Shown here piece by piece: positions 1 to 64,000 of a stretch of DNA of 64,000 nucleotides (position 1 is its first letter; every line of letters begins with the position of its first letter). The DNA lies in contig FUZR01000004.1 of assembly GCA_900167895.1 (NCBI GenBank), positions 124,001-188,000 on the forward strand, written 5' to 3'. The position numbers were made by a program, and so were the translations under genes. The notes below the pieces were generated by a model, which saw only the letters and a program-made list of their open reading frames with translations, made no database searches and was not told the DNA's origin. This DNA comes from Bacteroidales bacterium WCE2004. Lineage in GTDB: Bacteria > Bacteroidota > Bacteroidia > Bacteroidales > UBA932.

Positions 1-1035
1 CTGTACGCCATCACGGCGGGCTTCGCGCCGGAGCGCTCGCTGCGCCTCGCCTATGTCGGCTGCATGTTCTTCGGCCTGGGCAGCGAGATCGCCGGCACGG
101 CGGTCACGCGCTCGATCGCCAGGTGGTTCCGCCACGGGCCCATGGCCCTGGCGATGGGCCTGCAGCTGGCGATTGCCCGGCTGGGCACGGCGCTGGCCCT
201 GGTGGCCGCCCCGCGCCTGGTCGTCGAGAACGCCGGCCATGTCTACAGCCTCTCCGAGACGGCCCGTCCGGCCGTCTTCGGGCTGGGGCTGATGGCCGCC
301 GGCATCCTCCTCTGGGGCCTGTTCGTGGCGATGGACGCCCGACGCGACCGGCAGGTCGGACAGGAGGGCGCCGCTGCCGGCGAAGAGCCGTTCCGCTTCG
401 CCGACGTACTCGGCATTCTCCGGAATCCCAACTTCTGGCTCGTCAGCGTGCTCTGCGTGCTGTTCTACAGCAGCATCATCGCTTTCAAGAAATTTGCGGG
501 CGCCATCCTGATCCCGCGCTTCGCCATTCCGGCGGAGACCGCCGGGTGGATGGTGTCGATGCTTCCCTTCGCGACGGTCGTCTTCGCCCCGCTCTTCGGC
601 CTGCTGGTCGACCGCTTCGGCCGCGGGACGCGCTGGATGCTGCTCGGATCGCTGCTCGCGCTGCTCGCGCACCTGCTGCTGGCCTTCGCCCCGCAGGGCG
701 TGCCGGCCTTCGGCTATCTCGCGATGGTGCTGCTCGGCTTCGGCTATTCGCTGGTGCCCGCCGCCCTGTGGCCGTCCGTGCCCAAGATCGTCCCGGACAA
801 GGTCCTCGGCACCACTTTTGCGCTGGTGTACTGGGTGCAGAATCTCGGCCTGTTGTCCTTCAAGATGATTGCGGGCAAGATCCTGGGCCGCACCGGCGAG
901 GCATTGCAGGGCGCCGTCAGCGTGGAGCTGATGTTCACCGGCCTGTGCGTCGCGGCGGTGCTCACCGCCCTGCTTTTCGTCCGCTCCTCCCGGAGGCATC
1001 CGGAGCTGGAACTCGACACCCCCAACAGACAATGA
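1..1035 (+). CDS. Major facilitator superfamily transporter, 5' end missing
   Basis: The reading frame is open from base 1, so the gene starts before the window; 344 C-terminal residues are visible. They are strongly hydrophobic with about eight membrane-spanning stretches. A loop near bases 595-635 reads LLVDRFGRGTR, which fits the MFS motif-A (D-R-x-G-R) pattern seen between helices in both halves of these carriers. The product should be a 12-helix inner-membrane secondary transporter. The substrate cannot be told from the sequence. The stop lies one base before the dxs start, so the two genes are probably co-transcribed. Family assignment is fairly sure; function is unknown. Confidence 0.8.
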   Translation: MYAITAGFAPERSLRLAYVGCMFFGLGSEIAGTAVTRSIARWFRHGPMALAMGLQLAIARLGTALALVAAPRLVVENAGHVYSLSETARPAVFGLGLMAAGILLWGLFVAMDARRDRQVGQEGAAAGEEPFRFADVLGILRNPNFWLVSVLCVLFYSSIIAFKKFAGAILIPRFAIPAETAGWMVSMLPFATVVFAPLFGLLVDRFGRGTRWMLLGSLLALLAHLLLAFAPQGVPAFGYLAMVLLGFGYSLVPAALWPSVPKIVPDKVLGTTFALVYWVQNLGLLSFKMIAGKILGRTGEALQGAVSVELMFTGLCVAAVLTALLFVRSSRRHPELELDTPNRQ

Positions 1036-1036
1036 C

Positions 1037-2905
1037 ATGTACGAACTCCTCGATAAAATAGAATCGCCGGCCGACATCAAAGGGCTGACCACCGGACAGC
1101 TGCGCACCCTGTGCGCGGAACTGCGGCAGTACATCATCGAGACCTGCGCCACCAATCCGGGGCACCTCGCCGCCAGCCTGGGCGCCGTGGAGCTCATCGT
1201 GGGCGTGCATTATGTCTACGACACGCCAGCGGACCAGCTCGTCTTCGACGTGGGGCACCAGGCCTATGCGCACAAGGTGCTCACCGGACGCCGCGAGGCG
1301 TTCCGCACGATGCGCACGAAGGGCGGCATCAGCGGATTCCCCAACCGGAGCGAGAGCCCGTTCGACGCTTTCGGCGTCGGACATTCCTCGACCTCCATCT
1401 CCGCCGCGCTGGGCCTCGCAGAGGCGGCGCGCATGCAGGGCCGGCACGACAAGGTCGTGGCCCTGATCGGCGACGGCGCCATGACCGGCGGCCTCGCCTT
1501 CGAGGGGCTCAACAACGCCGGCGCCAGCCGCGCCGACCTGCTCGTCATCCTCAACGACAACAACCAGTCGATCGAGGGCAACACGGGCGCCATCCACCGC
1601 TACCTGCTGAACATCACGACCAGCCAGTCCTACAACCGCTTCAAGAACCGCATCTGGAACCTGCTCGGTGACAACGGCTTCCGCCGCTTCCTGCAGCGCT
1701 GGGTGCGGGCGCTCAAGTCGTGGTTCGTGGGCAAGCCCGGCGGCGCGCTGTTCGAGTCGCTCGGCTTCCGCTATTTCGGGCCGATAGACGGCAATGACAT
1801 CGAAGAGGTCGTACGGACGCTCCGCAAGCTGCACGGGCTCCCCGGCCCGCGCATCCTGCACTGTTTCACGGTCAAGGGCAAGGGCTACGCCCCGGCCGAG
1901 GCCGACCCCGTGACCTGGCACGCCCCGGGCCGTTTCGACCCGCTCACGGGCGAGCGCATCCACGCCCCGCACACGCGGGACCGCTATCAGGACGTCTTCG
2001 GCGGCGTGCTCTGCGAGCTCGCCGACGCCGACCCGCGCGTGGTGGGCGTCACGCCCGCGATGGCGCAGGGCTGCGGGATGAATCTCCTGGCGGCCAGCCA
2101 TCCGGAGCAGTTCTTTGACGTGGGCATCGAGGAGGAGCATGCGGTGACCTTCTCCGCCGGCCTCGCCGCAGGCGGGATGAAACCGTTCTGCAACCTCTAT
2201 TCCGCGTTCGCGCAGCGCGCGTACGACCAGATCATCCACGACGTCGCGCTCCAGCGCCTGCCGGTCGTGCTCTGCTTCGACCGCGCCGGACTGGTGGGCG
2301 AAGACGGCGCCACGCACCACGGCGTCTTCGACCTCGCCGCCTACCGGAGCATTCCCGACGTCATCATCAGCTCGCCCCGCGACGAGGTGCAGCTCAAACA
2401 CCTGATGTACACGGCCTGGAAGCATGCGACCGGCCCCTTCATTATAAGGTACCCGCGCGGGATGGGTGAAGGCGCCCCCTGGCGGGAGACCGAAGGCCGG
2501 GTCCTGGAGACAGGACGCGCCGAGACCCTCCTGGAGGGCGACGGCACGGTCGCGGTCCTGGCCCTCGGCCCGGTCGCGAACCGCGCCCTGGAGGCCGCGC
2601 AGGCGTGGCCCGGACGCGTGGGCGTGTACGACATGCGCTTCCTCAAGCCGCTGGACGAGCAGCTGCTCGCCGACGTGGCCGGACGCTACCGGCACCTGAT
2701 CACCGTCGAGGACGGATGCCTCGCCGGAGGCCTCTACGGGGCCGTCAGCGAATGGCTGGCCGCGCACCACACCGGCGCGACCCTGGAAGGGATCGGCGTC
2801 CCGGACCGGATCATCCCGCAGGCCCGGCAGTCCGAACAATACGCCGAATGCGGAATCGATGCGGCGGGGATTGCAAAAAGTTTGAAAAAAGTTTTTGTAG
2901 AATAG
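1037..2905 (+). CDS. dxs: 1-deoxy-D-xylulose-5-phosphate synthase
   Basis: This thiamine-diphosphate enzyme joins pyruvate and glyceraldehyde 3-phosphate to make DXP, the first step of the MEP isoprenoid pathway; DXP also feeds thiamine and pyridoxal synthesis. The 622 residues match the usual length. Residues 145-152 (GDGAMTGG) and the following NDNNQSI form the ThDP/Mg site. The central half has DRAGLVGEDG followed by THHGVFD, typical of DXS rather than transketolase. The C-terminal domain is complete. It starts one base after the MFS gene. The last codons contain the -33 element of the next promoter. A polyprenyl synthase gene at 31.9 kb is a later consumer of the pathway. Confidence 0.96.
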   Translation: MYELLDKIESPADIKGLTTGQLRTLCAELRQYIIETCATNPGHLAASLGAVELIVGVHYVYDTPADQLVFDVGHQAYAHKVLTGRREAFRTMRTKGGISGFPNRSESPFDAFGVGHSSTSISAALGLAEAARMQGRHDKVVALIGDGAMTGGLAFEGLNNAGASRADLLVILNDNNQSIEGNTGAIHRYLLNITTSQSYNRFKNRIWNLLGDNGFRRFLQRWVRALKSWFVGKPGGALFESLGFRYFGPIDGNDIEEVVRTLRKLHGLPGPRILHCFTVKGKGYAPAEADPVTWHAPGRFDPLTGERIHAPHTRDRYQDVFGGVLCELADADPRVVGVTPAMAQGCGMNLLAASHPEQFFDVGIEEEHAVTFSAGLAAGGMKPFCNLYSAFAQRAYDQIIHDVALQRLPVVLCFDRAGLVGEDGATHHGVFDLAAYRSIPDVIISSPRDEVQLKHLMYTAWKHATGPFIIRYPRGMGEGAPWRETEGRVLETGRAETLLEGDGTVAVLALGPVANRALEAAQAWPGRVGVYDMRFLKPLDEQLLADVAGRYRHLITVEDGCLAGGLYGAVSEWLAAHHTGATLEGIGVPDRIIPQARQSEQYAECGIDAAGIAKSLKKVFVE

Positions 2906-2924
2906 GAAATTATTCATATCTTTG
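2894..2924 (+). promoter_or_regulatory. Promoter of the tRNA-tuf operon (-33 TTTG, -7 TATCTTTG)
   Basis: TTTG at 2894-2897 and TATCTTTG at 2917-2924 are separated by 19 bases. This is the Bacteroidota housekeeping promoter pattern and an exact match to TAnnTTTG. The -33 box lies inside the last codons of dxs. The first tRNA begins 36 bases downstream. Confidence 0.8.
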
Positions 2925-2960
2925 CAGTCCCAAAAAACGGGGACTTTGAAATAATACATT

Positions 2961-3034
2961 GCCGATGTAGCTCAGTTGGCTAGAGCGTGTGATTTGTAAT
3001 CTCAAGGTCGTGGGTTCGATTCCCTCCATCGGCT
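2961..3034 (+). tRNA. tRNA-Thr (anticodon TGT)
   Basis: The acceptor arms GCCGATG and CATCGGC pair fully. The D arm GCTC/GAGC, the anticodon loop TTTGTAA and the T arm GTGGG-TTCGATT-CCCTC are all present. The anticodon stem has one T-T mismatch. CCA is not encoded. It is the first gene of the cluster. Confidence 0.96.
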
Positions 3035-3058
3035 CACGATCAGCAATGTAAGAAACTT

Positions 3059-3140
3059 GGGCAAGTACCAGAGTGGCCAAATGGGGCAGACTGTAAATCT
3101 GCTGGTTTTACCTTCGGTGGTTCGAATCCATCCTTGCCCA
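3059..3140 (+). tRNA. tRNA-Tyr (anticodon GTA)
   Basis: Acceptor arms GGGCAAG/CTTGCCC pair fully. The anticodon stem-loop is GCAGA-CTGTAAA-TCTGC. The long variable arm makes it a class II tRNA, as expected for bacterial tRNA-Tyr. CCA is not encoded. Confidence 0.96.
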
Positions 3141-3180
3141 CAATATAAAAGCGGATAAGGTCGGACGACTTTTCCTCCAA

Positions 3181-3252
3181 GCGGGGTTCGTATAATGGCT
3201 ATTATGCCAGCCTTCCAAGCTGGAAATGGGAGTTCGATTCTCCTACCCCGCT
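3181..3252 (+). tRNA. tRNA-Gly (anticodon TCC)
   Basis: Acceptor arms GCGGGGT/ACCCCGC pair fully. The anticodon stem-loop is CCAGC-CTTCCAA-GCTGG, giving anticodon TCC. CCA is not encoded. Confidence 0.96.
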
Positions 3253-3261
3253 CAAAATATT

Positions 3262-3333
<72 letters not shown>

Positions 3334-3390
3334 CAAAAGCCGGTTGAAAAGCCGGTTTAATTTTGTAAACAAACTTTATAACGTAATATT

Positions 3391-4578
3391 ATGGCAAAAG
3401 AAGTTTTCAAGCGGGATAAACCGCATGTCAACATTGGCACGATCGGCCACGTTGACCATGGCAAGACCACTCTGACCGCCGCGATCACCAAGGTGCTCGC
3501 TTCCAAGGGTCTGAGCGAGGTCAAGTCCTTCGATCAGATTGACAACGCCCCGGAAGAGAAGGAGCGTGGTATCACCATCAACACCGCTCACGTCGAGTAC
3601 CAGACCGCCAATCGTCACTATGCGCATGTCGATTGCCCGGGTCACGCTGACTATGTGAAGAACATGGTTACCGGTGCTGCCCAGATGGACGGTGCTATCC
3701 TCGTCGTCGCCGCCACTGACGGTCCGATGCCCCAGACCAACGAGCACGTCCTCCTCGCCAAGCAGGTGAACGTCCCGAAGATGGTCGTCTTCCTGAACAA
3801 GGTTGACCTCGTGGAGGATGAGGAGATGCTCGACCTCGTCGAGATGGAAGTCCGCGACCTCCTCAGCAAGTACGATTTCGACGGTGACAACGCCCCGATC
3901 ATCCGTGGTTCCGCTCTCGGCGCCCTCAACGGCGAGCCGCAGTGGGAAGAGAAGGTGATGGAGCTCATGGACGCTGTCGACGAGTACATTCCCCTTCCTG
4001 TCCGTGAGAACGAGAAGCCGTTCCTGATGCCTATCGAGGACATCTTCTCCATCACCGGTCGTGGTACCGTGGTTACCGGCCGTATCGAGACTGGTACCAT
4101 CCACGTCAATGATCCTGCCGAGATCGTCGGTTTCAACGACAAGCCGAAGAGCACCGTCGTCACTGGCGTCGAGATGTTCCGCAAGCTCCTCGATCAGGGT
4201 GAGGCTGGTGACAACGTGGGTCTCCTCCTCCGTGGTATCGACAAGAAGGAAGTCAAGCGTGGTGAGGTTATCGCCAAGCCGGGTTCCATCACTCCGCACA
4301 AGCACTTCCTCGGTCAGATCTACGTTCTGAAGAAGGAAGAGGGTGGCCGTCACACGCCGTTCCACAACAAGTATCGTCCTCAGTTCTTCATCCGTACGCT
4401 GGATGTTACCGGTGAGATCACCCTCCCGGCCGGTGTCGAGATGGTCATGCCTGGTGACAACGTGGAGATCGACGTTCAGCTGATCACCCCGGTTGCTCTG
4501 AACGAGAACCTCCGTTTCGCTATCCGCGAGGGTGGCCGTACGGTCGGTGCCGGTCAGGTCATCAAGATCCTTGACTAA
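3391..4578 (+). CDS. tuf: Translation elongation factor Tu
   Basis: EF-Tu carries aminoacyl-tRNA to the ribosome as a GTP complex. The 395-residue product has the G1 loop GHVDHGKT (residues 19-26), the DCPGH switch II motif and NKVD for guanine, followed by complete domains II and III. Codon choice is visibly more restricted than in neighbouring genes, as expected for a very highly expressed protein. It follows four tRNA genes and precedes tRNA-Trp, and is probably read from the promoter at 2894-2924. A hairpin follows the stop codon. Confidence 0.98.
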
Positions 4579-4593
4579 TTCCGATTAGTTCAA

Positions 4594-4622
4594 AACGGAG
4601 CGGGAGCAAGACCCGCTCCGTT
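4594..4622 (+). terminator. Hairpin after tuf
   Basis: An 11-bp perfect stem (4594-4604 with 4612-4622) has a 7-base loop. The 3' side lacks a good U tract and runs straight into tRNA-Trp. It may be a partial terminator or an RNA processing site rather than a full stop. Confidence 0.5.
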
Positions 4623-4625
4623 ATA

Positions 4626-4698
4626 CAGGGGAATAGAATAATGGTAATTCAGCGGTCTCCAAAACCGTCAATGTGGGTTCGATTCCTGCTTCCCCTGC
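4626..4698 (+). tRNA. tRNA-Trp (anticodon CCA)
   Basis: Acceptor arms CAGGGGA/TCCCCTG pair fully. The anticodon loop CTCCAAA gives anticodon CCA. It sits between tuf and secE. CCA is not encoded at the 3' end. Confidence 0.95.
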
Positions 4699-4782
4699 AA
4701 AATATCAAAGGTTACGATTTGGTAATTGTTTAACAGACGCTGCCCTCCCGCTTCCATATAGCAGCGTCCATTAAATGTAAAG

Positions 4783-4971
4783 ATGAGAAAGTTTATCAAT
4801 TACTGCAAAGAGTCTTTCACCGAGCTCTCCAAGAAGACGACTTGGCCGACGTGGTCGAAGCTGCAAAGCTCCGCCCTCCTCGTCATTGTCACGACCGTCA
4901 TCCTGGCAGCCGTGCTCTGGGTGATAGATTATGCTTTCCAATCTCTGATGACCGGAATCTACACACTGTAA
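4783..4971 (+). CDS. secE: Preprotein translocase subunit SecE
   Basis: SecE clamps SecY in the inner-membrane SecYEG channel. This is the short one-helix form (62 residues). A basic amphipathic N-terminus containing ESFTELSKKTTWPTW, the conserved SecE element before the membrane, is followed by one transmembrane helix around residues 28-50. The place between tRNA-Trp and nusG is the universal one. nusG starts 12 bases downstream. Confidence 0.94.
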   Translation: MRKFINYCKESFTELSKKTTWPTWSKLQSSALLVIVTTVILAAVLWVIDYAFQSLMTGIYTL

Positions 4972-4983
4972 TCTTGACTCGTT

Positions 4984-5550
4984 ATGGGCGATATGAAATG
5001 GTACGTTCTGCGGGCAGCTGGAGGGAAGGAAAAGAAGGCCAAAGAATATCTCGAAAAAGAGATTGAGAGAAGCGGACTTCAGGATCAAGTTGCTCAAGTA
5101 CTCGTTCCCGTTAAAAAGGAAATTGTCACGAAAAACGGCAAAAGAAAGGCAGTCGACAAGCTGCTTTTCCCTGGTTATGTACTTATCCAGGCCGAACTGA
5201 GTGCCAAGCTTGAGAACATCATCCGCAACCTTGTCCCCGGCATGTCCGGTTTCCTTACTGAGAAGAAAGCCACCACGGGAGCCCAGTTCGAGCGCATCCC
5301 GGTGCCTCTCCGTGAAGAAGAGGCGCAGCGGATCCTCGGCGTCCAAGATGAAAATGCGGACAACGCGGCGGAGACGCTGGTCAACTACGAAATCGGAGAA
5401 TCCGTGCGCATCACGGACGGTCCGTTCAGTGGTTTCAGCGGCGTCGTCGACGAGATTCTGGAAGACCGGAGCAAGGTCAAAGTAATTGTCGTGATCTTCG
5501 GAAGGAAGACACAACTCGAGCTCAGCTTTACACAAGTAACTAAAGAATAA
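4984..5550 (+). CDS. nusG: Transcription termination/antitermination factor NusG
   Basis: NusG binds the RNA polymerase clamp and couples transcription to translation and Rho. The 188 residues hold the NGN domain, opening with [20 protein letters not shown] and continuing to VLIQAEL, a lysine-rich loop, and a C-terminal KOW domain ([20 protein letters not shown]). The start at 4984 is an ATG 12 bases after secE. It is followed by rplK after 8 bases, so nusG and the ribosomal protein genes form one transcription unit. Confidence 0.96.
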
Positions 5551-5558
5551 CATTCAAC

Positions 5559-6002
5559 ATGGCAAAAGAAGTTACCGGATTCATCAAGCTCCAAATCAAA
5601 GGCGGAGCTGCTAATCCTGCACCTCCGGTAGGACCTGCACTCGGTTCCAAAGGCTTGAACATCATGGATTTCTGCAAGGCTTTCAATGCAGCCACGCAGG
5701 CCAGCGCGGGCAAGATCCTGCCCGTCGTGATCACGGTCTATTCCGACAAGTCCTTCACCTTCGAAGTCAAGCAGCCGCCTGTGGCTGTGTCCCTGAAAGA
5801 AGCCGCCAAGATCGACAAGGCTTCCGGTGAGCCGAACCGCAAGAAGGTCGCCACCGTCACCTGGGACCAGATCAAGACGATTGCCGAAGGCAAGATGCCG
5901 GACCTCAACTGCTTCACCCTCGCATCCGCTATGCGCATGGTGGCAGGCACCGCTAGAAGCATGGGTATCACCGTTACCGGCGAATTCCCCGAGAACCTTT
6001 AA
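5559..6002 (+). CDS. rplK: 50S ribosomal protein L11
   Basis: L11 forms the GTPase-associated centre with 23S rRNA. The 147 residues include the proline-rich N-terminal motif [19 protein letters not shown] and a C-terminal rRNA-binding domain ending in RSMGITVTG. Length is close to normal (141-147). It lies 8 bases after nusG and 14 before rplA. Confidence 0.97.
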
Positions 6003-6016
6003 AATCAACACGCATT

Positions 6017-6721
6017 ATGGCAAGAATGACTAAGAATCAGAAGGCAGTTGCTGAGAAGTTCGATTCTCACAAACTGTACCAGCTCGCTGAGGCGTGCCAG
6101 GTTGTAAAGGATATCACTTACACCAAATTCGACGCTACCGTCGAGCTCTCCGCGAACCTCGGTGTTGACCCGCGCAAGGCCAACCAGATGATCCGCGGCG
6201 TGGTCACCCTTCCTCACGGAACGGGCAAGGTGGTCCGCGTCCTCGCCCTCTGTACTCCTGACAAGGAGGCTGAGGCCAAGGAAGCCGGTGCCGACTACGT
6301 GGGTCTCGACGAGTACATCGAGAAGATCAAAGGTGGCTGGACGGACGTCGACGTCATCGTCTGTACTCCTTCCGTGATGGCCAAGGTGGGCGCCCTGGGT
6401 AAAGTCCTCGGTCCCCGCGGCCTCATGCCGAACCCCAAGACCGGTACGGTCACCATGGAGATCGGCGCCGCCGTCAAGGCCTCCAAGGGCGGTAAGATCG
6501 ACTTCAAAGTCGACAAGACCGGTATCATCCACACGGGCATCGGCAAGGCTTCCTTCACCGCGGAGCAGCTCTGCGACAACGCTACCGAGGTGCTGAACGC
6601 CATCGCCAAACTGAAGCCGCAGGCTCTCAAGGGTACCTACATGAAGGGTGCCTCCCTGTGCTCCACCATGAGCCCTGGTATCAAAATCGATCTCAAAGCA
6701 TTCCTCAACGGTGCTGAGTAA
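6017..6721 (+). CDS. rplA: 50S ribosomal protein L1
   Basis: L1 forms the mobile stalk that helps release deacylated tRNA. The 234 residues cover both domains; the signature [18 protein letters not shown] lies around residues 130-147. It is usually the translational repressor of its own rplKA mRNA, but I see no clear L1-binding mimic in the short gaps here. Gap to rplJ: 12 bases. Confidence 0.97.
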
Positions 6722-6733
6722 AAATTCAATATT

Positions 6734-7342
6734 ATGAAAAAAGAAGTCAAAGGTCAAATTATTGAAACCATCTCAGCACAGCTTCAGCAGTATCCCAACT
6801 TTTACATTACCGATATTGCTGGCCTGAATGCTGGACAGACAAGCAAACTCCGCCGCGAGTGCTTCAACGAAGGCATCGTCCTGAACGTTGTCAAGAACAC
6901 CCTGTTCGCCCACGTCCTGAAGGGCATGGAGAACGAGGAGATGAAGTCCCTGTCGGAGACCCTGGTCGGCAACACCGCCATCATGTACACCACCGTCCCT
7001 TCCGCTCCTGGCAAGCTCATCAAGAAGCTCCAGCGCGAAGGCTTCTCCAAGCCTATCGTCAAGGGCGCCTACGTACAGGATTGCGTCTTCATCGGTGAAG
7101 ACAAGCTCGACCAGCTCGCTGCCATCAAGACCAAGGAAGAGCTCATCGGCGATATCATCGCCCTCCTCCAGAGCCCGATCCAGCGCGTCGTCAGCGGTCT
7201 CCAGAATGCATCCGAGGGCAAGGCGGACGACGAAAAGATCGCGTCCGCGAAGCCCGCGGCCGCAGAGGCTCCGGCCGCCGAGGCCCAGGCCGCTCCCGCA
7301 GAAGAGGCTGCCCCCGCAGCTGAGGCTCCTGCAGCAGAATAA
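6734..7342 (+). CDS. rplJ: 50S ribosomal protein L10
   Basis: L10 anchors the L7/L12 dimers to the ribosome. The conserved core (about residues 1-172) is normal. An added 30-residue tail is made almost only of Ala, Pro and Glu, giving a total of 202 residues against about 165-175 usually. The tail is probably a flexible extension after the L12-binding helix, or slippage of Ala/Pro/Glu codons. The gap to rplL is 33 bases. Confidence 0.95.
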   Translation: MKKEVKGQIIETISAQLQQYPNFYITDIAGLNAGQTSKLRRECFNEGIVLNVVKNTLFAHVLKGMENEEMKSLSETLVGNTAIMYTTVPSAPGKLIKKLQREGFSKPIVKGAYVQDCVFIGEDKLDQLAAIKTKEELIGDIIALLQSPIQRVVSGLQNASEGKADDEKIASAKPAAAEAPAAEAQAAPAEEAAPAAEAPAAE

Positions 7343-7375
7343 GCAAAATATTAACAATTAAAAAATTATAAAATT

Positions 7376-7750
7376 ATGGCAGATGTTAAAGCCCTTGCAG
7401 AAGAGTTGGTAAACCTTTCTGTAAAAGACGTTCAGGAACTTGCAAAGATCCTCAAGGAAGAGTATGGTATCGAGCCTGCAGCCGCCGCTGTGGTCGTCTC
7501 CGCTGAGGCCGGTGCCGGCGCAGCCGCTGAGGCCGAGCAGACTGAGTTCGACGTCGTCCTCAAGAACGCTGGCCAGGCCAAGCTCAATGTGATCAAGGTC
7601 GTGAAGACTGAGCTCGGTCTCGGTCTGAAGGAAGCGAAGGATCTCGTTGACGGTGCCCCCGCCACGGTGAAAGAGAAGATTTCCAAGGCAGAAGCCGAGG
7701 CCCTCAAGGCTGCTCTTGAGGAAGCCGGCGCCGAGGTTGAGATTAAATAA
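7376..7750 (+). CDS. rplL: 50S ribosomal protein L7/L12
   Basis: This is the acidic stalk protein that recruits translation factors. The 124 residues show the N-terminal dimerisation segment ([20 protein letters not shown]), an Ala-rich hinge and the C-terminal domain with [20 protein letters not shown] strong hairpin with a U tract follows the stop and separates it from rpoB. Confidence 0.97.
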
Positions 7751-7777
7751 GACCAACCTCTCCCTGCTTTCGGGGAC

Positions 7778-7817
7778 AAACAGGTTTAGAGCCTTTCATT
7801 GGCTCTAAACCTGTTTT
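7778..7817 (+). terminator. Attenuating terminator between rplL and rpoB
   Basis: A 16-bp perfect stem (7778-7793 with 7801-7816) with a 7-base loop ends in TTTT at 7814-7817. The ribosomal genes upstream are needed at higher molar amounts than RNA polymerase, so a partial terminator or RNase site here would lower rpoBC expression, as at the same place in other bacteria. I saw no strong separate promoter before rpoB. Confidence 0.75.
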
Positions 7818-7863
7818 CCGTATTTAAGTTTTTCTCCATTTCCAACGTTTCCAACGGCAGAAT

Positions 7864-10800
7864 ATGTCAAAAAAGGCAACAAACAAGCGCATTAACTTCG
7901 CAACATCCAAGATCTTGGAGTATCCGGACCTGCTGGAAGTGCAACTCAAGTCCTTCAAGGACTTCTTCCAGCTGGAAACGACGCCTGAAAACCGCAAGGA
8001 CGAAGGCCTCTACCAGGTATTCCAGGAGATCTTCCCGATTGAGGATACGAGGAACAACTACAAACTGGAGTTCATCGATTATTTCATCGATCCCCCTCAG
8101 TATTCCATCGAGGAGTGCCTTCAGCGCGGCCTGACGTACAACGTCCCGCTCAAGGCCAAGCTCCGCCTTTCCTGTACTGACCCGGAGCACGAGGACTTTG
8201 ATACCCGCGTCCAGGACGTCTATCTCGGGAACATCCCGTACATGACGCCCGCCGGCACGTTCGTGATCAACGGCTCGGAGCGTATCATCGTGTCCCAGCT
8301 CCACAGATCCCCCGGCGTGTTCTTCGACCAGAGCATGCACGCCAACGGAACGAAGCTCTATTCCGCCCGCATCATTCCGTTCAAGGGATCCTGGATCGAG
8401 TTCGCTACTGACATCAACAACGTCATGTATGCGTACATCGACCGTAAGAAGAAACTGCCTGTGACCACCCTCCTCAGGGCTATCGGTTACAACGCCGACA
8501 AGGACATCATCGACATCTTCGACCTGGCCGACGAGATTGAGGTCAACGCCGCGAATCTCGAGGCGGCCAAGGGTCGCAAGCTCGCCAACAACGTGCTGAA
8601 GACCAAGTTCGAGGACTTCATCGACGAGGACACCGGAGAGGTGACCCCGGTCGAGCGTATCGAGATCATCGTCAACCGTGGCGAGATCCTCGACGACGAC
8701 AATATCGCCGCCATCCTCGAGGCCGACGAGAAGAGCATCCTTGTCCAGAAGGATGAGGCCAACTCCAACGAGTACGCCATCATCTTCAACACCCTGCAGA
8801 AAGACCCGACCAATACCGAGATCGAGGCCGTCAACTACATCTACAAGCAGCTCCGCAATTCGGAACCGCCGGATGAGAGCACGGCCCGCGACGTCATCGA
8901 CAAGCTCTTCTTCTCCGAGAAGAGATACGACCTGGGCAACGTCGGCCGCTTCCGTCTCAACAAGAAGCTCGGCCTGTCGATCGCCCCGGACACCCGGGTC
9001 CTCACCAATACCGACATCATCGAGATCATCAAGTACCTGATCCAGCTGATCAACTCCAAGGCTTCGGTCGACGATATCGACCACCTGTCCAACCGCCGTG
9101 TCCGCACGGTCGGCGAGCAGCTTGCCAACCAGTTCAGCGTGGGTCTGAGCCGTATGGCGCGTACGATCCGCGAGCGCATGAACGTCCGCGACAGCGAGCA
9201 GTTCAACCCGATCGACCTGATCAACGCCAAGACGCTCTCCTCGGTGATCAACTCCTTCTTCGGCACCAGCCAGCTGTCCCAGTTCATGGACCAGACCAAC
9301 CCGCTGGCGGAGATCACGCACAAGCGCCGTCTCTCCGCTCTCGGTCCCGGCGGTCTGAGCCGCGACCGCGCCGGTTTCGAAGTCCGAGACGTGCACTACA
9401 CGCACTACGGCCGTCTCTGCCCGATCGAGTCTCCTGAAGGACCGAACATCGGTCTGATCTCCTCCCTCTGCGTCTATGCCCGCATCGACGCCCTGGGCTT
9501 CATCGAGACTCCCTATCGCGACGTCAAGGACGGCAAGGTGGATCTCTCCGCCGCCGGCTGCCACTACATGAGCGCCGAGGAGGAAGAGAACAAACTTGTT
9601 TCCCTGGCCAACGTCCACATGGACGACGAGGGCAACATCCTCGAGGACCGCATCCAGTGCCGTCTCGAGGCTGACTTCCCTGTCGTCACGAAGGAAGAGG
9701 TCAACTATATGGATGTGGCTCCGAACCAGATGGCTTCGGTCGCCGCCTCCCTCATCCCGTTCCTGGAGCACGACGACGCCCACCGCGCCCTCATGGGTGC
9801 GAACATGATGCGTCAGGCCGTGCCTCTGCTCAAGCCGGAGTCCCCGATCGTGGGTACCGGTCTGGAAGAGCGTGTCTGTATCGACTCCCGCACCCAGTTC
9901 ATCGCTGAGCGCCGCGGCGAGGTCACCTACGTGGACGCCAACGAGATCCGTATCCGTTATGAGCAGACCGAAGACGAGCGCTTCGTCAGCTTCTCCCCCG
10001 AGGAGACTGTCTACAAGCTCCCGATCTACCGCAGGACCAACCAGAGCACGACCATCACGCTCTCCCCGATCGTGGCGAAGGGCGACAAGGTGGAGAAGGG
10101 CCAGGTGCTGACCCAGGGCTACGCCTCCCAGAAGGGCGAGCTCGCCCTCGGCCGCAACCTCATGGTCGCATTCATGCCCTGGAAGGGTTACAACTATGAG
10201 GATGCCATCGTCCTCTCCGAGGAGATGGTGAAGTGGGATGTCCTCACTTCCGTCCACGTGGACGAGTACCTCACCGAGGTCCGCGACACCAAGCGCGGCA
10301 TGGAAGAGCTCACCTCCGACATTCCGAATGTCAGCGAGGACGCCACCCGCAACCTCGGCGAAGACGGTATCGTCCGCGTCGGTGCGCACATCGAACCGGG
10401 CGACATCATGATCGGCAAGATCACCCCGAAGGGCGAGAGCGATCCTTCTCCGGAAGAGAAGCTCCTCAAGGCCATCTTCGGCGACAAGGCCGGTGATGTC
10501 AAGGACGCTTCCCTCAAGGCCAACCCGTCCCTGAGCGGTACGGTCATCGGCACCGCGCTCTATGCCAAGCTCTCCAAGGAGACCGGCAAGAAGAGCCAGG
10601 CCAAAAACGACCAGAAGACCCGTCTGGAGATGCGTCAGGCCGAGTTCGACCGCAAGGCCGAGAAGCTCTACGCCGACTTCATCCAGAAGCTCGTGATCCT
10701 GACGAAGAACCGCAAGAGCGCCGGTATTTCCGACCTCTACGGCGTCGAGGTCATCGCCAAGGACAAGAAGATCACCACCGAGATGCTCAAGAGCATCGAC

Positions 10801-11685
10801 TATACCAACATCACGTCCGCCAAGTGGACGACCGACAAGGACGCCAACCTCCTGATCCGCGACCTGATCAACAACTACTGCATCGCCCTCAAGACCGAGC
10901 AGGCGATCTGCAAGCGTGAGATGGACAAGATCAAGGTGGGTGACGAACTCCCCAACGGCGTGATGCAGCTTGCCAAGGTGTACATTGCCAAGAAGCGCAA
11001 GATCACCGTCGGTGACAAGATGGCCGGCCGCCACGGCAACAAGGGTATCGTTGCCAAGATCGTCCGCCAGGAGGACATGCCGTTCCTCGAGGACGGTACT
11101 CCTGTGGATATCGTGCTGAACCCGCTGGGCGTGCCTTCCCGAATGAACCTCGGTCAGATCTACGAGACGGTGCTCGGCTGGGCCGGCGCCCGTCTTGGCC
11201 TGAAGTTCAGCACCCCGATCTTCGACGGTGCGAGCATCGACGAGATCTGTGCCTACACCGACAAGGCAGGCGTTCCCCGTTTCGGTAAGACGCAGCTCCG
11301 CGACGGCGGCACCGGCGACTACTTCGACCAGCCCGCGACCGTGGGTGTCATCTATATGATCAAGCTCGGCCACATGGTCGACGACAAGATGCACGCCCGT
11401 TCCATCGGTCCCTACTCCCTCATCACCCAGCAGCCGCTCGGCGGTAAGGCCCAGTTCGGTGGCCAGCGTTTCGGTGAAATGGAAGTCTGGGCCCTCGAGG
11501 CCTTCGGCGCAGCCAATGCCCTGCAGGAGATCCTGACCGTCAAGTCCGACGACGTCGTCGGACGGTCCAAGACTTACGAGGCGATCGTCAAGGGCGACCC
11601 GATGCCGCCCGCAGGCATCCCTGAGTCCCTCAACGTGCTTCTCCACGAACTCCGTGGACTCGGTCTCAAGGTTACTTTGGATTAA
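7864..11685 (+). CDS. rpoB: DNA-directed RNA polymerase subunit beta
   Basis: This is the large catalytic subunit of RNA polymerase. The 1273 residues cover the whole family. The rifampicin pocket is readable ([34 protein letters not shown]) and carries the wild-type Asp, His and Ser residues. [11 protein letters not shown] and the C-terminal motif [20 protein letters not shown] are intact. The ATG at 7864 lies about 50 bases after the attenuator. rpoC begins 22 bases downstream. Confidence 0.98.
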
Positions 11686-11707
11686 ATTGGTTTGAACGAA
11701 ACGTAAT

Positions 11708-15958
<4,251 letters not shown>

Positions 15959-15962
15959 ACCC

Positions 15963-16037
15963 ATGCGTAACCTTTACTTCGCAGCTTGTTGTTGTTCCGT
16001 ACCGATCCCGATGACCGGCGCGGAGGGCAAGCTGTAG
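15963..16037 (+). CDS. Cysteine-rich leader peptide of cysK (24 aa)
   Basis: A 24-codon ORF starts at ATG 15963 and ends at TAG 16035-16037. Its peptide runs MRNLYFAACCCSVPIPMTG and ends AEGKL. Codons 9-11 are three TGT cysteine codons in a row, followed by serine. It is followed by competing RNA hairpins, a Rho-independent terminator and then cysK, the gene that makes cysteine. This is the layout of trp- or his-type leader peptides, with cysteine as the sensed amino acid. The peptide is probably only a sensor. The call rests on layout alone, as there is no homology. Confidence 0.68.
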   Translation: MRNLYFAACCCSVPIPMTGAEGKL

Positions 16038-16103
16038 GTAGAGTTTCCGATACAGCTTATTCCGAGAACCTGCCAGTCATCGCGACTGACAGGTTCTTTT
16101 TTT
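15981..16103 (+). promoter_or_regulatory. Cysteine-responsive transcription attenuator of cysK-cysE
   Basis: Four segments can be drawn. Segment 1 (15981-15987) pairs with segment 2 (16029-16035, seven pairs including one G-U). Segment 2 (16032-16039) can instead pair with segment 3 (16068-16076, one bulge). Segment 3 (16065-16078) pairs with segment 4 (16084-16097) to form the terminator, followed by seven Ts. The cysteine codons (15987-15995) touch segment 1. A ribosome stalled there for lack of Cys-tRNA would block 1:2 and free segment 2 to disarm the terminator. A ribosome reaching the stop codon at 16035-16037 would cover segment 2 and let the terminator form. A further 8-bp hairpin, 16029-16036 with 16051-16058, is also possible. 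The mechanism is inferred; the pairings are seen. Confidence 0.65.
16065..16103 (+). terminator. Rho-independent terminator of the cysK leader
   Basis: The stem GAACCTG-C-CAGTC pairs with GACTG-A-CAGGTTC with a single C/A mismatch, has a 5-base loop, and is followed by seven T residues (16097-16103). It lies 27 bases before the cysK start codon and also serves as the attenuator's terminator arm. Confidence 0.88.
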
Positions 16104-16130
16104 GTGTATTATTCTTATATTTATGGTGTC

Positions 16131-17047
<917 letters not shown>

Positions 17048-17048
<1 letters not shown>

Positions 17049-17770
17049 TGGAAGAACTGCTGTCCCAACTGATTGTATTGATGCGCCGGATCGTCTTCCC
17101 CGAGTACCTCGGGCAGGACGACCGGGCGCTTGACCTGATGTCCGTGCGGAGCGTGCTCCGCAAGATTGCCGGCGACAAGATCGCTGATGCCTTCATGGAG
17201 CGTATTCCTTACATTTCCAGGCTGTTGCACACCGACGTGGAGGCCATCGCCGACAACGATCCGGCGGTCACCGACCGGACGGAAGTCGTGCTCTGCTATC
17301 CGGGCATCCGGGTGATGCTCCACTACCGCACCGCGCACGAGCTGCTCCTGCTCGAGGTCCCCGTGGCCCCGCGCCTGCTCACGGAAATGGCCCACTCGGC
17401 CACCGGCATCGACATCCACCCGGGCGCCCAGATTGGCGAATACTTCGCCATCGACCACGGCACCGGCGTGGTGATCGGAGCCACGACCGTCATCGGCAAT
17501 CATGTCATGCTCTACCAGGGCGTCACGCTCGGCGCCAAGAATATCCGATACGATCATGACGGACGGCCGGTCGACGAGCCGCGCCACCCCATCCTGGAGG
17601 ACAATGTGACGGTCTATGCCAACACGACCGTTCTCGGGCGCGTGGTCATCGGCCACGATACCGTGGTCGGCGGCAACGTCTGGCTTACGCACAGCGTACC
17701 GCCGCGCTCACGCATCCTGCAGACCCGCGCCATCGAGCAACCGCTCTTTGCCGACGGCGCCGGCATCTGA
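17048..17770 (+). CDS. cysE: Serine O-acetyltransferase
   Basis: It acetylates serine to O-acetylserine, the substrate of CysK. The 240 residues have a helical N-terminal half and, from about residue 115, a left-handed beta-helix of hexapeptide repeats (IDIHPGAQIGEYFAIDHGTG, VVIGATTVIGNHVMLYQGVTLG). The catalytic His-Asp region HSATGIDIHPGA and the DHGTG motif are present. The start overlaps the cysK stop by one base, so translation is coupled and the two enzymes are made together, as expected for partners of the cysteine synthase complex. Both lie downstream of the cysteine attenuator. Confidence 0.94.
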
Positions 17771-17787
17771 TCCGATTCGCAAAAAAA

Positions 17788-17822
17788 GGCGCTGCCCCTC
17801 CAAGGGCAGCGCCGATTTTTTC
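17788..17822 (+). terminator. Terminator after cysE, possibly bidirectional
   Basis: A 10-bp GC-rich stem (17788-17797 with 17804-17813) is followed by GATTTTTT on the plus strand. It is preceded by seven As, which are Ts for the minus strand. It can therefore also stop transcription of the convergent cysK copy 2, which ends about 75 bases to the right. The remaining 17823-17896 stretch contains a further 6-bp hairpin only. Confidence 0.85.
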
Positions 17823-17896
17823 ATGACACCGGCACTCAAGTCCGGTGCGGCCAGTCATAGTCAAGTCGGTTGGTAATGTTAGTTAGTCGATCCTAT

Positions 17897-18814
17897 CTAT
17901 CTGTCAAAGAGTACTGTCGAGAGGTAGCGTTCGCCCGTATCGGGTAGCAGGGCGACGATGAGCTTGCCGGCATATTCGGGCTTTTTCGCCAGTTTGTAGG
18001 CGGCGCTGAATGCGGCGCCGGAGGAAATGCCGACCAGCAGGCCCAGGCGATCGGCGAGCAGGCGGGCGCCGTCGAAGGCATCGTCATCGCTGACAGTCAG
18101 CACCTTGTCGACATATTCCGCCAGGAAGGTCTGCGGGACGAAACCCGCGCCGATGCCCTGGATCTTGTGCTTGCCCGGTGTGCCCGTCGTGATGACAGCG
18201 GAGGAGGAAGGCTCCACGCCGAAGATCTCGACGCTGCTCTTGTGGGCTTTCAGGCCCTTGCCGGTGCCGCTGACGGTGCCGCCCGTGCCGATGCCGGCCA
18301 CGAAGACGTCCACCTGTCCGTCGGTGTCACGCCAGATCTCCTGCGCGGTGGTCCTTTCATGGGCTGCCGGATTGGCCAGGTTAGTGAATTGCCCGAGGAT
18401 CACAGCGCCGGGAGTATTCTGACGTATTTCTTCGGCCTTGGCGATGGCGCCTTTCATTCCTTCCGCACCGGGCGTGAGGACGATCTGGGCGCCGAAGGCC
18501 TTGAGGAGGTTGCGACGCTCGACGCTCATCGTGTCGGGCATCGTCAGGATGGTGTTGTAACCTTTGGCCCGGCCCACCCAGGCCAGTCCGATGCCGGTGT
18601 TGCCGCTGGTGGGCTCCACGATCGTGGCGCCGGGCTTGAGAATGCCTGATTTCTCGGCGTCTTCGATCATCGCGAGGGCGATACGGTCCTTGACGCTGCC
18701 TCCGGGATTGTTGCGTTCGAGTTTGAGGGCGATGCGCGCCTGCTGTCCTTCCAGGCCGCGGACCTCCAGAAGCGGGGAGTTCCCGATGAGGTCGGTGAGA
18801 TTCTGATACAACAT
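17897..18814 (-). CDS. cysK: Cysteine synthase (O-acetylserine sulfhydrylase), copy 2
   Basis: This second PLP-dependent cysteine synthase has 305 residues like copy 1 and long identical stretches (for example NTILTMPDTMSVERRNLLKA). PLP lysine K42, TSGNTG and the phosphate-binding GTGGTVSGTG are all present, so it should be active. It lies 27 bases behind metY in the same direction and is probably in its operon. It has no cysteine leader peptide in front, so it should be controlled with metY rather than by the attenuator. It may make cysteine from O-acetylserine, or it could be a cystathionine beta-synthase-like variant; motifs favour the former. Confidence 0.93.
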   Translation of the reverse strand: MLYQNLTDLIGNSPLLEVRGLEGQQARIALKLERNNPGGSVKDRIALAMIEDAEKSGILKPGATIVEPTSGNTGIGLAWVGRAKGYNTILTMPDTMSVERRNLLKAFGAQIVLTPGAEGMKGAIAKAEEIRQNTPGAVILGQFTNLANPAAHERTTAQEIWRDTDGQVDVFVAGIGTGGTVSGTGKGLKAHKSSVEIFGVEPSSSAVITTGTPGKHKIQGIGAGFVPQTFLAEYVDKVLTVSDDDAFDGARLLADRLGLLVGISSGAAFSAAYKLAKKPEYAGKLIVALLPDTGERYLSTVLFDR

Positions 18815-18841
18815 GGTATTCTATGCTTTATGGGTGGGGAA

Positions 18842-20128
18842 TCAGTTGTTGCCGAACGCCTGCTCGAGGTCCGCGATGATATCGTCGACGTGCTCCACGC
18901 CGATGGAGAGGCGGATGGTCGTGGGCGTAATGTGCTGCTCCGCAAGCTCCGCGGGGCTGAGCTGGGAGTGCGTGGTCGTGTAGGGATGGATGACCAGGCT
19001 CTTGACGTCGGCCACGTTGGCCAGCAGCGAGAAGATCTTGAGCCGGTCGATGAAGCGCCAGGCATCCTCCTGCGTTCCCTTGATCTCAAACGTGAAGATG
19101 GAAGCGGCCCCGTTTGGGAAATAGCGCTGATAGAGCGCGTGGTCGGGATGGTCGGAAAGTGCGGGATGGTTGACTTTCGCCACCTTGGGATGCTTGGAAA
19201 GGTATTCGACGACCTTGAGCGCATTCTGCGTGTGGCGCTCGATGCGCAACGGCAGCGACTCGACTCCCTGCAGGAGGATCCACGCGTTGAACGGGCTGAT
19301 GGCCGCTCCGGTGTCGCGCAGGATGACGGCACGGATGCGCGTCACGAAGGCGGCGGCGCCGGCCACGTCGGCGAAGACGGCGCCGTGATAGCTCGGATCC
19401 GGTTTGGCGAGCGTGGGGTACTTGTCGGCATTGGCTTTCCAGTCGAACTTGCCGCCGTCCACGATCACGCCGCCGAGGGAGCTGCCGTGGCCGCCGATGA
19501 ACTTGGTCGCGGAGTGGACCACGATGTCGGCTCCGTGCTCGAGCGGACGGATGAGGATGGGCGCGAAGGTGTTGTCCACGATGAAGACGATGTTGTGCCT
19601 GTGGGCCACGGCGGCGATGCCTTCGAAGTCGGCGACATCGGAGTTGGGGTTGCCCAGCGTCTCGGCGTAAATGACCTTGGTGTTGGGTCGTATGGCAGCC
19701 TCCAATGCTTCGAGGTCATTTACGCGGACGATGGTATGTTCGATACCCTGGGTGGAAAGGGTATGGGTGATCAGGTTGTAAGTGCCGCCGTAGAGGTTGT
19801 CCGCGGCGATCACGTGGTCGCCCTGCTGCAGGATGTTCTGCAGGGCGTAGGTGATGGCGGCTGCGCCGGAGGCGACGGCCAGGCCGGCCACGCCGCCCTC
19901 GAGCGCGGCGACGCGCTCTTCGAAGACTGACTGGGTGGAATTGGTCAGACGGCCGTAGATATTGCCGGGGTCACGCAGGCCGAAGCGGTCGGCGGCGTGC
20001 TGGGAGTTGCGGAAGACATAAGAGGTGGTCTGATAGATGGGGACCGCGCGGGAATCGGATGCGGGGTCCGGATTCTCCTGGCCGACGTGGATGGCCAGGG
20101 TCTCGACGTGATAATTCTGCTTGCTCAT
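18842..20128 (-). CDS. metY: O-acetylhomoserine sulfhydrylase (aminocarboxypropyltransferase)
   Basis: This Cys/Met metabolism PLP enzyme forms homocysteine from O-acetylhomoserine and sulfide. It is 428 residues from the ATG at 20128 (MSKQNYHVETLAIHVGQE). An upstream in-frame start at 20182 would add 18 low-complexity residues inside the promoter and is rejected. The PLP lysine sits in SATKFIGGHGSSLGG, and the following GGVIVDGGKFDW is typical of MetY rather than MetB or MetC. Length (about 430) also fits MetY. It is divergent from an Lrp/AsnC regulator with a palindrome in the shared promoter region. The product homocysteine feeds MetH. Confidence 0.92.
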   Translation of the reverse strand: MSKQNYHVETLAIHVGQENPDPASDSRAVPIYQTTSYVFRNSQHAADRFGLRDPGNIYGRLTNSTQSVFEERVAALEGGVAGLAVASGAAAITYALQNILQQGDHVIAADNLYGGTYNLITHTLSTQGIEHTIVRVNDLEALEAAIRPNTKVIYAETLGNPNSDVADFEGIAAVAHRHNIVFIVDNTFAPILIRPLEHGADIVVHSATKFIGGHGSSLGGVIVDGGKFDWKANADKYPTLAKPDPSYHGAVFADVAGAAAFVTRIRAVILRDTGAAISPFNAWILLQGVESLPLRIERHTQNALKVVEYLSKHPKVAKVNHPALSDHPDHALYQRYFPNGAASIFTFEIKGTQEDAWRFIDRLKIFSLLANVADVKSLVIHPYTTTHSQLSPAELAEQHITPTTIRLSIGVEHVDDIIADLEQAFGNN

Positions 20129-20179
20129 AATATCTGTTATTTTGTTGTTGTCATTTCTTTCCGTACCGGTCTGCAATGG

Positions 20180-20211
20180 CAAAGGTCGATAGTCTGGAAA
20201 TAATTTCCAAA
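20180..20211 (-). promoter_or_regulatory. Candidate metY promoter
   Basis: Read on the minus strand: TTTG (20208-20211), a 20-base spacer and GACCTTTG (20180-20187, seven of eight to TAnnTTTG). It leaves a leader of about 45 bases before metY. The spacer contains most of the palindrome described at 20195-20209. Confidence 0.5.
20195..20209. promoter_or_regulatory. Candidate Lrp/AsnC operator between metY and the regulator gene
   Basis: TGGAAATAATTTCCA is a perfect 15-base palindrome. It lies between the -33 and -7 boxes of the metY promoter. A second inverted pair, TTCCAA (20205-20210) and TTGGAA (20225-20230), overlaps it and reaches into the lrp promoter. Lrp-family proteins bind such 13-15-bp A/T-centred palindromes. 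Binding is inferred. Confidence 0.5.
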
Positions 20212-20214
20212 GGT

Positions 20215-20246
20215 TTTGAAAAACTTGGAAAATATTCCTATTTTTA
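20215..20246 (+). promoter_or_regulatory. Candidate promoter of the Lrp/AsnC regulator gene
   Basis: TTTG (20215-20218), a 20-base spacer and TATTTTTA (20239-20246, seven of eight to the -7 consensus). The leader to the ATG at 20322 would be about 70 bases. Confidence 0.5.
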
Positions 20247-20321
20247 CAAAGTTTTTAGAAATTAAGTACCGGACAGCACACTTAGACCGGAGTCAGACAG
20301 AATTAATATCTTTTTTGCCTT

Positions 20322-20786
20322 ATGAGCGGACTGGACAACGTGGACATTTCCATCCTGCGGATCCTCCAGGAGGACGCCGCCCTGACCAACAAACAGATCG
20401 CCGCGCGCGTGCACCTTTCACCCACGCCCGTGTTCGAGCGCATCAAGCGCCTGCGCGAGCAGGGCTACATCAAGGGCTACGTGGCCGTCCTGGACACGGA
20501 GAAACTGGACTGCGCCTTCATCGCGTTCTGCTACATCAAGATGAAGCAGCATTCCTTCGAGAACGCGAAGCGCCTGATGGACGCCGTGCAGACCATGGAC
20601 GAGGTGGGCGAATGCTACAACATCTCGGGCGACTACGACTTCCTGCTCAAGATCTACGTGTCCAGCATGAAGGAATACCAGCAGTTCGTGCTGCGGATTC
20701 TCGGCGAGCTGGACTGCATCGGCGGGCTCAACAGCTGCTTCGTGATGGGCGAGGTCAAGAACACCCACGCCGTCCCGGTGCGCTGA
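20322..20786 (+). CDS. Lrp/AsnC family transcriptional regulator
   Basis: The 154 residues are the standard two-domain form. An N-terminal winged helix-turn-helix spans about residues 5-60 (LDNVDISILRILQEDAALTN, then KQIAARVHLSPTPVFERIKR). A C-terminal RAM ligand-binding domain follows (CYNISGDYDFLLKIYV). It is divergent from metY-cysK and upstream of metF-metH, so it probably senses an amino acid such as methionine or leucine and controls sulfur amino acid genes. The ligand cannot be read from sequence. A palindrome in the divergent region is the likely binding site. Confidence 0.9.
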   Translation: MSGLDNVDISILRILQEDAALTNKQIAARVHLSPTPVFERIKRLREQGYIKGYVAVLDTEKLDCAFIAFCYIKMKQHSFENAKRLMDAVQTMDEVGECYNISGDYDFLLKIYVSSMKEYQQFVLRILGELDCIGGLNSCFVMGEVKNTHAVPVR

Positions 20787-20803
20787 AGATAATTTTTTTG
20801 TGT

Positions 20804-20811
20804 ATCTTTGG
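20804..20811 (+). promoter_or_regulatory. -7 element of the metF-metH promoter
   Basis: TATCTTTG matches the Bacteroidota -7 consensus exactly and lies 19 bases before the metF ATG. No TTTG is found at the ideal -33 distance. Confidence 0.6.
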
Positions 20812-20830
20812 CGAAAGTAGCGTATTACCT

Positions 20831-21726
20831 ATGAAGCCGTTCCCCTCGTTAGAGATCATTCCCCCGCTCAAGGGGATCACCAAGACCGAGCTCCTCGACA
20901 GCATCCGCCCGTTGATGGAGTTCAGCCCCCGCTTTATCAACGTCACCTGCCACCGCGACGAATACGAGTTCCGGCAGGAGCCGGACGGCGGCTACACGCG
21001 GCACCTGCTGCGCAAGCGCATCAGCCAGACCGCCGTCTGCGCCGCCGTGCAGGCCGCCTTTCCCGACGTGGAGGTGGTCCCGCACCTGATCTGCGGCGGG
21101 GCGACCGCCGACCAGATCGAGTCGCAGCTGCAGGACTTCAAGTTCATGGGCATCCGCAACATCCTCGTGCTGCGGGGCGACGCGCTGCCGGGCGAGAAGC
21201 GTTTCGCGCCCGAGCCCGGCGGCTACGGCCACGCCGACGAGCTGGTCGCCGCCATCCGCCGCTTCGAGGCGGCACAGGGCGGCGGCCGCATCTTTACGCT
21301 CGGCGTGGGCGGCTATCCCGAGAAGCATTTCGAGTCTCCCAACCTGGAGACGGACATCAAATATCTCAAGCAGAAAGTCGACGCCGGCGCCGACCAGATC
21401 ATCACCCAGATGTTCTTCGACAACGCCGTCTTCTATGATTTCGTGAAGCGCTGCCGCGAGGCGGGCATCACCGTCCCGATCGTTCCGGGCATCAAGCCCC
21501 TCTCCAGCGCACGCCAGGTGGACCTGCTGCCGGAGAGCTTCTCCATCGACATCCCCGTCGAACTCACCGCGGAGGTCGCCGCCCACCCGAAGGACGCCTA
21601 CAGCATCGGCGAGGCGTGGTGCAAGGCGCAGTGCCGCGACCTGCTCGCCCACGGCGTAGAAGAAATCCACTTCTACACGATGGGGCGCAGCGAGAACATC
21701 ATCAACGTCCTCAAAGACTGCTTCTG

Positions 21727-21727
<1 letters not shown>
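20831..21727 (+). CDS. metF: 5,10-methylenetetrahydrofolate reductase
   Basis: This FAD enzyme makes 5-methyl-THF for methionine synthase. It has 298 residues from ATG 20831 (MKPFPSLEIIPPLKGITKTE), close to the usual 290-300. VTCHRDEYEF near residue 40, LVLRGDALPGEK in the middle and KYLKQKVDAGADQIITQMFF are family landmarks. The frame is open far upstream, but this ATG follows the -7 box correctly. The stop overlaps the metH start by one base, which couples supply and use of 5-methyl-THF. Confidence 0.95.
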
Positions 21728-25356
<3,629 letters not shown>

Positions 25357-25371
25357 TCGCGCGATTTTCCG

Positions 25372-25379
25372 TATCTTTG
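25372..25379 (+). promoter_or_regulatory. -7 element before the U32 family gene
   Basis: TATCTTTG, an exact consensus match, ends five bases before the ATG at 25385. Transcription should start at or next to the start codon. Confidence 0.6.
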
Positions 25380-25384
25380 TGCCG

Positions 25385-26647
25385 ATGGAAAAGAAGGAAC
25401 TTGAGATCATGGCGCCGGCGGGCGGGTTCGACTGCCTGCAGGCTGCCATCCAGGGTGGCGCGAACGCCGTCTATTTCGGCATCGGCCGGCTCAACATGCG
25501 CAGCCGGTCGGCCAGCAATTTCCTGCCGGAAGACCTCCCGGAGGTCGTCCGCATCTGCCGCGAAGCGGGCGTCCGCAGTTATCTGACCCTCAACATCACC
25601 CTGTTCCAGGACGATCTGGCGGCGATGCGGGAGGCGCTCGACGCGGCCCGGCAGGCCGGCGTCGACGCAGTCATAGCATCGGACATCGCCGCCATCCAGT
25701 ACTGCCGATAGATCGGGCTGGAGGTCCATATTTCCACGCAGCTGTCCATCTCCAACGTCGAGGCGCTCCGCTTCTACGCGCAGTTCGCCGACGTGGTCGT
25801 GCTCGCACGCGAGCTCACGCTCGACCAGGTCAGGGAAATCCACGACACCATCGTGCGCGAGCGCATCTGCGGCCCCTCGGGGCAACTTGTCCGCATCGAG
25901 ATGTTCGCCCACGGCGCGCTCTGCATGGCCGTGAGCGGCAAATGCTACCTCTCGCTGCACGCCGCGGGCGCTTCCGCCAACCGCGGCGAGTGCTACCAGA
26001 TCTGCCGCCGCAGCTACGAGGTCCGCGACCGCGAGACCGGCAACGAACTGCTCATCGACAACGAATACATCATGTCCCCCAAGGACCTCTGCACCATCGA
26101 ATTCATGGACAAGATCATCGAATCCGGCGTGCGGGTCTTCAAGATCGAGGGACGGGCCCGCTCCGCTGAATACGTCAAGCGCTGCGCCTCCTGCTACCGG
26201 CGCGCGGCGGACGCCGTCTGCGACGGCACCTACACGCCGGAGCTGGCGGCGGCGCTCAAGGCCGAGCTCGCCGAGGTCTTCAACCGCGGCTTCTGGGACG
26301 GCTATTACCAGGGCGCACGGCTGGGCGAATGGAGCGCCGTCTACGGCACCCACGCCACCAAGCGCAAGGTCTACCTGGGCAAGGTCACCAACTGGTTCGA
26401 CCGCATCGGCGTGGCGGAGATCTCCGCGGAGACTTCCGGGCTGCGCGTGGGGGACCGGCTGATGGTCATCGGGCCGACCTCCGGCGTGGTCGAATTCGAC
26501 GCGGAGGACATCCGCCTGGAATTCGACCCGGTGCCGGCGGCCCCGAAGGGCAGCCGCTGCTCGGTACGCGTCCCGACCGACCGCTGCCCCGACGGCAAGC
26601 TCCGCCGCGGGGATAAGGTCTTCCTCTGGGTCGAGGCGGAAAGCTAA
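25385..26647 (+). pseudogene. U32 family peptidase / RlhA-like protein, interrupted by an amber codon
   Basis: Codons 1-108 (MEKKELEIMAPAGGFDCLQ...) and the 312 codons after the stop are in the same frame and form one continuous U32 protein of about 420 codons. The break is a single TAG at 25709-25711, in the sequence AIQYCR-stop-IGLEVHISTQL. Relatives have an ordinary residue there, so a one-base change from GAG or AAG would explain it. The part after the stop keeps the conserved cysteine segment (GALCMAVSGKCYLSLHAAG, GECYQIC). U32 proteins of this type act in 23S rRNA hydroxylation or as putative peptidases. A sequencing error, a true pseudogene or read-through are all possible. It overlaps the convergent xth end by a few bases. 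Confidence 0.8.
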
Positions 26648-27396
26648 TCTTGCAGCACCAGCTCCACCGGGCAATGGTCGGAGCCGAAGATCTCGTTGTG
26701 GATGTCCGTGCCCGCGATGCGCGGGGCCAGTCCCTCGGAGACGAGGAAATAGTCGATGCGCCACCCGACGTTCCGCTCGCGGGCGGCCATCCGGTAGGAC
26801 CACCAGGAATACTTGGCTTCGCCCGGATGGGCGTCGCGCCAGCTGTCGCGGAAACCCGCGGCAAGCAGCTCGCCCATCTTGGCGCGCTCCTCGTCGGAGA
26901 AGCCGGCGTTGAAATGGTTGGTGGCGGGATTCTTGAGGTCGATCTCCTCGTGGGCGACGTTCATGTCGCCACAGATCACGACGCCCTTGCGCGCCGCCAG
27001 GCCGCTCACATAGGCGCGGAACGCGTCCTCCCACTGCATCCGGTAGTCCAGGCGCCGCAGGCCGTCCTGCGAATTGGGCGTGTAGACGTCGACCAGGTAG
27101 AAGTCCGGCATCTCGAGGGTGATCACGCGGCCCTCGTGGTCGTGTTCGTCCACCCCGATGCCGTTGGACACGGACAGGGGCGTGTGGCGCGTGTAGATGG
27201 CGGTGCCGGAATAGCCCTTCTTGTCGGCGTAGTTCCAGTAGGACTGGTAGCCCAGGAATTCGAGGTCGAGCTGGCCGGCCTGCAGCTTGGTCTCCTGCAG
27301 GCAGAAGAAGTCGGCGTCCTGCGCCTCGAAGATCTCGGAAAAGCCCTTGCCCGCAACAGCGCGGAGGCCGTTTACATTCCAACTAATGAATTTCAT
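26644..27396 (-). CDS. xth: Exodeoxyribonuclease III
   Basis: This AP endonuclease and 3'-5' exonuclease acts in base-excision repair. The 250 residues begin [13 protein letters not shown] and contain [17 protein letters not shown] and the final GSDHCPVEL motif with the catalytic Asp-His pair. The ATG at 27396 is chosen because the family begins exactly here and a -7 promoter element stands four bases before it; the longer frame upstream runs through the cysS promoter. It is divergent from cysS and convergent with the U32 gene. Confidence 0.95.
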
Positions 27397-27400
27397 AGAG

Positions 27401-27430
27401 CGAAGATACGCAGAAAAATTCGTATCTTCG
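27401..27430. promoter_or_regulatory. Symmetrical divergent promoter pair for xth and cysS
   Basis: Two 10-base arms form a perfect inverted repeat (27401-27410 and 27421-27430) around a 10-base AT-rich centre. Each arm contains TATCTTCG, one base from the -7 consensus, facing outward: one toward xth (four bases before its ATG), the other toward cysS (21 bases before its ATG). The two polymerase sites would overlap, so the promoters probably exclude each other. Confidence 0.6.
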
Positions 27431-27451
27431 CGCCGATATACGAATAAGACC

Positions 27452-28975
27452 ATGAGAGAATTCTTCATCACCAATACCCTCACCCGCAGGAAAGAGCTGT
27501 TCGTCCCCGTCCACCCCGGCCACGTAGGCATGTATGTCTGCGGCCCGACCGTGTACGGCGACGCCCACCTGGGCCATGCCCGCCCGGGCGTCACCTACGA
27601 CGTCCTGAGCAAGTTCCTGCGCCACCTCGGCTACAAGGTGCGCTACGTCCGCAACATCACGGACGTGGGACACCTCGAGCACGACGCCGACGAGGGCGAG
27701 GACAAGATCGCCAAGAAGGCCCGCCTGGAGCAGCTGGAGCCGATGGAGGTCGTGCAGGCCTACACCCTGCGCTACCACGAGGCGATGCGCCAGCTCAACG
27801 TGGCGCCGCCCTCCATCGAGCCGCGCGCCTCGGGGCACATCATCGAGCAGATCGAGGCGGTGAAGAAGATCCTCGAGGCGGGCTACGCCTACGAGAGCAA
27901 CGGCAGCATCTATTTCGACGTCGAGAAATACAACCGCGACTTCCACTACGGCGTCCTGTCCGGGCGCAACCTCAACGACACCCTCGAGGGCACCCGCAGC
28001 CTGGACGGCCAGGGCGACAAGCGCGCTCCCTACGACTTCGCCCTCTGGAAGAAGGCGGAGCCGGAGCACATCATGCGCTGGCCTTCCCCGTGGGGCGAAG
28101 GTTTCCCGGGCTGGCACCTCGAGTGCTCCGTGATGGGCGAGAAATACCTCGGCCGCGAATTCGACATCCACGGCGGCGGCATGGACCTGATGTTCCCGCA
28201 CCATGAGTGCGAGATCGCCCAGAACCAGGCTTCCCGCGGCACGCAGGGCGTGCATTACTGGGTGCACAACAACATGATCACCATCGGCGGCCAGAAGATG
28301 GGCAAGTCGCTGGGCAACTTCATCACCCTGCCGCAGCTCTTCGCGGGTGACCATCCGAAGCTCGTGCAGGCCTACAGCCCGATGACCGTGCGCTTCTTCA
28401 TCCTCCAGGCCCACTACCGCGGCACGCTCGACTTCTCCAACGAAGCCCTGCAGGCCGCCGAGAAGGGTCTCAAGCGCCTGATGCAGGCCGCCAAGGACCT
28501 CTACGCCATGGCCGGCCGCAAGGCCCCGCAGTATGTCTACGGCGAGGAGCCCGTCCACATCGCGCCCGACGCCTGCGCGGCCGACAGCGCCGAGATCAAG
28601 GCCGTCTGGGAGGGCATCTACGACGCCCTCTGCGACGACATGAACACCCCGGTCGCCCTCGCGCACATCTCCGAGGCCGTCCGGCTCATCAACTCCGCCA
28701 AGGCGGGCCAGGTCAAGCTCTCCAAAGCCGACCTCGACACACTCGTGCAGCTCTTCGACGACATCGTCTTCGGCGTGCTCGGCCTCAAGGACGAGGAAGC
28801 CGCGGGCGGCGCCGGCGAGGTCATCGACGGCCTGATGCAGATGGTCCTCGAGCAGCGCGCCGCCGCCAAGGCCGCCAAGGACTGGGCCACCTCCGACCAC
28901 ATCCGCGATGCACTCAAAGCCCTTGGCATCCAGGTCAAGGATACCAAGGACGGTGCTGAATGGACGCTGGAATAA
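27452..28975 (+). CDS. cysS: Cysteinyl-tRNA synthetase
   Basis: This class I synthetase charges tRNA-Cys. The 507 residues start [20 protein letters not shown]. The HIGH motif reads HLGH (in [11 protein letters not shown]), and the KMSKS motif reads KMGKS in [12 protein letters not shown]. Zinc ligands are in [11 protein letters not shown], the WHLECS segment and HHECEIAQ. The C-terminal DALR-type domain is present. The frame is open upstream, but family start and promoter support 27452. It belongs to the cysteine/methionine gene neighbourhood, and its product is the link that lets the cysK leader sense cysteine. Confidence 0.97.
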
Positions 28976-28991
28976 AGATCCTTACAGAAAT

Positions 28992-29579
28992 CTACTGTTC
29001 TTTCTTGAGCTCCTCGATCTGATCGAGGAGCTCTTTCGTTCCGTCCAGGATCTTGCCGCGGATGCTCAGGCCGACAATCAGGCCCACCCCGACGCCGACG
29101 GCCAGGACGCAGGCGAGCGGCAGCGCCAGCTCGGCGGCCTCTCCGTGCAGGATCCGGGTGAAGAACTCATAGAACAGCCAGGCCAGCCAGACGGCGAGGA
29201 CAATGAGGCCGATCCGGTTCCAGCTGCGATAGAGCTTGCGGAACCTGACCAGCTTCTCCCCCGCCTCGACCAGGCTGCTGTCCATCTGCGGCAGATTCCG
29301 GTTGGTCAGCATGATGACCGCGACGGCACCCAAGACCATCACCAGGGTGACGATCAGGAAGGGAAGGCCGAAGCCCACGTTGAAGAGGGAACCGGAGCCG
29401 CAGACGGCCGCCAGGGCGGCGATGAACGGCACACGGGCATGGCGGCGCAGGTCGTCGAGGCGCCGGGAATAGGCCCGGCGGAGCATCTCGTCGTTGACAA
29501 TCTTCTGGCCGTCCAGCTTGTCACGCAGCTGCTGGATCTGCTGCTGCATCTCGAGGAAAGTCTTATCGTTCGTTTCCAT
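28992..29579 (-). CDS. Uncharacterised membrane protein paired with an ECF sigma factor
   Basis: The 195 residues start with a charged coiled-coil-like segment (about 1-45), then two helices (about 50-68 and 73-92), a 30-residue loop, two more helices (about 122-142 and 150-172) and a charged C-terminal tail. No known motif is visible. It starts two bases after the sigma factor gene and is surely co-transcribed. Small membrane proteins behind ECF genes in Bacteroidota are often thought to be anti-sigma or sensor proteins; here that is only inference. Its last codons contain a perfect 27-base palindrome. Confidence 0.75.
   Translation of the reverse strand: METNDKTFLEMQQQIQQLRDKLDGQKIVNDEMLRRAYSRRLDDLRRHARVPFIAALAAVCGSGSLFNVGFGLPFLIVTLVMVLGAVAVIMLTNRNLPQMDSSLVEAGEKLVRFRKLYRSWNRIGLIVLAVWLAWLFYEFFTRILHGEAAELALPLACVLAVGVGVGLIVGLSIRGKILDGTKELLDQIEELKKEQ
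29007..29033. terminator. Perfect 13-bp inverted repeat at the convergent gene ends
   Basis: Arms 29007-29019 and 29021-29033 are perfectly complementary around one base. On the plus strand it lies about 30 bases after cysS and is followed by TTTCGTT; on the minus strand it is inside the last codons (ELLDQIEEL) of the membrane protein gene. It could terminate cysS transcription. With such a small loop, a few inner pairs would open in RNA. Confidence 0.45.
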
Positions 29580-29581
29580 AG

Positions 29582-30052
29582 TTACTGCATCTTTTTGAGT
29601 TGTTCTTTGATTCGGACCAGGCGGACAGAGACGTTCTTCGGCGAGATGCCGACAATCTGGCCGATCTCCTCGTAGCTGAGGTTTTCCAGCCAGAGCAGGA
29701 CGAGGGCGCGGTCGAAGGGACCCAGTTTGCTGATGCGGCTGCGCAGCAGGCCGATCTGACGGGTGTCGGCATCCTGGTCCTCGAACAGGTCGATGTCCAT
29801 CGACAGCGGCCCGGTCTGCGGCCCGCGTTTCTTCTTCCTGTCGGAAGAGATGCAGGTATTGAGCGTCACCTTCCAGATCCAGGAGCCCACCGCACTCTCG
29901 CCCCGGAAGGTTCCGGAGCCCTTCCAGAGGTTGATCAGTGTCTCCTGGAAGAGGTCGGCCACCTCGTCCGGGTCGTTCGAGAACATGTAGCAGACGGTGT
30001 AGATCGTCCCCTTATGCTCCCGGATCATCGTTTCGAATTCACGTTCTGTCAT
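29582..30052 (-). CDS. RNA polymerase ECF sigma factor
   Basis: The 156 residues have sigma region 2 (NDPDEVADLFQETLINLWKG), a region-2.4 stretch SAVGSWIWKVTLNTCIS, a charged linker and region 4 with a helix-turn-helix (LSYEEIGQIVGISPKNVSVR). Regions 1 and 3 are absent, as in ECF factors. It is followed after two bases by a membrane protein gene. Its own promoter was not recognised in 30053-30250, which may mean it uses a non-housekeeping promoter. Target genes are unknown. Confidence 0.92.
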   Translation of the reverse strand: MTEREFETMIREHKGTIYTVCYMFSNDPDEVADLFQETLINLWKGSGTFRGESAVGSWIWKVTLNTCISSDRKKKRGPQTGPLSMDIDLFEDQDADTRQIGLLRSRISKLGPFDRALVLLWLENLSYEEIGQIVGISPKNVSVRLVRIKEQLKKMQ

Positions 30053-30250
30053 TGCCTTGTTTATTGTTTCTGCCCATTAGACGCAGAAGCGGACGAAAAA
30101 CTACACAATACTACAAAAAAATTCGCTGGCAGGCCACAGGCCCGGCTCCGAATCTGTAAGAATCGTATAAAACGGAAAGATTCGTATCTATGTGGCGAAA
30201 TGCCTTTCCCGGCCGGAGGGTTTTCCTTATCTTGTCCGAAAACTTGAACG

Positions 30251-31144
30251 ATGGGAAAACCGCATTTCTACCACTATGCCACCGAGGGCCTGAAGGACGA
30301 TATCCTCTTCGGCTCCGTCGCCGAGTTCATCGCCGGGATGAACCGGATCGCCGTCTGCCTGTGCCGCCTGGGCCCGGCCCACCCCGTGCAGGTCATCTGC
30401 TTCGTACTGATGGACAACCATGTCCACTTCATCCTGTATGGTCTGGAAGAAGACTGTGACTTGTTTATGAGCACCTACAAGAACGCTACGGAACGATGGT
30501 TGACACATCACCCCGAAACGAACCACCCAGGAAAGAGCTGGAGGATCGGCCATTGGCTTATCGGGGACAAGGATCGGCTTCGCACGACGATTGCCTATAT
30601 CCATCGGAATCCCACTGCGGCCGGAATGGCCGTTTCCCCAGCCGGGTATCGTTGGAGCTCCGCTTCTTTATTGTTTTCAGACTTCGATTGGATCCGGGGT
30701 TATGGCGAGCCTGTCAGTTCTCTCTCCGGCAAGGCAAGGATTCGCCTGCTCTGCAGTAAGACGGAGATCCCCAACAATTGGATCTTTCTCCCCGACGGGC
30801 TGATATGGCCCGGGGAATACGTGAATTACAAATTGATGGAGAATCAATTTGATTCGGTACAAGACTACAACTACTGCTTGAACAAAAGGATAGAGGAAGA
30901 AATGAATCTGGAAATGCGGAAGGCACTCGTATCTCTCCCCGATGGAGAAATCCTGAACCGGGCCAGAGCAATGGCGGAACGGCTCTTCAAGGAAAGCCGG
31001 ATTACATGTCTGAATGTATCTCAACGCCTCTCGCTGGCGATTCACTTGCGAAAGGAAACAGGCACGACAGCCAAACAGATTGCCCGTATCGTCCGTTTGC
31101 CTCTATCCGATATCGAGCCGATCTTAAACCCGAAGAAAGGTTGA
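30251..31144 (+). CDS. REP-associated tyrosine transposase (Y1_Tnp / RAYT)
   Basis: This HUH single-strand nuclease belongs to the IS200/IS605-related RAYT group. The 297 residues contain the metal-binding HUH motif as HVH (residues 57-59 in MDNHVHFIL) and the catalytic tyrosine Y116 in the RAYT signature AYIHRNP. A C-terminal extension of about 150 residues ends in a helix-turn-helix-like stretch (TTAKQIARIVRLPLSDIE). RAYTs act on REP palindromes and normally move those rather than themselves. Two REP-like palindromes begin six bases after its stop. From about 30440 the base composition looks lower in GC than flanking genes, which may indicate transfer. Confidence 0.9.
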   Translation: MGKPHFYHYATEGLKDDILFGSVAEFIAGMNRIAVCLCRLGPAHPVQVICFVLMDNHVHFILYGLEEDCDLFMSTYKNATERWLTHHPETNHPGKSWRIGHWLIGDKDRLRTTIAYIHRNPTAAGMAVSPAGYRWSSASLLFSDFDWIRGYGEPVSSLSGKARIRLLCSKTEIPNNWIFLPDGLIWPGEYVNYKLMENQFDSVQDYNYCLNKRIEEEMNLEMRKALVSLPDGEILNRARAMAERLFKESRITCLNVSQRLSLAIHLRKETGTTAKQIARIVRLPLSDIEPILNPKKG

Positions 31145-31149
31145 GGATT

Positions 31150-31183
31150 CTCGGCGCCAAAAAAGGCCAAAAACAGCGCCGAG
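31150..31183. repeat. REP-like palindrome 1 downstream of the RAYT gene
   Basis: This 34-base unit has perfect 8-base outer arms, CTCGGCGC and GCGCCGAG, around an A-rich centre holding two A-runs split by GGCC. It begins six bases after the RAYT stop codon. Confidence 0.75.
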
Positions 31184-31201
31184 AGGGATCCGCAGACCCG
31201 G

Positions 31202-31235
31202 GTCGGCGCCAAAAAAGGCTAAAAACGGCACCGAG
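31202..31235. repeat. REP-like palindrome 2 downstream of the RAYT gene
   Basis: A direct repeat of unit 1 at a 52-base spacing, identical at 30 of 34 positions. One change (GCGCC to GCACC) breaks a pair in the 3' arm. It lies 20 bases before the end of the convergent rdgB gene, so the pair may also act as a terminator. Confidence 0.75.
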
Positions 31236-31254
31236 ACCGGCTGGGAAGGGAGGA

Positions 31255-31836
31255 TCAGCGGGATTTGAGCCAGGCGGCCATGGCGCGGATGGCCTGGCCG
31301 CGGTGGGAGACGGCGTTCTTCTCCTCTTCCGAGACTTCGGCGAGGGTGCGGCCCGGGTAGGCGTCGGGCAGGAAGACAGGGTCGTAGCCGAAGCCGCCGG
31401 TTCCGCGCTTTTCGCGGGCGATGCTGCCCTCGCAGGCGCCCTCGAAGAAGCGGGGCTGCCCATCCGCCAGGATCAGCGTGACGACCGTGCGGAACCGCGC
31501 CCGGCGGTCGCCGCGGTCGCCAAGCTCCTTCAGGAGCTTGTCCATGTTCGCCTGATGATCGTGGCCGGGACCGGCGTAGCGCGCAGAATAGATGCCGGGC
31601 GCGCCGCCCAGGGCCTCCACCTCCAGGCCCGTGTCGTCGGCGAAACAAGGGAGCCCGGTGCGTTCGAAGAGATACTGCGCCTTCTGCAGGGAGTTCTCCT
31701 GCAGGGTGCTCCCCGTCTCGGGGATGTCTTCGGTGATGCCCGCCTGCGCGAGCGAAACGATTTCGAAATCCGGGCCGAGGACCTCCGCGGCTTCGCGGAG
31801 TTTGCCGGCGTTGGCGGTGGCGAATACGATCTTCAT
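31255..31836 (-). CDS. rdgB: Non-canonical purine NTP pyrophosphatase (RdgB/HAM1)
   Basis: It removes ITP, dITP and XTP from the nucleotide pool. The 193 residues begin MKIVFATANAGKLREAAEVL (family SxN-GK motif) and contain ETGSTLQENSLQKA, FADDTGLEVEALGGAPGIYS and GTGGFGYDPVF, all characteristic. The length is normal. It is divergent from the polyprenyl synthase gene, and a TAACTTTG promoter element stands eight bases before its ATG. Confidence 0.96.
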   Translation of the reverse strand: MKIVFATANAGKLREAAEVLGPDFEIVSLAQAGITEDIPETGSTLQENSLQKAQYLFERTGLPCFADDTGLEVEALGGAPGIYSARYAGPGHDHQANMDKLLKELGDRGDRRARFRTVVTLILADGQPRFFEGACEGSIAREKRGTGGFGYDPVFLPDAYPGRTLAEVSEEEKNAVSHRGQAIRAMAAWLKSR

Positions 31837-31844
31837 AACGGCGG

Positions 31845-31852
31845 CAAAGTTA
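31845..31852 (-). promoter_or_regulatory. -7 element of rdgB
   Basis: TAACTTTG on the minus strand, an exact match to TAnnTTTG, ends eight bases before the rdgB ATG. The mRNA would have little or no leader. Confidence 0.6.
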
Positions 31853-31876
31853 GCACGAAAAGATGAAATTAATGCT

Positions 31877-31884
31877 TATCTTTG
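31877..31884 (+). promoter_or_regulatory. -7 element of the polyprenyl synthase operon
   Basis: TATCTTTG, exact consensus, ends eight bases before the ATG at 31893. It lies inside the longer upstream reading frame, which supports the shorter start. Confidence 0.65.
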
Positions 31885-31892
31885 TCTTGACT

Positions 31893-32873
31893 ATGCTCAA
31901 AGAAACAGAAATCAACGCGCTCGTCAAGCAGATCTTCGACGAGATCAGCTTCACGCAGGAGCCGGCGGGCCTGTACGACCCGCTCCGGTATATGATCGAG
32001 ATCGGCGGCAAGCGCATCCGCCCGCGGCTCTGCCTGACCACCTATTCCTTCTTCTCCGACACCTTCGACGAGAGCATCTTCTCGCCGGCGGCTGCCCTGG
32101 AGGTCTTCCATTCCTTCACCCTGATGCACGACGACATCATGGACCGCTCCCCGCTGCGCCGCGGCGTGCCGACGGTCTGGAAGAAGTGGAACGAAGACAC
32201 GGCCATCCTGTCGGGCGACGTGATGCTGATCGACGCCTACCGGCGCGTCAGCCAGGCGCCGCGCGCTTCGCTGCCGCGCGTGATGCCGCTGTTCTCCCGC
32301 ACGGCCGCCCAGGTCTGTGCCGGACAGCAGTACGACATGGAATTCGAGTCCCGTCCGGAGATCCCGATGACGGACTACAATATGATGATCGGCCTCAAGA
32401 CGGCGGTCCTGCTGGCCTGCTCGGCCGCGATGGGCGCCATCATCGGCGGCGCCTCCGAGCAGGAGAGCGACGCCCTCTACCAGTATGGCTACGAACTCGG
32501 CATGGCCTTCCAGGTGGCCGACGACTATCTCGACGCCTTCGGCGACGAGAAGGTCTTCGGCAAACCGATCGGCGGCGACATCGTCAACGGCAAGAAGAGC
32601 TGGCTGACGGTCCGCACGCTGGAGAAGACCGCCGACAAGGCCGCCTTCCTGGGCGCCTTCGCGCTGCCGGCGGACACGCCGGAGCAGAAGGCCGCCAAGA
32701 TCGCGGCCGTCAAGGATATTTACCTGCAGGACGGCGTGGACGCCGACGCCAAGGCCGAGATCGTCCGCTTCACCGACCGCGCCCTCGAGGCCGTGGCCGG
32801 CGTGGGCTTCGGCCCGGTCAAGCTCGAAGTCCTGCGCCGCTTCGCGGAAAAACTGGTCGGCCGGGCCTGCTAG
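31893..32873 (+). CDS. Polyprenyl (trans-isoprenyl) diphosphate synthase
   Basis: It condenses isopentenyl diphosphate with allylic diphosphates; the products serve menaquinone side chains or other isoprenoids. It is 326 residues from ATG 31893 (MLKETEINALVKQIFDEISF). GGKRIRPRL binds IPP, the first aspartate-rich motif is DDIMD in LMHDDIMDRSPLRRG, and the second is DDYLD (in QVADDYLDAFGDEK). Chain length cannot be told safely. A start at 31863 is rejected because the promoter box lies within it. rsgA follows after four bases. Confidence 0.93.
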   Translation: MLKETEINALVKQIFDEISFTQEPAGLYDPLRYMIEIGGKRIRPRLCLTTYSFFSDTFDESIFSPAAALEVFHSFTLMHDDIMDRSPLRRGVPTVWKKWNEDTAILSGDVMLIDAYRRVSQAPRASLPRVMPLFSRTAAQVCAGQQYDMEFESRPEIPMTDYNMMIGLKTAVLLACSAAMGAIIGGASEQESDALYQYGYELGMAFQVADDYLDAFGDEKVFGKPIGGDIVNGKKSWLTVRTLEKTADKAAFLGAFALPADTPEQKAAKIAAVKDIYLQDGVDADAKAEIVRFTDRALEAVAGVGFGPVKLEVLRRFAEKLVGRAC

Positions 32874-32877
32874 CGCG

Positions 32878-33816
32878 ATGGAAGGGGTCGCGACGGTCGT
32901 CAAGAATGCGGGAAGCCACTACCTGCTGAGCGCCTTGCCCGCCTGGGAGCTGTTCCCGGCCGTGCTGCGCGGGCGCGTGCGGCTGGACCGCAGCGGCGCG
33001 ACCAACCCCGTGGCCGTCGGCGACCGCGTCCGCTACGAGACCGACGGCGATGCCACGGAGGAGCACCCCGCCGTGATCAAGGAGATCCTCCCGCGCGACA
33101 ATTATCTGATCCGCCGTTCGACCAACCTTTCCCGCCAGTCCCATGTGATCGCGGCCAACCTCGACCAGGCCGTGATCGTGGTCAGCCTCCTCTTCCCGGA
33201 GATCAAGCTCCCGTTCCTGGACCGCATCCTCGTGACCTGCGAGGTCTACAAGGTCCCCGTCCTGATCGTCCTCACCAAGGTGGACCTCTACCGGGACGAA
33301 GCGCCGGAGCTGGTCGCCAATTTCCACCAGATCTACGAAGGGGCCGGCTATCCCGTCCTGGAGACGTCCGTGCGCACCGGCGAGGGCATCGAAGCCCTGC
33401 GGGAGCGCTGCCAGGGCCGGATCAACCTCTTCTCCGGCGAGTCCGGCGTGGGCAAGTCGAGCCTGATCAAGGCGCTCGACCCTTCGCTCGACCCCAAGAT
33501 CGGCAAGATCTCCGTCGCCCACCTCCAGGGCAAGCACACCACGTCCCTCTATGAGATGTACCGCCTGGCCTCCGGCGGCTTCGTGATCGACACGCCGGGC
33601 CTGCGCGGCTTCGGCCTGGTGGACCTGGAGAAGGAAGAGATTTCCAAGTATTTCCCGGAGATGCTCGCCGTGACAGACGACTGCCGCTTCGTGCCGTGCA
33701 CGCATACGCACGAACCGGGCTGCGCCGTCAAGGCGGCCGTAGACGCCGGCCGCATCAGCCCCGAGCGCTACAATTCCTACCTCGGCATGCTCGAGGAGGA
33801 CAAGAAGTTCCGATGA
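32878..33816 (+). CDS. rsgA: Ribosome small-subunit-dependent GTPase A
   Basis: This late 30S assembly GTPase has the circularly permuted order typical of the family: an N-terminal OB domain, then G4 (LTKVD), G1 (GESGVGKSS) and G3 (DTPGLRGFG), and a C-terminal zinc domain with CRFVPCTHTHEPGC. The 312 residues are the normal length. It sits between the polyprenyl synthase gene and the MATE gene, overlapping the latter by four bases (ATGA), so all three form one operon. Confidence 0.96.
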   Translation: MEGVATVVKNAGSHYLLSALPAWELFPAVLRGRVRLDRSGATNPVAVGDRVRYETDGDATEEHPAVIKEILPRDNYLIRRSTNLSRQSHVIAANLDQAVIVVSLLFPEIKLPFLDRILVTCEVYKVPVLIVLTKVDLYRDEAPELVANFHQIYEGAGYPVLETSVRTGEGIEALRERCQGRINLFSGESGVGKSSLIKALDPSLDPKIGKISVAHLQGKHTTSLYEMYRLASGGFVIDTPGLRGFGLVDLEKEEISKYFPEMLAVTDDCRFVPCTHTHEPGCAVKAAVDAGRISPERYNSYLGMLEEDKKFR

Positions 33817-35180
33817 ACAGCTACCTTCACCGCGAGATCCTGCGGCTGGCTGTCCCGAGCATCCTCGCCGGGATCACCGTGCCCCTGGTGGGCATGGTGG
33901 ACACGGCCGTGGCCGGGCACCTGGCCGGCGATTCCGCGGCCTTCATCGGCGCCATTTCCGTGGGTTCGATGGTGCTCACGCTGCTCTACTGGACCTTCGG
34001 CTTCCTGCGCACCGGCACGGGCGGCCTGACGGCGCAGGCCTTCGGCCGGACCGATTTCCGCGAAGCGGGACGCATCCTGCTGCGCGGCACGGCCCTCGCC
34101 CTGATCGCCGCCGGCGCCGCCATCCTCTTCCAGTGGCCCTTCTTCAAGGGCATGATGCTGGTGACCGACGCCCCGCCGCAGGTCAAGGAGCTGGCGGAGC
34201 GCTATTTCTTCATCCGCATCTGGGCCGCGCCCGCCACGATGACGCTGATGACCCTGCGGGGCTGGTTCGTCGGTCTGCAGAACTCCATCGACTCGATGTG
34301 GCTGGACCTGATCATCAACGCCGTCAACATCGTCGCCAGCATCCTGCTCGCCTTCGGCGTCGGCTCCTGGCCGGGAATGGGCTTCGACGGCATTCCGCTC
34401 GGCACCGTGATTGCGCAGTACAGCGGCCTGGCCTTCGGCCTGTGGGTGTGCAAGCACAAATACGGCCGGGACATCCTCGGCCTGCTGCGCCGCGAGGACG
34501 TCACCGCACTGCGCCACGACGGCACGATGCGGAGTTTCTTCCGGATGAACCTCGACCTGCTCGGCCGCTCTTTCTTCTTCATCCTCATCTACATCGGCTT
34601 CACGATGATCAACGCCGGCTTCGGCGAGATGATGCTCGCCTGCGGCTCCATCATGATGCAACTGCTGATGTTCTTCAGCTATTTCACCGACGGATTCGCC
34701 TACGCGGGCGAGGCCCTGGCGGGCCGCTTCATCGGGGCGCGCGACGCCGGGATGCTGCGCAAGAGCATCCGCTACGTGTTTGTCTGGAGCATGGGGATCG
34801 GCATTTTCTTCATCCTCATCTACGCGCTGGCCGGCACGCCGGTCGTGCGGCTGCTGACCTCCGACGCGACGGTCGTCGACGCCTGCCGGCAGTTCCTGCC
34901 GTGGCTGCTGCTGATGCCGCCGCTCGGCTGCGCCGCCTTCACCTGGGACGGCATCTACATGGGCGCCACGGCCACGCGCGCCTTCCGCGACGCGATGGGC
35001 GGCGCCGCGGCGGCCTTCTTCGCCGTCTGGTTCGTCGGCAAATGGCTCTTCCAACCAGTCGGGGCGACCGCCCTGCACTGGCTCTTCGCGGCCTACTTCG
35101 CGCACCTCGCCTTCCGGACCCTCTGGCTCACCGTCCGCCACCGCCGCGAGGTCCTGGGCGCCATCCCGGACAATCCTTAG
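33813..35180 (+). CDS. MATE family efflux transporter (DinF-like)
   Basis: This inner-membrane exporter is driven by ion gradients. The 455 residues begin MNSYLHREILRLAVPSILAG, whose VPSILAG helix is the standard first helix, and GMVDTAVAGHLAG matches the second. About twelve membrane helices can be counted in two repeats. It resembles the DinF group more than NorM. The start at 33813 overlaps the rsgA stop by four bases; the longer open frame belongs to the shadow of rsgA. Substrate is unknown. Confidence 0.9.
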   Translation: MNSYLHREILRLAVPSILAGITVPLVGMVDTAVAGHLAGDSAAFIGAISVGSMVLTLLYWTFGFLRTGTGGLTAQAFGRTDFREAGRILLRGTALALIAAGAAILFQWPFFKGMMLVTDAPPQVKELAERYFFIRIWAAPATMTLMTLRGWFVGLQNSIDSMWLDLIINAVNIVASILLAFGVGSWPGMGFDGIPLGTVIAQYSGLAFGLWVCKHKYGRDILGLLRREDVTALRHDGTMRSFFRMNLDLLGRSFFFILIYIGFTMINAGFGEMMLACGSIMMQLLMFFSYFTDGFAYAGEALAGRFIGARDAGMLRKSIRYVFVWSMGIGIFFILIYALAGTPVVRLLTSDATVVDACRQFLPWLLLMPPLGCAAFTWDGIYMGATATRAFRDAMGGAAAAFFAVWFVGKWLFQPVGATALHWLFAAYFAHLAFRTLWLTVRHRREVLGAIPDNP

Positions 35181-35201
35181 GAATCATGGAATAACACGAA
35201 A

Positions 35202-35227
35202 CGGCCCTCCCATTTCCGGGAGGGCCG
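35202..35227. terminator. Hairpin between convergent MATE and NCS2 permease genes
   Basis: A 10-bp GC-rich stem (35202-35211 with 35218-35227) has a 6-base loop. T tracts are poor on both sides, but the place between two convergent genes supports a shared terminator. Confidence 0.6.
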
Positions 35228-35251
35228 CTTCGATTCTGTCGGACGTCTGCG

Positions 35252-36592
35252 CTAGATGAAGATGTAGCGCAAGATGAAGAGGACGGCCAGGACCCACATC
35301 GGGACGGAGATTTCCTTGACGCGGCCAGCGATGGCGTGGGTGATCACGTAGGCGATCACGCCGATCAGGATACCGTCGGAGATGCTGTAGGCAACCGGCA
35401 TCATGATGATGGTCAGGAAGGCCGGGATGCTCTTGCAGTAGTCGTCCCAGTGGATGCGCTTGATGGAAGGCATCATCATCACGCCGACGATCACCAGCGC
35501 GGGAGCCGTAGCGGCGCTCGGGATGGAGAGGAAGATCGGCGAGAAGAACAGCGCGAGGGCGAAGCACACGGCCGTGGCGAAAGCCGTGAGGCCGGTGCGG
35601 CCGCCGGCGCCGACGCCCGCGGCGCTCTCGACGTAGGTCGTGGTGGTGGAGGTACCGAGGCAGGCACCGGCCACGGTGGCGACGGAGTCTGCCATGAACA
35701 TCTGCTCCATGCCCTCGACCTCGTCACGCTCGACCAGACCGGCACCCTGGTGGACGCCGATGATCGTGCCCATCGTGTCGAACATGTCGACGAACAGGAA
35801 GGTGAACACGACCACGAGCATGTTCCAGCTGAAGATCTGGGAGAACTCGAACTGGCAGAAGATCGGGGAAATGCTGGAAGGCAGGGACAGGAGCTGGACG
35901 GAACCGGCGTCGTTGTGCGACAGCTGGGTGATGGCAGCGCCCGTGGCGGGATCCTTGATCACCAGGCCGATGAGCGTGGTGACGATGATACCGATCAGGA
36001 TGCCGCCCTTGACCTTGAGCATCACCAGGCCGGCCGTGATCATCAGGCCGATGATGGCGACCAGCGCCGTGCCGTGGGTGATGTCGCCGAGGGTCACGAG
36101 CGTGGCGTCGGAGTTGACGATGATCCCGGAGTTCTGCAGGCCGATGAAGGCGATGAAGAGGCCGATACCGGCACCGATGGCCTTCTTGAGCGTGCCCGGA
36201 ATGGCATTCAGCAGCCAGGTGCGGACCTTGGTGAGCGTCAGGATGATGAAGAGGATACCCTCGAGCAGGACCGCCGTCAGGGCGAACTGCCAGGAGTAGC
36301 CCATCGTCAGGCAGACCGTGTAGACGAAGAAGGCGTTCAGGCCCATGCCCGGGGCGAGGGCGAACGGTTTCTTGGCATAGATGGCCATCACCAGCGTACC
36401 GATGATGGCGGCCAGGGCCGTCGACGTGAAGACGGCGCCGCCCGGCATGCCGTCCAGGGCGCTGAAGATGTTGGGGTTGACGGCCAGGATGTAGGCCATC
36501 GTCAGGAACGTGGTGATACCGGCGATGATCTCGGTACGCACACTATGCTTGCCGGCCTCGAAGCCGAAAGCCTTGTTCAGGAAGTTAGCCAT
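35252..36592 (-). CDS. NCS2 family purine permease (AzgA/PbuG type)
   Basis: This inner-membrane carrier takes up adenine, guanine or hypoxanthine. The 446 residues start MANFLNKAFGFEAGKHSVRT and go on with EIIAGITTFLTMAYILAVNP, the opening of the AzgA-like branch. FVDMFDTMGTIIGV and the segment GTSTTTTYVESAAGVGAGGR are family signatures. About 12-14 helices. It is the last gene of the apt / outer-membrane channel / permease operon, 12 bases behind the channel gene, so the set imports and salvages purines. Confidence 0.93.
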   Translation of the reverse strand: MANFLNKAFGFEAGKHSVRTEIIAGITTFLTMAYILAVNPNIFSALDGMPGGAVFTSTALAAIIGTLVMAIYAKKPFALAPGMGLNAFFVYTVCLTMGYSWQFALTAVLLEGILFIILTLTKVRTWLLNAIPGTLKKAIGAGIGLFIAFIGLQNSGIIVNSDATLVTLGDITHGTALVAIIGLMITAGLVMLKVKGGILIGIIVTTLIGLVIKDPATGAAITQLSHNDAGSVQLLSLPSSISPIFCQFEFSQIFSWNMLVVVFTFLFVDMFDTMGTIIGVHQGAGLVERDEVEGMEQMFMADSVATVAGACLGTSTTTTYVESAAGVGAGGRTGLTAFATAVCFALALFFSPIFLSIPSAATAPALVIVGVMMMPSIKRIHWDDYCKSIPAFLTIIMMPVAYSISDGILIGVIAYVITHAIAGRVKEISVPMWVLAVLFILRYIFI

Positions 36593-36604
36593 GGCGCGCG
36601 GGGA

Positions 36605-37354
36605 TTAGAAGACCCACTTGAGGCCGGCGCAGGGACGGGCCCAGAAACCCTTGGCAGTACCGAAATCGTAGGAGAGCTCTACCTCGCCGCCGATGTTGAG
36701 ATTGTCACAGCCGAAGTGCTGGCCGATGTTGTACCAGAGCTGGGGCTCGGAGATGAACACGGTGTGGGACTCCGTCGGAATGATGGTGCCGTTGTGGTCG
36801 GCGAAGAGCATGTGGTCCTCCCACCAGAAATCGGCGAAGCCGCTGAAGCGGAGGCCCTTGACGCCGAAGATGTCCTGCATGCCCCAGACGAAGGTGAACT
36901 GCAGCGGAGCCTGCTGCGTAGCGCCCAGGATATTCTTGTAGAGCACCTTGAAGTTGAAAGTATTGCTGAAGTCGGCGCTGTGCAGGAAATAATCGAATCC
37001 ACCCAGGAACGCATGGTTGATACCATAGCCGAGGCCAAGGCCGCCGTTGTATTCCACCTGCAGGCTCAAAGCGCCAAGTGCGGAATCCTGCCAGAAATTC
37101 AGGCAGCGGGCGATTTCAAAGTAGGTAGAGGACGGAGAAACATTCTTGTTTTGCGCATCTTTACCGTTGTAATCGTAGTCGATGAAGAAGAAGGTGTTGC
37201 CCCAGTTGTCGTTGTAGAAGCCCTCGAGGGTTGTGGTTACGTGCTGGCGATCAGACCCGAAATCATAGAAGATCTGGAGATTGGTCTGTGCCTTCGCTCC
37301 TTGAGCAAACAGCATTGCGGCCGCGGAGACCGCCATCAGGATTACTTTTTTCAT
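36605..37354 (-). CDS. Outer-membrane channel-like protein, Tsx/DUF5020 type
   Basis: The 249 residues have a signal peptide (MKKVILMAVSAAAMLFAQGA, cleavage near residue 22) followed by alternating hydrophobic strands and a C-terminal aromatic residue (CAGLKWVF), as in outer-membrane beta-barrels. The repeated pattern of aromatic strands (FYDFGSDRQHVTTTLEGFYN, FFFIDYDYNG) resembles nucleoside channel Tsx-like proteins. It lies between apt and a purine permease, so it probably lets nucleosides or bases through the outer membrane. The barrel is seen; the substrate is inferred from neighbours. Confidence 0.8.
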   Translation of the reverse strand: MKKVILMAVSAAAMLFAQGAKAQTNLQIFYDFGSDRQHVTTTLEGFYNDNWGNTFFFIDYDYNGKDAQNKNVSPSSTYFEIARCLNFWQDSALGALSLQVEYNGGLGLGYGINHAFLGGFDYFLHSADFSNTFNFKVLYKNILGATQQAPLQFTFVWGMQDIFGVKGLRFSGFADFWWEDHMLFADHNGTIIPTESHTVFISEPQLWYNIGQHFGCDNLNIGGEVELSYDFGTAKGFWARPCAGLKWVF

Positions 37355-37384
37355 GCGTTGTTGTGTATTTGGGTTAGTGTTATG

Positions 37385-37909
37385 TCAAACCTTGATCACG
37401 GAATCCACTTCCACTCCGGCAGGCAGCTTCGCGCGGCCGTTCAGCTCCTCGATCTCGATGATGAAGTTGATCAGCGTCTTCTTGGGATGGAACTGCCCCA
37501 CCAGGCGGGCTGCGGCGGCGACCGTGCCGCCTGTGGCGAGGAGGTCGTCGTGGATCAGGACCACGTCGTCGGGCGTGATCGCATCGCGGTGGATCTCGAT
37601 GGTGTCGTGACCGTATTCCTTGTCATAGGTCTCGCTGAGCGTGTCGGCGGGAAGTTTGCCCGGCTTGCGCGCCATCACGAATCCGGCGCCCAGGCGGACG
37701 GCCAGGGACGGCCCCATCACGAATCCGCGGGACTCCATGCCCACCACCTTGGTGATGCCCTTGTCCTTGTAGAGTTCGTAGAGGATGTCGTCCAGCTCGC
37801 GCAGACACGCTGCGTTCTTGAACATGGTGCTCACATCCCAAAACAAAATGCCCTTCACAGGGAAATCCGGAACGGTCCGGAGGTTGGCTTTCAAATTTTC
37901 AACACTCAT
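37385..37909 (-). CDS. apt: Adenine phosphoribosyltransferase
   Basis: It makes AMP from adenine and PRPP. The 174 residues contain the short-form signature FPVKGILFWDVSTMF, GMESRGFVMGPSLA and the PRPP-binding loop VVLIHDDLLATGGT. Length is normal. It is the first gene of a minus-strand purine operon with the outer-membrane channel 30 bases behind and the permease after that. It is divergent from rnr. Confidence 0.96.
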   Translation of the reverse strand: MSVENLKANLRTVPDFPVKGILFWDVSTMFKNAACLRELDDILYELYKDKGITKVVGMESRGFVMGPSLAVRLGAGFVMARKPGKLPADTLSETYDKEYGHDTIEIHRDAITPDDVVLIHDDLLATGGTVAAAARLVGQFHPKKTLINFIIEIEELNGRAKLPAGVEVDSVIKV

Positions 37910-37929
37910 AAGATAATACTAACAACATA

Positions 37930-37937
37930 CGAAGATA
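37930..37937 (-). promoter_or_regulatory. -7 element of the apt purine operon
   Basis: TATCTTCG on the minus strand, one base from the consensus, lies 20 bases before the apt ATG. No purine riboswitch fold is visible in the short leader. Confidence 0.45.
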
Positions 37938-38012
37938 ACGTTTTTCTGCGAGAAAACCATCCGCCCCGATACGTTTTTCGGCACCCAATATGCGCCGTTC
38001 GGCAAGAATGCT

Positions 38013-38020
38013 TATCTTTG
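38013..38020 (+). promoter_or_regulatory. -7 element of rnr
   Basis: TATCTTTG, exact consensus, ends eight bases before the ATG at 38029 and two before the alternative ATG at 38023. Confidence 0.6.
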
Positions 38021-38028
38021 TGATGATT

Positions 38029-40131
38029 ATGCAGAAAAGAAGTAGTAAAGGCCGGAAGACATCCCCGAGAAAGAGATCCGGCGCCAGCAAGAAAGAGTGT
38101 CCGATGTTCGTCGGACGCGTGCAGATGACCCGCGAAGGGTACATCTTCGTCATCATCGACGGCCAGGACGACGATGTCTTCGTCAAGGCCCCCAAGACCC
38201 GCCACGCGCTGCACGGCGACACCGTGCGCGTGGCCGTCACCCGGCAGAAGGCCGGGGACAAGCGCCGCGAAGGCGAGGTGGTCGAGATCCTCGAGCGCTC
38301 GCAGAAGCCTTTCGTGGGCTATTACCATACCGTCGGGGCCCAGGCCTGGGTCCTGATGCAGAGCAAGACGATGCCCTACGACATCCAGGTGGACGCCGAA
38401 GCGGCCGCGGCCCTCGGCGCGCAGGCCGGGATGAAGGTCGCGGCGGTCGTGGACCACTGGGAGCGGCGAGAGCCGGGTCCCTGGGGGCACCTGACCGACG
38501 TGCTCGGCGTGCCGGGAGACAACGATACCGAGATGCACGCCATCCTGGCGGAGTTCAACCTCCCCTACCGTTTCGATCCCGAGGTGGAGAACGCCGCCGA
38601 CAAGATTTCCGACGAGATCACGGAAGCCGACCTCAAGGGTCGCAAGGATTTCCGCAATACGTTTACTTTCACCATCGACCCGGCGGACGCCAAGGATTTC
38701 GACGACGCGCTGTCGTTCAAGCCGCTGCCCAACGGCAACTACGAGGTCGGCGTGCACATCGCCGACGTGTCTTATTACGTGCGTCCCGGCTCGCCCGTGG
38801 ACAAGGAGGCCCGCGAGCGCGGCACATCCGTCTATCTGGTGGACCGCACGGTCCCGATGCTTCCGGAGAAGCTCTGCAACAAGCTCTGCTCGCTGCGCCC
38901 GCACGAGGAGAAGCTGGTCTTCTCGGCGGTCTTCGAGATGACGCCCAAGGCCGAGATCCGCTCGCGCTGGATCGGCCGCGCCGTCATCAACTCCGACTAC
39001 CGCCTCAACTACGACCAGGCGCAGGAGATCATCGAAGAGAAGGCCACGGACGCCGAGCCGAAGCTCGTCGAGGCCATCCAGACGCTGCACAAGCTGGCGA
39101 CGATCCTGAAGCAGAACGAGCGGAAGAACGGCGCCATCGACTTCGACCGTCCCGAGATGAAGGTCGAGGTGGACGAGAAGGGCAAGCCGGTCCGCGTCTA
39201 TCAGAAGATATCCAAGGAGGCCAACTGGCTGATCGAGGAGTTCATGCTCCTGGCCAACCGCACGGTGGCCGAATTCGTGGCCACGGGCGGCCAGATGAAC
39301 GGCGTGCCGCAGAAGAACGCCAAGACCTTCGTCTACCGCGTCCACGGCGAGCCCAACGAGATCAAGCTCGAGAACCTCTACACCTTCGCCAAGGGCTTCG
39401 GCTACCGCATCCCGACCGAGCAGCAGGGCGGCCACGCCACGGCCAAGACCCTCAACCAGCTCCTCGAGTCCGCCAAGGGCAAGCCCGAATTCGCCGCCCT
39501 GGAGAACCTCGCCCTGCGGGCGATGGCCAAGGCCTGCTACAGCACCGACAACATCGGCCACTACGGCCTGGCGTTCAAGTTCTACACGCACTTCACTTCC
39601 CCGATCCGCCGCTACCCCGACCTGATGGTCCACCGCCTGCTGGCGCTCTATCTGGACGGCGCGGAGAGCCGCAAGAAGGACAAATTCGAGGAGGAATGCC
39701 GCTACGCCTCCGAGCGCGAGCTCGTGGCCGCGGACGCCGAGCGCACCTCCACGAAATACAAGCTCGTGGAGTTCATGATGGACAAGATCGGAGAGGAATA
39801 CGACGGACACGTGTCCGGCATCACCGAATGGGGCATGTACGTCGAGATCGAGCCGACCAAGATCGAGGGCATGATCTCCGTGCGCGACATCAAGTCCGAC
39901 TTCTACGAATTCGACGAGCCGCGGTATCGGCTCGTCGGAAAACGTCGTCACAAGCAATTCTGCCTGGGTGATCCTGTGCGGATCAAGGTCAAGAGCGCCA
40001 ACCTGGAGCAGCGCCTGCTCGACTACGAACTCGTCGAGCCCGCGGCTCCGGCGGAGCAGGCATCAGAGGTGGGTCGTGAGGAAACGGGCGCTCCCGTCGC
40101 GCCCGTCGCCCGGAAGCGGAAGCGCAGATAA
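38029..40131 (+). CDS. rnr: Ribonuclease R
   Basis: This processive 3'-5' exoribonuclease degrades structured RNA and acts with trans-translation (smpB lies at 53.7 kb). It is 700 residues from ATG 38029. A basic N-terminus is followed by cold-shock domains, the RNB catalytic domain with the aspartates in DPADAKDFDDALS, the DRTVPMLPEKLCN and HFTSPIRRYPDL motifs, a C-terminal S1 domain (HVSGITEWGMYVEIEPTKIE) and a basic tail KRKRR. ATG 38023 is an equal alternative. Its last 69 bases overlap the convergent manA gene, which is unusual. Confidence 0.96.
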   Translation: MQKRSSKGRKTSPRKRSGASKKECPMFVGRVQMTREGYIFVIIDGQDDDVFVKAPKTRHALHGDTVRVAVTRQKAGDKRREGEVVEILERSQKPFVGYYHTVGAQAWVLMQSKTMPYDIQVDAEAAAALGAQAGMKVAAVVDHWERREPGPWGHLTDVLGVPGDNDTEMHAILAEFNLPYRFDPEVENAADKISDEITEADLKGRKDFRNTFTFTIDPADAKDFDDALSFKPLPNGNYEVGVHIADVSYYVRPGSPVDKEARERGTSVYLVDRTVPMLPEKLCNKLCSLRPHEEKLVFSAVFEMTPKAEIRSRWIGRAVINSDYRLNYDQAQEIIEEKATDAEPKLVEAIQTLHKLATILKQNERKNGAIDFDRPEMKVEVDEKGKPVRVYQKISKEANWLIEEFMLLANRTVAEFVATGGQMNGVPQKNAKTFVYRVHGEPNEIKLENLYTFAKGFGYRIPTEQQGGHATAKTLNQLLESAKGKPEFAALENLALRAMAKACYSTDNIGHYGLAFKFYTHFTSPIRRYPDLMVHRLLALYLDGAESRKKDKFEEECRYASERELVAADAERTSTKYKLVEFMMDKIGEEYDGHVSGITEWGMYVEIEPTKIEGMISVRDIKSDFYEFDEPRYRLVGKRRHKQFCLGDPVRIKVKSANLEQRLLDYELVEPAAPAEQASEVGREETGAPVAPVARKRKRR

Positions 40132-40947
40132 GGCGCCGTCGGCCGCCGGCACGAGCACGGCTTCGCCGGGCGAAAGGACGGTCTCGTCCTGCGCCGTGCG
40201 CAGCCGAACCTGCCCGGACACGCCGATCACGATCAAGAATCCTTTGTCATCCCCGGCCCGGCCGGGGATTGTCATTTCCCGCGTGAGCTCGAAGAGCTCC
40301 GTGGTGAAATACGGGCAGCGCACCAGCTCCACGGCCGCATCGCGCTGCATCCGGTATTTCGTCCGGTATTCCGGATACACCCGATAGTCGATCGCATCCT
40401 TCGCCTCCTGCGTGTGCAGCTGGCGCGGTTTGCCGTCCAGGCCGAGGCGGCCATAATCATAGATGCGGTAGGTGAGGTCGGAGGTCTGCTGGATCTCGGC
40501 CAGGAAGCATCCGCCGCCGATGGCGTGGATGCGGCCGGCCGGCAGGAAGAAGACGTCGCCGGGCGCGACGGCATGCTTTGCGAGCACGTCGGTGATGCGG
40601 TCTTCCTCCACCAGGCGGACATAATCGTCCGGGGTGATGCTTTCCTTCAGGCCGGACATCAGGCTGGCGCCGGGCGCGGCGTCGATCACATACCACATCT
40701 CCGTCTTGCCGTTGAGGCCGTACCGGGCCATCGCCAGCTTGTCGTCGGGATGCACCTGGACACTCAGGTCCTGCTTGGTGTCGATGAATTTGATCAGCAG
40801 TGGGAACTGACCGGGGTAGATTTCGGTGATCTTCTTGCCCGCTTCGGGGCCTTCCGCCACCACCGATTCGTCGCCCGGGACACCGGAGAGCACCCAGCTC
40901 TCCGTGCCCCAGACCAACGTCTTGAGTATTGGCGTGAATTTATACAT
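40063..40947 (-). CDS. manA: Mannose-6-phosphate isomerase, class I small type
   Basis: It interconverts mannose 6-phosphate and fructose 6-phosphate. The 294 residues show the cupin zinc motif QVHPDD, then GKTEMWYVI and PAGRIHAIGGGCFLAEIQQ with the second zinc histidine. This short form without the middle helical domain is common in Bacteroidota and Firmicutes. It lies six bases after gpmI in one operon, both in hexose/triose metabolism. Its 3' end overlaps the rnr 3' end by 69 bases on the other strand. Confidence 0.94.
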   Translation of the reverse strand: MYKFTPILKTLVWGTESWVLSGVPGDESVVAEGPEAGKKITEIYPGQFPLLIKFIDTKQDLSVQVHPDDKLAMARYGLNGKTEMWYVIDAAPGASLMSGLKESITPDDYVRLVEEDRITDVLAKHAVAPGDVFFLPAGRIHAIGGGCFLAEIQQTSDLTYRIYDYGRLGLDGKPRQLHTQEAKDAIDYRVYPEYRTKYRMQRDAAVELVRCPYFTTELFELTREMTIPGRAGDDKGFLIVIGVSGQVRLRTAQDETVLSPGEAVLVPAADGALSALPLPGDGRDGSARFLTTHL

Positions 40948-40953
40948 GTTCCT

Positions 40954-42474
40954 TTAGATGAGCGGTTCGGCCGTCATCGCCGCAGGCTGCGGGATGCCCA
41001 TCAGCTTGAGGATGGTCGGCGCCACGTTGCACAGGGCGCCGTCCTTGACGGTCTTCACCTCGTCGCCGGCGTTCATCACGACGAACTGCACGGTGTTGAG
41101 GGAGTGGGCCGTGTTGGGCGTACCGTCCGGGTTGACCTCATAGTCGGCGTTGCCGTGGTCGGCGGTCAGCAGGACGACGTAGTCGTGGGCGATGGCCGCC
41201 TCGACCACCTTGCCGACGAGCTTGTCGATGCACTCGACCGTCTTGGTGACGGCGGTGTAGACGCCGGTATGGCCCACCATGTCGCCGTTGGCGAAGTTCA
41301 GGATGATGAGGTCCTCCTTGTCGGTGTTGATGGCGTCGATCAGCTTCTCGGCCACCTCGGGAGCGCTCATCTGCGGCAGGAGGTCGTAGGTCGGGACCTT
41401 CGGGGAATTGACCAGGATGCGGTCCTCACCCTCGAACTGCAGCTCGCGGCCGCCGTTGAAGAAGAAGGTCACGTGGGCGTATTTCTCCGTCTCGGCGATG
41501 CGCAGCTGGCGCTTGCCGGCCTTGGAGACCGTCTCGCCCAGGGTGTCGTTCACCAACTCCTTGTCGAAGAGGATGTGGACACCGGTGAAGGAGGCGTCGT
41601 ACGGCGTGAGGCAGCAGTAGTAGAGCGGGAGGGTGTGCATGCCCTCTTCCGGCATATCCTTCTGCGTGAGCACGGAAGTGAGCTCACGGGCGCGGTCGTT
41701 GCGGAAGTTGTAGAAGATGATGGCGTCGCCCTCTTCGATCCTGGCGAGGGGCGCGCCGTCCTTGGTGATGACGATCGGCTTGACGAACTCGTCGGTCACG
41801 TCGGCGTCGTAGGACGCCTGGATGCCGTCGATGGCGGACTCGAAAGCCGCGCCCTTGCCCTCTACGAGCAGGTCGTAGGCCTCCTTGACGCGGGCCCAGC
41901 GCTTGTCGCGGTCCATCGCGTAGAAGCGGCCGCACACGGTAGCGATCTTGCCCGTGGTCTCGGCCATCTTCTGCTCGAGCTCCTGCAGGAAGCCCTTGCC
42001 GCTGCGCGGGTCGGTGTCGCGGCCGTCCATGAAGGCGTGGACATAGACCTGGTCCAGGCCGTACTCCTTGGCGACGCGGAGGAACTCATAGACGTGCTCC
42101 AGGGAGGAATGCACGCCGCCGGCGGAGGTGAGGCCCATCAGGTGGAGCTTCTTGCCGGAGTTCTTGACGTAGTCATAGACAGCCTTGATCTCGGGGTTGT
42201 CGAGGAATTTGTGGTCACGGACCGCCATGTTGATCTTGACGAGGTCCTGGTACACCACGCGGCCGGCGCCGAGATTCATGTGACCGACCTCGGAGTTACC
42301 CATCTGCCCGTCGGGCAGGCCGACATACTCGCCGCAGGCCTGCAGGTGGCCGGCGGGATATTTGGCGCGCAGGCCGTCGATCACCGGCGTGCCCTGCGCC
42401 CAGATGGCATTGGAATAATCGTGTTTGCCCTCGCCCCAACCGTCGAGGATCATCAGAAGTACTTTCCTGTTCAT
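40954..42474 (-). CDS. gpmI: 2,3-bisphosphoglycerate-independent phosphoglycerate mutase
   Basis: This manganese enzyme of glycolysis interconverts 3- and 2-phosphoglycerate. The 506 residues start [20 protein letters not shown]; the phosphorylated serine is in [16 protein letters not shown], and the metal ligands include [12 protein letters not shown] near the C-terminus. Length is normal. It is first in an operon with manA. A consensus -7 element lies about 60 bases before the ATG. Confidence 0.97.
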
Positions 42475-42533
42475 ATCTATCTTGTTTTTGTATTAACTAA
42501 CCGAAGTCGCCGCCATAAGGCGGATCCATCCTG

Positions 42534-42541
42534 CAAAGATA
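42534..42541 (-). promoter_or_regulatory. -7 element of gpmI-manA
   Basis: TATCTTTG on the minus strand, exact consensus. It directly follows the terminator of the upstream M3 peptidase gene and leaves a leader of about 55 bases before gpmI. Confidence 0.65.
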
Positions 42542-42545
42542 ACAA

Positions 42546-42583
42546 AAATAAGGATTGCTTCCCGCGGGAAACAATCCTTATTT
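42546..42583 (-). terminator. Terminator of the nuclease/peptidase operon
   Basis: Arms 42546-42557 and 42572-42583 pair over 12 bases, and the inner 12 bases are themselves self-complementary (TTCCCGCGGGAA), with one C/A mismatch between the two parts. On the minus strand it is followed by TTTTTG. Confidence 0.85.
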
Positions 42584-42604
42584 GTAGCTATTTAACCGAA
42601 CCGG

Positions 42605-44608
42605 CTAGTCGATCAGGCCACGGGCGCGGAGGGCGGCCGTGTTGTCCGGCTCGCGGCCGGCGAAGCTCTTGTAGAGCGTCATCGGCTCCTCGGAGCCGCC
42701 CTTCTCCAGGAAGGTCTCCTTGAACTTCTTCGCGAGCGCGAGGTCGTACGGACCGTCGGGCGAAGCGGCGAAGATGCTGAAGGCGTCCTTGTCGAGCACC
42801 TCGGACCACAGGTAACCATAGTAGCCGGCGGCATAGCCGCTGGAGAAGATGTGGTTGAAGTAGGTCGAACGGTAGCGGAAGGTGATCTCCGGGATCAGGC
42901 CGATCTCGTCGGCGATCTGCTTCTCGAAGGCGTCGATGTCGACACCCTTCGTCGAAGACAGCTCATGCCAGCGCATGTCGAGGATGGAGGCGGCGCAGAG
43001 CTCCGATGTCATGAAGCCCTGGTTGAACTTCTTGGCGGCCAGGATCTTCTGGACGAGCTCCGCGGGGATGGTCTCGCCCTGCGCGTTCTTGGCGTAGCGG
43101 GCGAGCATTTCGGGCCGGAAGGCCCAGTTCTCGTTGAACTGGGAGAACATCTCCACGAAGTCGCGGGTGACGTTGGTGCCGCTCACCGAAGCGTAGTGGC
43201 ACTTCGTCAGCAGCCCGTGCAGGGCGTGGCCGAACTCGTGGAAGGCCGTCTCGACGTCGTCGATGGAGAGCTGGTCGTCGGAGAAATTGCAGACGTTGAC
43301 GATGATCGGGCGGACTTCGTTGCCGTCGGCGTCGACATACTGCTCGCGGACGTTGTTCATCCACGCGCCGCCGCGCTTGCTGGCGCGGGGCTTATAGTCG
43401 GTCGTGAAGATGCCCAGCAGGGAACCGTCCTCGGCCGTGACCTTGTAGGCGCGGACCTGCGGATTGTACACGGGGACGTCCTCGAGGCGTTCGAAGTTGA
43501 CGCCGTAGAGGATGTGCGCGTTGGTGAAGATGCCGTTGACCACGCTGTCGATCTGGAAGTAAGGCTTGGTCAGCGACTCGTCCAGGTCGTATTTGGCCTT
43601 GCGGACCTTCTCGGCGTAGTACCACCAGTCCCAGGGCTCGATCCTGGAGCCGGCCGGCAGCTTGCCCGCCTTGACGTCCTGGTCCATCACGGCCTGCATG
43701 TCGGCGAGCTCCGCCTTGGACTTGGCCACGGCGGCCTTCATGATGCCGGCGAGGAAGTTGTCCACCGTCTCCGGGGTGCCGGCCATCTTGTTGGACAGGA
43801 TATAGGCGGCCGCATTAGGATAGCCCAGGATCCGGGCCTTCTCGGCGCGCAGGTCGAGCACCTCCAGCAGGAGCTGGCGGTTGTCGTATTCATTGCCGCG
43901 GTGGCCGCGGGAAGTGTAGGCCTCGTTGTACTGGCGACGCAGCTCGCGGTCCTCCGTGGTGGTCATCTTGTCGGGATAGGCGGCCACGCTGAAGCCGAAC
44001 TTCTCCAGGAAGTCGTTGGACTCGGCCAGGATGTTGTTGCCGATCTTCTGCGTCTTGGCGGCGATGTCGGCGTTGATCTGGCGCAGGCGGGCCTGCTGCT
44101 CCTCCGGCAGGCCGATGCCCTCGCGCTCGAAGCCGTCGAAATGCTTCTTGAGCGCCATCTGCTGCTCGCGGGTCAGGCCGCTCTGGTCGGCGTGATAGAC
44201 GGCCGCGATGCGGTTGTAGAGCGCCTTGTTGAACGAGAGGTTGTTCTCGTGCTCGCTCATCAGCGAGATGAACTCGTCTTCGATGGCGGCCAGCGCGTCG
44301 GTGCGGTCGGTCTCGGTGATGTTGTAGAACACGCCCGTGACCTTGGCGAGGATGCTGCCGGAGAGCTCCAGCGGCGCGATGGTGTTCTCGAAGGTCGGCG
44401 CGTCCGGGTTGGCGGTGATGGCGTCGATCTCGGCGTTCTGCTGCTCGATGCCGGCCTTGACGGCCGGGATGAAGTCGGAAGGAAGGATCTGCTCGAACGG
44501 CGGGATGCCGTAGGGGGTGTCCCATTCGGTCAGGAAGGGATTGGTGCGGTTGTTCTGGCAGGCTGTCATGGCAAGGACGATGGCTGCGGAAGCAATGATT
44601 CTTTTCAT
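42605..44608 (-). CDS. dcp: M3 family metallopeptidase, Dcp-like lipoprotein
   Basis: This zinc peptidase is related to dipeptidyl carboxypeptidase and oligopeptidase A. The 667 residues start with a lipoprotein signal (MKRIIASAAIVLAMTAC, lipid cysteine at 17). The zinc motif is FHEFGHALHGLL near residue 455, with the C-terminal catalytic part intact (YYGYLWSEVLDKDAFSIF). It should trim oligopeptides at the periplasmic side. It directly follows the EEP-family gene with no gap and is last in the minus-strand operon. The link to nucleases is not obvious; it may be a general scavenging gene. Confidence 0.93.
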   Translation of the reverse strand: MKRIIASAAIVLAMTACQNNRTNPFLTEWDTPYGIPPFEQILPSDFIPAVKAGIEQQNAEIDAITANPDAPTFENTIAPLELSGSILAKVTGVFYNITETDRTDALAAIEDEFISLMSEHENNLSFNKALYNRIAAVYHADQSGLTREQQMALKKHFDGFEREGIGLPEEQQARLRQINADIAAKTQKIGNNILAESNDFLEKFGFSVAAYPDKMTTTEDRELRRQYNEAYTSRGHRGNEYDNRQLLLEVLDLRAEKARILGYPNAAAYILSNKMAGTPETVDNFLAGIMKAAVAKSKAELADMQAVMDQDVKAGKLPAGSRIEPWDWWYYAEKVRKAKYDLDESLTKPYFQIDSVVNGIFTNAHILYGVNFERLEDVPVYNPQVRAYKVTAEDGSLLGIFTTDYKPRASKRGGAWMNNVREQYVDADGNEVRPIIVNVCNFSDDQLSIDDVETAFHEFGHALHGLLTKCHYASVSGTNVTRDFVEMFSQFNENWAFRPEMLARYAKNAQGETIPAELVQKILAAKKFNQGFMTSELCAASILDMRWHELSSTKGVDIDAFEKQIADEIGLIPEITFRYRSTYFNHIFSSGYAAGYYGYLWSEVLDKDAFSIFAASPDGPYDLALAKKFKETFLEKGGSEEPMTLYKSFAGREPDNTAALRARGLID

Positions 44609-45679
44609 TTATTTACTCAAAATAATATACGTGGGATAGTGGTCGGAATAGCCGTTGATGAACTGCCCGCCGGAGAAGGTCCGGAAGGGCGTGCCGGCAT
44701 AGCGGCCCTCCTGCTGCGTGAGGAAGGGCGGATTGAAGACGTAGCCGTAGTGCGTGGCGTCGCTCCGGAGGATGTGCAGGCTGCCCTGCGCGTCGACGTC
44801 CGTCAGGGCGGCGCCCACGAAGATGCAGTCGAAGATGTTCCACTCGCCGTGGTATTCCTCCGTGCCGAAGCCGTCCTTGTGCATCCGCAGGAACGGCGAG
44901 AACAGGTCGCCCTCCTGCATCTCCGCGATGGTCTCGCGGCCGCGCAGATAGTCCGTCATGCAGACGTCCTCCGGGTTGTCGTTCATATCGCCCATCACCA
45001 CGACGTTGATGCCCGGGAAACGCTTCTCCAGGGCCAGGATGTCGTCACGGACGATCTCCGCGGCCCGGCAGCGCAGGTCGGCGCCCTTGCCGCCCGTGCG
45101 CGAAGGCCAGTGGCAGACGTAGACGGCCAGCGGCTCGCCGGCCAGCTCGCCGCGCACGCAGAGCACGTCGCGCGTCTTGAACGCGCGCTGCTCCTCGGGC
45201 GTCTTCTCGAAGACGATGCCGCTGCGCGAATTGAAATCGTAGGGCAGCGTGCGGGTCTCCGTCACCCGGAAAAAGTCGGGCCGGTAGAGCAGCGCGCAGT
45301 CGATGCCGCGCGTGTCCGGGCCCTCCACGTGGACGAACTTGTAGCCCGCTTCCGCGATCTCTTCGCGCGCGACGAGATCCGCGAGCACGCGGGCGTTCTC
45401 GACCTCGGCGAGGCCCAGCAGGGCGTGCCAGCGGCCGTTCTTCTCCGACATCGCGCGGATCACAGAAGCGATGTTGGAGAGCTTCTTCTCATACTTGTCG
45501 GGCGTCCAGGCGTTCTCCCCCTGCGGGGTGAAGGCCTGGTCGTTCTTGCCCCGGTCGTGCTCCGTGTCGAAGAGGTTCTCCACGTTGTAGAAGCCGACCA
45601 CGTAGGCGTCGTCGGGGATGACGGGCGCGCAGCCCGCCAGCAGCAGGGCCGCCCAGAGAATCAGGATCAATCTCTTCAT
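44609..45679 (-). CDS. Endonuclease/exonuclease/phosphatase family lipoprotein
   Basis: The 356 residues have a lipoprotein signal (MKRLILILWAALLLAGC, lipid cysteine at 17), then a full EEP fold: VGFYNVENLFD, GLAEVENARVL (catalytic Glu), YVCHWPSRTGG, VVVMGDMNDNPED (Asn/Asp site) and the final GYSDHYPTYI (Asp-His). The family cleaves phosphodiesters, and members of this branch often act on DNA or nucleotides outside the cytoplasm. It lies six bases behind the DNA/RNA nuclease gene and directly before the M3 peptidase gene. It probably finishes breakdown of fragments made by the nuclease; that is inference. Confidence 0.88.
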   Translation of the reverse strand: MKRLILILWAALLLAGCAPVIPDDAYVVGFYNVENLFDTEHDRGKNDQAFTPQGENAWTPDKYEKKLSNIASVIRAMSEKNGRWHALLGLAEVENARVLADLVAREEIAEAGYKFVHVEGPDTRGIDCALLYRPDFFRVTETRTLPYDFNSRSGIVFEKTPEEQRAFKTRDVLCVRGELAGEPLAVYVCHWPSRTGGKGADLRCRAAEIVRDDILALEKRFPGINVVVMGDMNDNPEDVCMTDYLRGRETIAEMQEGDLFSPFLRMHKDGFGTEEYHGEWNIFDCIFVGAALTDVDAQGSLHILRSDATHYGYVFNPPFLTQQEGRYAGTPFRTFSGGQFINGYSDHYPTYIILSK

Positions 45680-45685
45680 ACGCGC

Positions 45686-47137
45686 CTAGTTGTTCCACCA
45701 CCAGGCCACGTCGGCGGGGTTCTGCGCCTCCACGCTGGCCTGGACGTCGGCGGGGAGATTCACGAAGAAGTCCACGCCCACCTTCTTCTCCAGGTCGTCG
45801 ATGCTCATCGACATCTCCTTCTTGATACTGGAGGACTTGTTCTCCTTGTTCTCGAACCAAAAAGCCACGGAGGAATAGTTGTTGTCCTTTTTGGACAGGC
45901 GCAACAGAGCCTTGTAGTAGCCTCTCGGGACGGTGATTTTCTTGCCGTCGCTGTCCTCTGCCGTTTCCGTGCTGTCACCCACATAGCAACCCGTCACGAC
46001 ATAGAGCGTGTCGGTGTCGGCGTTGCAGGCCCAGGCACGGACCTTGTCTTCCAGTTTTTCCCAGGCATTGGAGTTGAGGTCGCTGTCCTGCGGGGTCATG
46101 TTTGTACTGAAAAAGGTCTCGATGTTCAGGCGCCAGTCGAGGCGGTCGGCCGAAGGAATCTGATGCCCGCGGTCGTATTTCTTTCCGAGGCTGCTCTCCT
46201 TGTAGCCCTTCGGGAGATATGCCTGCTGACTGCGGTCAAGAAGCGGATCCATCGGGAAAGCGGATTCCTCCATACGCTTGCCGCTGCCAATGTTCCCGCT
46301 GTGCAACGGATAAGCCACCCAACTCGATACGAAATGATCGTAGTCGAAATAGGCGGCATAGCTGCGCTTCCCATCCAAGGTGCTATGGATCAGCAGGTCC
46401 TGCCCGTCGTCGGCCTTCGTGGCCGGAAGTTCCATCCACTTGGCCGACGTAGAGGCGACCTTCTGGCCCAGCCGGTACGCGCCCGCCTGACGGGAGACAA
46501 AATATGCCGGGATATTCCCGCCCGCCTGGGCGGCTTTGTTATACTCGCTGCGCAGGGTCTTGATCGTTACCTTGTCGCCGGGCTTCAGACCCAGTTTGGA
46601 GAAAGACTGGTCATTCTTCTCCACCTGCTTCTCACAGAGGCCATAGACATAGATATAACCCGTCTCGTCCGCCATGAAGAAATTGCCGTAGTGCTCCTCT
46701 GGCAGGGAAACAATCTCGCCGGTCAGTTCATACCATTCGGTCGTGCTCACCGGCCTGTTGCGGAAATCCCGGATGGTGAACTTCGGCGGCACGACGACCG
46801 GCTTGCCGGCCTGGCGGACGCCGATCACCCGGGACAGCTCGCCGGCCGTCAGCGTCAGGCTGGCGGTCCGCTCCGCCTCGGCTTCGTTGGCCGACACGGA
46901 CACGTTCACCCGCTGGTAGGAGTCGGACGGTCCGCCGGACGCGGGCGCGACCGTGACCCAGTCCGCATCGGAGCGGAGGGTCCAGTCGCGGTTGGTCAAA
47001 AAGGATATTTCCTGCTGCCCGGCAGCCGCTTCGAATGCGACCTGATTGCTCAGGAGCGTCAGGGCGGCGGGCTTGGTGCAGGCCACCGCGGCGGCGGCCA
47101 GCACGCAAAATATAATCAGATGTCGAATGGTTTTCAT
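45686..47137 (-). CDS. Lipoprotein DNA/RNA non-specific endonuclease with BACON and OB-like domains
   Basis: The 483 residues have a lipoprotein signal (lipid cysteine at 20), a BACON-like beta domain (about 24-110), an OB-like domain (about 118-222, FTIRDFRNRPVSTTEWYELT) and a C-terminal NUC domain. The nuclease signature DRGH is at residues 322-325 (YDRGHQIPSADR), followed by STNMTPQ with the metal-binding part. Such beta-beta-alpha-metal nucleases cut both DNA and RNA. With the lipid anchor it should sit on the outer membrane. It lies between an OB-fold lipoprotein and an EEP phosphodiesterase. Its own promoter is probable. Confidence 0.9.
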   Translation of the reverse strand: MKTIRHLIIFCVLAAAAVACTKPAALTLLSNQVAFEAAAGQQEISFLTNRDWTLRSDADWVTVAPASGGPSDSYQRVNVSVSANEAEAERTASLTLTAGELSRVIGVRQAGKPVVVPPKFTIRDFRNRPVSTTEWYELTGEIVSLPEEHYGNFFMADETGYIYVYGLCEKQVEKNDQSFSKLGLKPGDKVTIKTLRSEYNKAAQAGGNIPAYFVSRQAGAYRLGQKVASTSAKWMELPATKADDGQDLLIHSTLDGKRSYAAYFDYDHFVSSWVAYPLHSGNIGSGKRMEESAFPMDPLLDRSQQAYLPKGYKESSLGKKYDRGHQIPSADRLDWRLNIETFFSTNMTPQDSDLNSNAWEKLEDKVRAWACNADTDTLYVVTGCYVGDSTETAEDSDGKKITVPRGYYKALLRLSKKDNNYSSVAFWFENKENKSSSIKKEMSMSIDDLEKKVGVDFFVNLPADVQASVEAQNPADVAWWWNN

Positions 47138-47143
47138 AACTTA

Positions 47144-47151
47144 CGAAATTA
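47144..47151 (-). promoter_or_regulatory. -7-like element of the nuclease gene
   Basis: TAATTTCG on the minus strand, one base from TAnnTTTG, ends six bases before the ATG. Together with the terminator upstream it makes a separate nuclease transcript likely. Confidence 0.4.
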
Positions 47152-47183
47152 CTGCTTTTCTCAGAAGAATGCAAAAAAGACGA

Positions 47184-47214
47184 AAGGAGCCGGCCCCGTC
47201 GGGGTCGGCTCCTT
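47184..47214 (-). terminator. Terminator after the OB-fold lipoprotein gene
   Basis: A 14-pair stem with one G-T pair (47184-47197 with 47201-47214) has a 3-base loop. On the minus strand it is followed by CGTCTTTTTT. It lies between the lipoprotein and the nuclease, so it may reduce rather than block nuclease expression from the receptor promoter. Confidence 0.8.
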
Positions 47215-47235
47215 CATCAGATACACCGGAAAGGA

Positions 47236-48975
47236 TTACTCGGTCTTGCCGTTGAGGCTGTAGATGTAGGCTTTGTTGCCGACGGTCTCGGACGTGCCCT
47301 TGTAGGTGGTCAGCGGACCACAGAGCATCACCTTGTCACCGACAGCGATCTCGGCGTCGCCGGCGACCCACTTGCGGTTGCCCAGGTAGAGCACGCGGTA
47401 GGCCTCGAAGTCCTTGGCCAGGTCGTTGTTGAAGGCGCCGGTGCTGGAGATCCAGAAGGAGGCGTTGCCATACTCGGCGTTGAACTGGCCGTTGTTGACG
47501 ATCTGGGAGACCGTACCGGACACATAGACGTTGGAAGCCGGAGCGGCGGTGGCGGCAGCGATGGCGCCCTCGGCCGTGAACGGCGCGGCGAGCGTACCGA
47601 TGCCCTCAGCCTCGGAGGAGACACCGTTGATCTTGTAGATATAAGCCTTGCTGCCGGAAGTCTCGGCCGTGCCCTTGTAGACGGTCAGCTTGCCGCAGAG
47701 GATGACCTCGGCGCCGACGGCGATCTGGGCGTTGCCCTCGACCCAGCCCTTGTTGTCGAGCCAGAGGACGCGGTAAGCCTCGAAGTCCTTGGAGAGGTCT
47801 TCGTTGTAGACACCGTCGCTGGAGATCCAGAAGGTGGCGTTGCCATAGGAACCGAACTCGCCCTTGTCAGCGATCTTGGAGACGATACCCTTCACGTAGA
47901 AGTCCTTGGCGGTCTCGCCACCGAGCTTGGTGACGTACTCGATCGCCTCTTCCACGGTGAACGGCAGGGCCAGGGAACCGGTGGCGCCGAGCTGCGTGAT
48001 GGCAGCCTCGGTGGAGTACTCCTTGGTGCCGTCCGTGGTGCGGAAGGTCAGGGTCGCATCGCGCGGGCCGGCCATGTTCTCCTTGGCGGAGAAGGTGACG
48101 GTGTTGCCCGCGATGGAGGAGATGGACAGCCAGGACTTGGCGGCCTCGGGGACGTCGACGAAGACGCCATTGCCCTTGTTCTTCAGGGTCACGGACACCT
48201 CACCGCCATCGGAAGGGATGGTGGCGTCCTCCGGGTCGATGGACTCGACGCTGATCAGGGACTTGTTGAGGACCGTGATGATGGCGGCGATACCGGCGTC
48301 CTTGTTCTGGACGGTCTCCGGAGTGCCCTTGTAGCTCATCAGCTGGCAGATGATGGTCACCTCGTCACCGACGGCGAACTCGTCGCCCGTCTCGATCGGG
48401 GCACCGTTGACACCCAGGCCACGGTAGACCTGGAGGCTCTTGTCAGAGTCGAACTTGCCGTCGTCGGAAATGTAATAGGTGGCGTTGTGGTAATCGACGC
48501 TCATGTCGATCATCTTGCAGATGACGCCCTTGACGCAATACTCGCCGTCGACATTGTAGCTGCCGCCGTCACCCTTGTCGACCGCCTTGATGAGCGCGAG
48601 CGCATCGGCGACGGAGATCACCTTGAGCTCGGCCTTCTGGGCGTACTGGATAACGTTGATATACTGCGTCTTGCCGCCGCAGAGGAGCTTCAGCTCAGCC
48701 GTGTTGGTCGTCTTGGTCTCCGGAGCGGAGAAGACGATGTGATACTCACCCGCCCCGCCCTTGTTCGGCTTGACGGTCAGCCAGGAAGGAATGGAGGCCT
48801 CGTCGATCTCCCAATCGTAGTTGGCGACGATGTCAATGGCGTCCTCGCCGCCCTTGACGTCGATGGACACATAAGACTCCGAAACCTGAATCTCGGAAAG
48901 AGTGCCGATCTTCTCCTGCACGCAACCGGTGGCGAGGGAGAGAAGCAACGCTGCAATAAGATATCTGAATTTCAT
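47236..48975 (-). CDS. Surface lipoprotein with two BACON domains and three OB-fold repeats
   Basis: The 579 residues have a lipoprotein signal (lipid cysteine at 18, LATGC). They read as BACON 1 (about 25-115), OB repeat 1 (118-235), BACON 2 (243-340), OB repeat 2 (345-455) and OB repeat 3 (462-577). Repeats 2 and 3 are close copies sharing YGNA-FWISS, KDFEAYRVL-L, W--G-A-IAVG and T-YKGT-ET--KAYIY. OB folds of this kind are found in extracellular nucleases such as YhcR and bind single-stranded nucleic acid, but they also occur in other roles. It starts 17 bases behind the TonB receptor gene, where SusD-like partners normally lie. Nucleic-acid capture is inference. Confidence 0.8.
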   Translation of the reverse strand: MKFRYLIAALLLSLATGCVQEKIGTLSEIQVSESYVSIDVKGGEDAIDIVANYDWEIDEASIPSWLTVKPNKGGAGEYHIVFSAPETKTTNTAELKLLCGGKTQYINVIQYAQKAELKVISVADALALIKAVDKGDGGSYNVDGEYCVKGVICKMIDMSVDYHNATYYISDDGKFDSDKSLQVYRGLGVNGAPIETGDEFAVGDEVTIICQLMSYKGTPETVQNKDAGIAAIITVLNKSLISVESIDPEDATIPSDGGEVSVTLKNKGNGVFVDVPEAAKSWLSISSIAGNTVTFSAKENMAGPRDATLTFRTTDGTKEYSTEAAITQLGATGSLALPFTVEEAIEYVTKLGGETAKDFYVKGIVSKIADKGEFGSYGNATFWISSDGVYNEDLSKDFEAYRVLWLDNKGWVEGNAQIAVGAEVILCGKLTVYKGTAETSGSKAYIYKINGVSSEAEGIGTLAAPFTAEGAIAAATAAPASNVYVSGTVSQIVNNGQFNAEYGNASFWISSTGAFNNDLAKDFEAYRVLYLGNRKWVAGDAEIAVGDKVMLCGPLTTYKGTSETVGNKAYIYSLNGKTE

Positions 48976-48992
48976 ATTCGTAAGGAGTCAGA

Positions 48993-51900
48993 TTAGTTGA
49001 ACATATACTTGATACCGATGGAGGCGTACCAGCACTGGCCAAGGCCCGTAGCATAGGTCCAGGTCTGCGTGTTGCCGCTCACGGCCGCCGGCGTGGAGAA
49101 GGTCGGATAACCCTCGGCGTCGACACCCTCGTACTGGAGGATGCGGCCCTCGTTGAGGCTGGCGTTCATGAACTTGGCGACACCCCATTCGGAGTTGAAC
49201 ATATTCAGCACGTTCTTGATGTCGAGGCTGAGCTGCAGGGTATTGCGGCTGCTGCCGATCTTCACGGAGAAGTCGTGCTTGTAGCTGAAGTCCAGACGGT
49301 GCGTCCAGGGAGAATACACGCTGTAGCCCTCGGCGTACTGACCCTGGTGCTTGCTCAGGTAGGCATCGTTGTGGACGAAGTCCATGAAGCGGGTAGCGTC
49401 GTCGTTGGACACGAAGCGGAAGGAACCGTCGGCCACCTGCTCGTCCGTCGGGATGAAGAGGGAGTCGTACTTGTAGTTGTCACCGTTCATGTCGTTGGTC
49501 AGCAGGTAGGAGTAGTTGTAGCCACCGCGCCAGCCTTCGTAGATGAAACTGTAGTGGTTGCCGCTCTTGTCGCTGTGGGTCAGGGACGCCACGAAGCGGT
49601 CAGGCGTGTTGTTCTTGGAGGCGTGGAGCTGCGTGTAGTTCGGACCGGCGACGGTCGGCACGTAGTTGAAGATGGATGCCGGGTCGGAACCAGGCAGGGA
49701 GGTGAGCTCCTTGTTCATCACGTGGGTGTAGTAGGCCATGATGTTGAGGCCCTCGACCGGCGTCATGTTGAAGGAGATGCTGCCGGAGTAGGAGTATCCG
49801 AGGTGCGTGTTGGTCAGCACGTAAGCCGGGGAAGAGGTGTAGCGGTAGTCCGTCGGGTAGTTCGGACGGTTGTCAGCACCGTTGAAGCGGGCGAAACCGT
49901 TCACCGGCTTCATGTTCCAGTCTTCCATGTTGGCGGCGTTGATGTTCTGGTTGAACATACCCTCGACCGTCACGGAGAACGGGAAGGACGTCGGGAACAC
50001 GTAGTCGATGGCCAGCGCGGTCTTCCAGACCTGCGGCATCTTGAAGCTCGGATCCACGGCGGCAAGCTTGTTGGGGATCTTGCCGTCCTCAGGAGTGATC
50101 TCCTGCGGGTAGCCCAGGCTGTACCACTTCTGGCGCATCGCTTCGCGGTCGACGATGAGGTCGCCGGCGAATGCGGCCAGGTTCGGGTCGGCGGAGGTCA
50201 CCTTGCCTTCCTTATAGTAGGTGGTGATGATACCGTTGTACTGGTTCATCGAGGAGTTGGACGGCATGTTGGTGAAGAACACGAGCGGAACGCGGCCCAG
50301 GAAGAGACCGGTACCACCACGCACCTTCAGGGTCTTGTCGCCCAGGACATCCCAGGTGAAACCGACGCGCGGGGAGATGCTCGGCGCGGCGCCAGGCCAG
50401 CGGCCTGTATCGATGTGGCGGATATTGCCGTTGGCGTCCGGGTAGGACAGTTCATAGACGGCTTTATTCGTGATGATGTTGCTGTTGTCGAAGATGTAGG
50501 AATCGAGACGCAGGCCGGCGGTCAGCTTCAGCTTGTCGTTGACGGCCCACTCGTCCTGGGCATAGAGGCTGGCCTTGTGGTAGGTGACACGGCTGGCCGG
50601 ATCGTCACGCATCAGGTTCTCATAACCGTAGGTGAAGTTCACGGTCTCCGGAGTCGCACCGTTCAGGAAGTCGTCCAGGGAGTTGTAGCGATAGTAACCG
50701 GTACCGTTACGCAGGTAGGCGTTGTCAGCCATCTGGTACTCATAGCCGAGACCGGCGGTGAGCTTGTGGTCACCGAGGAACATCGTGAAGTCGTCCTTGA
50801 CGATGACGACGTCGTTGTGGTAGCCGTTCTGCCAGGTGAAGAGTTCATAACCGAGGGACATGTACGGGGTGATGGTACCGGTACCGTCCAGGATGTCGAT
50901 GAACGGGAAGTAGGAAGAAGGCGTGTCACGGGACGTGTCAAGCTTGGAATAGGTGGCCAGGAACTGGTTCACCATATTGTCCGACAGCTTGCTGTTCAGG
51001 TCGAGGGAGAACGAGTGCACCAGGTTGTTCATGTTGTAGAACGCGTTGGCGAACGACATGGAGTACTGGGACAGACGGTACTCGGCGGTACGCTGACCGC
51101 AGTCGGAGGAGGTGCCGTTGGTATAGTTGCACTCCTTGGAGATCGTGTAGTTGTAGCGGAAGGCGAGCTTGTGGTTCTCGTTGATGTTCCAGTCGATACG
51201 GGCAAGGGCCTTCATGTTCATCTCGTTGCCGAGGAACTTGTCGTAGGAGCCGGTATCATAGCCGTACTTGTCCTTGACGAACTTCTGGACCTTCTGCATG
51301 TCAGCGACGGTCGTCCGGGAGATGAAGAGGTTCGGGTTGGCGACGCCGTCCGTGGAAGGCTGCCAGCGGGTGATCTGCTCCGGATGGGGGATGTACTCGA
51401 AGTTGACGAAGAAGAAGAGTTTGTTCTTGATGATCGGACCGCCGAGGGTCATACCATAAGTGGTGGTACGCTCGCGCTCGCGGTTGCCCTGCTCGACACC
51501 GGCGATGGTGTTGCCGCGCAGGAACTCGTTGCGGTGATAGATGTAAGCGCTACCCTTGAACGTGTTGGTACCGGACTTGGTGATGGCGTTGACGCCGCCG
51601 CCGATGAAGTTGTTCTGGCGGACGTCGAACGGAGAGATCACGACCTGCATTTCAGCGATGGCGTCGAGGGAGACAGGGTTGCCGCCGCCCGGGAGGTCGC
51701 CGGAAAGGCCGAAGTTGTTGTTGAAGTTGGCACCGTCGATCGTGAAGTTCGAAGAGCGGTTGTCAGCACCCATGAAGGTCATGCCGTTGCCGCCGTACGG
51801 GGACAGGCGCGTCACGTCGGTGAGGTTGCGGGTGACCGTAGGGAGTGCGGCGATCTGGCGGTTGTTGATGTTGGTCGCAGCACCGGTCTTCTCCGTGGCG

Positions 51901-52292
51901 AACTTGGTGGCCGCCTCGGAAATGACGATGGCCTCGCCCAGCATCTCCGCATCGTCGGCGAGGGTAGCGTTGAGCGCATAGTCCTCAGCGAGCGTCAGGG
52001 TGATGTCCGTGTAGGTCACGGTGGTGTAGCCCAGGCAGCTGACTTCGACGGTGTACGGGCCACCGGCACGCATACCGTTGATATAGAAACGGCCTTCAGC
52101 GTTGGCCACAGCGTAGTACTGGGAGCCGGAAGGGGTGTGGACCGCCACGACGGAAGCACCGACGACGGGCTCGCCCTGGGAGTCGGAAACCTTGCCGTTC
52201 AGCGTGGAGGTCGTCACCTGCGCAGCGGCAGACACGACAAAGAGCATTGCTGCGAAAGACAGCAACACACGCTTGCAAAAATGGTTCATCAT
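48993..52292 (-). CDS. TonB-dependent receptor, Oar-like, with carboxypeptidase-regulatory domain
   Basis: The 1099 residues start with a signal peptide (to about residue 25), a carboxypeptidase-regulatory-like beta domain (about 28-115, LNGKVSDSQGEPVVGASVVA), a plug domain (about 125-260, NNRQIAALPTVTRNLTDVTR) and a large beta-barrel ending YASIGIKYMFN. The order fits the Oar branch of Bacteroidota outer-membrane receptors rather than SusC; SusC signature motifs are absent. It heads the minus-strand locus with lipoproteins and nucleases, and a perfect promoter precedes it. Two ATGs are possible (52292 and 52289). It probably imports the product released by the surface enzymes. Confidence 0.93.
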   Translation of the reverse strand: MMNHFCKRVLLSFAAMLFVVSAAAQVTTSTLNGKVSDSQGEPVVGASVVAVHTPSGSQYYAVANAEGRFYINGMRAGGPYTVEVSCLGYTTVTYTDITLTLAEDYALNATLADDAEMLGEAIVISEAATKFATEKTGAATNINNRQIAALPTVTRNLTDVTRLSPYGGNGMTFMGADNRSSNFTIDGANFNNNFGLSGDLPGGGNPVSLDAIAEMQVVISPFDVRQNNFIGGGVNAITKSGTNTFKGSAYIYHRNEFLRGNTIAGVEQGNRERERTTTYGMTLGGPIIKNKLFFFVNFEYIPHPEQITRWQPSTDGVANPNLFISRTTVADMQKVQKFVKDKYGYDTGSYDKFLGNEMNMKALARIDWNINENHKLAFRYNYTISKECNYTNGTSSDCGQRTAEYRLSQYSMSFANAFYNMNNLVHSFSLDLNSKLSDNMVNQFLATYSKLDTSRDTPSSYFPFIDILDGTGTITPYMSLGYELFTWQNGYHNDVVIVKDDFTMFLGDHKLTAGLGYEYQMADNAYLRNGTGYYRYNSLDDFLNGATPETVNFTYGYENLMRDDPASRVTYHKASLYAQDEWAVNDKLKLTAGLRLDSYIFDNSNIITNKAVYELSYPDANGNIRHIDTGRWPGAAPSISPRVGFTWDVLGDKTLKVRGGTGLFLGRVPLVFFTNMPSNSSMNQYNGIITTYYKEGKVTSADPNLAAFAGDLIVDREAMRQKWYSLGYPQEITPEDGKIPNKLAAVDPSFKMPQVWKTALAIDYVFPTSFPFSVTVEGMFNQNINAANMEDWNMKPVNGFARFNGADNRPNYPTDYRYTSSPAYVLTNTHLGYSYSGSISFNMTPVEGLNIMAYYTHVMNKELTSLPGSDPASIFNYVPTVAGPNYTQLHASKNNTPDRFVASLTHSDKSGNHYSFIYEGWRGGYNYSYLLTNDMNGDNYKYDSLFIPTDEQVADGSFRFVSNDDATRFMDFVHNDAYLSKHQGQYAEGYSVYSPWTHRLDFSYKHDFSVKIGSSRNTLQLSLDIKNVLNMFNSEWGVAKFMNASLNEGRILQYEGVDAEGYPTFSTPAAVSGNTQTWTYATGLGQCWYASIGIKYMFN

Positions 52293-52358
52293 GTTGATAA
52301 TAAAGTAAAATTGAGTTACTTAACTGTCAATAACATAGTCAGGTTTGAGTACGCGCCG

Positions 52359-52390
52359 CAAAGATAGCTTACTAAATTGAATTGGACAAA
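52359..52390 (-). promoter_or_regulatory. Promoter of the TonB receptor operon
   Basis: Minus-strand TTTG (52387-52390), a 20-base spacer and TATCTTTG (52359-52366): exact matches to both Bacteroidota boxes. The leader is about 60 bases. It is divergent from the metK promoter. Confidence 0.8.
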
Positions 52391-52421
52391 CCCTTTTTCC
52401 ATTTTTTATCAATTTTATTGC

Positions 52422-52429
52422 TACCTTTG
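52422..52429 (+). promoter_or_regulatory. -7 element of metK
   Basis: TACCTTTG matches TAnnTTTG exactly. It puts the transcript start near 52435, just before the riboswitch fold. Confidence 0.65.
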
Positions 52430-52447
52430 CAGCCGAATATTAACCTA

Positions 52448-52496
52448 ACGAGGAGAGATTTGATTGCTTGCAACCTCGTCAAAAATGCTAAAAGAG
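52448..52496 (+). promoter_or_regulatory. SAM-II-type riboswitch of metK
   Basis: Stem P1 is ACGAGG (52448-52453) with CCTCGT (52474-52479). Its loop holds GATTTG and GCTTGCAA. Downstream comes AAAAATGCTAAAAGAG, whose TGC (52486-52488) can pair back to GCA (52470-52472) of the loop, giving the H-type pseudoknot of the class. The GATTT, TTGCA and AAATG...GCTAAAAAG elements and their order match SAM-II aptamers as I remember them. It ends at the AAAAGAG just before the ATG at 52497, so SAM binding would hide the ribosome site. Ligand binding is inferred from the match. Confidence 0.78.
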
Positions 52497-53713
<1,217 letters not shown>

Positions 53714-53717
<4 letters not shown>

Positions 53718-54175
53718 GTTCCCGGGACAAGAAGCCCCAGCAGGTCCGCATCAACAACAAGCGGGCGTCGTACGACTACGAGTTCCTCGAGGAGTACGAC
53801 GCCGGCATCGTGCTCGTAGGCACGGAGATCAAGTCCATCCGCGCCGGCAAGGCCTCCCTGCAGGACGCCTACTGCTATTTCTCCGGCGGAGACCTCTACG
53901 TGCGCGGGATGAACGTCGCGACCTATTTCTGGGCTTCCGCCTGGAGCAGCCACGAGCCGATGCGCGACCGCAAGCTCCTGCTCACCCGCCGCGAGCTCAA
54001 GCACCTCGCGCAGGCCGTCAAGACCAAGGGCCTGACCATCGTGGCCGTGCGCCTCTACATCGCCGACAACGGCTACGCCAAACTCCGCATCGCGCTCGCC
54101 AAGGGCAAGAAGGAATACGACAAGCGCGCCACCATCAAGGAGAAGGACATCCGCCGCGAGATGGAAAGAGAATAA
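53714..54175 (+). CDS. smpB: SsrA-binding protein SmpB
   Basis: It carries tmRNA to stalled ribosomes. The 153 residues show [46 protein letters not shown] and the basic C-terminal tail [16 protein letters not shown], which acts in the decoding centre. It overlaps metK by four bases and is followed by miaA after 11 bases. The tmRNA gene itself is not in the window. Confidence 0.96.
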
Positions 54176-54186
54176 TCCCCCGCCCC

Positions 54187-54999
54187 ATGCCCCGCCTCAA
54201 GCATAGCATCGTCGCCGAGCTGCCCGAACCCGAGCGGCTGGACGTCGCGCAGCTTGCGCGCGACTGCGCCTCCGGCGCCTGCGACCTCGTCGCCGTGGTC
54301 GGCCCCACCGCCTCCGGCAAGACCCGCTGCGCCGTGCGGCTCGCGGAGCGGCTGGGCGGCGAGATCCTTTCGGCGGATTCCCGCCAGGTCTACCGCGGGA
54401 TGGACATCGGCACGGGCAAGGACCTCGCCGAATACGGCTCGGTCCCCTACCACCTCATCGACATCGCCGAGCCCGGTACGCAGTACAACGTCTGGCAGTA
54501 CCAGCAGGACTTCGCGCGCGCCTGGGCGGACATCCGCGCCCGCGGCGCCGTGCCAGTGCTCTGCGGCGGCACGGGAATGTACGTCAACGCCGTCACGCGC
54601 GGCTATGATTTCTCGGAGAAAGTACCCCTGAGCGCGGCGCGAGAGAGGAATTCCGGCCGCGCCGACCTCCCCCAGCGGCCCTTCTTCATCGGCACGCTGG
54701 TCGACCGCGACACGCGCAACGCGCGCATCGACGCCCGCCTGGACGCCCGCCTGCAGGAAGGCATGGTGGACGAGATCCGCGGGCTGCTGGCGCGCGGCGT
54801 CCCCGCCGAGGCGCTCCTCGCCTACGGCCTCGAATACAAGTTCGTCACCCTCTACATCCAGGGCAAGCTCACCTACGACCAGATGCGCACGCAGCTCGCC
54901 ACCGCCATCCACCAGTTCGCCAAGCGGCAGATGACCTGGTGGCGCGGCATGGAACGCAGCGGCGTCCGGATCCACTGGGTGGAGCCGGACGCCATCTGA
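54187..54999 (+). CDS. miaA: tRNA dimethylallyltransferase family protein, short form
   Basis: It adds the isopentenyl group to A37 of tRNAs reading UNN codons. The 270 residues include a P-loop GPTASGKT (about 39-46), DSRQVYRGMDIGTGK (substrate site), LCGGTGMYVNAV and the C-terminal YGLEYK and AIHQFAKRQMTWWR motifs. It is shorter than usual (about 300) because the middle insertion domain is reduced, and it has about 35 extra residues before the P-loop. Substrate use looks intact. It is the last gene of metK-smpB-miaA. Because of the reduced domain, a related role cannot be fully excluded. Confidence 0.88.
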   Translation: MPRLKHSIVAELPEPERLDVAQLARDCASGACDLVAVVGPTASGKTRCAVRLAERLGGEILSADSRQVYRGMDIGTGKDLAEYGSVPYHLIDIAEPGTQYNVWQYQQDFARAWADIRARGAVPVLCGGTGMYVNAVTRGYDFSEKVPLSAARERNSGRADLPQRPFFIGTLVDRDTRNARIDARLDARLQEGMVDEIRGLLARGVPAEALLAYGLEYKFVTLYIQGKLTYDQMRTQLATAIHQFAKRQMTWWRGMERSGVRIHWVEPDAI

Positions 55000-55014
55000 C
55001 CTTGCCTTCACGCA

Positions 55015-56520
55015 CTATTCGTGCGGCAGGCCCAATTTGACCATATATCCCTCCTTGGGTCGGCTGTCGGGGACGGGCTCCAGACGCGGCCGGGGCGCGC
55101 CGGCGCGCTGCACCTTCACCCGCCGCGCGGCCTGGTAACCGCAGTGCGCAAGCGCCCGGGAGAGGAGCGTCTCTTCGGGGTCGCCGAGCTGGAAGCCGTC
55201 CAGCGGGTTCTCTTCCAGACGCTCATCCGGCGTCATGCCGTCCGGCATGCTGAGCGTCACGCCGTTCTTGTCGGCGTAGCGGGAAACCATCAGATAGAGG
55301 CCGGCCTTGGACGCATGTTTCATCGCCTCCTCGGCCTCGCGCGCCGAGAACTCGCCCGACTTCCGCGCCTCTTCGAAATACTCCGACGACGCATTCACGA
55401 TGCCGGCGCAATACTTCCCGTGCGTCTTCGTACCGATCAGATAGACAGGCATATAGGGCTTCAGCGAACAGAGCAGCGCCTCCGACGCGGAAGCCGTATC
55501 TTCGCCGACAAGCGCGAACACCCGCTGGCAGCCGATATTGGCGTCCGCCGTGCTGAAGCTATACTTCTCCCCGCGGCTGCCGGTGAACTCGAAATCCTGC
55601 CGGAAAAACGTGCGGGTGTCCAACCCGTTGCGCTCCAGATATCTTTCCACGAAGCTGTTGTACACTTCCGTCGCGAGCAGCTCCCCGGCCCGGACCGACG
55701 CTTCCGGCGCAATCATCGATGCCAGCATCTCTTCCGTCAGCACATAGCCGCCCGTATTGTAGCGCAGGTCCAGGATAAGGTCCGTGACGCCGGCCTGGCG
55801 GAACGACCTGCAGGCCTCGATCAGGTCGGCATAGGACTCGAGCGTGAAGCTGGAATAGAACAGATAGCCCGCCTTCCGGCCCCCGCAGTCGAAGACCCGG
55901 GCCTGGCCGACGGGATTCTCATACATCTCGACGGCCGCCGGCAGCGTGACGTTGCGGCCGTCATACAAGGTCAGGGCCACGGGCGCGCCGTTCAGCGCTT
56001 CCGAGAGGACCTTGGAATAATTCTCGACCGTCATCGTGGCGCCGTTGACCTTCATGATCACGTCGCCCCGCTTCAGACCTGCCTTCCGGGCCGGCCCGTC
56101 CGCATAGGTATAGAGGACGACGGCCACGATCTGGCTACGCGTCTCATCCGCATACATCAACTGCATATTCACCGCATAGGTCCCCGAGCTGACGCCGTTG
56201 AGGCCGTTCACGAACGCCTCGTAATCAGGAATCATCTGGGTCCAGCGGTCGACCTCGTTGCCGGCCGCGTCATGGTAACGGGCGTCATGCACCTGCGCAT
56301 ACGGATCCGCCTTGAGGTCCCAATGGGTCAGCGTGGAAGAAATCTCCTCGTTCCACAGATAGTTGACCTCCATCAAAGCGCGGGAGAACCGGTTGAGATA
56401 GTAATATGAAGGATTCTCGGACTCGTCCCCATGGGACGGGCCGCCCCCAAGCTTGTTGCAGGAAGGCAGGCTGGCCAGCAGCAGGCACAGCACAAAGACA
56501 GTTCGTACGAAGTGTTTCAT
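55015..56520 (-). CDS. S41 family C-terminal processing protease, lipoprotein
   Basis: This periplasmic serine protease of the tail-specific type has 501 residues from ATG 56520. A lipoprotein signal (MKHFVRTVFVLCLLLASLPSC, lipid cysteine about 20-21) is followed by a PDZ domain (ARKAGLKRGDVIMKVNGATM) and the protease core: LILDLRYNTGGYV, the nucleophile serine in EDTASASEALLC and the lysine in LIGTKTHGKYC. An upstream ATG at 56583 would run through the promoter and terminator and is rejected. A consensus -7 box lies six bases before the chosen ATG. It follows the PorV-like gene but has its own promoter. Confidence 0.92.
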   Translation of the reverse strand: MKHFVRTVFVLCLLLASLPSCNKLGGGPSHGDESENPSYYYLNRFSRALMEVNYLWNEEISSTLTHWDLKADPYAQVHDARYHDAAGNEVDRWTQMIPDYEAFVNGLNGVSSGTYAVNMQLMYADETRSQIVAVVLYTYADGPARKAGLKRGDVIMKVNGATMTVENYSKVLSEALNGAPVALTLYDGRNVTLPAAVEMYENPVGQARVFDCGGRKAGYLFYSSFTLESYADLIEACRSFRQAGVTDLILDLRYNTGGYVLTEEMLASMIAPEASVRAGELLATEVYNSFVERYLERNGLDTRTFFRQDFEFTGSRGEKYSFSTADANIGCQRVFALVGEDTASASEALLCSLKPYMPVYLIGTKTHGKYCAGIVNASSEYFEEARKSGEFSAREAEEAMKHASKAGLYLMVSRYADKNGVTLSMPDGMTPDERLEENPLDGFQLGDPEETLLSRALAHCGYQAARRVKVQRAGAPRPRLEPVPDSRPKEGYMVKLGLPHE

Positions 56521-56526
56521 AAGCTG

Positions 56527-56534
56527 CAAAGATA
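56527..56534 (-). promoter_or_regulatory. -7 element of the S41 protease gene
   Basis: TATCTTTG on the minus strand, exact consensus, ends six bases before the ATG; the message should be leaderless or nearly so. Confidence 0.65.
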
Positions 56535-56542
56535 ATAAAAAA

Positions 56543-56568
56543 GGGGCGCAGACAAACATCTGCGCCCC
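56543..56568 (-). terminator. Terminator after the PorV-like gene
   Basis: A 10-bp perfect stem (56543-56552 with 56559-56568) with a 6-base loop, followed on the minus strand by six Ts. It separates the PorV-like gene from the S41 gene. Confidence 0.85.
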
Positions 56569-56585
56569 AATCAGCTTGATCAAAA

Positions 56586-57479
56586 TCAGAACGCGTATCC
56601 CAGGCCGAACAGCATCGTGTTTCCAAGGGTCTTGGAGCCCAGCAGGAATGCGGCGTCGAGATGGACGCCCGCGAACTGGACCCCCAGGCCAAGCGAAGCA
56701 TAGGTCGGGATGGCCTTGGCGGCATCACCGTAATGGAAACCACCCCGCAGGGACACGATCTCAGCGATATTGTACTCCAGGCCCACGGCCGCCATCAAAG
56801 CGCCCGCGAAGAGGTAGTCCGCCTCGGCGGAAGCCGTAAAGCCGGCCACCGAATAGGCAGCGCCAGCCCGCACAAGGCCGGGCTGTGCATAGGATTCCCC
56901 GCCATAGTTGACCTGCGAGCCAAAGTTGTTGACAGACAGACCGGCCTGAAACCCTTCGCGCTGATACTTTACTGAAATGTCTGCACCGAAAGCAGAGGCA
57001 CGAGCAGCATCGGTCAAGGAGGAAGAAAGGAACCGCAGCGTCAGACCGGCGGCCAACCCATCCATTATCTCATAAGCGAAGCCAGCGGCAAACGCATATT
57101 CGGACGGAGAGAACGTGCCATTAGAACGGCCCTCGTTGCCGATGATATCGTATGCCGGATAGGACATATTCTTATAAAGCAGTCCAGCGGCAAAACGGGA
57201 AGACAACTGATAGAAACCCGCGACCGAAAGCATCCGCGTCCCGGCGACTTTCGGCTGCCAAAGGGCATAGCCCACCGACGCGGCCATTTTAGGGCCCTCC
57301 AGGGCCGTTGCGGCCATATTGTTCTCCAAAGCATACGCATCCGCAGTCATGGCGACACCGGCATTGGCCATACCCACAGCGGCAGGATCCGTATTGATAT
57401 TCAAGAAAGAAACGCTCTGCGCACGAAGGAGCGGCGCACAAAGGGACAATGCCACAAAAGCGATAAGAATTCTTTTCAT
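56586..57479 (-). CDS. PorV/PorQ family outer-membrane protein
   Basis: The 297 residues have a signal peptide (cleavage near AQ at residues 20-21) followed by repeated beta-strand segments and a C-terminal aromatic residue (MLFGLGYAF). The start of the mature part, SFLNINTDPAAVGMANAGVA followed by MTADAYALENN, is the PorV-family opening. PorV shuttles cargo for the type IX secretion system, and PorQ belongs to the same family. It lies 9 bases behind a protease that carries a T9SS-like C-terminal domain, which supports a secretion role. It is shorter than classical PorV (about 390), so it may be a paralogue rather than the core component. Confidence 0.78.
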   Translation of the reverse strand: MKRILIAFVALSLCAPLLRAQSVSFLNINTDPAAVGMANAGVAMTADAYALENNMAATALEGPKMAASVGYALWQPKVAGTRMLSVAGFYQLSSRFAAGLLYKNMSYPAYDIIGNEGRSNGTFSPSEYAFAAGFAYEIMDGLAAGLTLRFLSSSLTDAARASAFGADISVKYQREGFQAGLSVNNFGSQVNYGGESYAQPGLVRAGAAYSVAGFTASAEADYLFAGALMAAVGLEYNIAEIVSLRGGFHYGDAAKAIPTYASLGLGVQFAGVHLDAAFLLGSKTLGNTMLFGLGYAF

Positions 57480-57488
57480 CGTGTCCTA

Positions 57489-60122
57489 TTAGAGTTTGAC
57501 GATAGACTTTTTGATCTGTTCGCCGTTATAATCCAGCAAAACAGTGTAAACACCCGGAGCAAAGGCCCGGACATCAACCTTGGCCGGGTCGAACGGCGTG
57601 ATGGTGAGGTTGTCTTCGTAGACGGCCGCGCCTGCGATATTGACTACACGAAGGGAAGCCGAAGCGGACTCGCTCGTGCGGACATACAGATAATCGGAGA
57701 CCGGATTGGGATAGACGTCCACCGGTTCCGCGCTTTCACGGACCAGGATCTTGAATTGCTGGGAGACCTGCATACCCCGGACATCCTTGCCGACGATGGT
57801 GACATCCGCATAGCCAAGACCAATCGCCGTGATGTAGAACTTGCCACGAGAATAATTGACGTTGGCCACGTTCTCGTCGCTGTTGACGATGGAATACGTC
57901 AGCTGCTCTCCGTCGGCATCATAGAAATAATCAGCCTCCGGGAGTTCCCGTTTCTCTCCCCGCACGCCAAAAATCAGGTCGGACATCCGGTCAACAAGGA
58001 CCGGCGCCGTATTCTCCATAATGGTATACTTGAAGTTCAACTCCGCACGCGCTCCATAGATATCCGTCACAACAATTTTGGACTTGTAATCGCCGGTGTC
58101 GGCCAACTGACCCCGGATCACGACGCGGGGATGGCTCTTGTCAAGCGTGTCCAGGGTTTCCGCCTTCGAGGCGGCATCCAGGGCAATCGACATATAATGT
58201 CCATCGGGATCCGTGTAGGTAAAGTCCATCGAAACCGTCTCATGCGCTTTCAGCCTGAAACTGGTCGGGCCTTCCACGGAAATAACCGGGTCGCTGTTCG
58301 CGCCCGTACGGACGTGCTGAACAGCAGTCGGAGCCGAGTGATTGCCGGCCAGGTCACATGCCACGGCGCAGAAATAATAATCCGAATTGAATTCCAGACC
58401 GGACACGCTTCCGGAAAGTGTTCCACCCACCTTCACACCGCCAACATAGAAAACGCCGAACATAGCCTCCGCGGGGTTAACTTCAGGTTTCTTGTCATAA
58501 TACACGATGATGGAGGCAGGTTTGCCGTCATCCGCATCGGCCGGGACCATAGCATTGAACGAGACACTGTTCGACTGGGCGGAGACATTGAAGCTTTTAA
58601 TGCTGTCCGGGGCTTTACCTCCTGATCCTGCGATAGCTTTATACGCATTGACCAGGCCTGAGCCAATCGCAAACGAGCGATTGTACGAACTGATGTCCGT
58701 AGTGTTCTCCAGCAGGAGTTTCCGAAGCGCAGCTCCTGTAAATCCGGGTTTGCCAAGGCGGGAAACCATCAGCGCCGCTACACCCGACACATGAGGACAA
58801 GCCATCGAAGTGCCTTGCATATAGCCATATTCATTCCCCGGCAAGGTGCTGAGAACTTGATTTCCCTTCTTCACATCTCCACCAGGAGCGCTGAGGTCCA
58901 CCCAGCTACCATAATTAGAGTAATAGGCGCGGCGATAATCGGCCCCCACAGCAGCTACCGTAATCATCCCTTCATAGTCGGAAGAGCCCCAGTCCCGGTT
59001 TTCATTCCCGGCCGAGAAGATAACGACACCGCCGGCCATCGGTCCGACCTGAGCGCCATTCTCATCGATTCCGGCATATTGGTTGAAATAGTCAACAGCT
59101 GCGCGCAAACCCATCGGACATGTCTTGGCATCGACATAGCTCCAACTGTTCTGACTGATGATAGCCCCATGGTCCGCGGCCCACTTGATGGCTTCCGGAC
59201 CAGACCCGGAACCATCTTCGCCACTAAAGATCTGGCAAGACATAATCTTTACGCCAGGCTGACCGGCGGCCTTGTTGCCGCCCGCAACGCCACAGACACC
59301 GATCCCGTTGTTGTTGACCGCCGCGATAGTGCCAGCCACATGCGTGCCATGAGCATCTGCGGTAATCTGCGGACTGTTATCAAAGAAGTTATGGCCATAG
59401 ATCTTGCGGCCTTTGACGCTCGGGTCCGTCCACATATTGTCAGCCAAATCCTCATGGGCGAAATCGACGCCGCCATCGACGACAGCGACGACCACATCGG
59501 GACGGCCGGTAGTGTAGTTCTCCCAAATCGGGAAAACATTGATATCGCATCCGCTCAAAGAGCTGGACGCCGTACCGTTATTATAATAATGCCATTGCTG
59601 GGGTAAACGAGGATCGTCAAAAGGCATTTCGGAATCCGACGCTGCCTGAGGCATCTCGGCATAACCTGTCACTTTCGGATCACCCGCCAACTTGATACGC
59701 GGGTCCGGCTCCGCAGTTTCCACACCCGGAACGGACAAGAAGTCGGTTTCGGCCTTCGTCAGGGACTGGGCCTGATCAAATTCCACGATATAGAAACGAT
59801 GCAGGCCCGCCGCACGCGTACGCGCCTCGAACTTGCCGGCGTCAGGGAACATACGGCGCATCCGGACGATACCGAGCTCGTCTATCGGGAAGGAGAGCGC
59901 TTTGGTCTGCGCTCCCTGCACAAAGCCTTCTTCGTCCATACTGGCCTCCAATTGAATGGCCAACTCTTCCGTGACCAGAATATTCATCCTTCCGGGATAA
60001 TAATTCTGTTCTTTCCGTGCCGTCTCCTCCTTGGGGCCGACGGGGTCCAAAGGATTAATCTGACGCACACAGGCGGAAAGGCACAGAGCCAGTCCACCCA
60101 GCAAAAGCAATTTAAAATTCAT
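57489..60122 (-). CDS. Subtilisin-like S8 protease lipoprotein with T9SS sorting domain
   Basis: The 877 residues have a lipoprotein signal (LCLSAC, lipid cysteine at 18), an N-terminal propeptide-like region (about 45-140) and the S8 core: Asp in VVVAVVDGGVDFAHEDL, His in DAHGTHVAGTIA and Ser in GTSMACPHVSGVAALM. Then come a fibronectin-type beta domain (about 520-615), cadherin-like domains, and a C-terminal 75-residue domain starting VYPNPVSDYLYVRTSE and ending in a strand with KKSIVKL, which fits the type A T9SS sorting signal. Having both lipid and T9SS signals is odd. It lies between a secreted unknown and a PorV-like gene. Confidence 0.9.
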   Translation of the reverse strand: MNFKLLLLGGLALCLSACVRQINPLDPVGPKEETARKEQNYYPGRMNILVTEELAIQLEASMDEEGFVQGAQTKALSFPIDELGIVRMRRMFPDAGKFEARTRAAGLHRFYIVEFDQAQSLTKAETDFLSVPGVETAEPDPRIKLAGDPKVTGYAEMPQAASDSEMPFDDPRLPQQWHYYNNGTASSSLSGCDINVFPIWENYTTGRPDVVVAVVDGGVDFAHEDLADNMWTDPSVKGRKIYGHNFFDNSPQITADAHGTHVAGTIAAVNNNGIGVCGVAGGNKAAGQPGVKIMSCQIFSGEDGSGSGPEAIKWAADHGAIISQNSWSYVDAKTCPMGLRAAVDYFNQYAGIDENGAQVGPMAGGVVIFSAGNENRDWGSSDYEGMITVAAVGADYRRAYYSNYGSWVDLSAPGGDVKKGNQVLSTLPGNEYGYMQGTSMACPHVSGVAALMVSRLGKPGFTGAALRKLLLENTTDISSYNRSFAIGSGLVNAYKAIAGSGGKAPDSIKSFNVSAQSNSVSFNAMVPADADDGKPASIIVYYDKKPEVNPAEAMFGVFYVGGVKVGGTLSGSVSGLEFNSDYYFCAVACDLAGNHSAPTAVQHVRTGANSDPVISVEGPTSFRLKAHETVSMDFTYTDPDGHYMSIALDAASKAETLDTLDKSHPRVVIRGQLADTGDYKSKIVVTDIYGARAELNFKYTIMENTAPVLVDRMSDLIFGVRGEKRELPEADYFYDADGEQLTYSIVNSDENVANVNYSRGKFYITAIGLGYADVTIVGKDVRGMQVSQQFKILVRESAEPVDVYPNPVSDYLYVRTSESASASLRVVNIAGAAVYEDNLTITPFDPAKVDVRAFAPGVYTVLLDYNGEQIKKSIVKL

Positions 60123-60130
60123 CTGTCAAT

Positions 60131-60790
60131 CTATTGATTAAGGAAATCCACCAGAGTCAAAAGGCTCTCGGGTTCCTTCCACTTTATCTTATGACTTTTC
60201 AACCACGACTTGAAAGCAGCCTTTCCCGCTTCATCCAGTCCCGACTCGATCCCACGCCGCGAGGCTTCAAAGAATCCGCCGGGGACGACGACGAAATATT
60301 TGTTTACCAAATTCACCCGCTCTCCACCATGACGGCTCTCCCACATCTCCATATGGTTCTGATTAATCCCGGCAATCTCCAGAGAACTGAGTTTGCGCGT
60401 AGCGGACGTGGTATTGGAAGTGCCATATGCACCGCTTCCTTCCAGGAGACGTTCAAAGTCACCCAACGACTGCAACGCCACGAAGCCCAGCTCCGAGGAA
60501 GCAACGATCTTCATCATCTGGCCATCGACATTCATATAGCGGTCATCCCCGATCTGGGCATAAAGGACATCCGCCAGCTGTGCCTCTTTGACAATTCCAT
60601 TGTCAATATAATGCAAGGCGCCATGAAGGATATGGACATTGAGCGTTTGCTGGGATTTGGTCCCATTGTTCAGTACAACAGACCCTTCGGTAAACGACGG
60701 ATAAAGATACGGCCACGCAGTAGAACATTCCTGCGCCCGTAAAATGCATGATGCCAACAGCACCAGCACGAAAGCAAGTGACTTTTTCAT
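60131..60790 (-). CDS. Secreted protein of unknown function
   Basis: It is 219 residues from ATG 60790 (MKKSLAFVLVLLASCILRAQ), with a signal peptide cleaved near residue 20. The rest is soluble, with hydrophobic/polar alternation in the first half (SVVLNNGTKSQQTLNVHILH) and a charged helical C-terminus (AFKSWLKSHKIKWKEPESLL). No family is recognised. It precedes the S8 protease by eight bases and is surely co-transcribed, so it may act with the protease or with its export. A longer start at 60820 would enter the terminator and is unlikely. Confidence 0.75.
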   Translation of the reverse strand: MKKSLAFVLVLLASCILRAQECSTAWPYLYPSFTEGSVVLNNGTKSQQTLNVHILHGALHYIDNGIVKEAQLADVLYAQIGDDRYMNVDGQMMKIVASSELGFVALQSLGDFERLLEGSGAYGTSNTTSATRKLSSLEIAGINQNHMEMWESRHGGERVNLVNKYFVVVPGGFFEASRRGIESGLDEAGKAAFKSWLKSHKIKWKEPESLLTLVDFLNQ

Positions 60791-60817
60791 TTCTAAGTGG
60801 TTACGGTTTTTAGAAAA

Positions 60818-60849
60818 CAAAGGCGCCCGGAGGACTCCGGGTGCCTTTG
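60818..60849 (-). terminator. Terminator after the SusCD operon
   Basis: Arms 60818-60831 and 60836-60849 pair over 14 positions with one G-T pair, with a 4-base loop. On the minus strand it is followed by TTTTCT. It lies just after the Calx-beta lipoprotein gene. Confidence 0.78.
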
Positions 60850-60867
60850 TAAGAAAATCAATGAAAT

Positions 60868-61815
60868 CTATTTCTTCTCTCCTGTGAAAGGACCATAGAT
60901 ATAATTGACAATACCAGCACCCGGGATGTAACCGATGAGACCGGCCCCCTTACCAGCCGGGGTACTGTCGAGATCGAAGGTCAACCCTGTTACCTTTCCG
61001 TCAGCGTCATACTCGATCGTTGCGGTAACAGAACCGGAATCAAACAAATCTTCGAAGCCGGCATCAACAGCTAGCAGAAGGATGGATTCGCCATTGGAAT
61101 ACTTATATTCGGACTCCTGGCCCAAGGGAACAGTAATCGTCGTGAGATCCTCGGAGACGACACCATAGTAGCTTGCATTCCAGCCATCAAAACGGGCGCG
61201 AGCATAGTGAGCAATGTCGTAGAACCACACTACGTGGTCATCGTCCGCATCCTTCTTCAACTCGCAAGGCCAGGAAACCACTTCGCCGTGGTCGACACCA
61301 GTAAAAGTCCAATTGCCAAGAATGTTGGACAACGGGTGATCCGTATCCTGGATGGTCACGGTGCAGCTGCTTTCCATGCTGGCTTTCACATCGCCCGTGC
61401 TCTTGAATTCGAGTTTGAACTTCAGGTCACCCGTGTACCTGCCGGAGACACGCGCCCCATCCGCGTAGACCACGTCGGGATCATAGACCTTAACCTTGAT
61501 ATACTGCGTGCGGGTCTCAGGAGTAAAGGTCAGGACACCGGAGCCATCCACAAGGTCATAGTTGACACCTTCTTTGGCCGTGCCGTCAACAGCACCGTAA
61601 GAAACCGTCACATTCCTGCCATTCAGGGAAGCTACCGTAACCGGAACGGAAATTTCTCCGGCGGTCTCGTCAAAAGCAAGTGCCGTCTTTTCGAACTCAG
61701 CGAAAGCGTCAGCTTCGTTGAATTCCGGGTTCTTGTTAAGTTCGCAGGAAGCGAACGTCAAAAGACCGCACAAGAGAGCAACAACAGAATATATTCGTTT
61801 CATATTCTTCATCAT
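60868..61815 (-). CDS. Lipoprotein with Calx-beta-like domain, third gene of a SusCD operon
   Basis: Up to 315 residues; starts are possible at 61815, 61812 and 61803. The lipoprotein signal ends TFASC. A Calx-beta-like domain covers about residues 40-155 (VSYGAVDGTAKEGVNYDLVD, LTFTPETRTQYIKVKVYD). The C-terminal half is rich in beta strands (NILGNWTFTGVDHGEVVSWP) with no known signature. It starts within 20 bases of the SusD stop. Such third lipoproteins of SusCD loci usually sit on the cell surface and bind the substrate. The role is inferred from place; the substrate is unknown. Confidence 0.78.
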   Translation of the reverse strand: MMKNMKRIYSVVALLCGLLTFASCELNKNPEFNEADAFAEFEKTALAFDETAGEISVPVTVASLNGRNVTVSYGAVDGTAKEGVNYDLVDGSGVLTFTPETRTQYIKVKVYDPDVVYADGARVSGRYTGDLKFKLEFKSTGDVKASMESSCTVTIQDTDHPLSNILGNWTFTGVDHGEVVSWPCELKKDADDDHVVWFYDIAHYARARFDGWNASYYGVVSEDLTTITVPLGQESEYKYSNGESILLLAVDAGFEDLFDSGSVTATIEYDADGKVTGLTFDLDSTPAGKGAGLIGYIPGAGIVNYIYGPFTGEKK

Positions 61816-61821
61816 TTTAGC

Positions 61822-63333
61822 TTAAAAACCAGGGTTGTGGGAAAGATTCGCGTTCACGTCATACTCGCGCTTCGGGATCGGAAGAGCCCAGAACTTGGAG
61901 GATGCGTCCAGATTGTCCGGACGGCGAACGTCGGAATAATTCACGGCGCCGGCGGCAGTACGTCCGAGGTCGAACCAATAGTGGCCCTCGAAGTTGAGTT
62001 CAAGACGACGCTCAAGCGCAACGGCGGCGCCGGCAGCGGAGGTAAGGGGAGATGCATTTCGGTTGGCGCGGATCGTATTGAGATCGCTCAACGCAGTAAC
62101 GCCCGAGATCGAAGCACCGTTCACGATGGCCTCCGCGCGGTTGAGATACATCTCGGAGAGACGCAGGACAATCACGTTGCTCACATCCGGCGTAGAAGTC
62201 GCATCGCCAAGACCCTTGCCATAGTACTTCATGGTCCAAAGCTCGCCGTTGGACTCTTCCTCCTGGTCGGTGCAGAACATGGCCTTGCCATCATCTTCAC
62301 CACGGACGCCCGTGGAGCCCCGGACATCTCCTTCCTCGAAGAGACTGGTGAGAGCCTTCGAGGCCGCGCAGTCAGCATATCCGATCGGGTTGGTCATATG
62401 CGACGGGCCTTCCCAGTACTCATCATAAGCGTTGGATTTGTTTCCATAGATCTCAAAGATCACCTCAGATCCACCGACATTCTTGCTCCAGACAGAAGGA
62501 TACTCTTCTGCCGTCCAAAGCTTGAAAGCGGGATTGTTGATCACCTTGGTGGCATAGTCTGCAGCAGCCTGCCAGTCCTGGTTGTAGAGATAGACGCGGC
62601 TCAGCAGCGCCTGGATGGCCGGAAGCGTAGCCGCCGCCTTCTTGTCGGTGATACCGGCACGGGCGTAGTCCGCAGCCATCAGAGACTCGGCCGTGGTAAG
62701 GTCGCTGATAATCTGAGCATACACTTCTGCAACGGTATTGCGGGCGGGCTGCTCCTTGGCGGTCTTGTCAGTCTTCAGCACAATAGGGATGCAGTCATTG
62801 AAATTGACGGCCGCAGCCTTGGCCGGAGAATAAGCATAGAGACGGGCCATATCGAACATGGAGAGAGCACGCAGGAAATAGCACTCAGCCTGCAGGTTCT
62901 TGACATCCTGCTCGGAAACTTTACCCTTGGCATATGCCTCCATGCCATTATCCTCAATAGCCTCAAGGACATTGTTGACAGCAGAAATAACATAATAGCC
63001 ATAGCCCCAGAGGCCAACGGTAGCGTCAGCGCTGTAAGTCATATAGAAGGGCGCCTGATAACGGCCCGACTGGAAGCTGGTGCTCGTAGGAATAGTAGCG
63101 TTGTCGGCACGCATCTCACTCGTCAACACGAAGTCAGCGCCATACCAGGTACCATCTGCGAGCGGAGAATAGGCTCCGGCAACAGCGGAATTAATAGCAT
63201 TGTAATCTATGAGCGCAAGTGCATTGCTCTGGGTCAGGAACGGATCCTCCGTAAGGAAGTCTTTGCACCCGGAAGCAAGGACAGCGGCGGCGCACAGGGC
63301 GATATATGCAATTTTTTTCATATCCGATTTCAT
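61822..63333 (-). CDS. SusD/RagB family nutrient-binding lipoprotein
   Basis: SusD proteins form the lid on SusC-type channels and bind the ligand at the cell surface. The 503 residues have a lipoprotein signal (LASGC, followed by KDFLTEDPF, the classic SusD opening), the TPR-like helical segment (NLQAECYFLRALSMFDMARL) and the C-terminal LRLSEMYLNRAEAIV and ERRLELNFEGHYWFDLGR signatures. An alternative start at 63321 would remove four residues. It is eight bases behind SusC. Nearby proteases suggest, but do not prove, a peptide substrate as in RagAB. Confidence 0.94.
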   Translation of the reverse strand: MKSDMKKIAYIALCAAAVLASGCKDFLTEDPFLTQSNALALIDYNAINSAVAGAYSPLADGTWYGADFVLTSEMRADNATIPTSTSFQSGRYQAPFYMTYSADATVGLWGYGYYVISAVNNVLEAIEDNGMEAYAKGKVSEQDVKNLQAECYFLRALSMFDMARLYAYSPAKAAAVNFNDCIPIVLKTDKTAKEQPARNTVAEVYAQIISDLTTAESLMAADYARAGITDKKAAATLPAIQALLSRVYLYNQDWQAAADYATKVINNPAFKLWTAEEYPSVWSKNVGGSEVIFEIYGNKSNAYDEYWEGPSHMTNPIGYADCAASKALTSLFEEGDVRGSTGVRGEDDGKAMFCTDQEEESNGELWTMKYYGKGLGDATSTPDVSNVIVLRLSEMYLNRAEAIVNGASISGVTALSDLNTIRANRNASPLTSAAGAAVALERRLELNFEGHYWFDLGRTAAGAVNYSDVRRPDNLDASSKFWALPIPKREYDVNANLSHNPGF

Positions 63334-63341
63334 TTAAAGCA

Positions 63342-64000
63342 TTAGAAAGAGACCTCGATGCCGCCCACGATAGACTTGGTCATAGGATAGACACCGGTAC
63401 CCATACCGGTCACGCCACGCTCAGGATCCCACCAATCCACATCATGGAAGGTGTAGAGGTTGAGGGCACTTGCGTAAACCTTGAGGGCATTCAGACCAAT
63501 CTTCTTGACGACATTGGTCGGGAGGGAATACGACAGGGTAATATCCTTGATACGCAGATAGCTGCCGTCCTGCATCCAGCGGGTGCTAGGCATCGCATAC
63601 GAGTTGGAAGAATTGCCGGCAACCGGCTTCGGGAACACGCCAGTATCACCCGGCTGTTTCCAGTAGTTGAGGGAGCGGGCAGATTGGTTCATGCTCATCT
63701 GGCTACCATCGGAGTTGATGTACCGGTTCTCGACGATGAGGACCTTATTGCCAGTCTTGAATTCAAAGAACGCACTCAGGGAAAGGCCCTTCCAGGAAAT
63801 GTTGGTATTGAAGCCACCGGTGAACTTAGGCTCCGGAGAACCGGCATAGATATAGGAGGCCTTGTTGTAGTCGTTCGTCAGCGTAGTACTGGTGATGTTT
63901 CCATCCTTGTCGAACTCGTGGTGACGCCAGAGAGCCTCACCGTTGGACGGATTGACGCCATAGTAATCCTTCAGATAGAAAGTATAGAACTGCTTTCCGA
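63342..64000 (-). CDS. SusC/RagA family TonB-dependent receptor, 3' part only
   Basis: The gene runs off the right edge; about 218 C-terminal residues are visible, in a frame open to base 63998. They contain KFTGGFNTNISWKGLSLSAF (a barrel segment with the SusC pattern), RWMQDGSYLRIKDITLSYSL and the final LKVYASALNLYTFHDVDWWD and GVYPMTKSIVGGIEVSF, which are SusC C-terminal landmarks. SusD follows after eight bases. The N-terminal regulatory and plug domains and the promoter are outside the window. Confidence 0.93.
   Translation of the reverse strand, partial: GKQFYTFYLKDYYGVNPSNGEALWRHHEFDKDGNITSTTLTNDYNKASYIYAGSPEPKFTGGFNTNISWKGLSLSAFFEFKTGNKVLIVENRYINSDGSQMSMNQSARSLNYWKQPGDTGVFPKPVAGNSSNSYAMPSTRWMQDGSYLRIKDITLSYSLPTNVVKKIGLNALKVYASALNLYTFHDVDWWDPERGVTGMGTGVYPMTKSIVGGIEVSF

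Follow-up and report, generated by a model that had tools for sequence, protein, structure and literature searches.

A candidate cysteine-responsive transcription attenuator between rpoC and cysK-cysE in the Bacteroidales

Background

The trp attenuator of Escherichia coli follows a logic of alternative pairings, in which leader segments pair as 1:2, 2:3 and 3:4 and the codons being read lie just before or within segment 1. Attenuation of this class is already known in forms that come close to the locus analyzed here, both before tryptophan genes in the Bacteroidota and, with Cys codons, before cysS in the Rhodobacterales. Bacteroid-trp (RF01692, which appears in a table of PMC2864571) is a Bacteroidota element in which a codon run in a leader peptide precedes a biosynthetic gene, the amino acid sensed being tryptophan. 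The uORFC-8-2 element, an upstream ORF with two conserved tandem Cys codons and an intrinsic terminator, has been proposed to act through ribosome-mediated attenuation; it is reported only before cysS in Rhodobacterales, where it controls cysteinyl-tRNA synthetase, and the portion of the source available to us describes no alternative antiterminator pairing for it (PMC8632094). In the Actinobacteria, poly-Cys ORFs preceding cysteine genes were reported in 2005 with an unknown mode of action; their Cys run is close to the stop, and a conserved terminator was not found with them (PMC1262725). Mycobacterial polycysteine upstream ORFs were named "cysteine-responsive attenuators" in the title of Canestrari 2020, as cited in PMC13236596, and mycobacterial cysteine genes were later described as translationally attenuated (PMC13236596). 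Within the Bacteroidota, the Flavobacterium psychrophilum transcriptome has given hints that leader-peptide attenuators precede amino-acid operons, cysteine not being named in the available part of that report (PMC9723704), and the transcriptome of Bacteroides thetaiotaomicron has revealed short, leader-peptide-like ORFs in long 5' UTRs (PMC7366714). A term search in the text of a genome-wide terminator survey gave no mention of cysK or "Bacteroid-" (PMC2965389), and we identified no description of a Cys attenuator acting on cysK or cysE of the Bacteroidota in the accessible text of the open-licence literature searched.

The present work concerns a stretch of 64,000 nucleotides from Bacteroidales bacterium WCE2004 (contig FUZR01000004.1), hereafter the window. 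To judge from sequence comparison, the region between its rpoC and cysK genes most likely holds a real, conserved and Cys-specific attenuator, and the probable placement of this element as the terminator of rpoBC is unusual. The element resembles Bacteroid-trp in its phylum and in the codon run of a leader peptide before a biosynthetic gene, but its codons are Cys codons and RF01692 does not match it at the gathering threshold or at E<=5. It shares tandem Cys codons and an intrinsic terminator with uORFC-8-2, yet it precedes cysK-cysE and has an alternative antiterminator pairing. Like the actinobacterial leaders it is a poly-Cys ORF before cysteine genes, but it combines a terminator with a conserved antiterminator, and the hallmarks of the mycobacterial type (absence of a terminator and a Cys run placed close to the stop) are not found in it. 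As opposed to the E. coli trp attenuator, with which it shares the 1:2/2:3/3:4 logic, it has Cys codons, a protector reaching 5' of these codons, an antiterminator strand inside the leader ORF and no recognizable promoter of its own.

Organization of the locus and its Cys codons

On the plus strand of the window, the gene order is rpoC, leader ORF, terminator, cysK and cysE. The stop codon (15956-15958) of rpoC (11708-15958) lies 4 nt 5' of the leader ORF, MRNLYFAACCCSVPIPMTGAEGKL, which runs through 24 codons from an ATG start to a TAG stop at 16035-16037 (15963-16037). Its codons 9-11 are three consecutive Cys codons (TGT TGT TGT, 15987-15995), the proposed sensor. An intrinsic terminator hairpin follows at 16064-16098, with arms at 16064-16078 and 16084-16098 and a run of seven U residues at 16097-16103; the hairpin is missing from a consensus terminator scan and was recovered by folding, and covariation in relatives supports it. 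The leader RNA as a whole is more stable than expected (z -4.8), none of 200 shuffles being equally stable. The product of cysK (16131-17048) is a cysteine synthase A (TIGR01139, 418 bits, over the cut-off), and cysE (17048-17770), whose start overlaps the cysK stop, has serine O-acetyltransferase as its top match (TIGR01172), at 148 bits under a cut-off of 211. A sequence-only reading of this DNA had already pointed out the 24-codon ORF with its three TGT codons, the terminator with its U7 tract and the role of the downstream genes in making cysteine. All three were recovered here, the NCBIfam assignment of cysE remaining below its cut-off.

Several further elements surround this locus. A second cysK, 85% identical to the first, lies on the minus strand at 17897-18811 (within 17897-20122), behind an O-acetylhomoserine sulfhydrylase gene and convergent with cysE, and a terminator-like hairpin scored on both strands (17788-17813) separates this region from cysE; the upstream region of the second cysK of the genome (L012) is without a Cys leader. 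An Rfam scan of the window also placed a SAM-II riboswitch at 52444-52501 on the plus strand (59.6 bits, gathering threshold 44). At the leader site itself the scan returned nothing at the gathering threshold, and at E<=5 solely a microRNA family far under threshold. Identity as a riboswitch or T-box was thus rejected, there being no Rfam match at gathering and the site not qualifying as a T-box.

The triplet of Cys codons is not rare in itself, since 11 TGY triplets are observed on both strands of the window against 2.9 expected, and it is hence the position of the Cys run that counts. To place it in context, we assembled 200 distinct 400-base upstream regions of cysK, drawn from samples of the genus, the family and the order as well as from contigs of named genomes, Clostridia included. 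The counts refer to a sample of at most 30 places per search plus 40 further places, in which L099, a duplicate of L017, was counted together with it and from which L039, with its partial cysK, was set apart. Mini-ORFs, defined as ATG ORFs of 6-60 codons containing three consecutive Cys, are present in 20 of the 200 regions (by record title, 15 from Bacteroidales and 5 from Clostridia), one of these records being Candidatus Cryptobacteroides onthequi (L099), whereas 20 shuffled sets contained 0.15 on average and never more than 1, and the opposite strand had 1 in 200. The expectation that other Bacteroidales would carry ORFs with repeated Cys codons before cysK was in this way borne out. When triples of all 20 residues were compared in such mini-ORFs, Cys was the commonest and Leu came second with 13. 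The other 180 regions, some of them within the same genus, lack a Cys-run leader, and the leader of one congener (L013) reads MRNMYFAACCCSVPIPMTGAEGKL.

The leader tends to be present where cysE adjoins cysK. Of the Bacteroidales loci, it is found in 13 of the 29 in which cysE is adjacent and in 1 of the 47 in which it is not (Fisher p 5e-6, on rows that are related), in a test that left out 40 loci without downstream flank and loci with fewer than 500 downstream bases. A plain pattern of five Cys codons was discarded as uninformative, since it matched 190 of 198 genomes of the phylum, and blastn of the leader region found 9 of 199 family genomes, with just cysK starts or short matches beyond the own locus.

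Alternative pairings in the leader

Folding of the window leader yields a two-layered protector around the Cys codons. Its outer stem, obtained in the MFE fold and tested in relatives, pairs 15972-15990 with 16026-16043, the 3' half spanning the leader stop. The inner protector pairs segment 1 (15995-16007) with 16013-16025 and has a counterpart in the alignment of relatives described below. Segment 2, the 5' strand of the antiterminator, is located within the leader ORF at 16010-16019, as indicated by folding, pairing tests and covariation, and its partner, segment 3 (16072-16081, from covariation and folding), overlaps the 5' arm and loop of the terminator. The resulting helix has an A-C mismatch close to its middle, and in folding it can take a longer form that joins 16006-16025 with 16060-16085.

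The sequence-only reading had drawn these pairings somewhat differently. The pairing of its segment 1 (15981-15987) with 16029-16035 is real, and the full 15981-15988:16028-16035 helix was found, but its role is that of a part of the protector. The antiterminator of that reading, 16028-16035:16051-16058, did not hold: it stops 5' of the terminator stem and does not overlap it, so that alone it is unable to block termination, and a hairpin located between segments 2 and 3 beats shuffles (p<=0.05) in 3 of 10 representatives. The conserved antiterminator is instead 16010-16019:16072-16081, inside which the former helix nests as an accessory hairpin (16028-16058) that is not general among relatives.

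Conservation and covariation

For the analysis of covariation we relied on an alignment of 15 Bacteroidales leaders (A2), whose columns begin at the first Cys codon and end with the U-run. It omits L033, in which no terminator was found, and includes L039, which is misaligned by a few columns and was counted as is; seven of the leaders belong to one genus, and the cells of the alignment are hence not independent events. The terminator (columns 101-108:125-132) is paired in 89.2% of cells, with a covariation of 0.419 versus 0.217 in shuffled alignments and changes on both sides in 6 of its 8 pairs. The antiterminator, which joins the leader ORF to the 5' arm of the terminator (columns 33-42:103-112), is paired in 87.2% of cells; its covariation of 0.395, versus 0.294 when shuffled, is reached in none of 500 shuffles and falls to at most 0.114 when the pairing is slid, and its pairs changed on both sides are not above shuffles (64 of 500 reach their number). 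The inner protector, a small hairpin predicted by RNAalifold right after the Cys codons and holding the 5' strand of the antiterminator, is paired in 90.0% of cells, with a covariation of 0.475 versus 0.387 (4 of 500 shuffles reach it) and pairs changed on both sides again not above shuffles (393 of 500). Covariation of 1:2, 2:3 and 3:4, which the earlier reading had named as a check, is therefore above shuffled values for all three, taking 1:2 as the inner protector and 2:3 as corrected above.

Tests on individual leaders point in the same direction. For 7 of 10 representatives taken from 15 leaders, the 2:3 pairing surpasses that of shuffled leaders (p<0.05), and the summed energy of pairing with the own rather than a permuted segment 3 gives p = 0.00055, the own segment 3 being the single best partner in merely 2 of the 10. 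Against dinucleotide-shuffled leaders, p<=0.024 was obtained in 9 of the 14 leaders, out of 16, in which the terminator was placed automatically; the placement in L027 was wrong and was set by hand, and the terminator of L013 is present with a broken U-run. One leader, L029, gives no support to 2:3 (p 0.67 and 0.52). Seven leaders found later (L221, L227-L231 and L235) yielded p values of.004,.058,.025,.001,.002,.016 and.005, that is, below 0.05 in 6 of 7, in a test that is partly dependent on the search model, R1: segments 2 and 3 enter this model with their letters, and L221, L229 and L230 resemble some of its members. The outer protector stem reaches p<0.05 in 4 of the 10 representatives and 3 of the 7 later leaders.

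Outside the Cys run the peptides vary widely (SVPIPMTGAEGKL, AIRKVGRRCRAY, TILSDWYGV), and the pairings and their spacing persist. Some loci depart from the pattern. In L033, a leader with five Cys codons ending at the stop precedes cysK and no T-run terminator was found, so a different mode is possible there. In L024 and L101, on the other hand, cysK is preceded by a terminator whose CCTGCCAATC arm is similar, but not by a Cys leader, and the element is perhaps a decayed copy.

Proposed switching mechanism

A codon run, a terminator, a conserved antiterminator, a protector and genes that make the amino acid sensed are the components of a trp-type attenuator, and all are found at this locus. 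We consider it highly probable, from the sequence evidence, that the element controls cysK-cysE by ribosome-mediated transcription attenuation in response to the supply of cysteinyl-tRNA. The trp-style Cys attenuator put forward by the earlier reading is thus upheld as the best account of the region, with Cys runs, terminator and covarying alternative pairings conserved. The parts, their conservation and their covariation can be read from sequence; from them we infer ribosome stalling, read-through and a response to cysteine, as well as the read-through from rpoBC discussed below.

With ample Cys-tRNA, the ribosome would pass the Cys codons, reach the leader stop and cover segment 2; the terminator would then form and transcription would stop at about 16097-16103. 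With scarce Cys-tRNA, the ribosome would stall at 15987-15995 and disrupt the protector hairpin, so that segment 2 could pair with the emerging 5' arm of the terminator and the polymerase would read into cysK-cysE. If no ribosome were present, the protector would be expected to hold segment 2, making termination the default.

The edge of a stalled ribosome lies about 12-13 bases beyond the A-site codon. In folds of the window leader without a ribosome there are no 2:3 pairs in RNA extending to 16080 and about 1 expected pair in RNA extending to 16085, and stalling of a ribosome on the Cys codons raises this to about 9-10 expected pairs. The same stalled state was computed for 22 leaders, and all 22 form the antiterminator, with at least 9.5 expected 2:3 pairs each; controls with a shuffled segment 2 average 4-8 pairs and are surpassed by the real leader (p<0.05) in 13 of the 22 cases. 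When the ribosome is absent, the antiterminator has fewer than 2 expected pairs in 12 of the 22 leaders, the window scoring 2.07 by the bounds of that test. With a ribosome at the leader stop only the terminator is left in the fold, since segment 2 is then left out by construction. At equilibrium the complete window RNA favours the terminator even when the ribosome is stalled, and the switch must therefore be kinetic; such a dependence on timing is usual for attenuators.

Three rival explanations were considered. Mycobacterial cysteine genes have been described in M. smegmatis as subject to translation attenuation (PMC13236596), and by analogy the stalled ribosome might alter access to the cysK start rather than termination, as the Cys run without a detected terminator in L033 could be taken to indicate. 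A terminator was nonetheless placed automatically in 14 of 16 leaders and is also present in L013, albeit with its broken U-run, and the conserved alternative pairing is aimed at the terminator arm, all of which makes translational control unlikely. Marginally less likely still is that the hairpin serves only to terminate rpoBC, the Cys ORF having arisen by chance and cysK having its own promoter. The hairpin does lie directly 3' of rpoC, it is the sole terminator seen before cysK, and two weak promoter-like sites precede that gene. This account is difficult to reconcile with the same Cys-run leader and pairings in relatives where they do not follow rpoC, often after a sigma-A -7 box, and with the 0.15 such ORFs per 200 upstream regions that shuffling yields; moreover, the sigma-A-like site before cysK is no better than shuffles (p 0.95). 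The least credible of the three is a functional Cys-rich peptide, binding metal or active in redox reactions, next to an unrelated terminator. A run of 3-6 Cys is by itself uncommon, but the peptide diverges outside the run while pairings and spacing are maintained.

Transcription attenuation would provide a complete transcriptional design for cysteine biosynthesis, backed by covariation. It suggests that gut Bacteroidales, which are known mostly from metagenomes, sense cysteine through ribosome stalling.

Relation to the rpoBC operon

The earlier reading had overlooked the position of the leader, 4 nt after the end of rpoC, and its lack of a recognizable promoter of its own. The sigma-A -7 box is described as TAnnTTTG (PMC9723704), and the 300 nt upstream of the window leader contain no site that matches it at as many as 4 of 6 positions, as is to be expected given that the rpoC coding sequence is GC-rich. 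The exact pattern TTTG-N18-22-TANNTTTG occurs three times in the window, none of them near the leader. The congener L013, whose leader is likewise right behind rpoC, has no site with 4 of 6 matches in the 80 bases upstream. Among the 20 other relatives scanned (L013 excluded, and L020 left aside because its contig ends), a -7 box with 6 of 6 matches lies upstream of the leader in 10; in 8 of these, all from one genus, 7-8 nt separate the end of the box from the start codon. The promoter match taken as a whole scores better than shuffles (p<0.05) in 7 of the 20. In two congeners with rpoC nearby (L014 and L016), a terminator-like hairpin of ordinary appearance was seen by eye right after rpoC.

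Since the leader starts 4 nt after rpoC and no sigma-A-like site precedes it within 300 nt, the attenuator would end the rpoBC transcript, and in this species it is probably also the rpoBC terminator. The cysK-cysE transcript, on the same sequence evidence, most likely originates from the rpoBC operon, the polymerase reading through into these genes. As alternatives to such read-through there are two weak sites 5' of cysK. One is the sigma-A-like site, with 5 of 6 matches at -7; the other is a sigma-70-like site at 16086-16115 with 9 of 12 matches, the single match of a sigma-70 scan before this gene, of a promoter type that is ill-suited to the phylum.

We lean, with some reserve, towards a broader scenario in which a Cys attenuator became the terminator of rpoBC, cysK-cysE would be promoterless, the leader would be translated by re-initiation from rpoC and cysteine shortage would lead to rpoBC-cysK-cysE transcription, the whole belonging to a set of poly-Cys attenuators that would span the Bacteroidota and govern genes for cysteine synthesis and sulfate assimilation. 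In such an arrangement, amino-acid state may gate read-through out of the RNA polymerase operon.

Distribution in the Bacteroidota and beyond

The spread of the element was assessed with R1, a covariance model that pairs the terminator and the inner protector and leaves the antiterminator unpaired, at a threshold of E<=0.01; together with the paired changes it renders the proposed design testable. In the family sample R1 matched 17 of 299 genomes, 14 of them with a Cys leader (7 already in the model, the window and 6 new ones, L221 and L227-L231) and 3 without. The order sample gave matches in 11 of 295 genomes, with Cys leaders in the window and in L235, before cysE; the others were 3 Trp leaders, 1 His-rich leader and 5 matches without a leader of these kinds. 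At the level of the phylum, 13 of 296 genomes were matched, with poly-Cys leaders in the window and 5 others, and none in 7. In the own genome the window locus alone is convincing, the next match having an E-value of 1.6, and among 21 named-contig loci R1 found no convincing leader in 20, the exception being L099.

Poly-Cys leaders precede other sulfur genes in other Bacteroidota, another point that had been missed. The five phylum-level leaders stand before cysK (L245), a gene of the nitrite/sulfite reductase family (L249), cysH (L253), a cysteine synthase gene closest to cysM (L256) and, in the case of L254, with five Cys codons and a terminator, a short gene without Pfam or NCBIfam match that appears porin-like by eye. 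The 2:3 test gave p values of.009,.001,.133,.164 and.146 for the five, and it is in view of these mixed values that their sharing the design of the window is merely suggestive. In Clostridia, as identified by record title, poly-Cys mini-ORFs were seen before cysK in L116, L125, L127, L131, L142 and L157. The 2:3 pairing is not significant in the four clostridial leaders with terminators that were tested (p.065 to.889), and we do not therefore claim the same mechanism for this group.

Bacteroid-trp is the sole amino-acid leader family that our Rfam scans matched in the Bacteroidota. Even though it was built from Cys leaders, R1 also matched Trp leaders, with WW or WWW runs, which stand before trpB (L239), trpE (L243) and, by eye, a truncated trpE-like gene (L240). 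RF01692 matches L239 alone of these three, and the Trp leader family may hence exceed the Rfam model. In L242, a short ORF identified by eye, MTRIIRLHHIHHHHHILH, and a terminator precede a 4HBT thioesterase gene, and might constitute a His attenuator.
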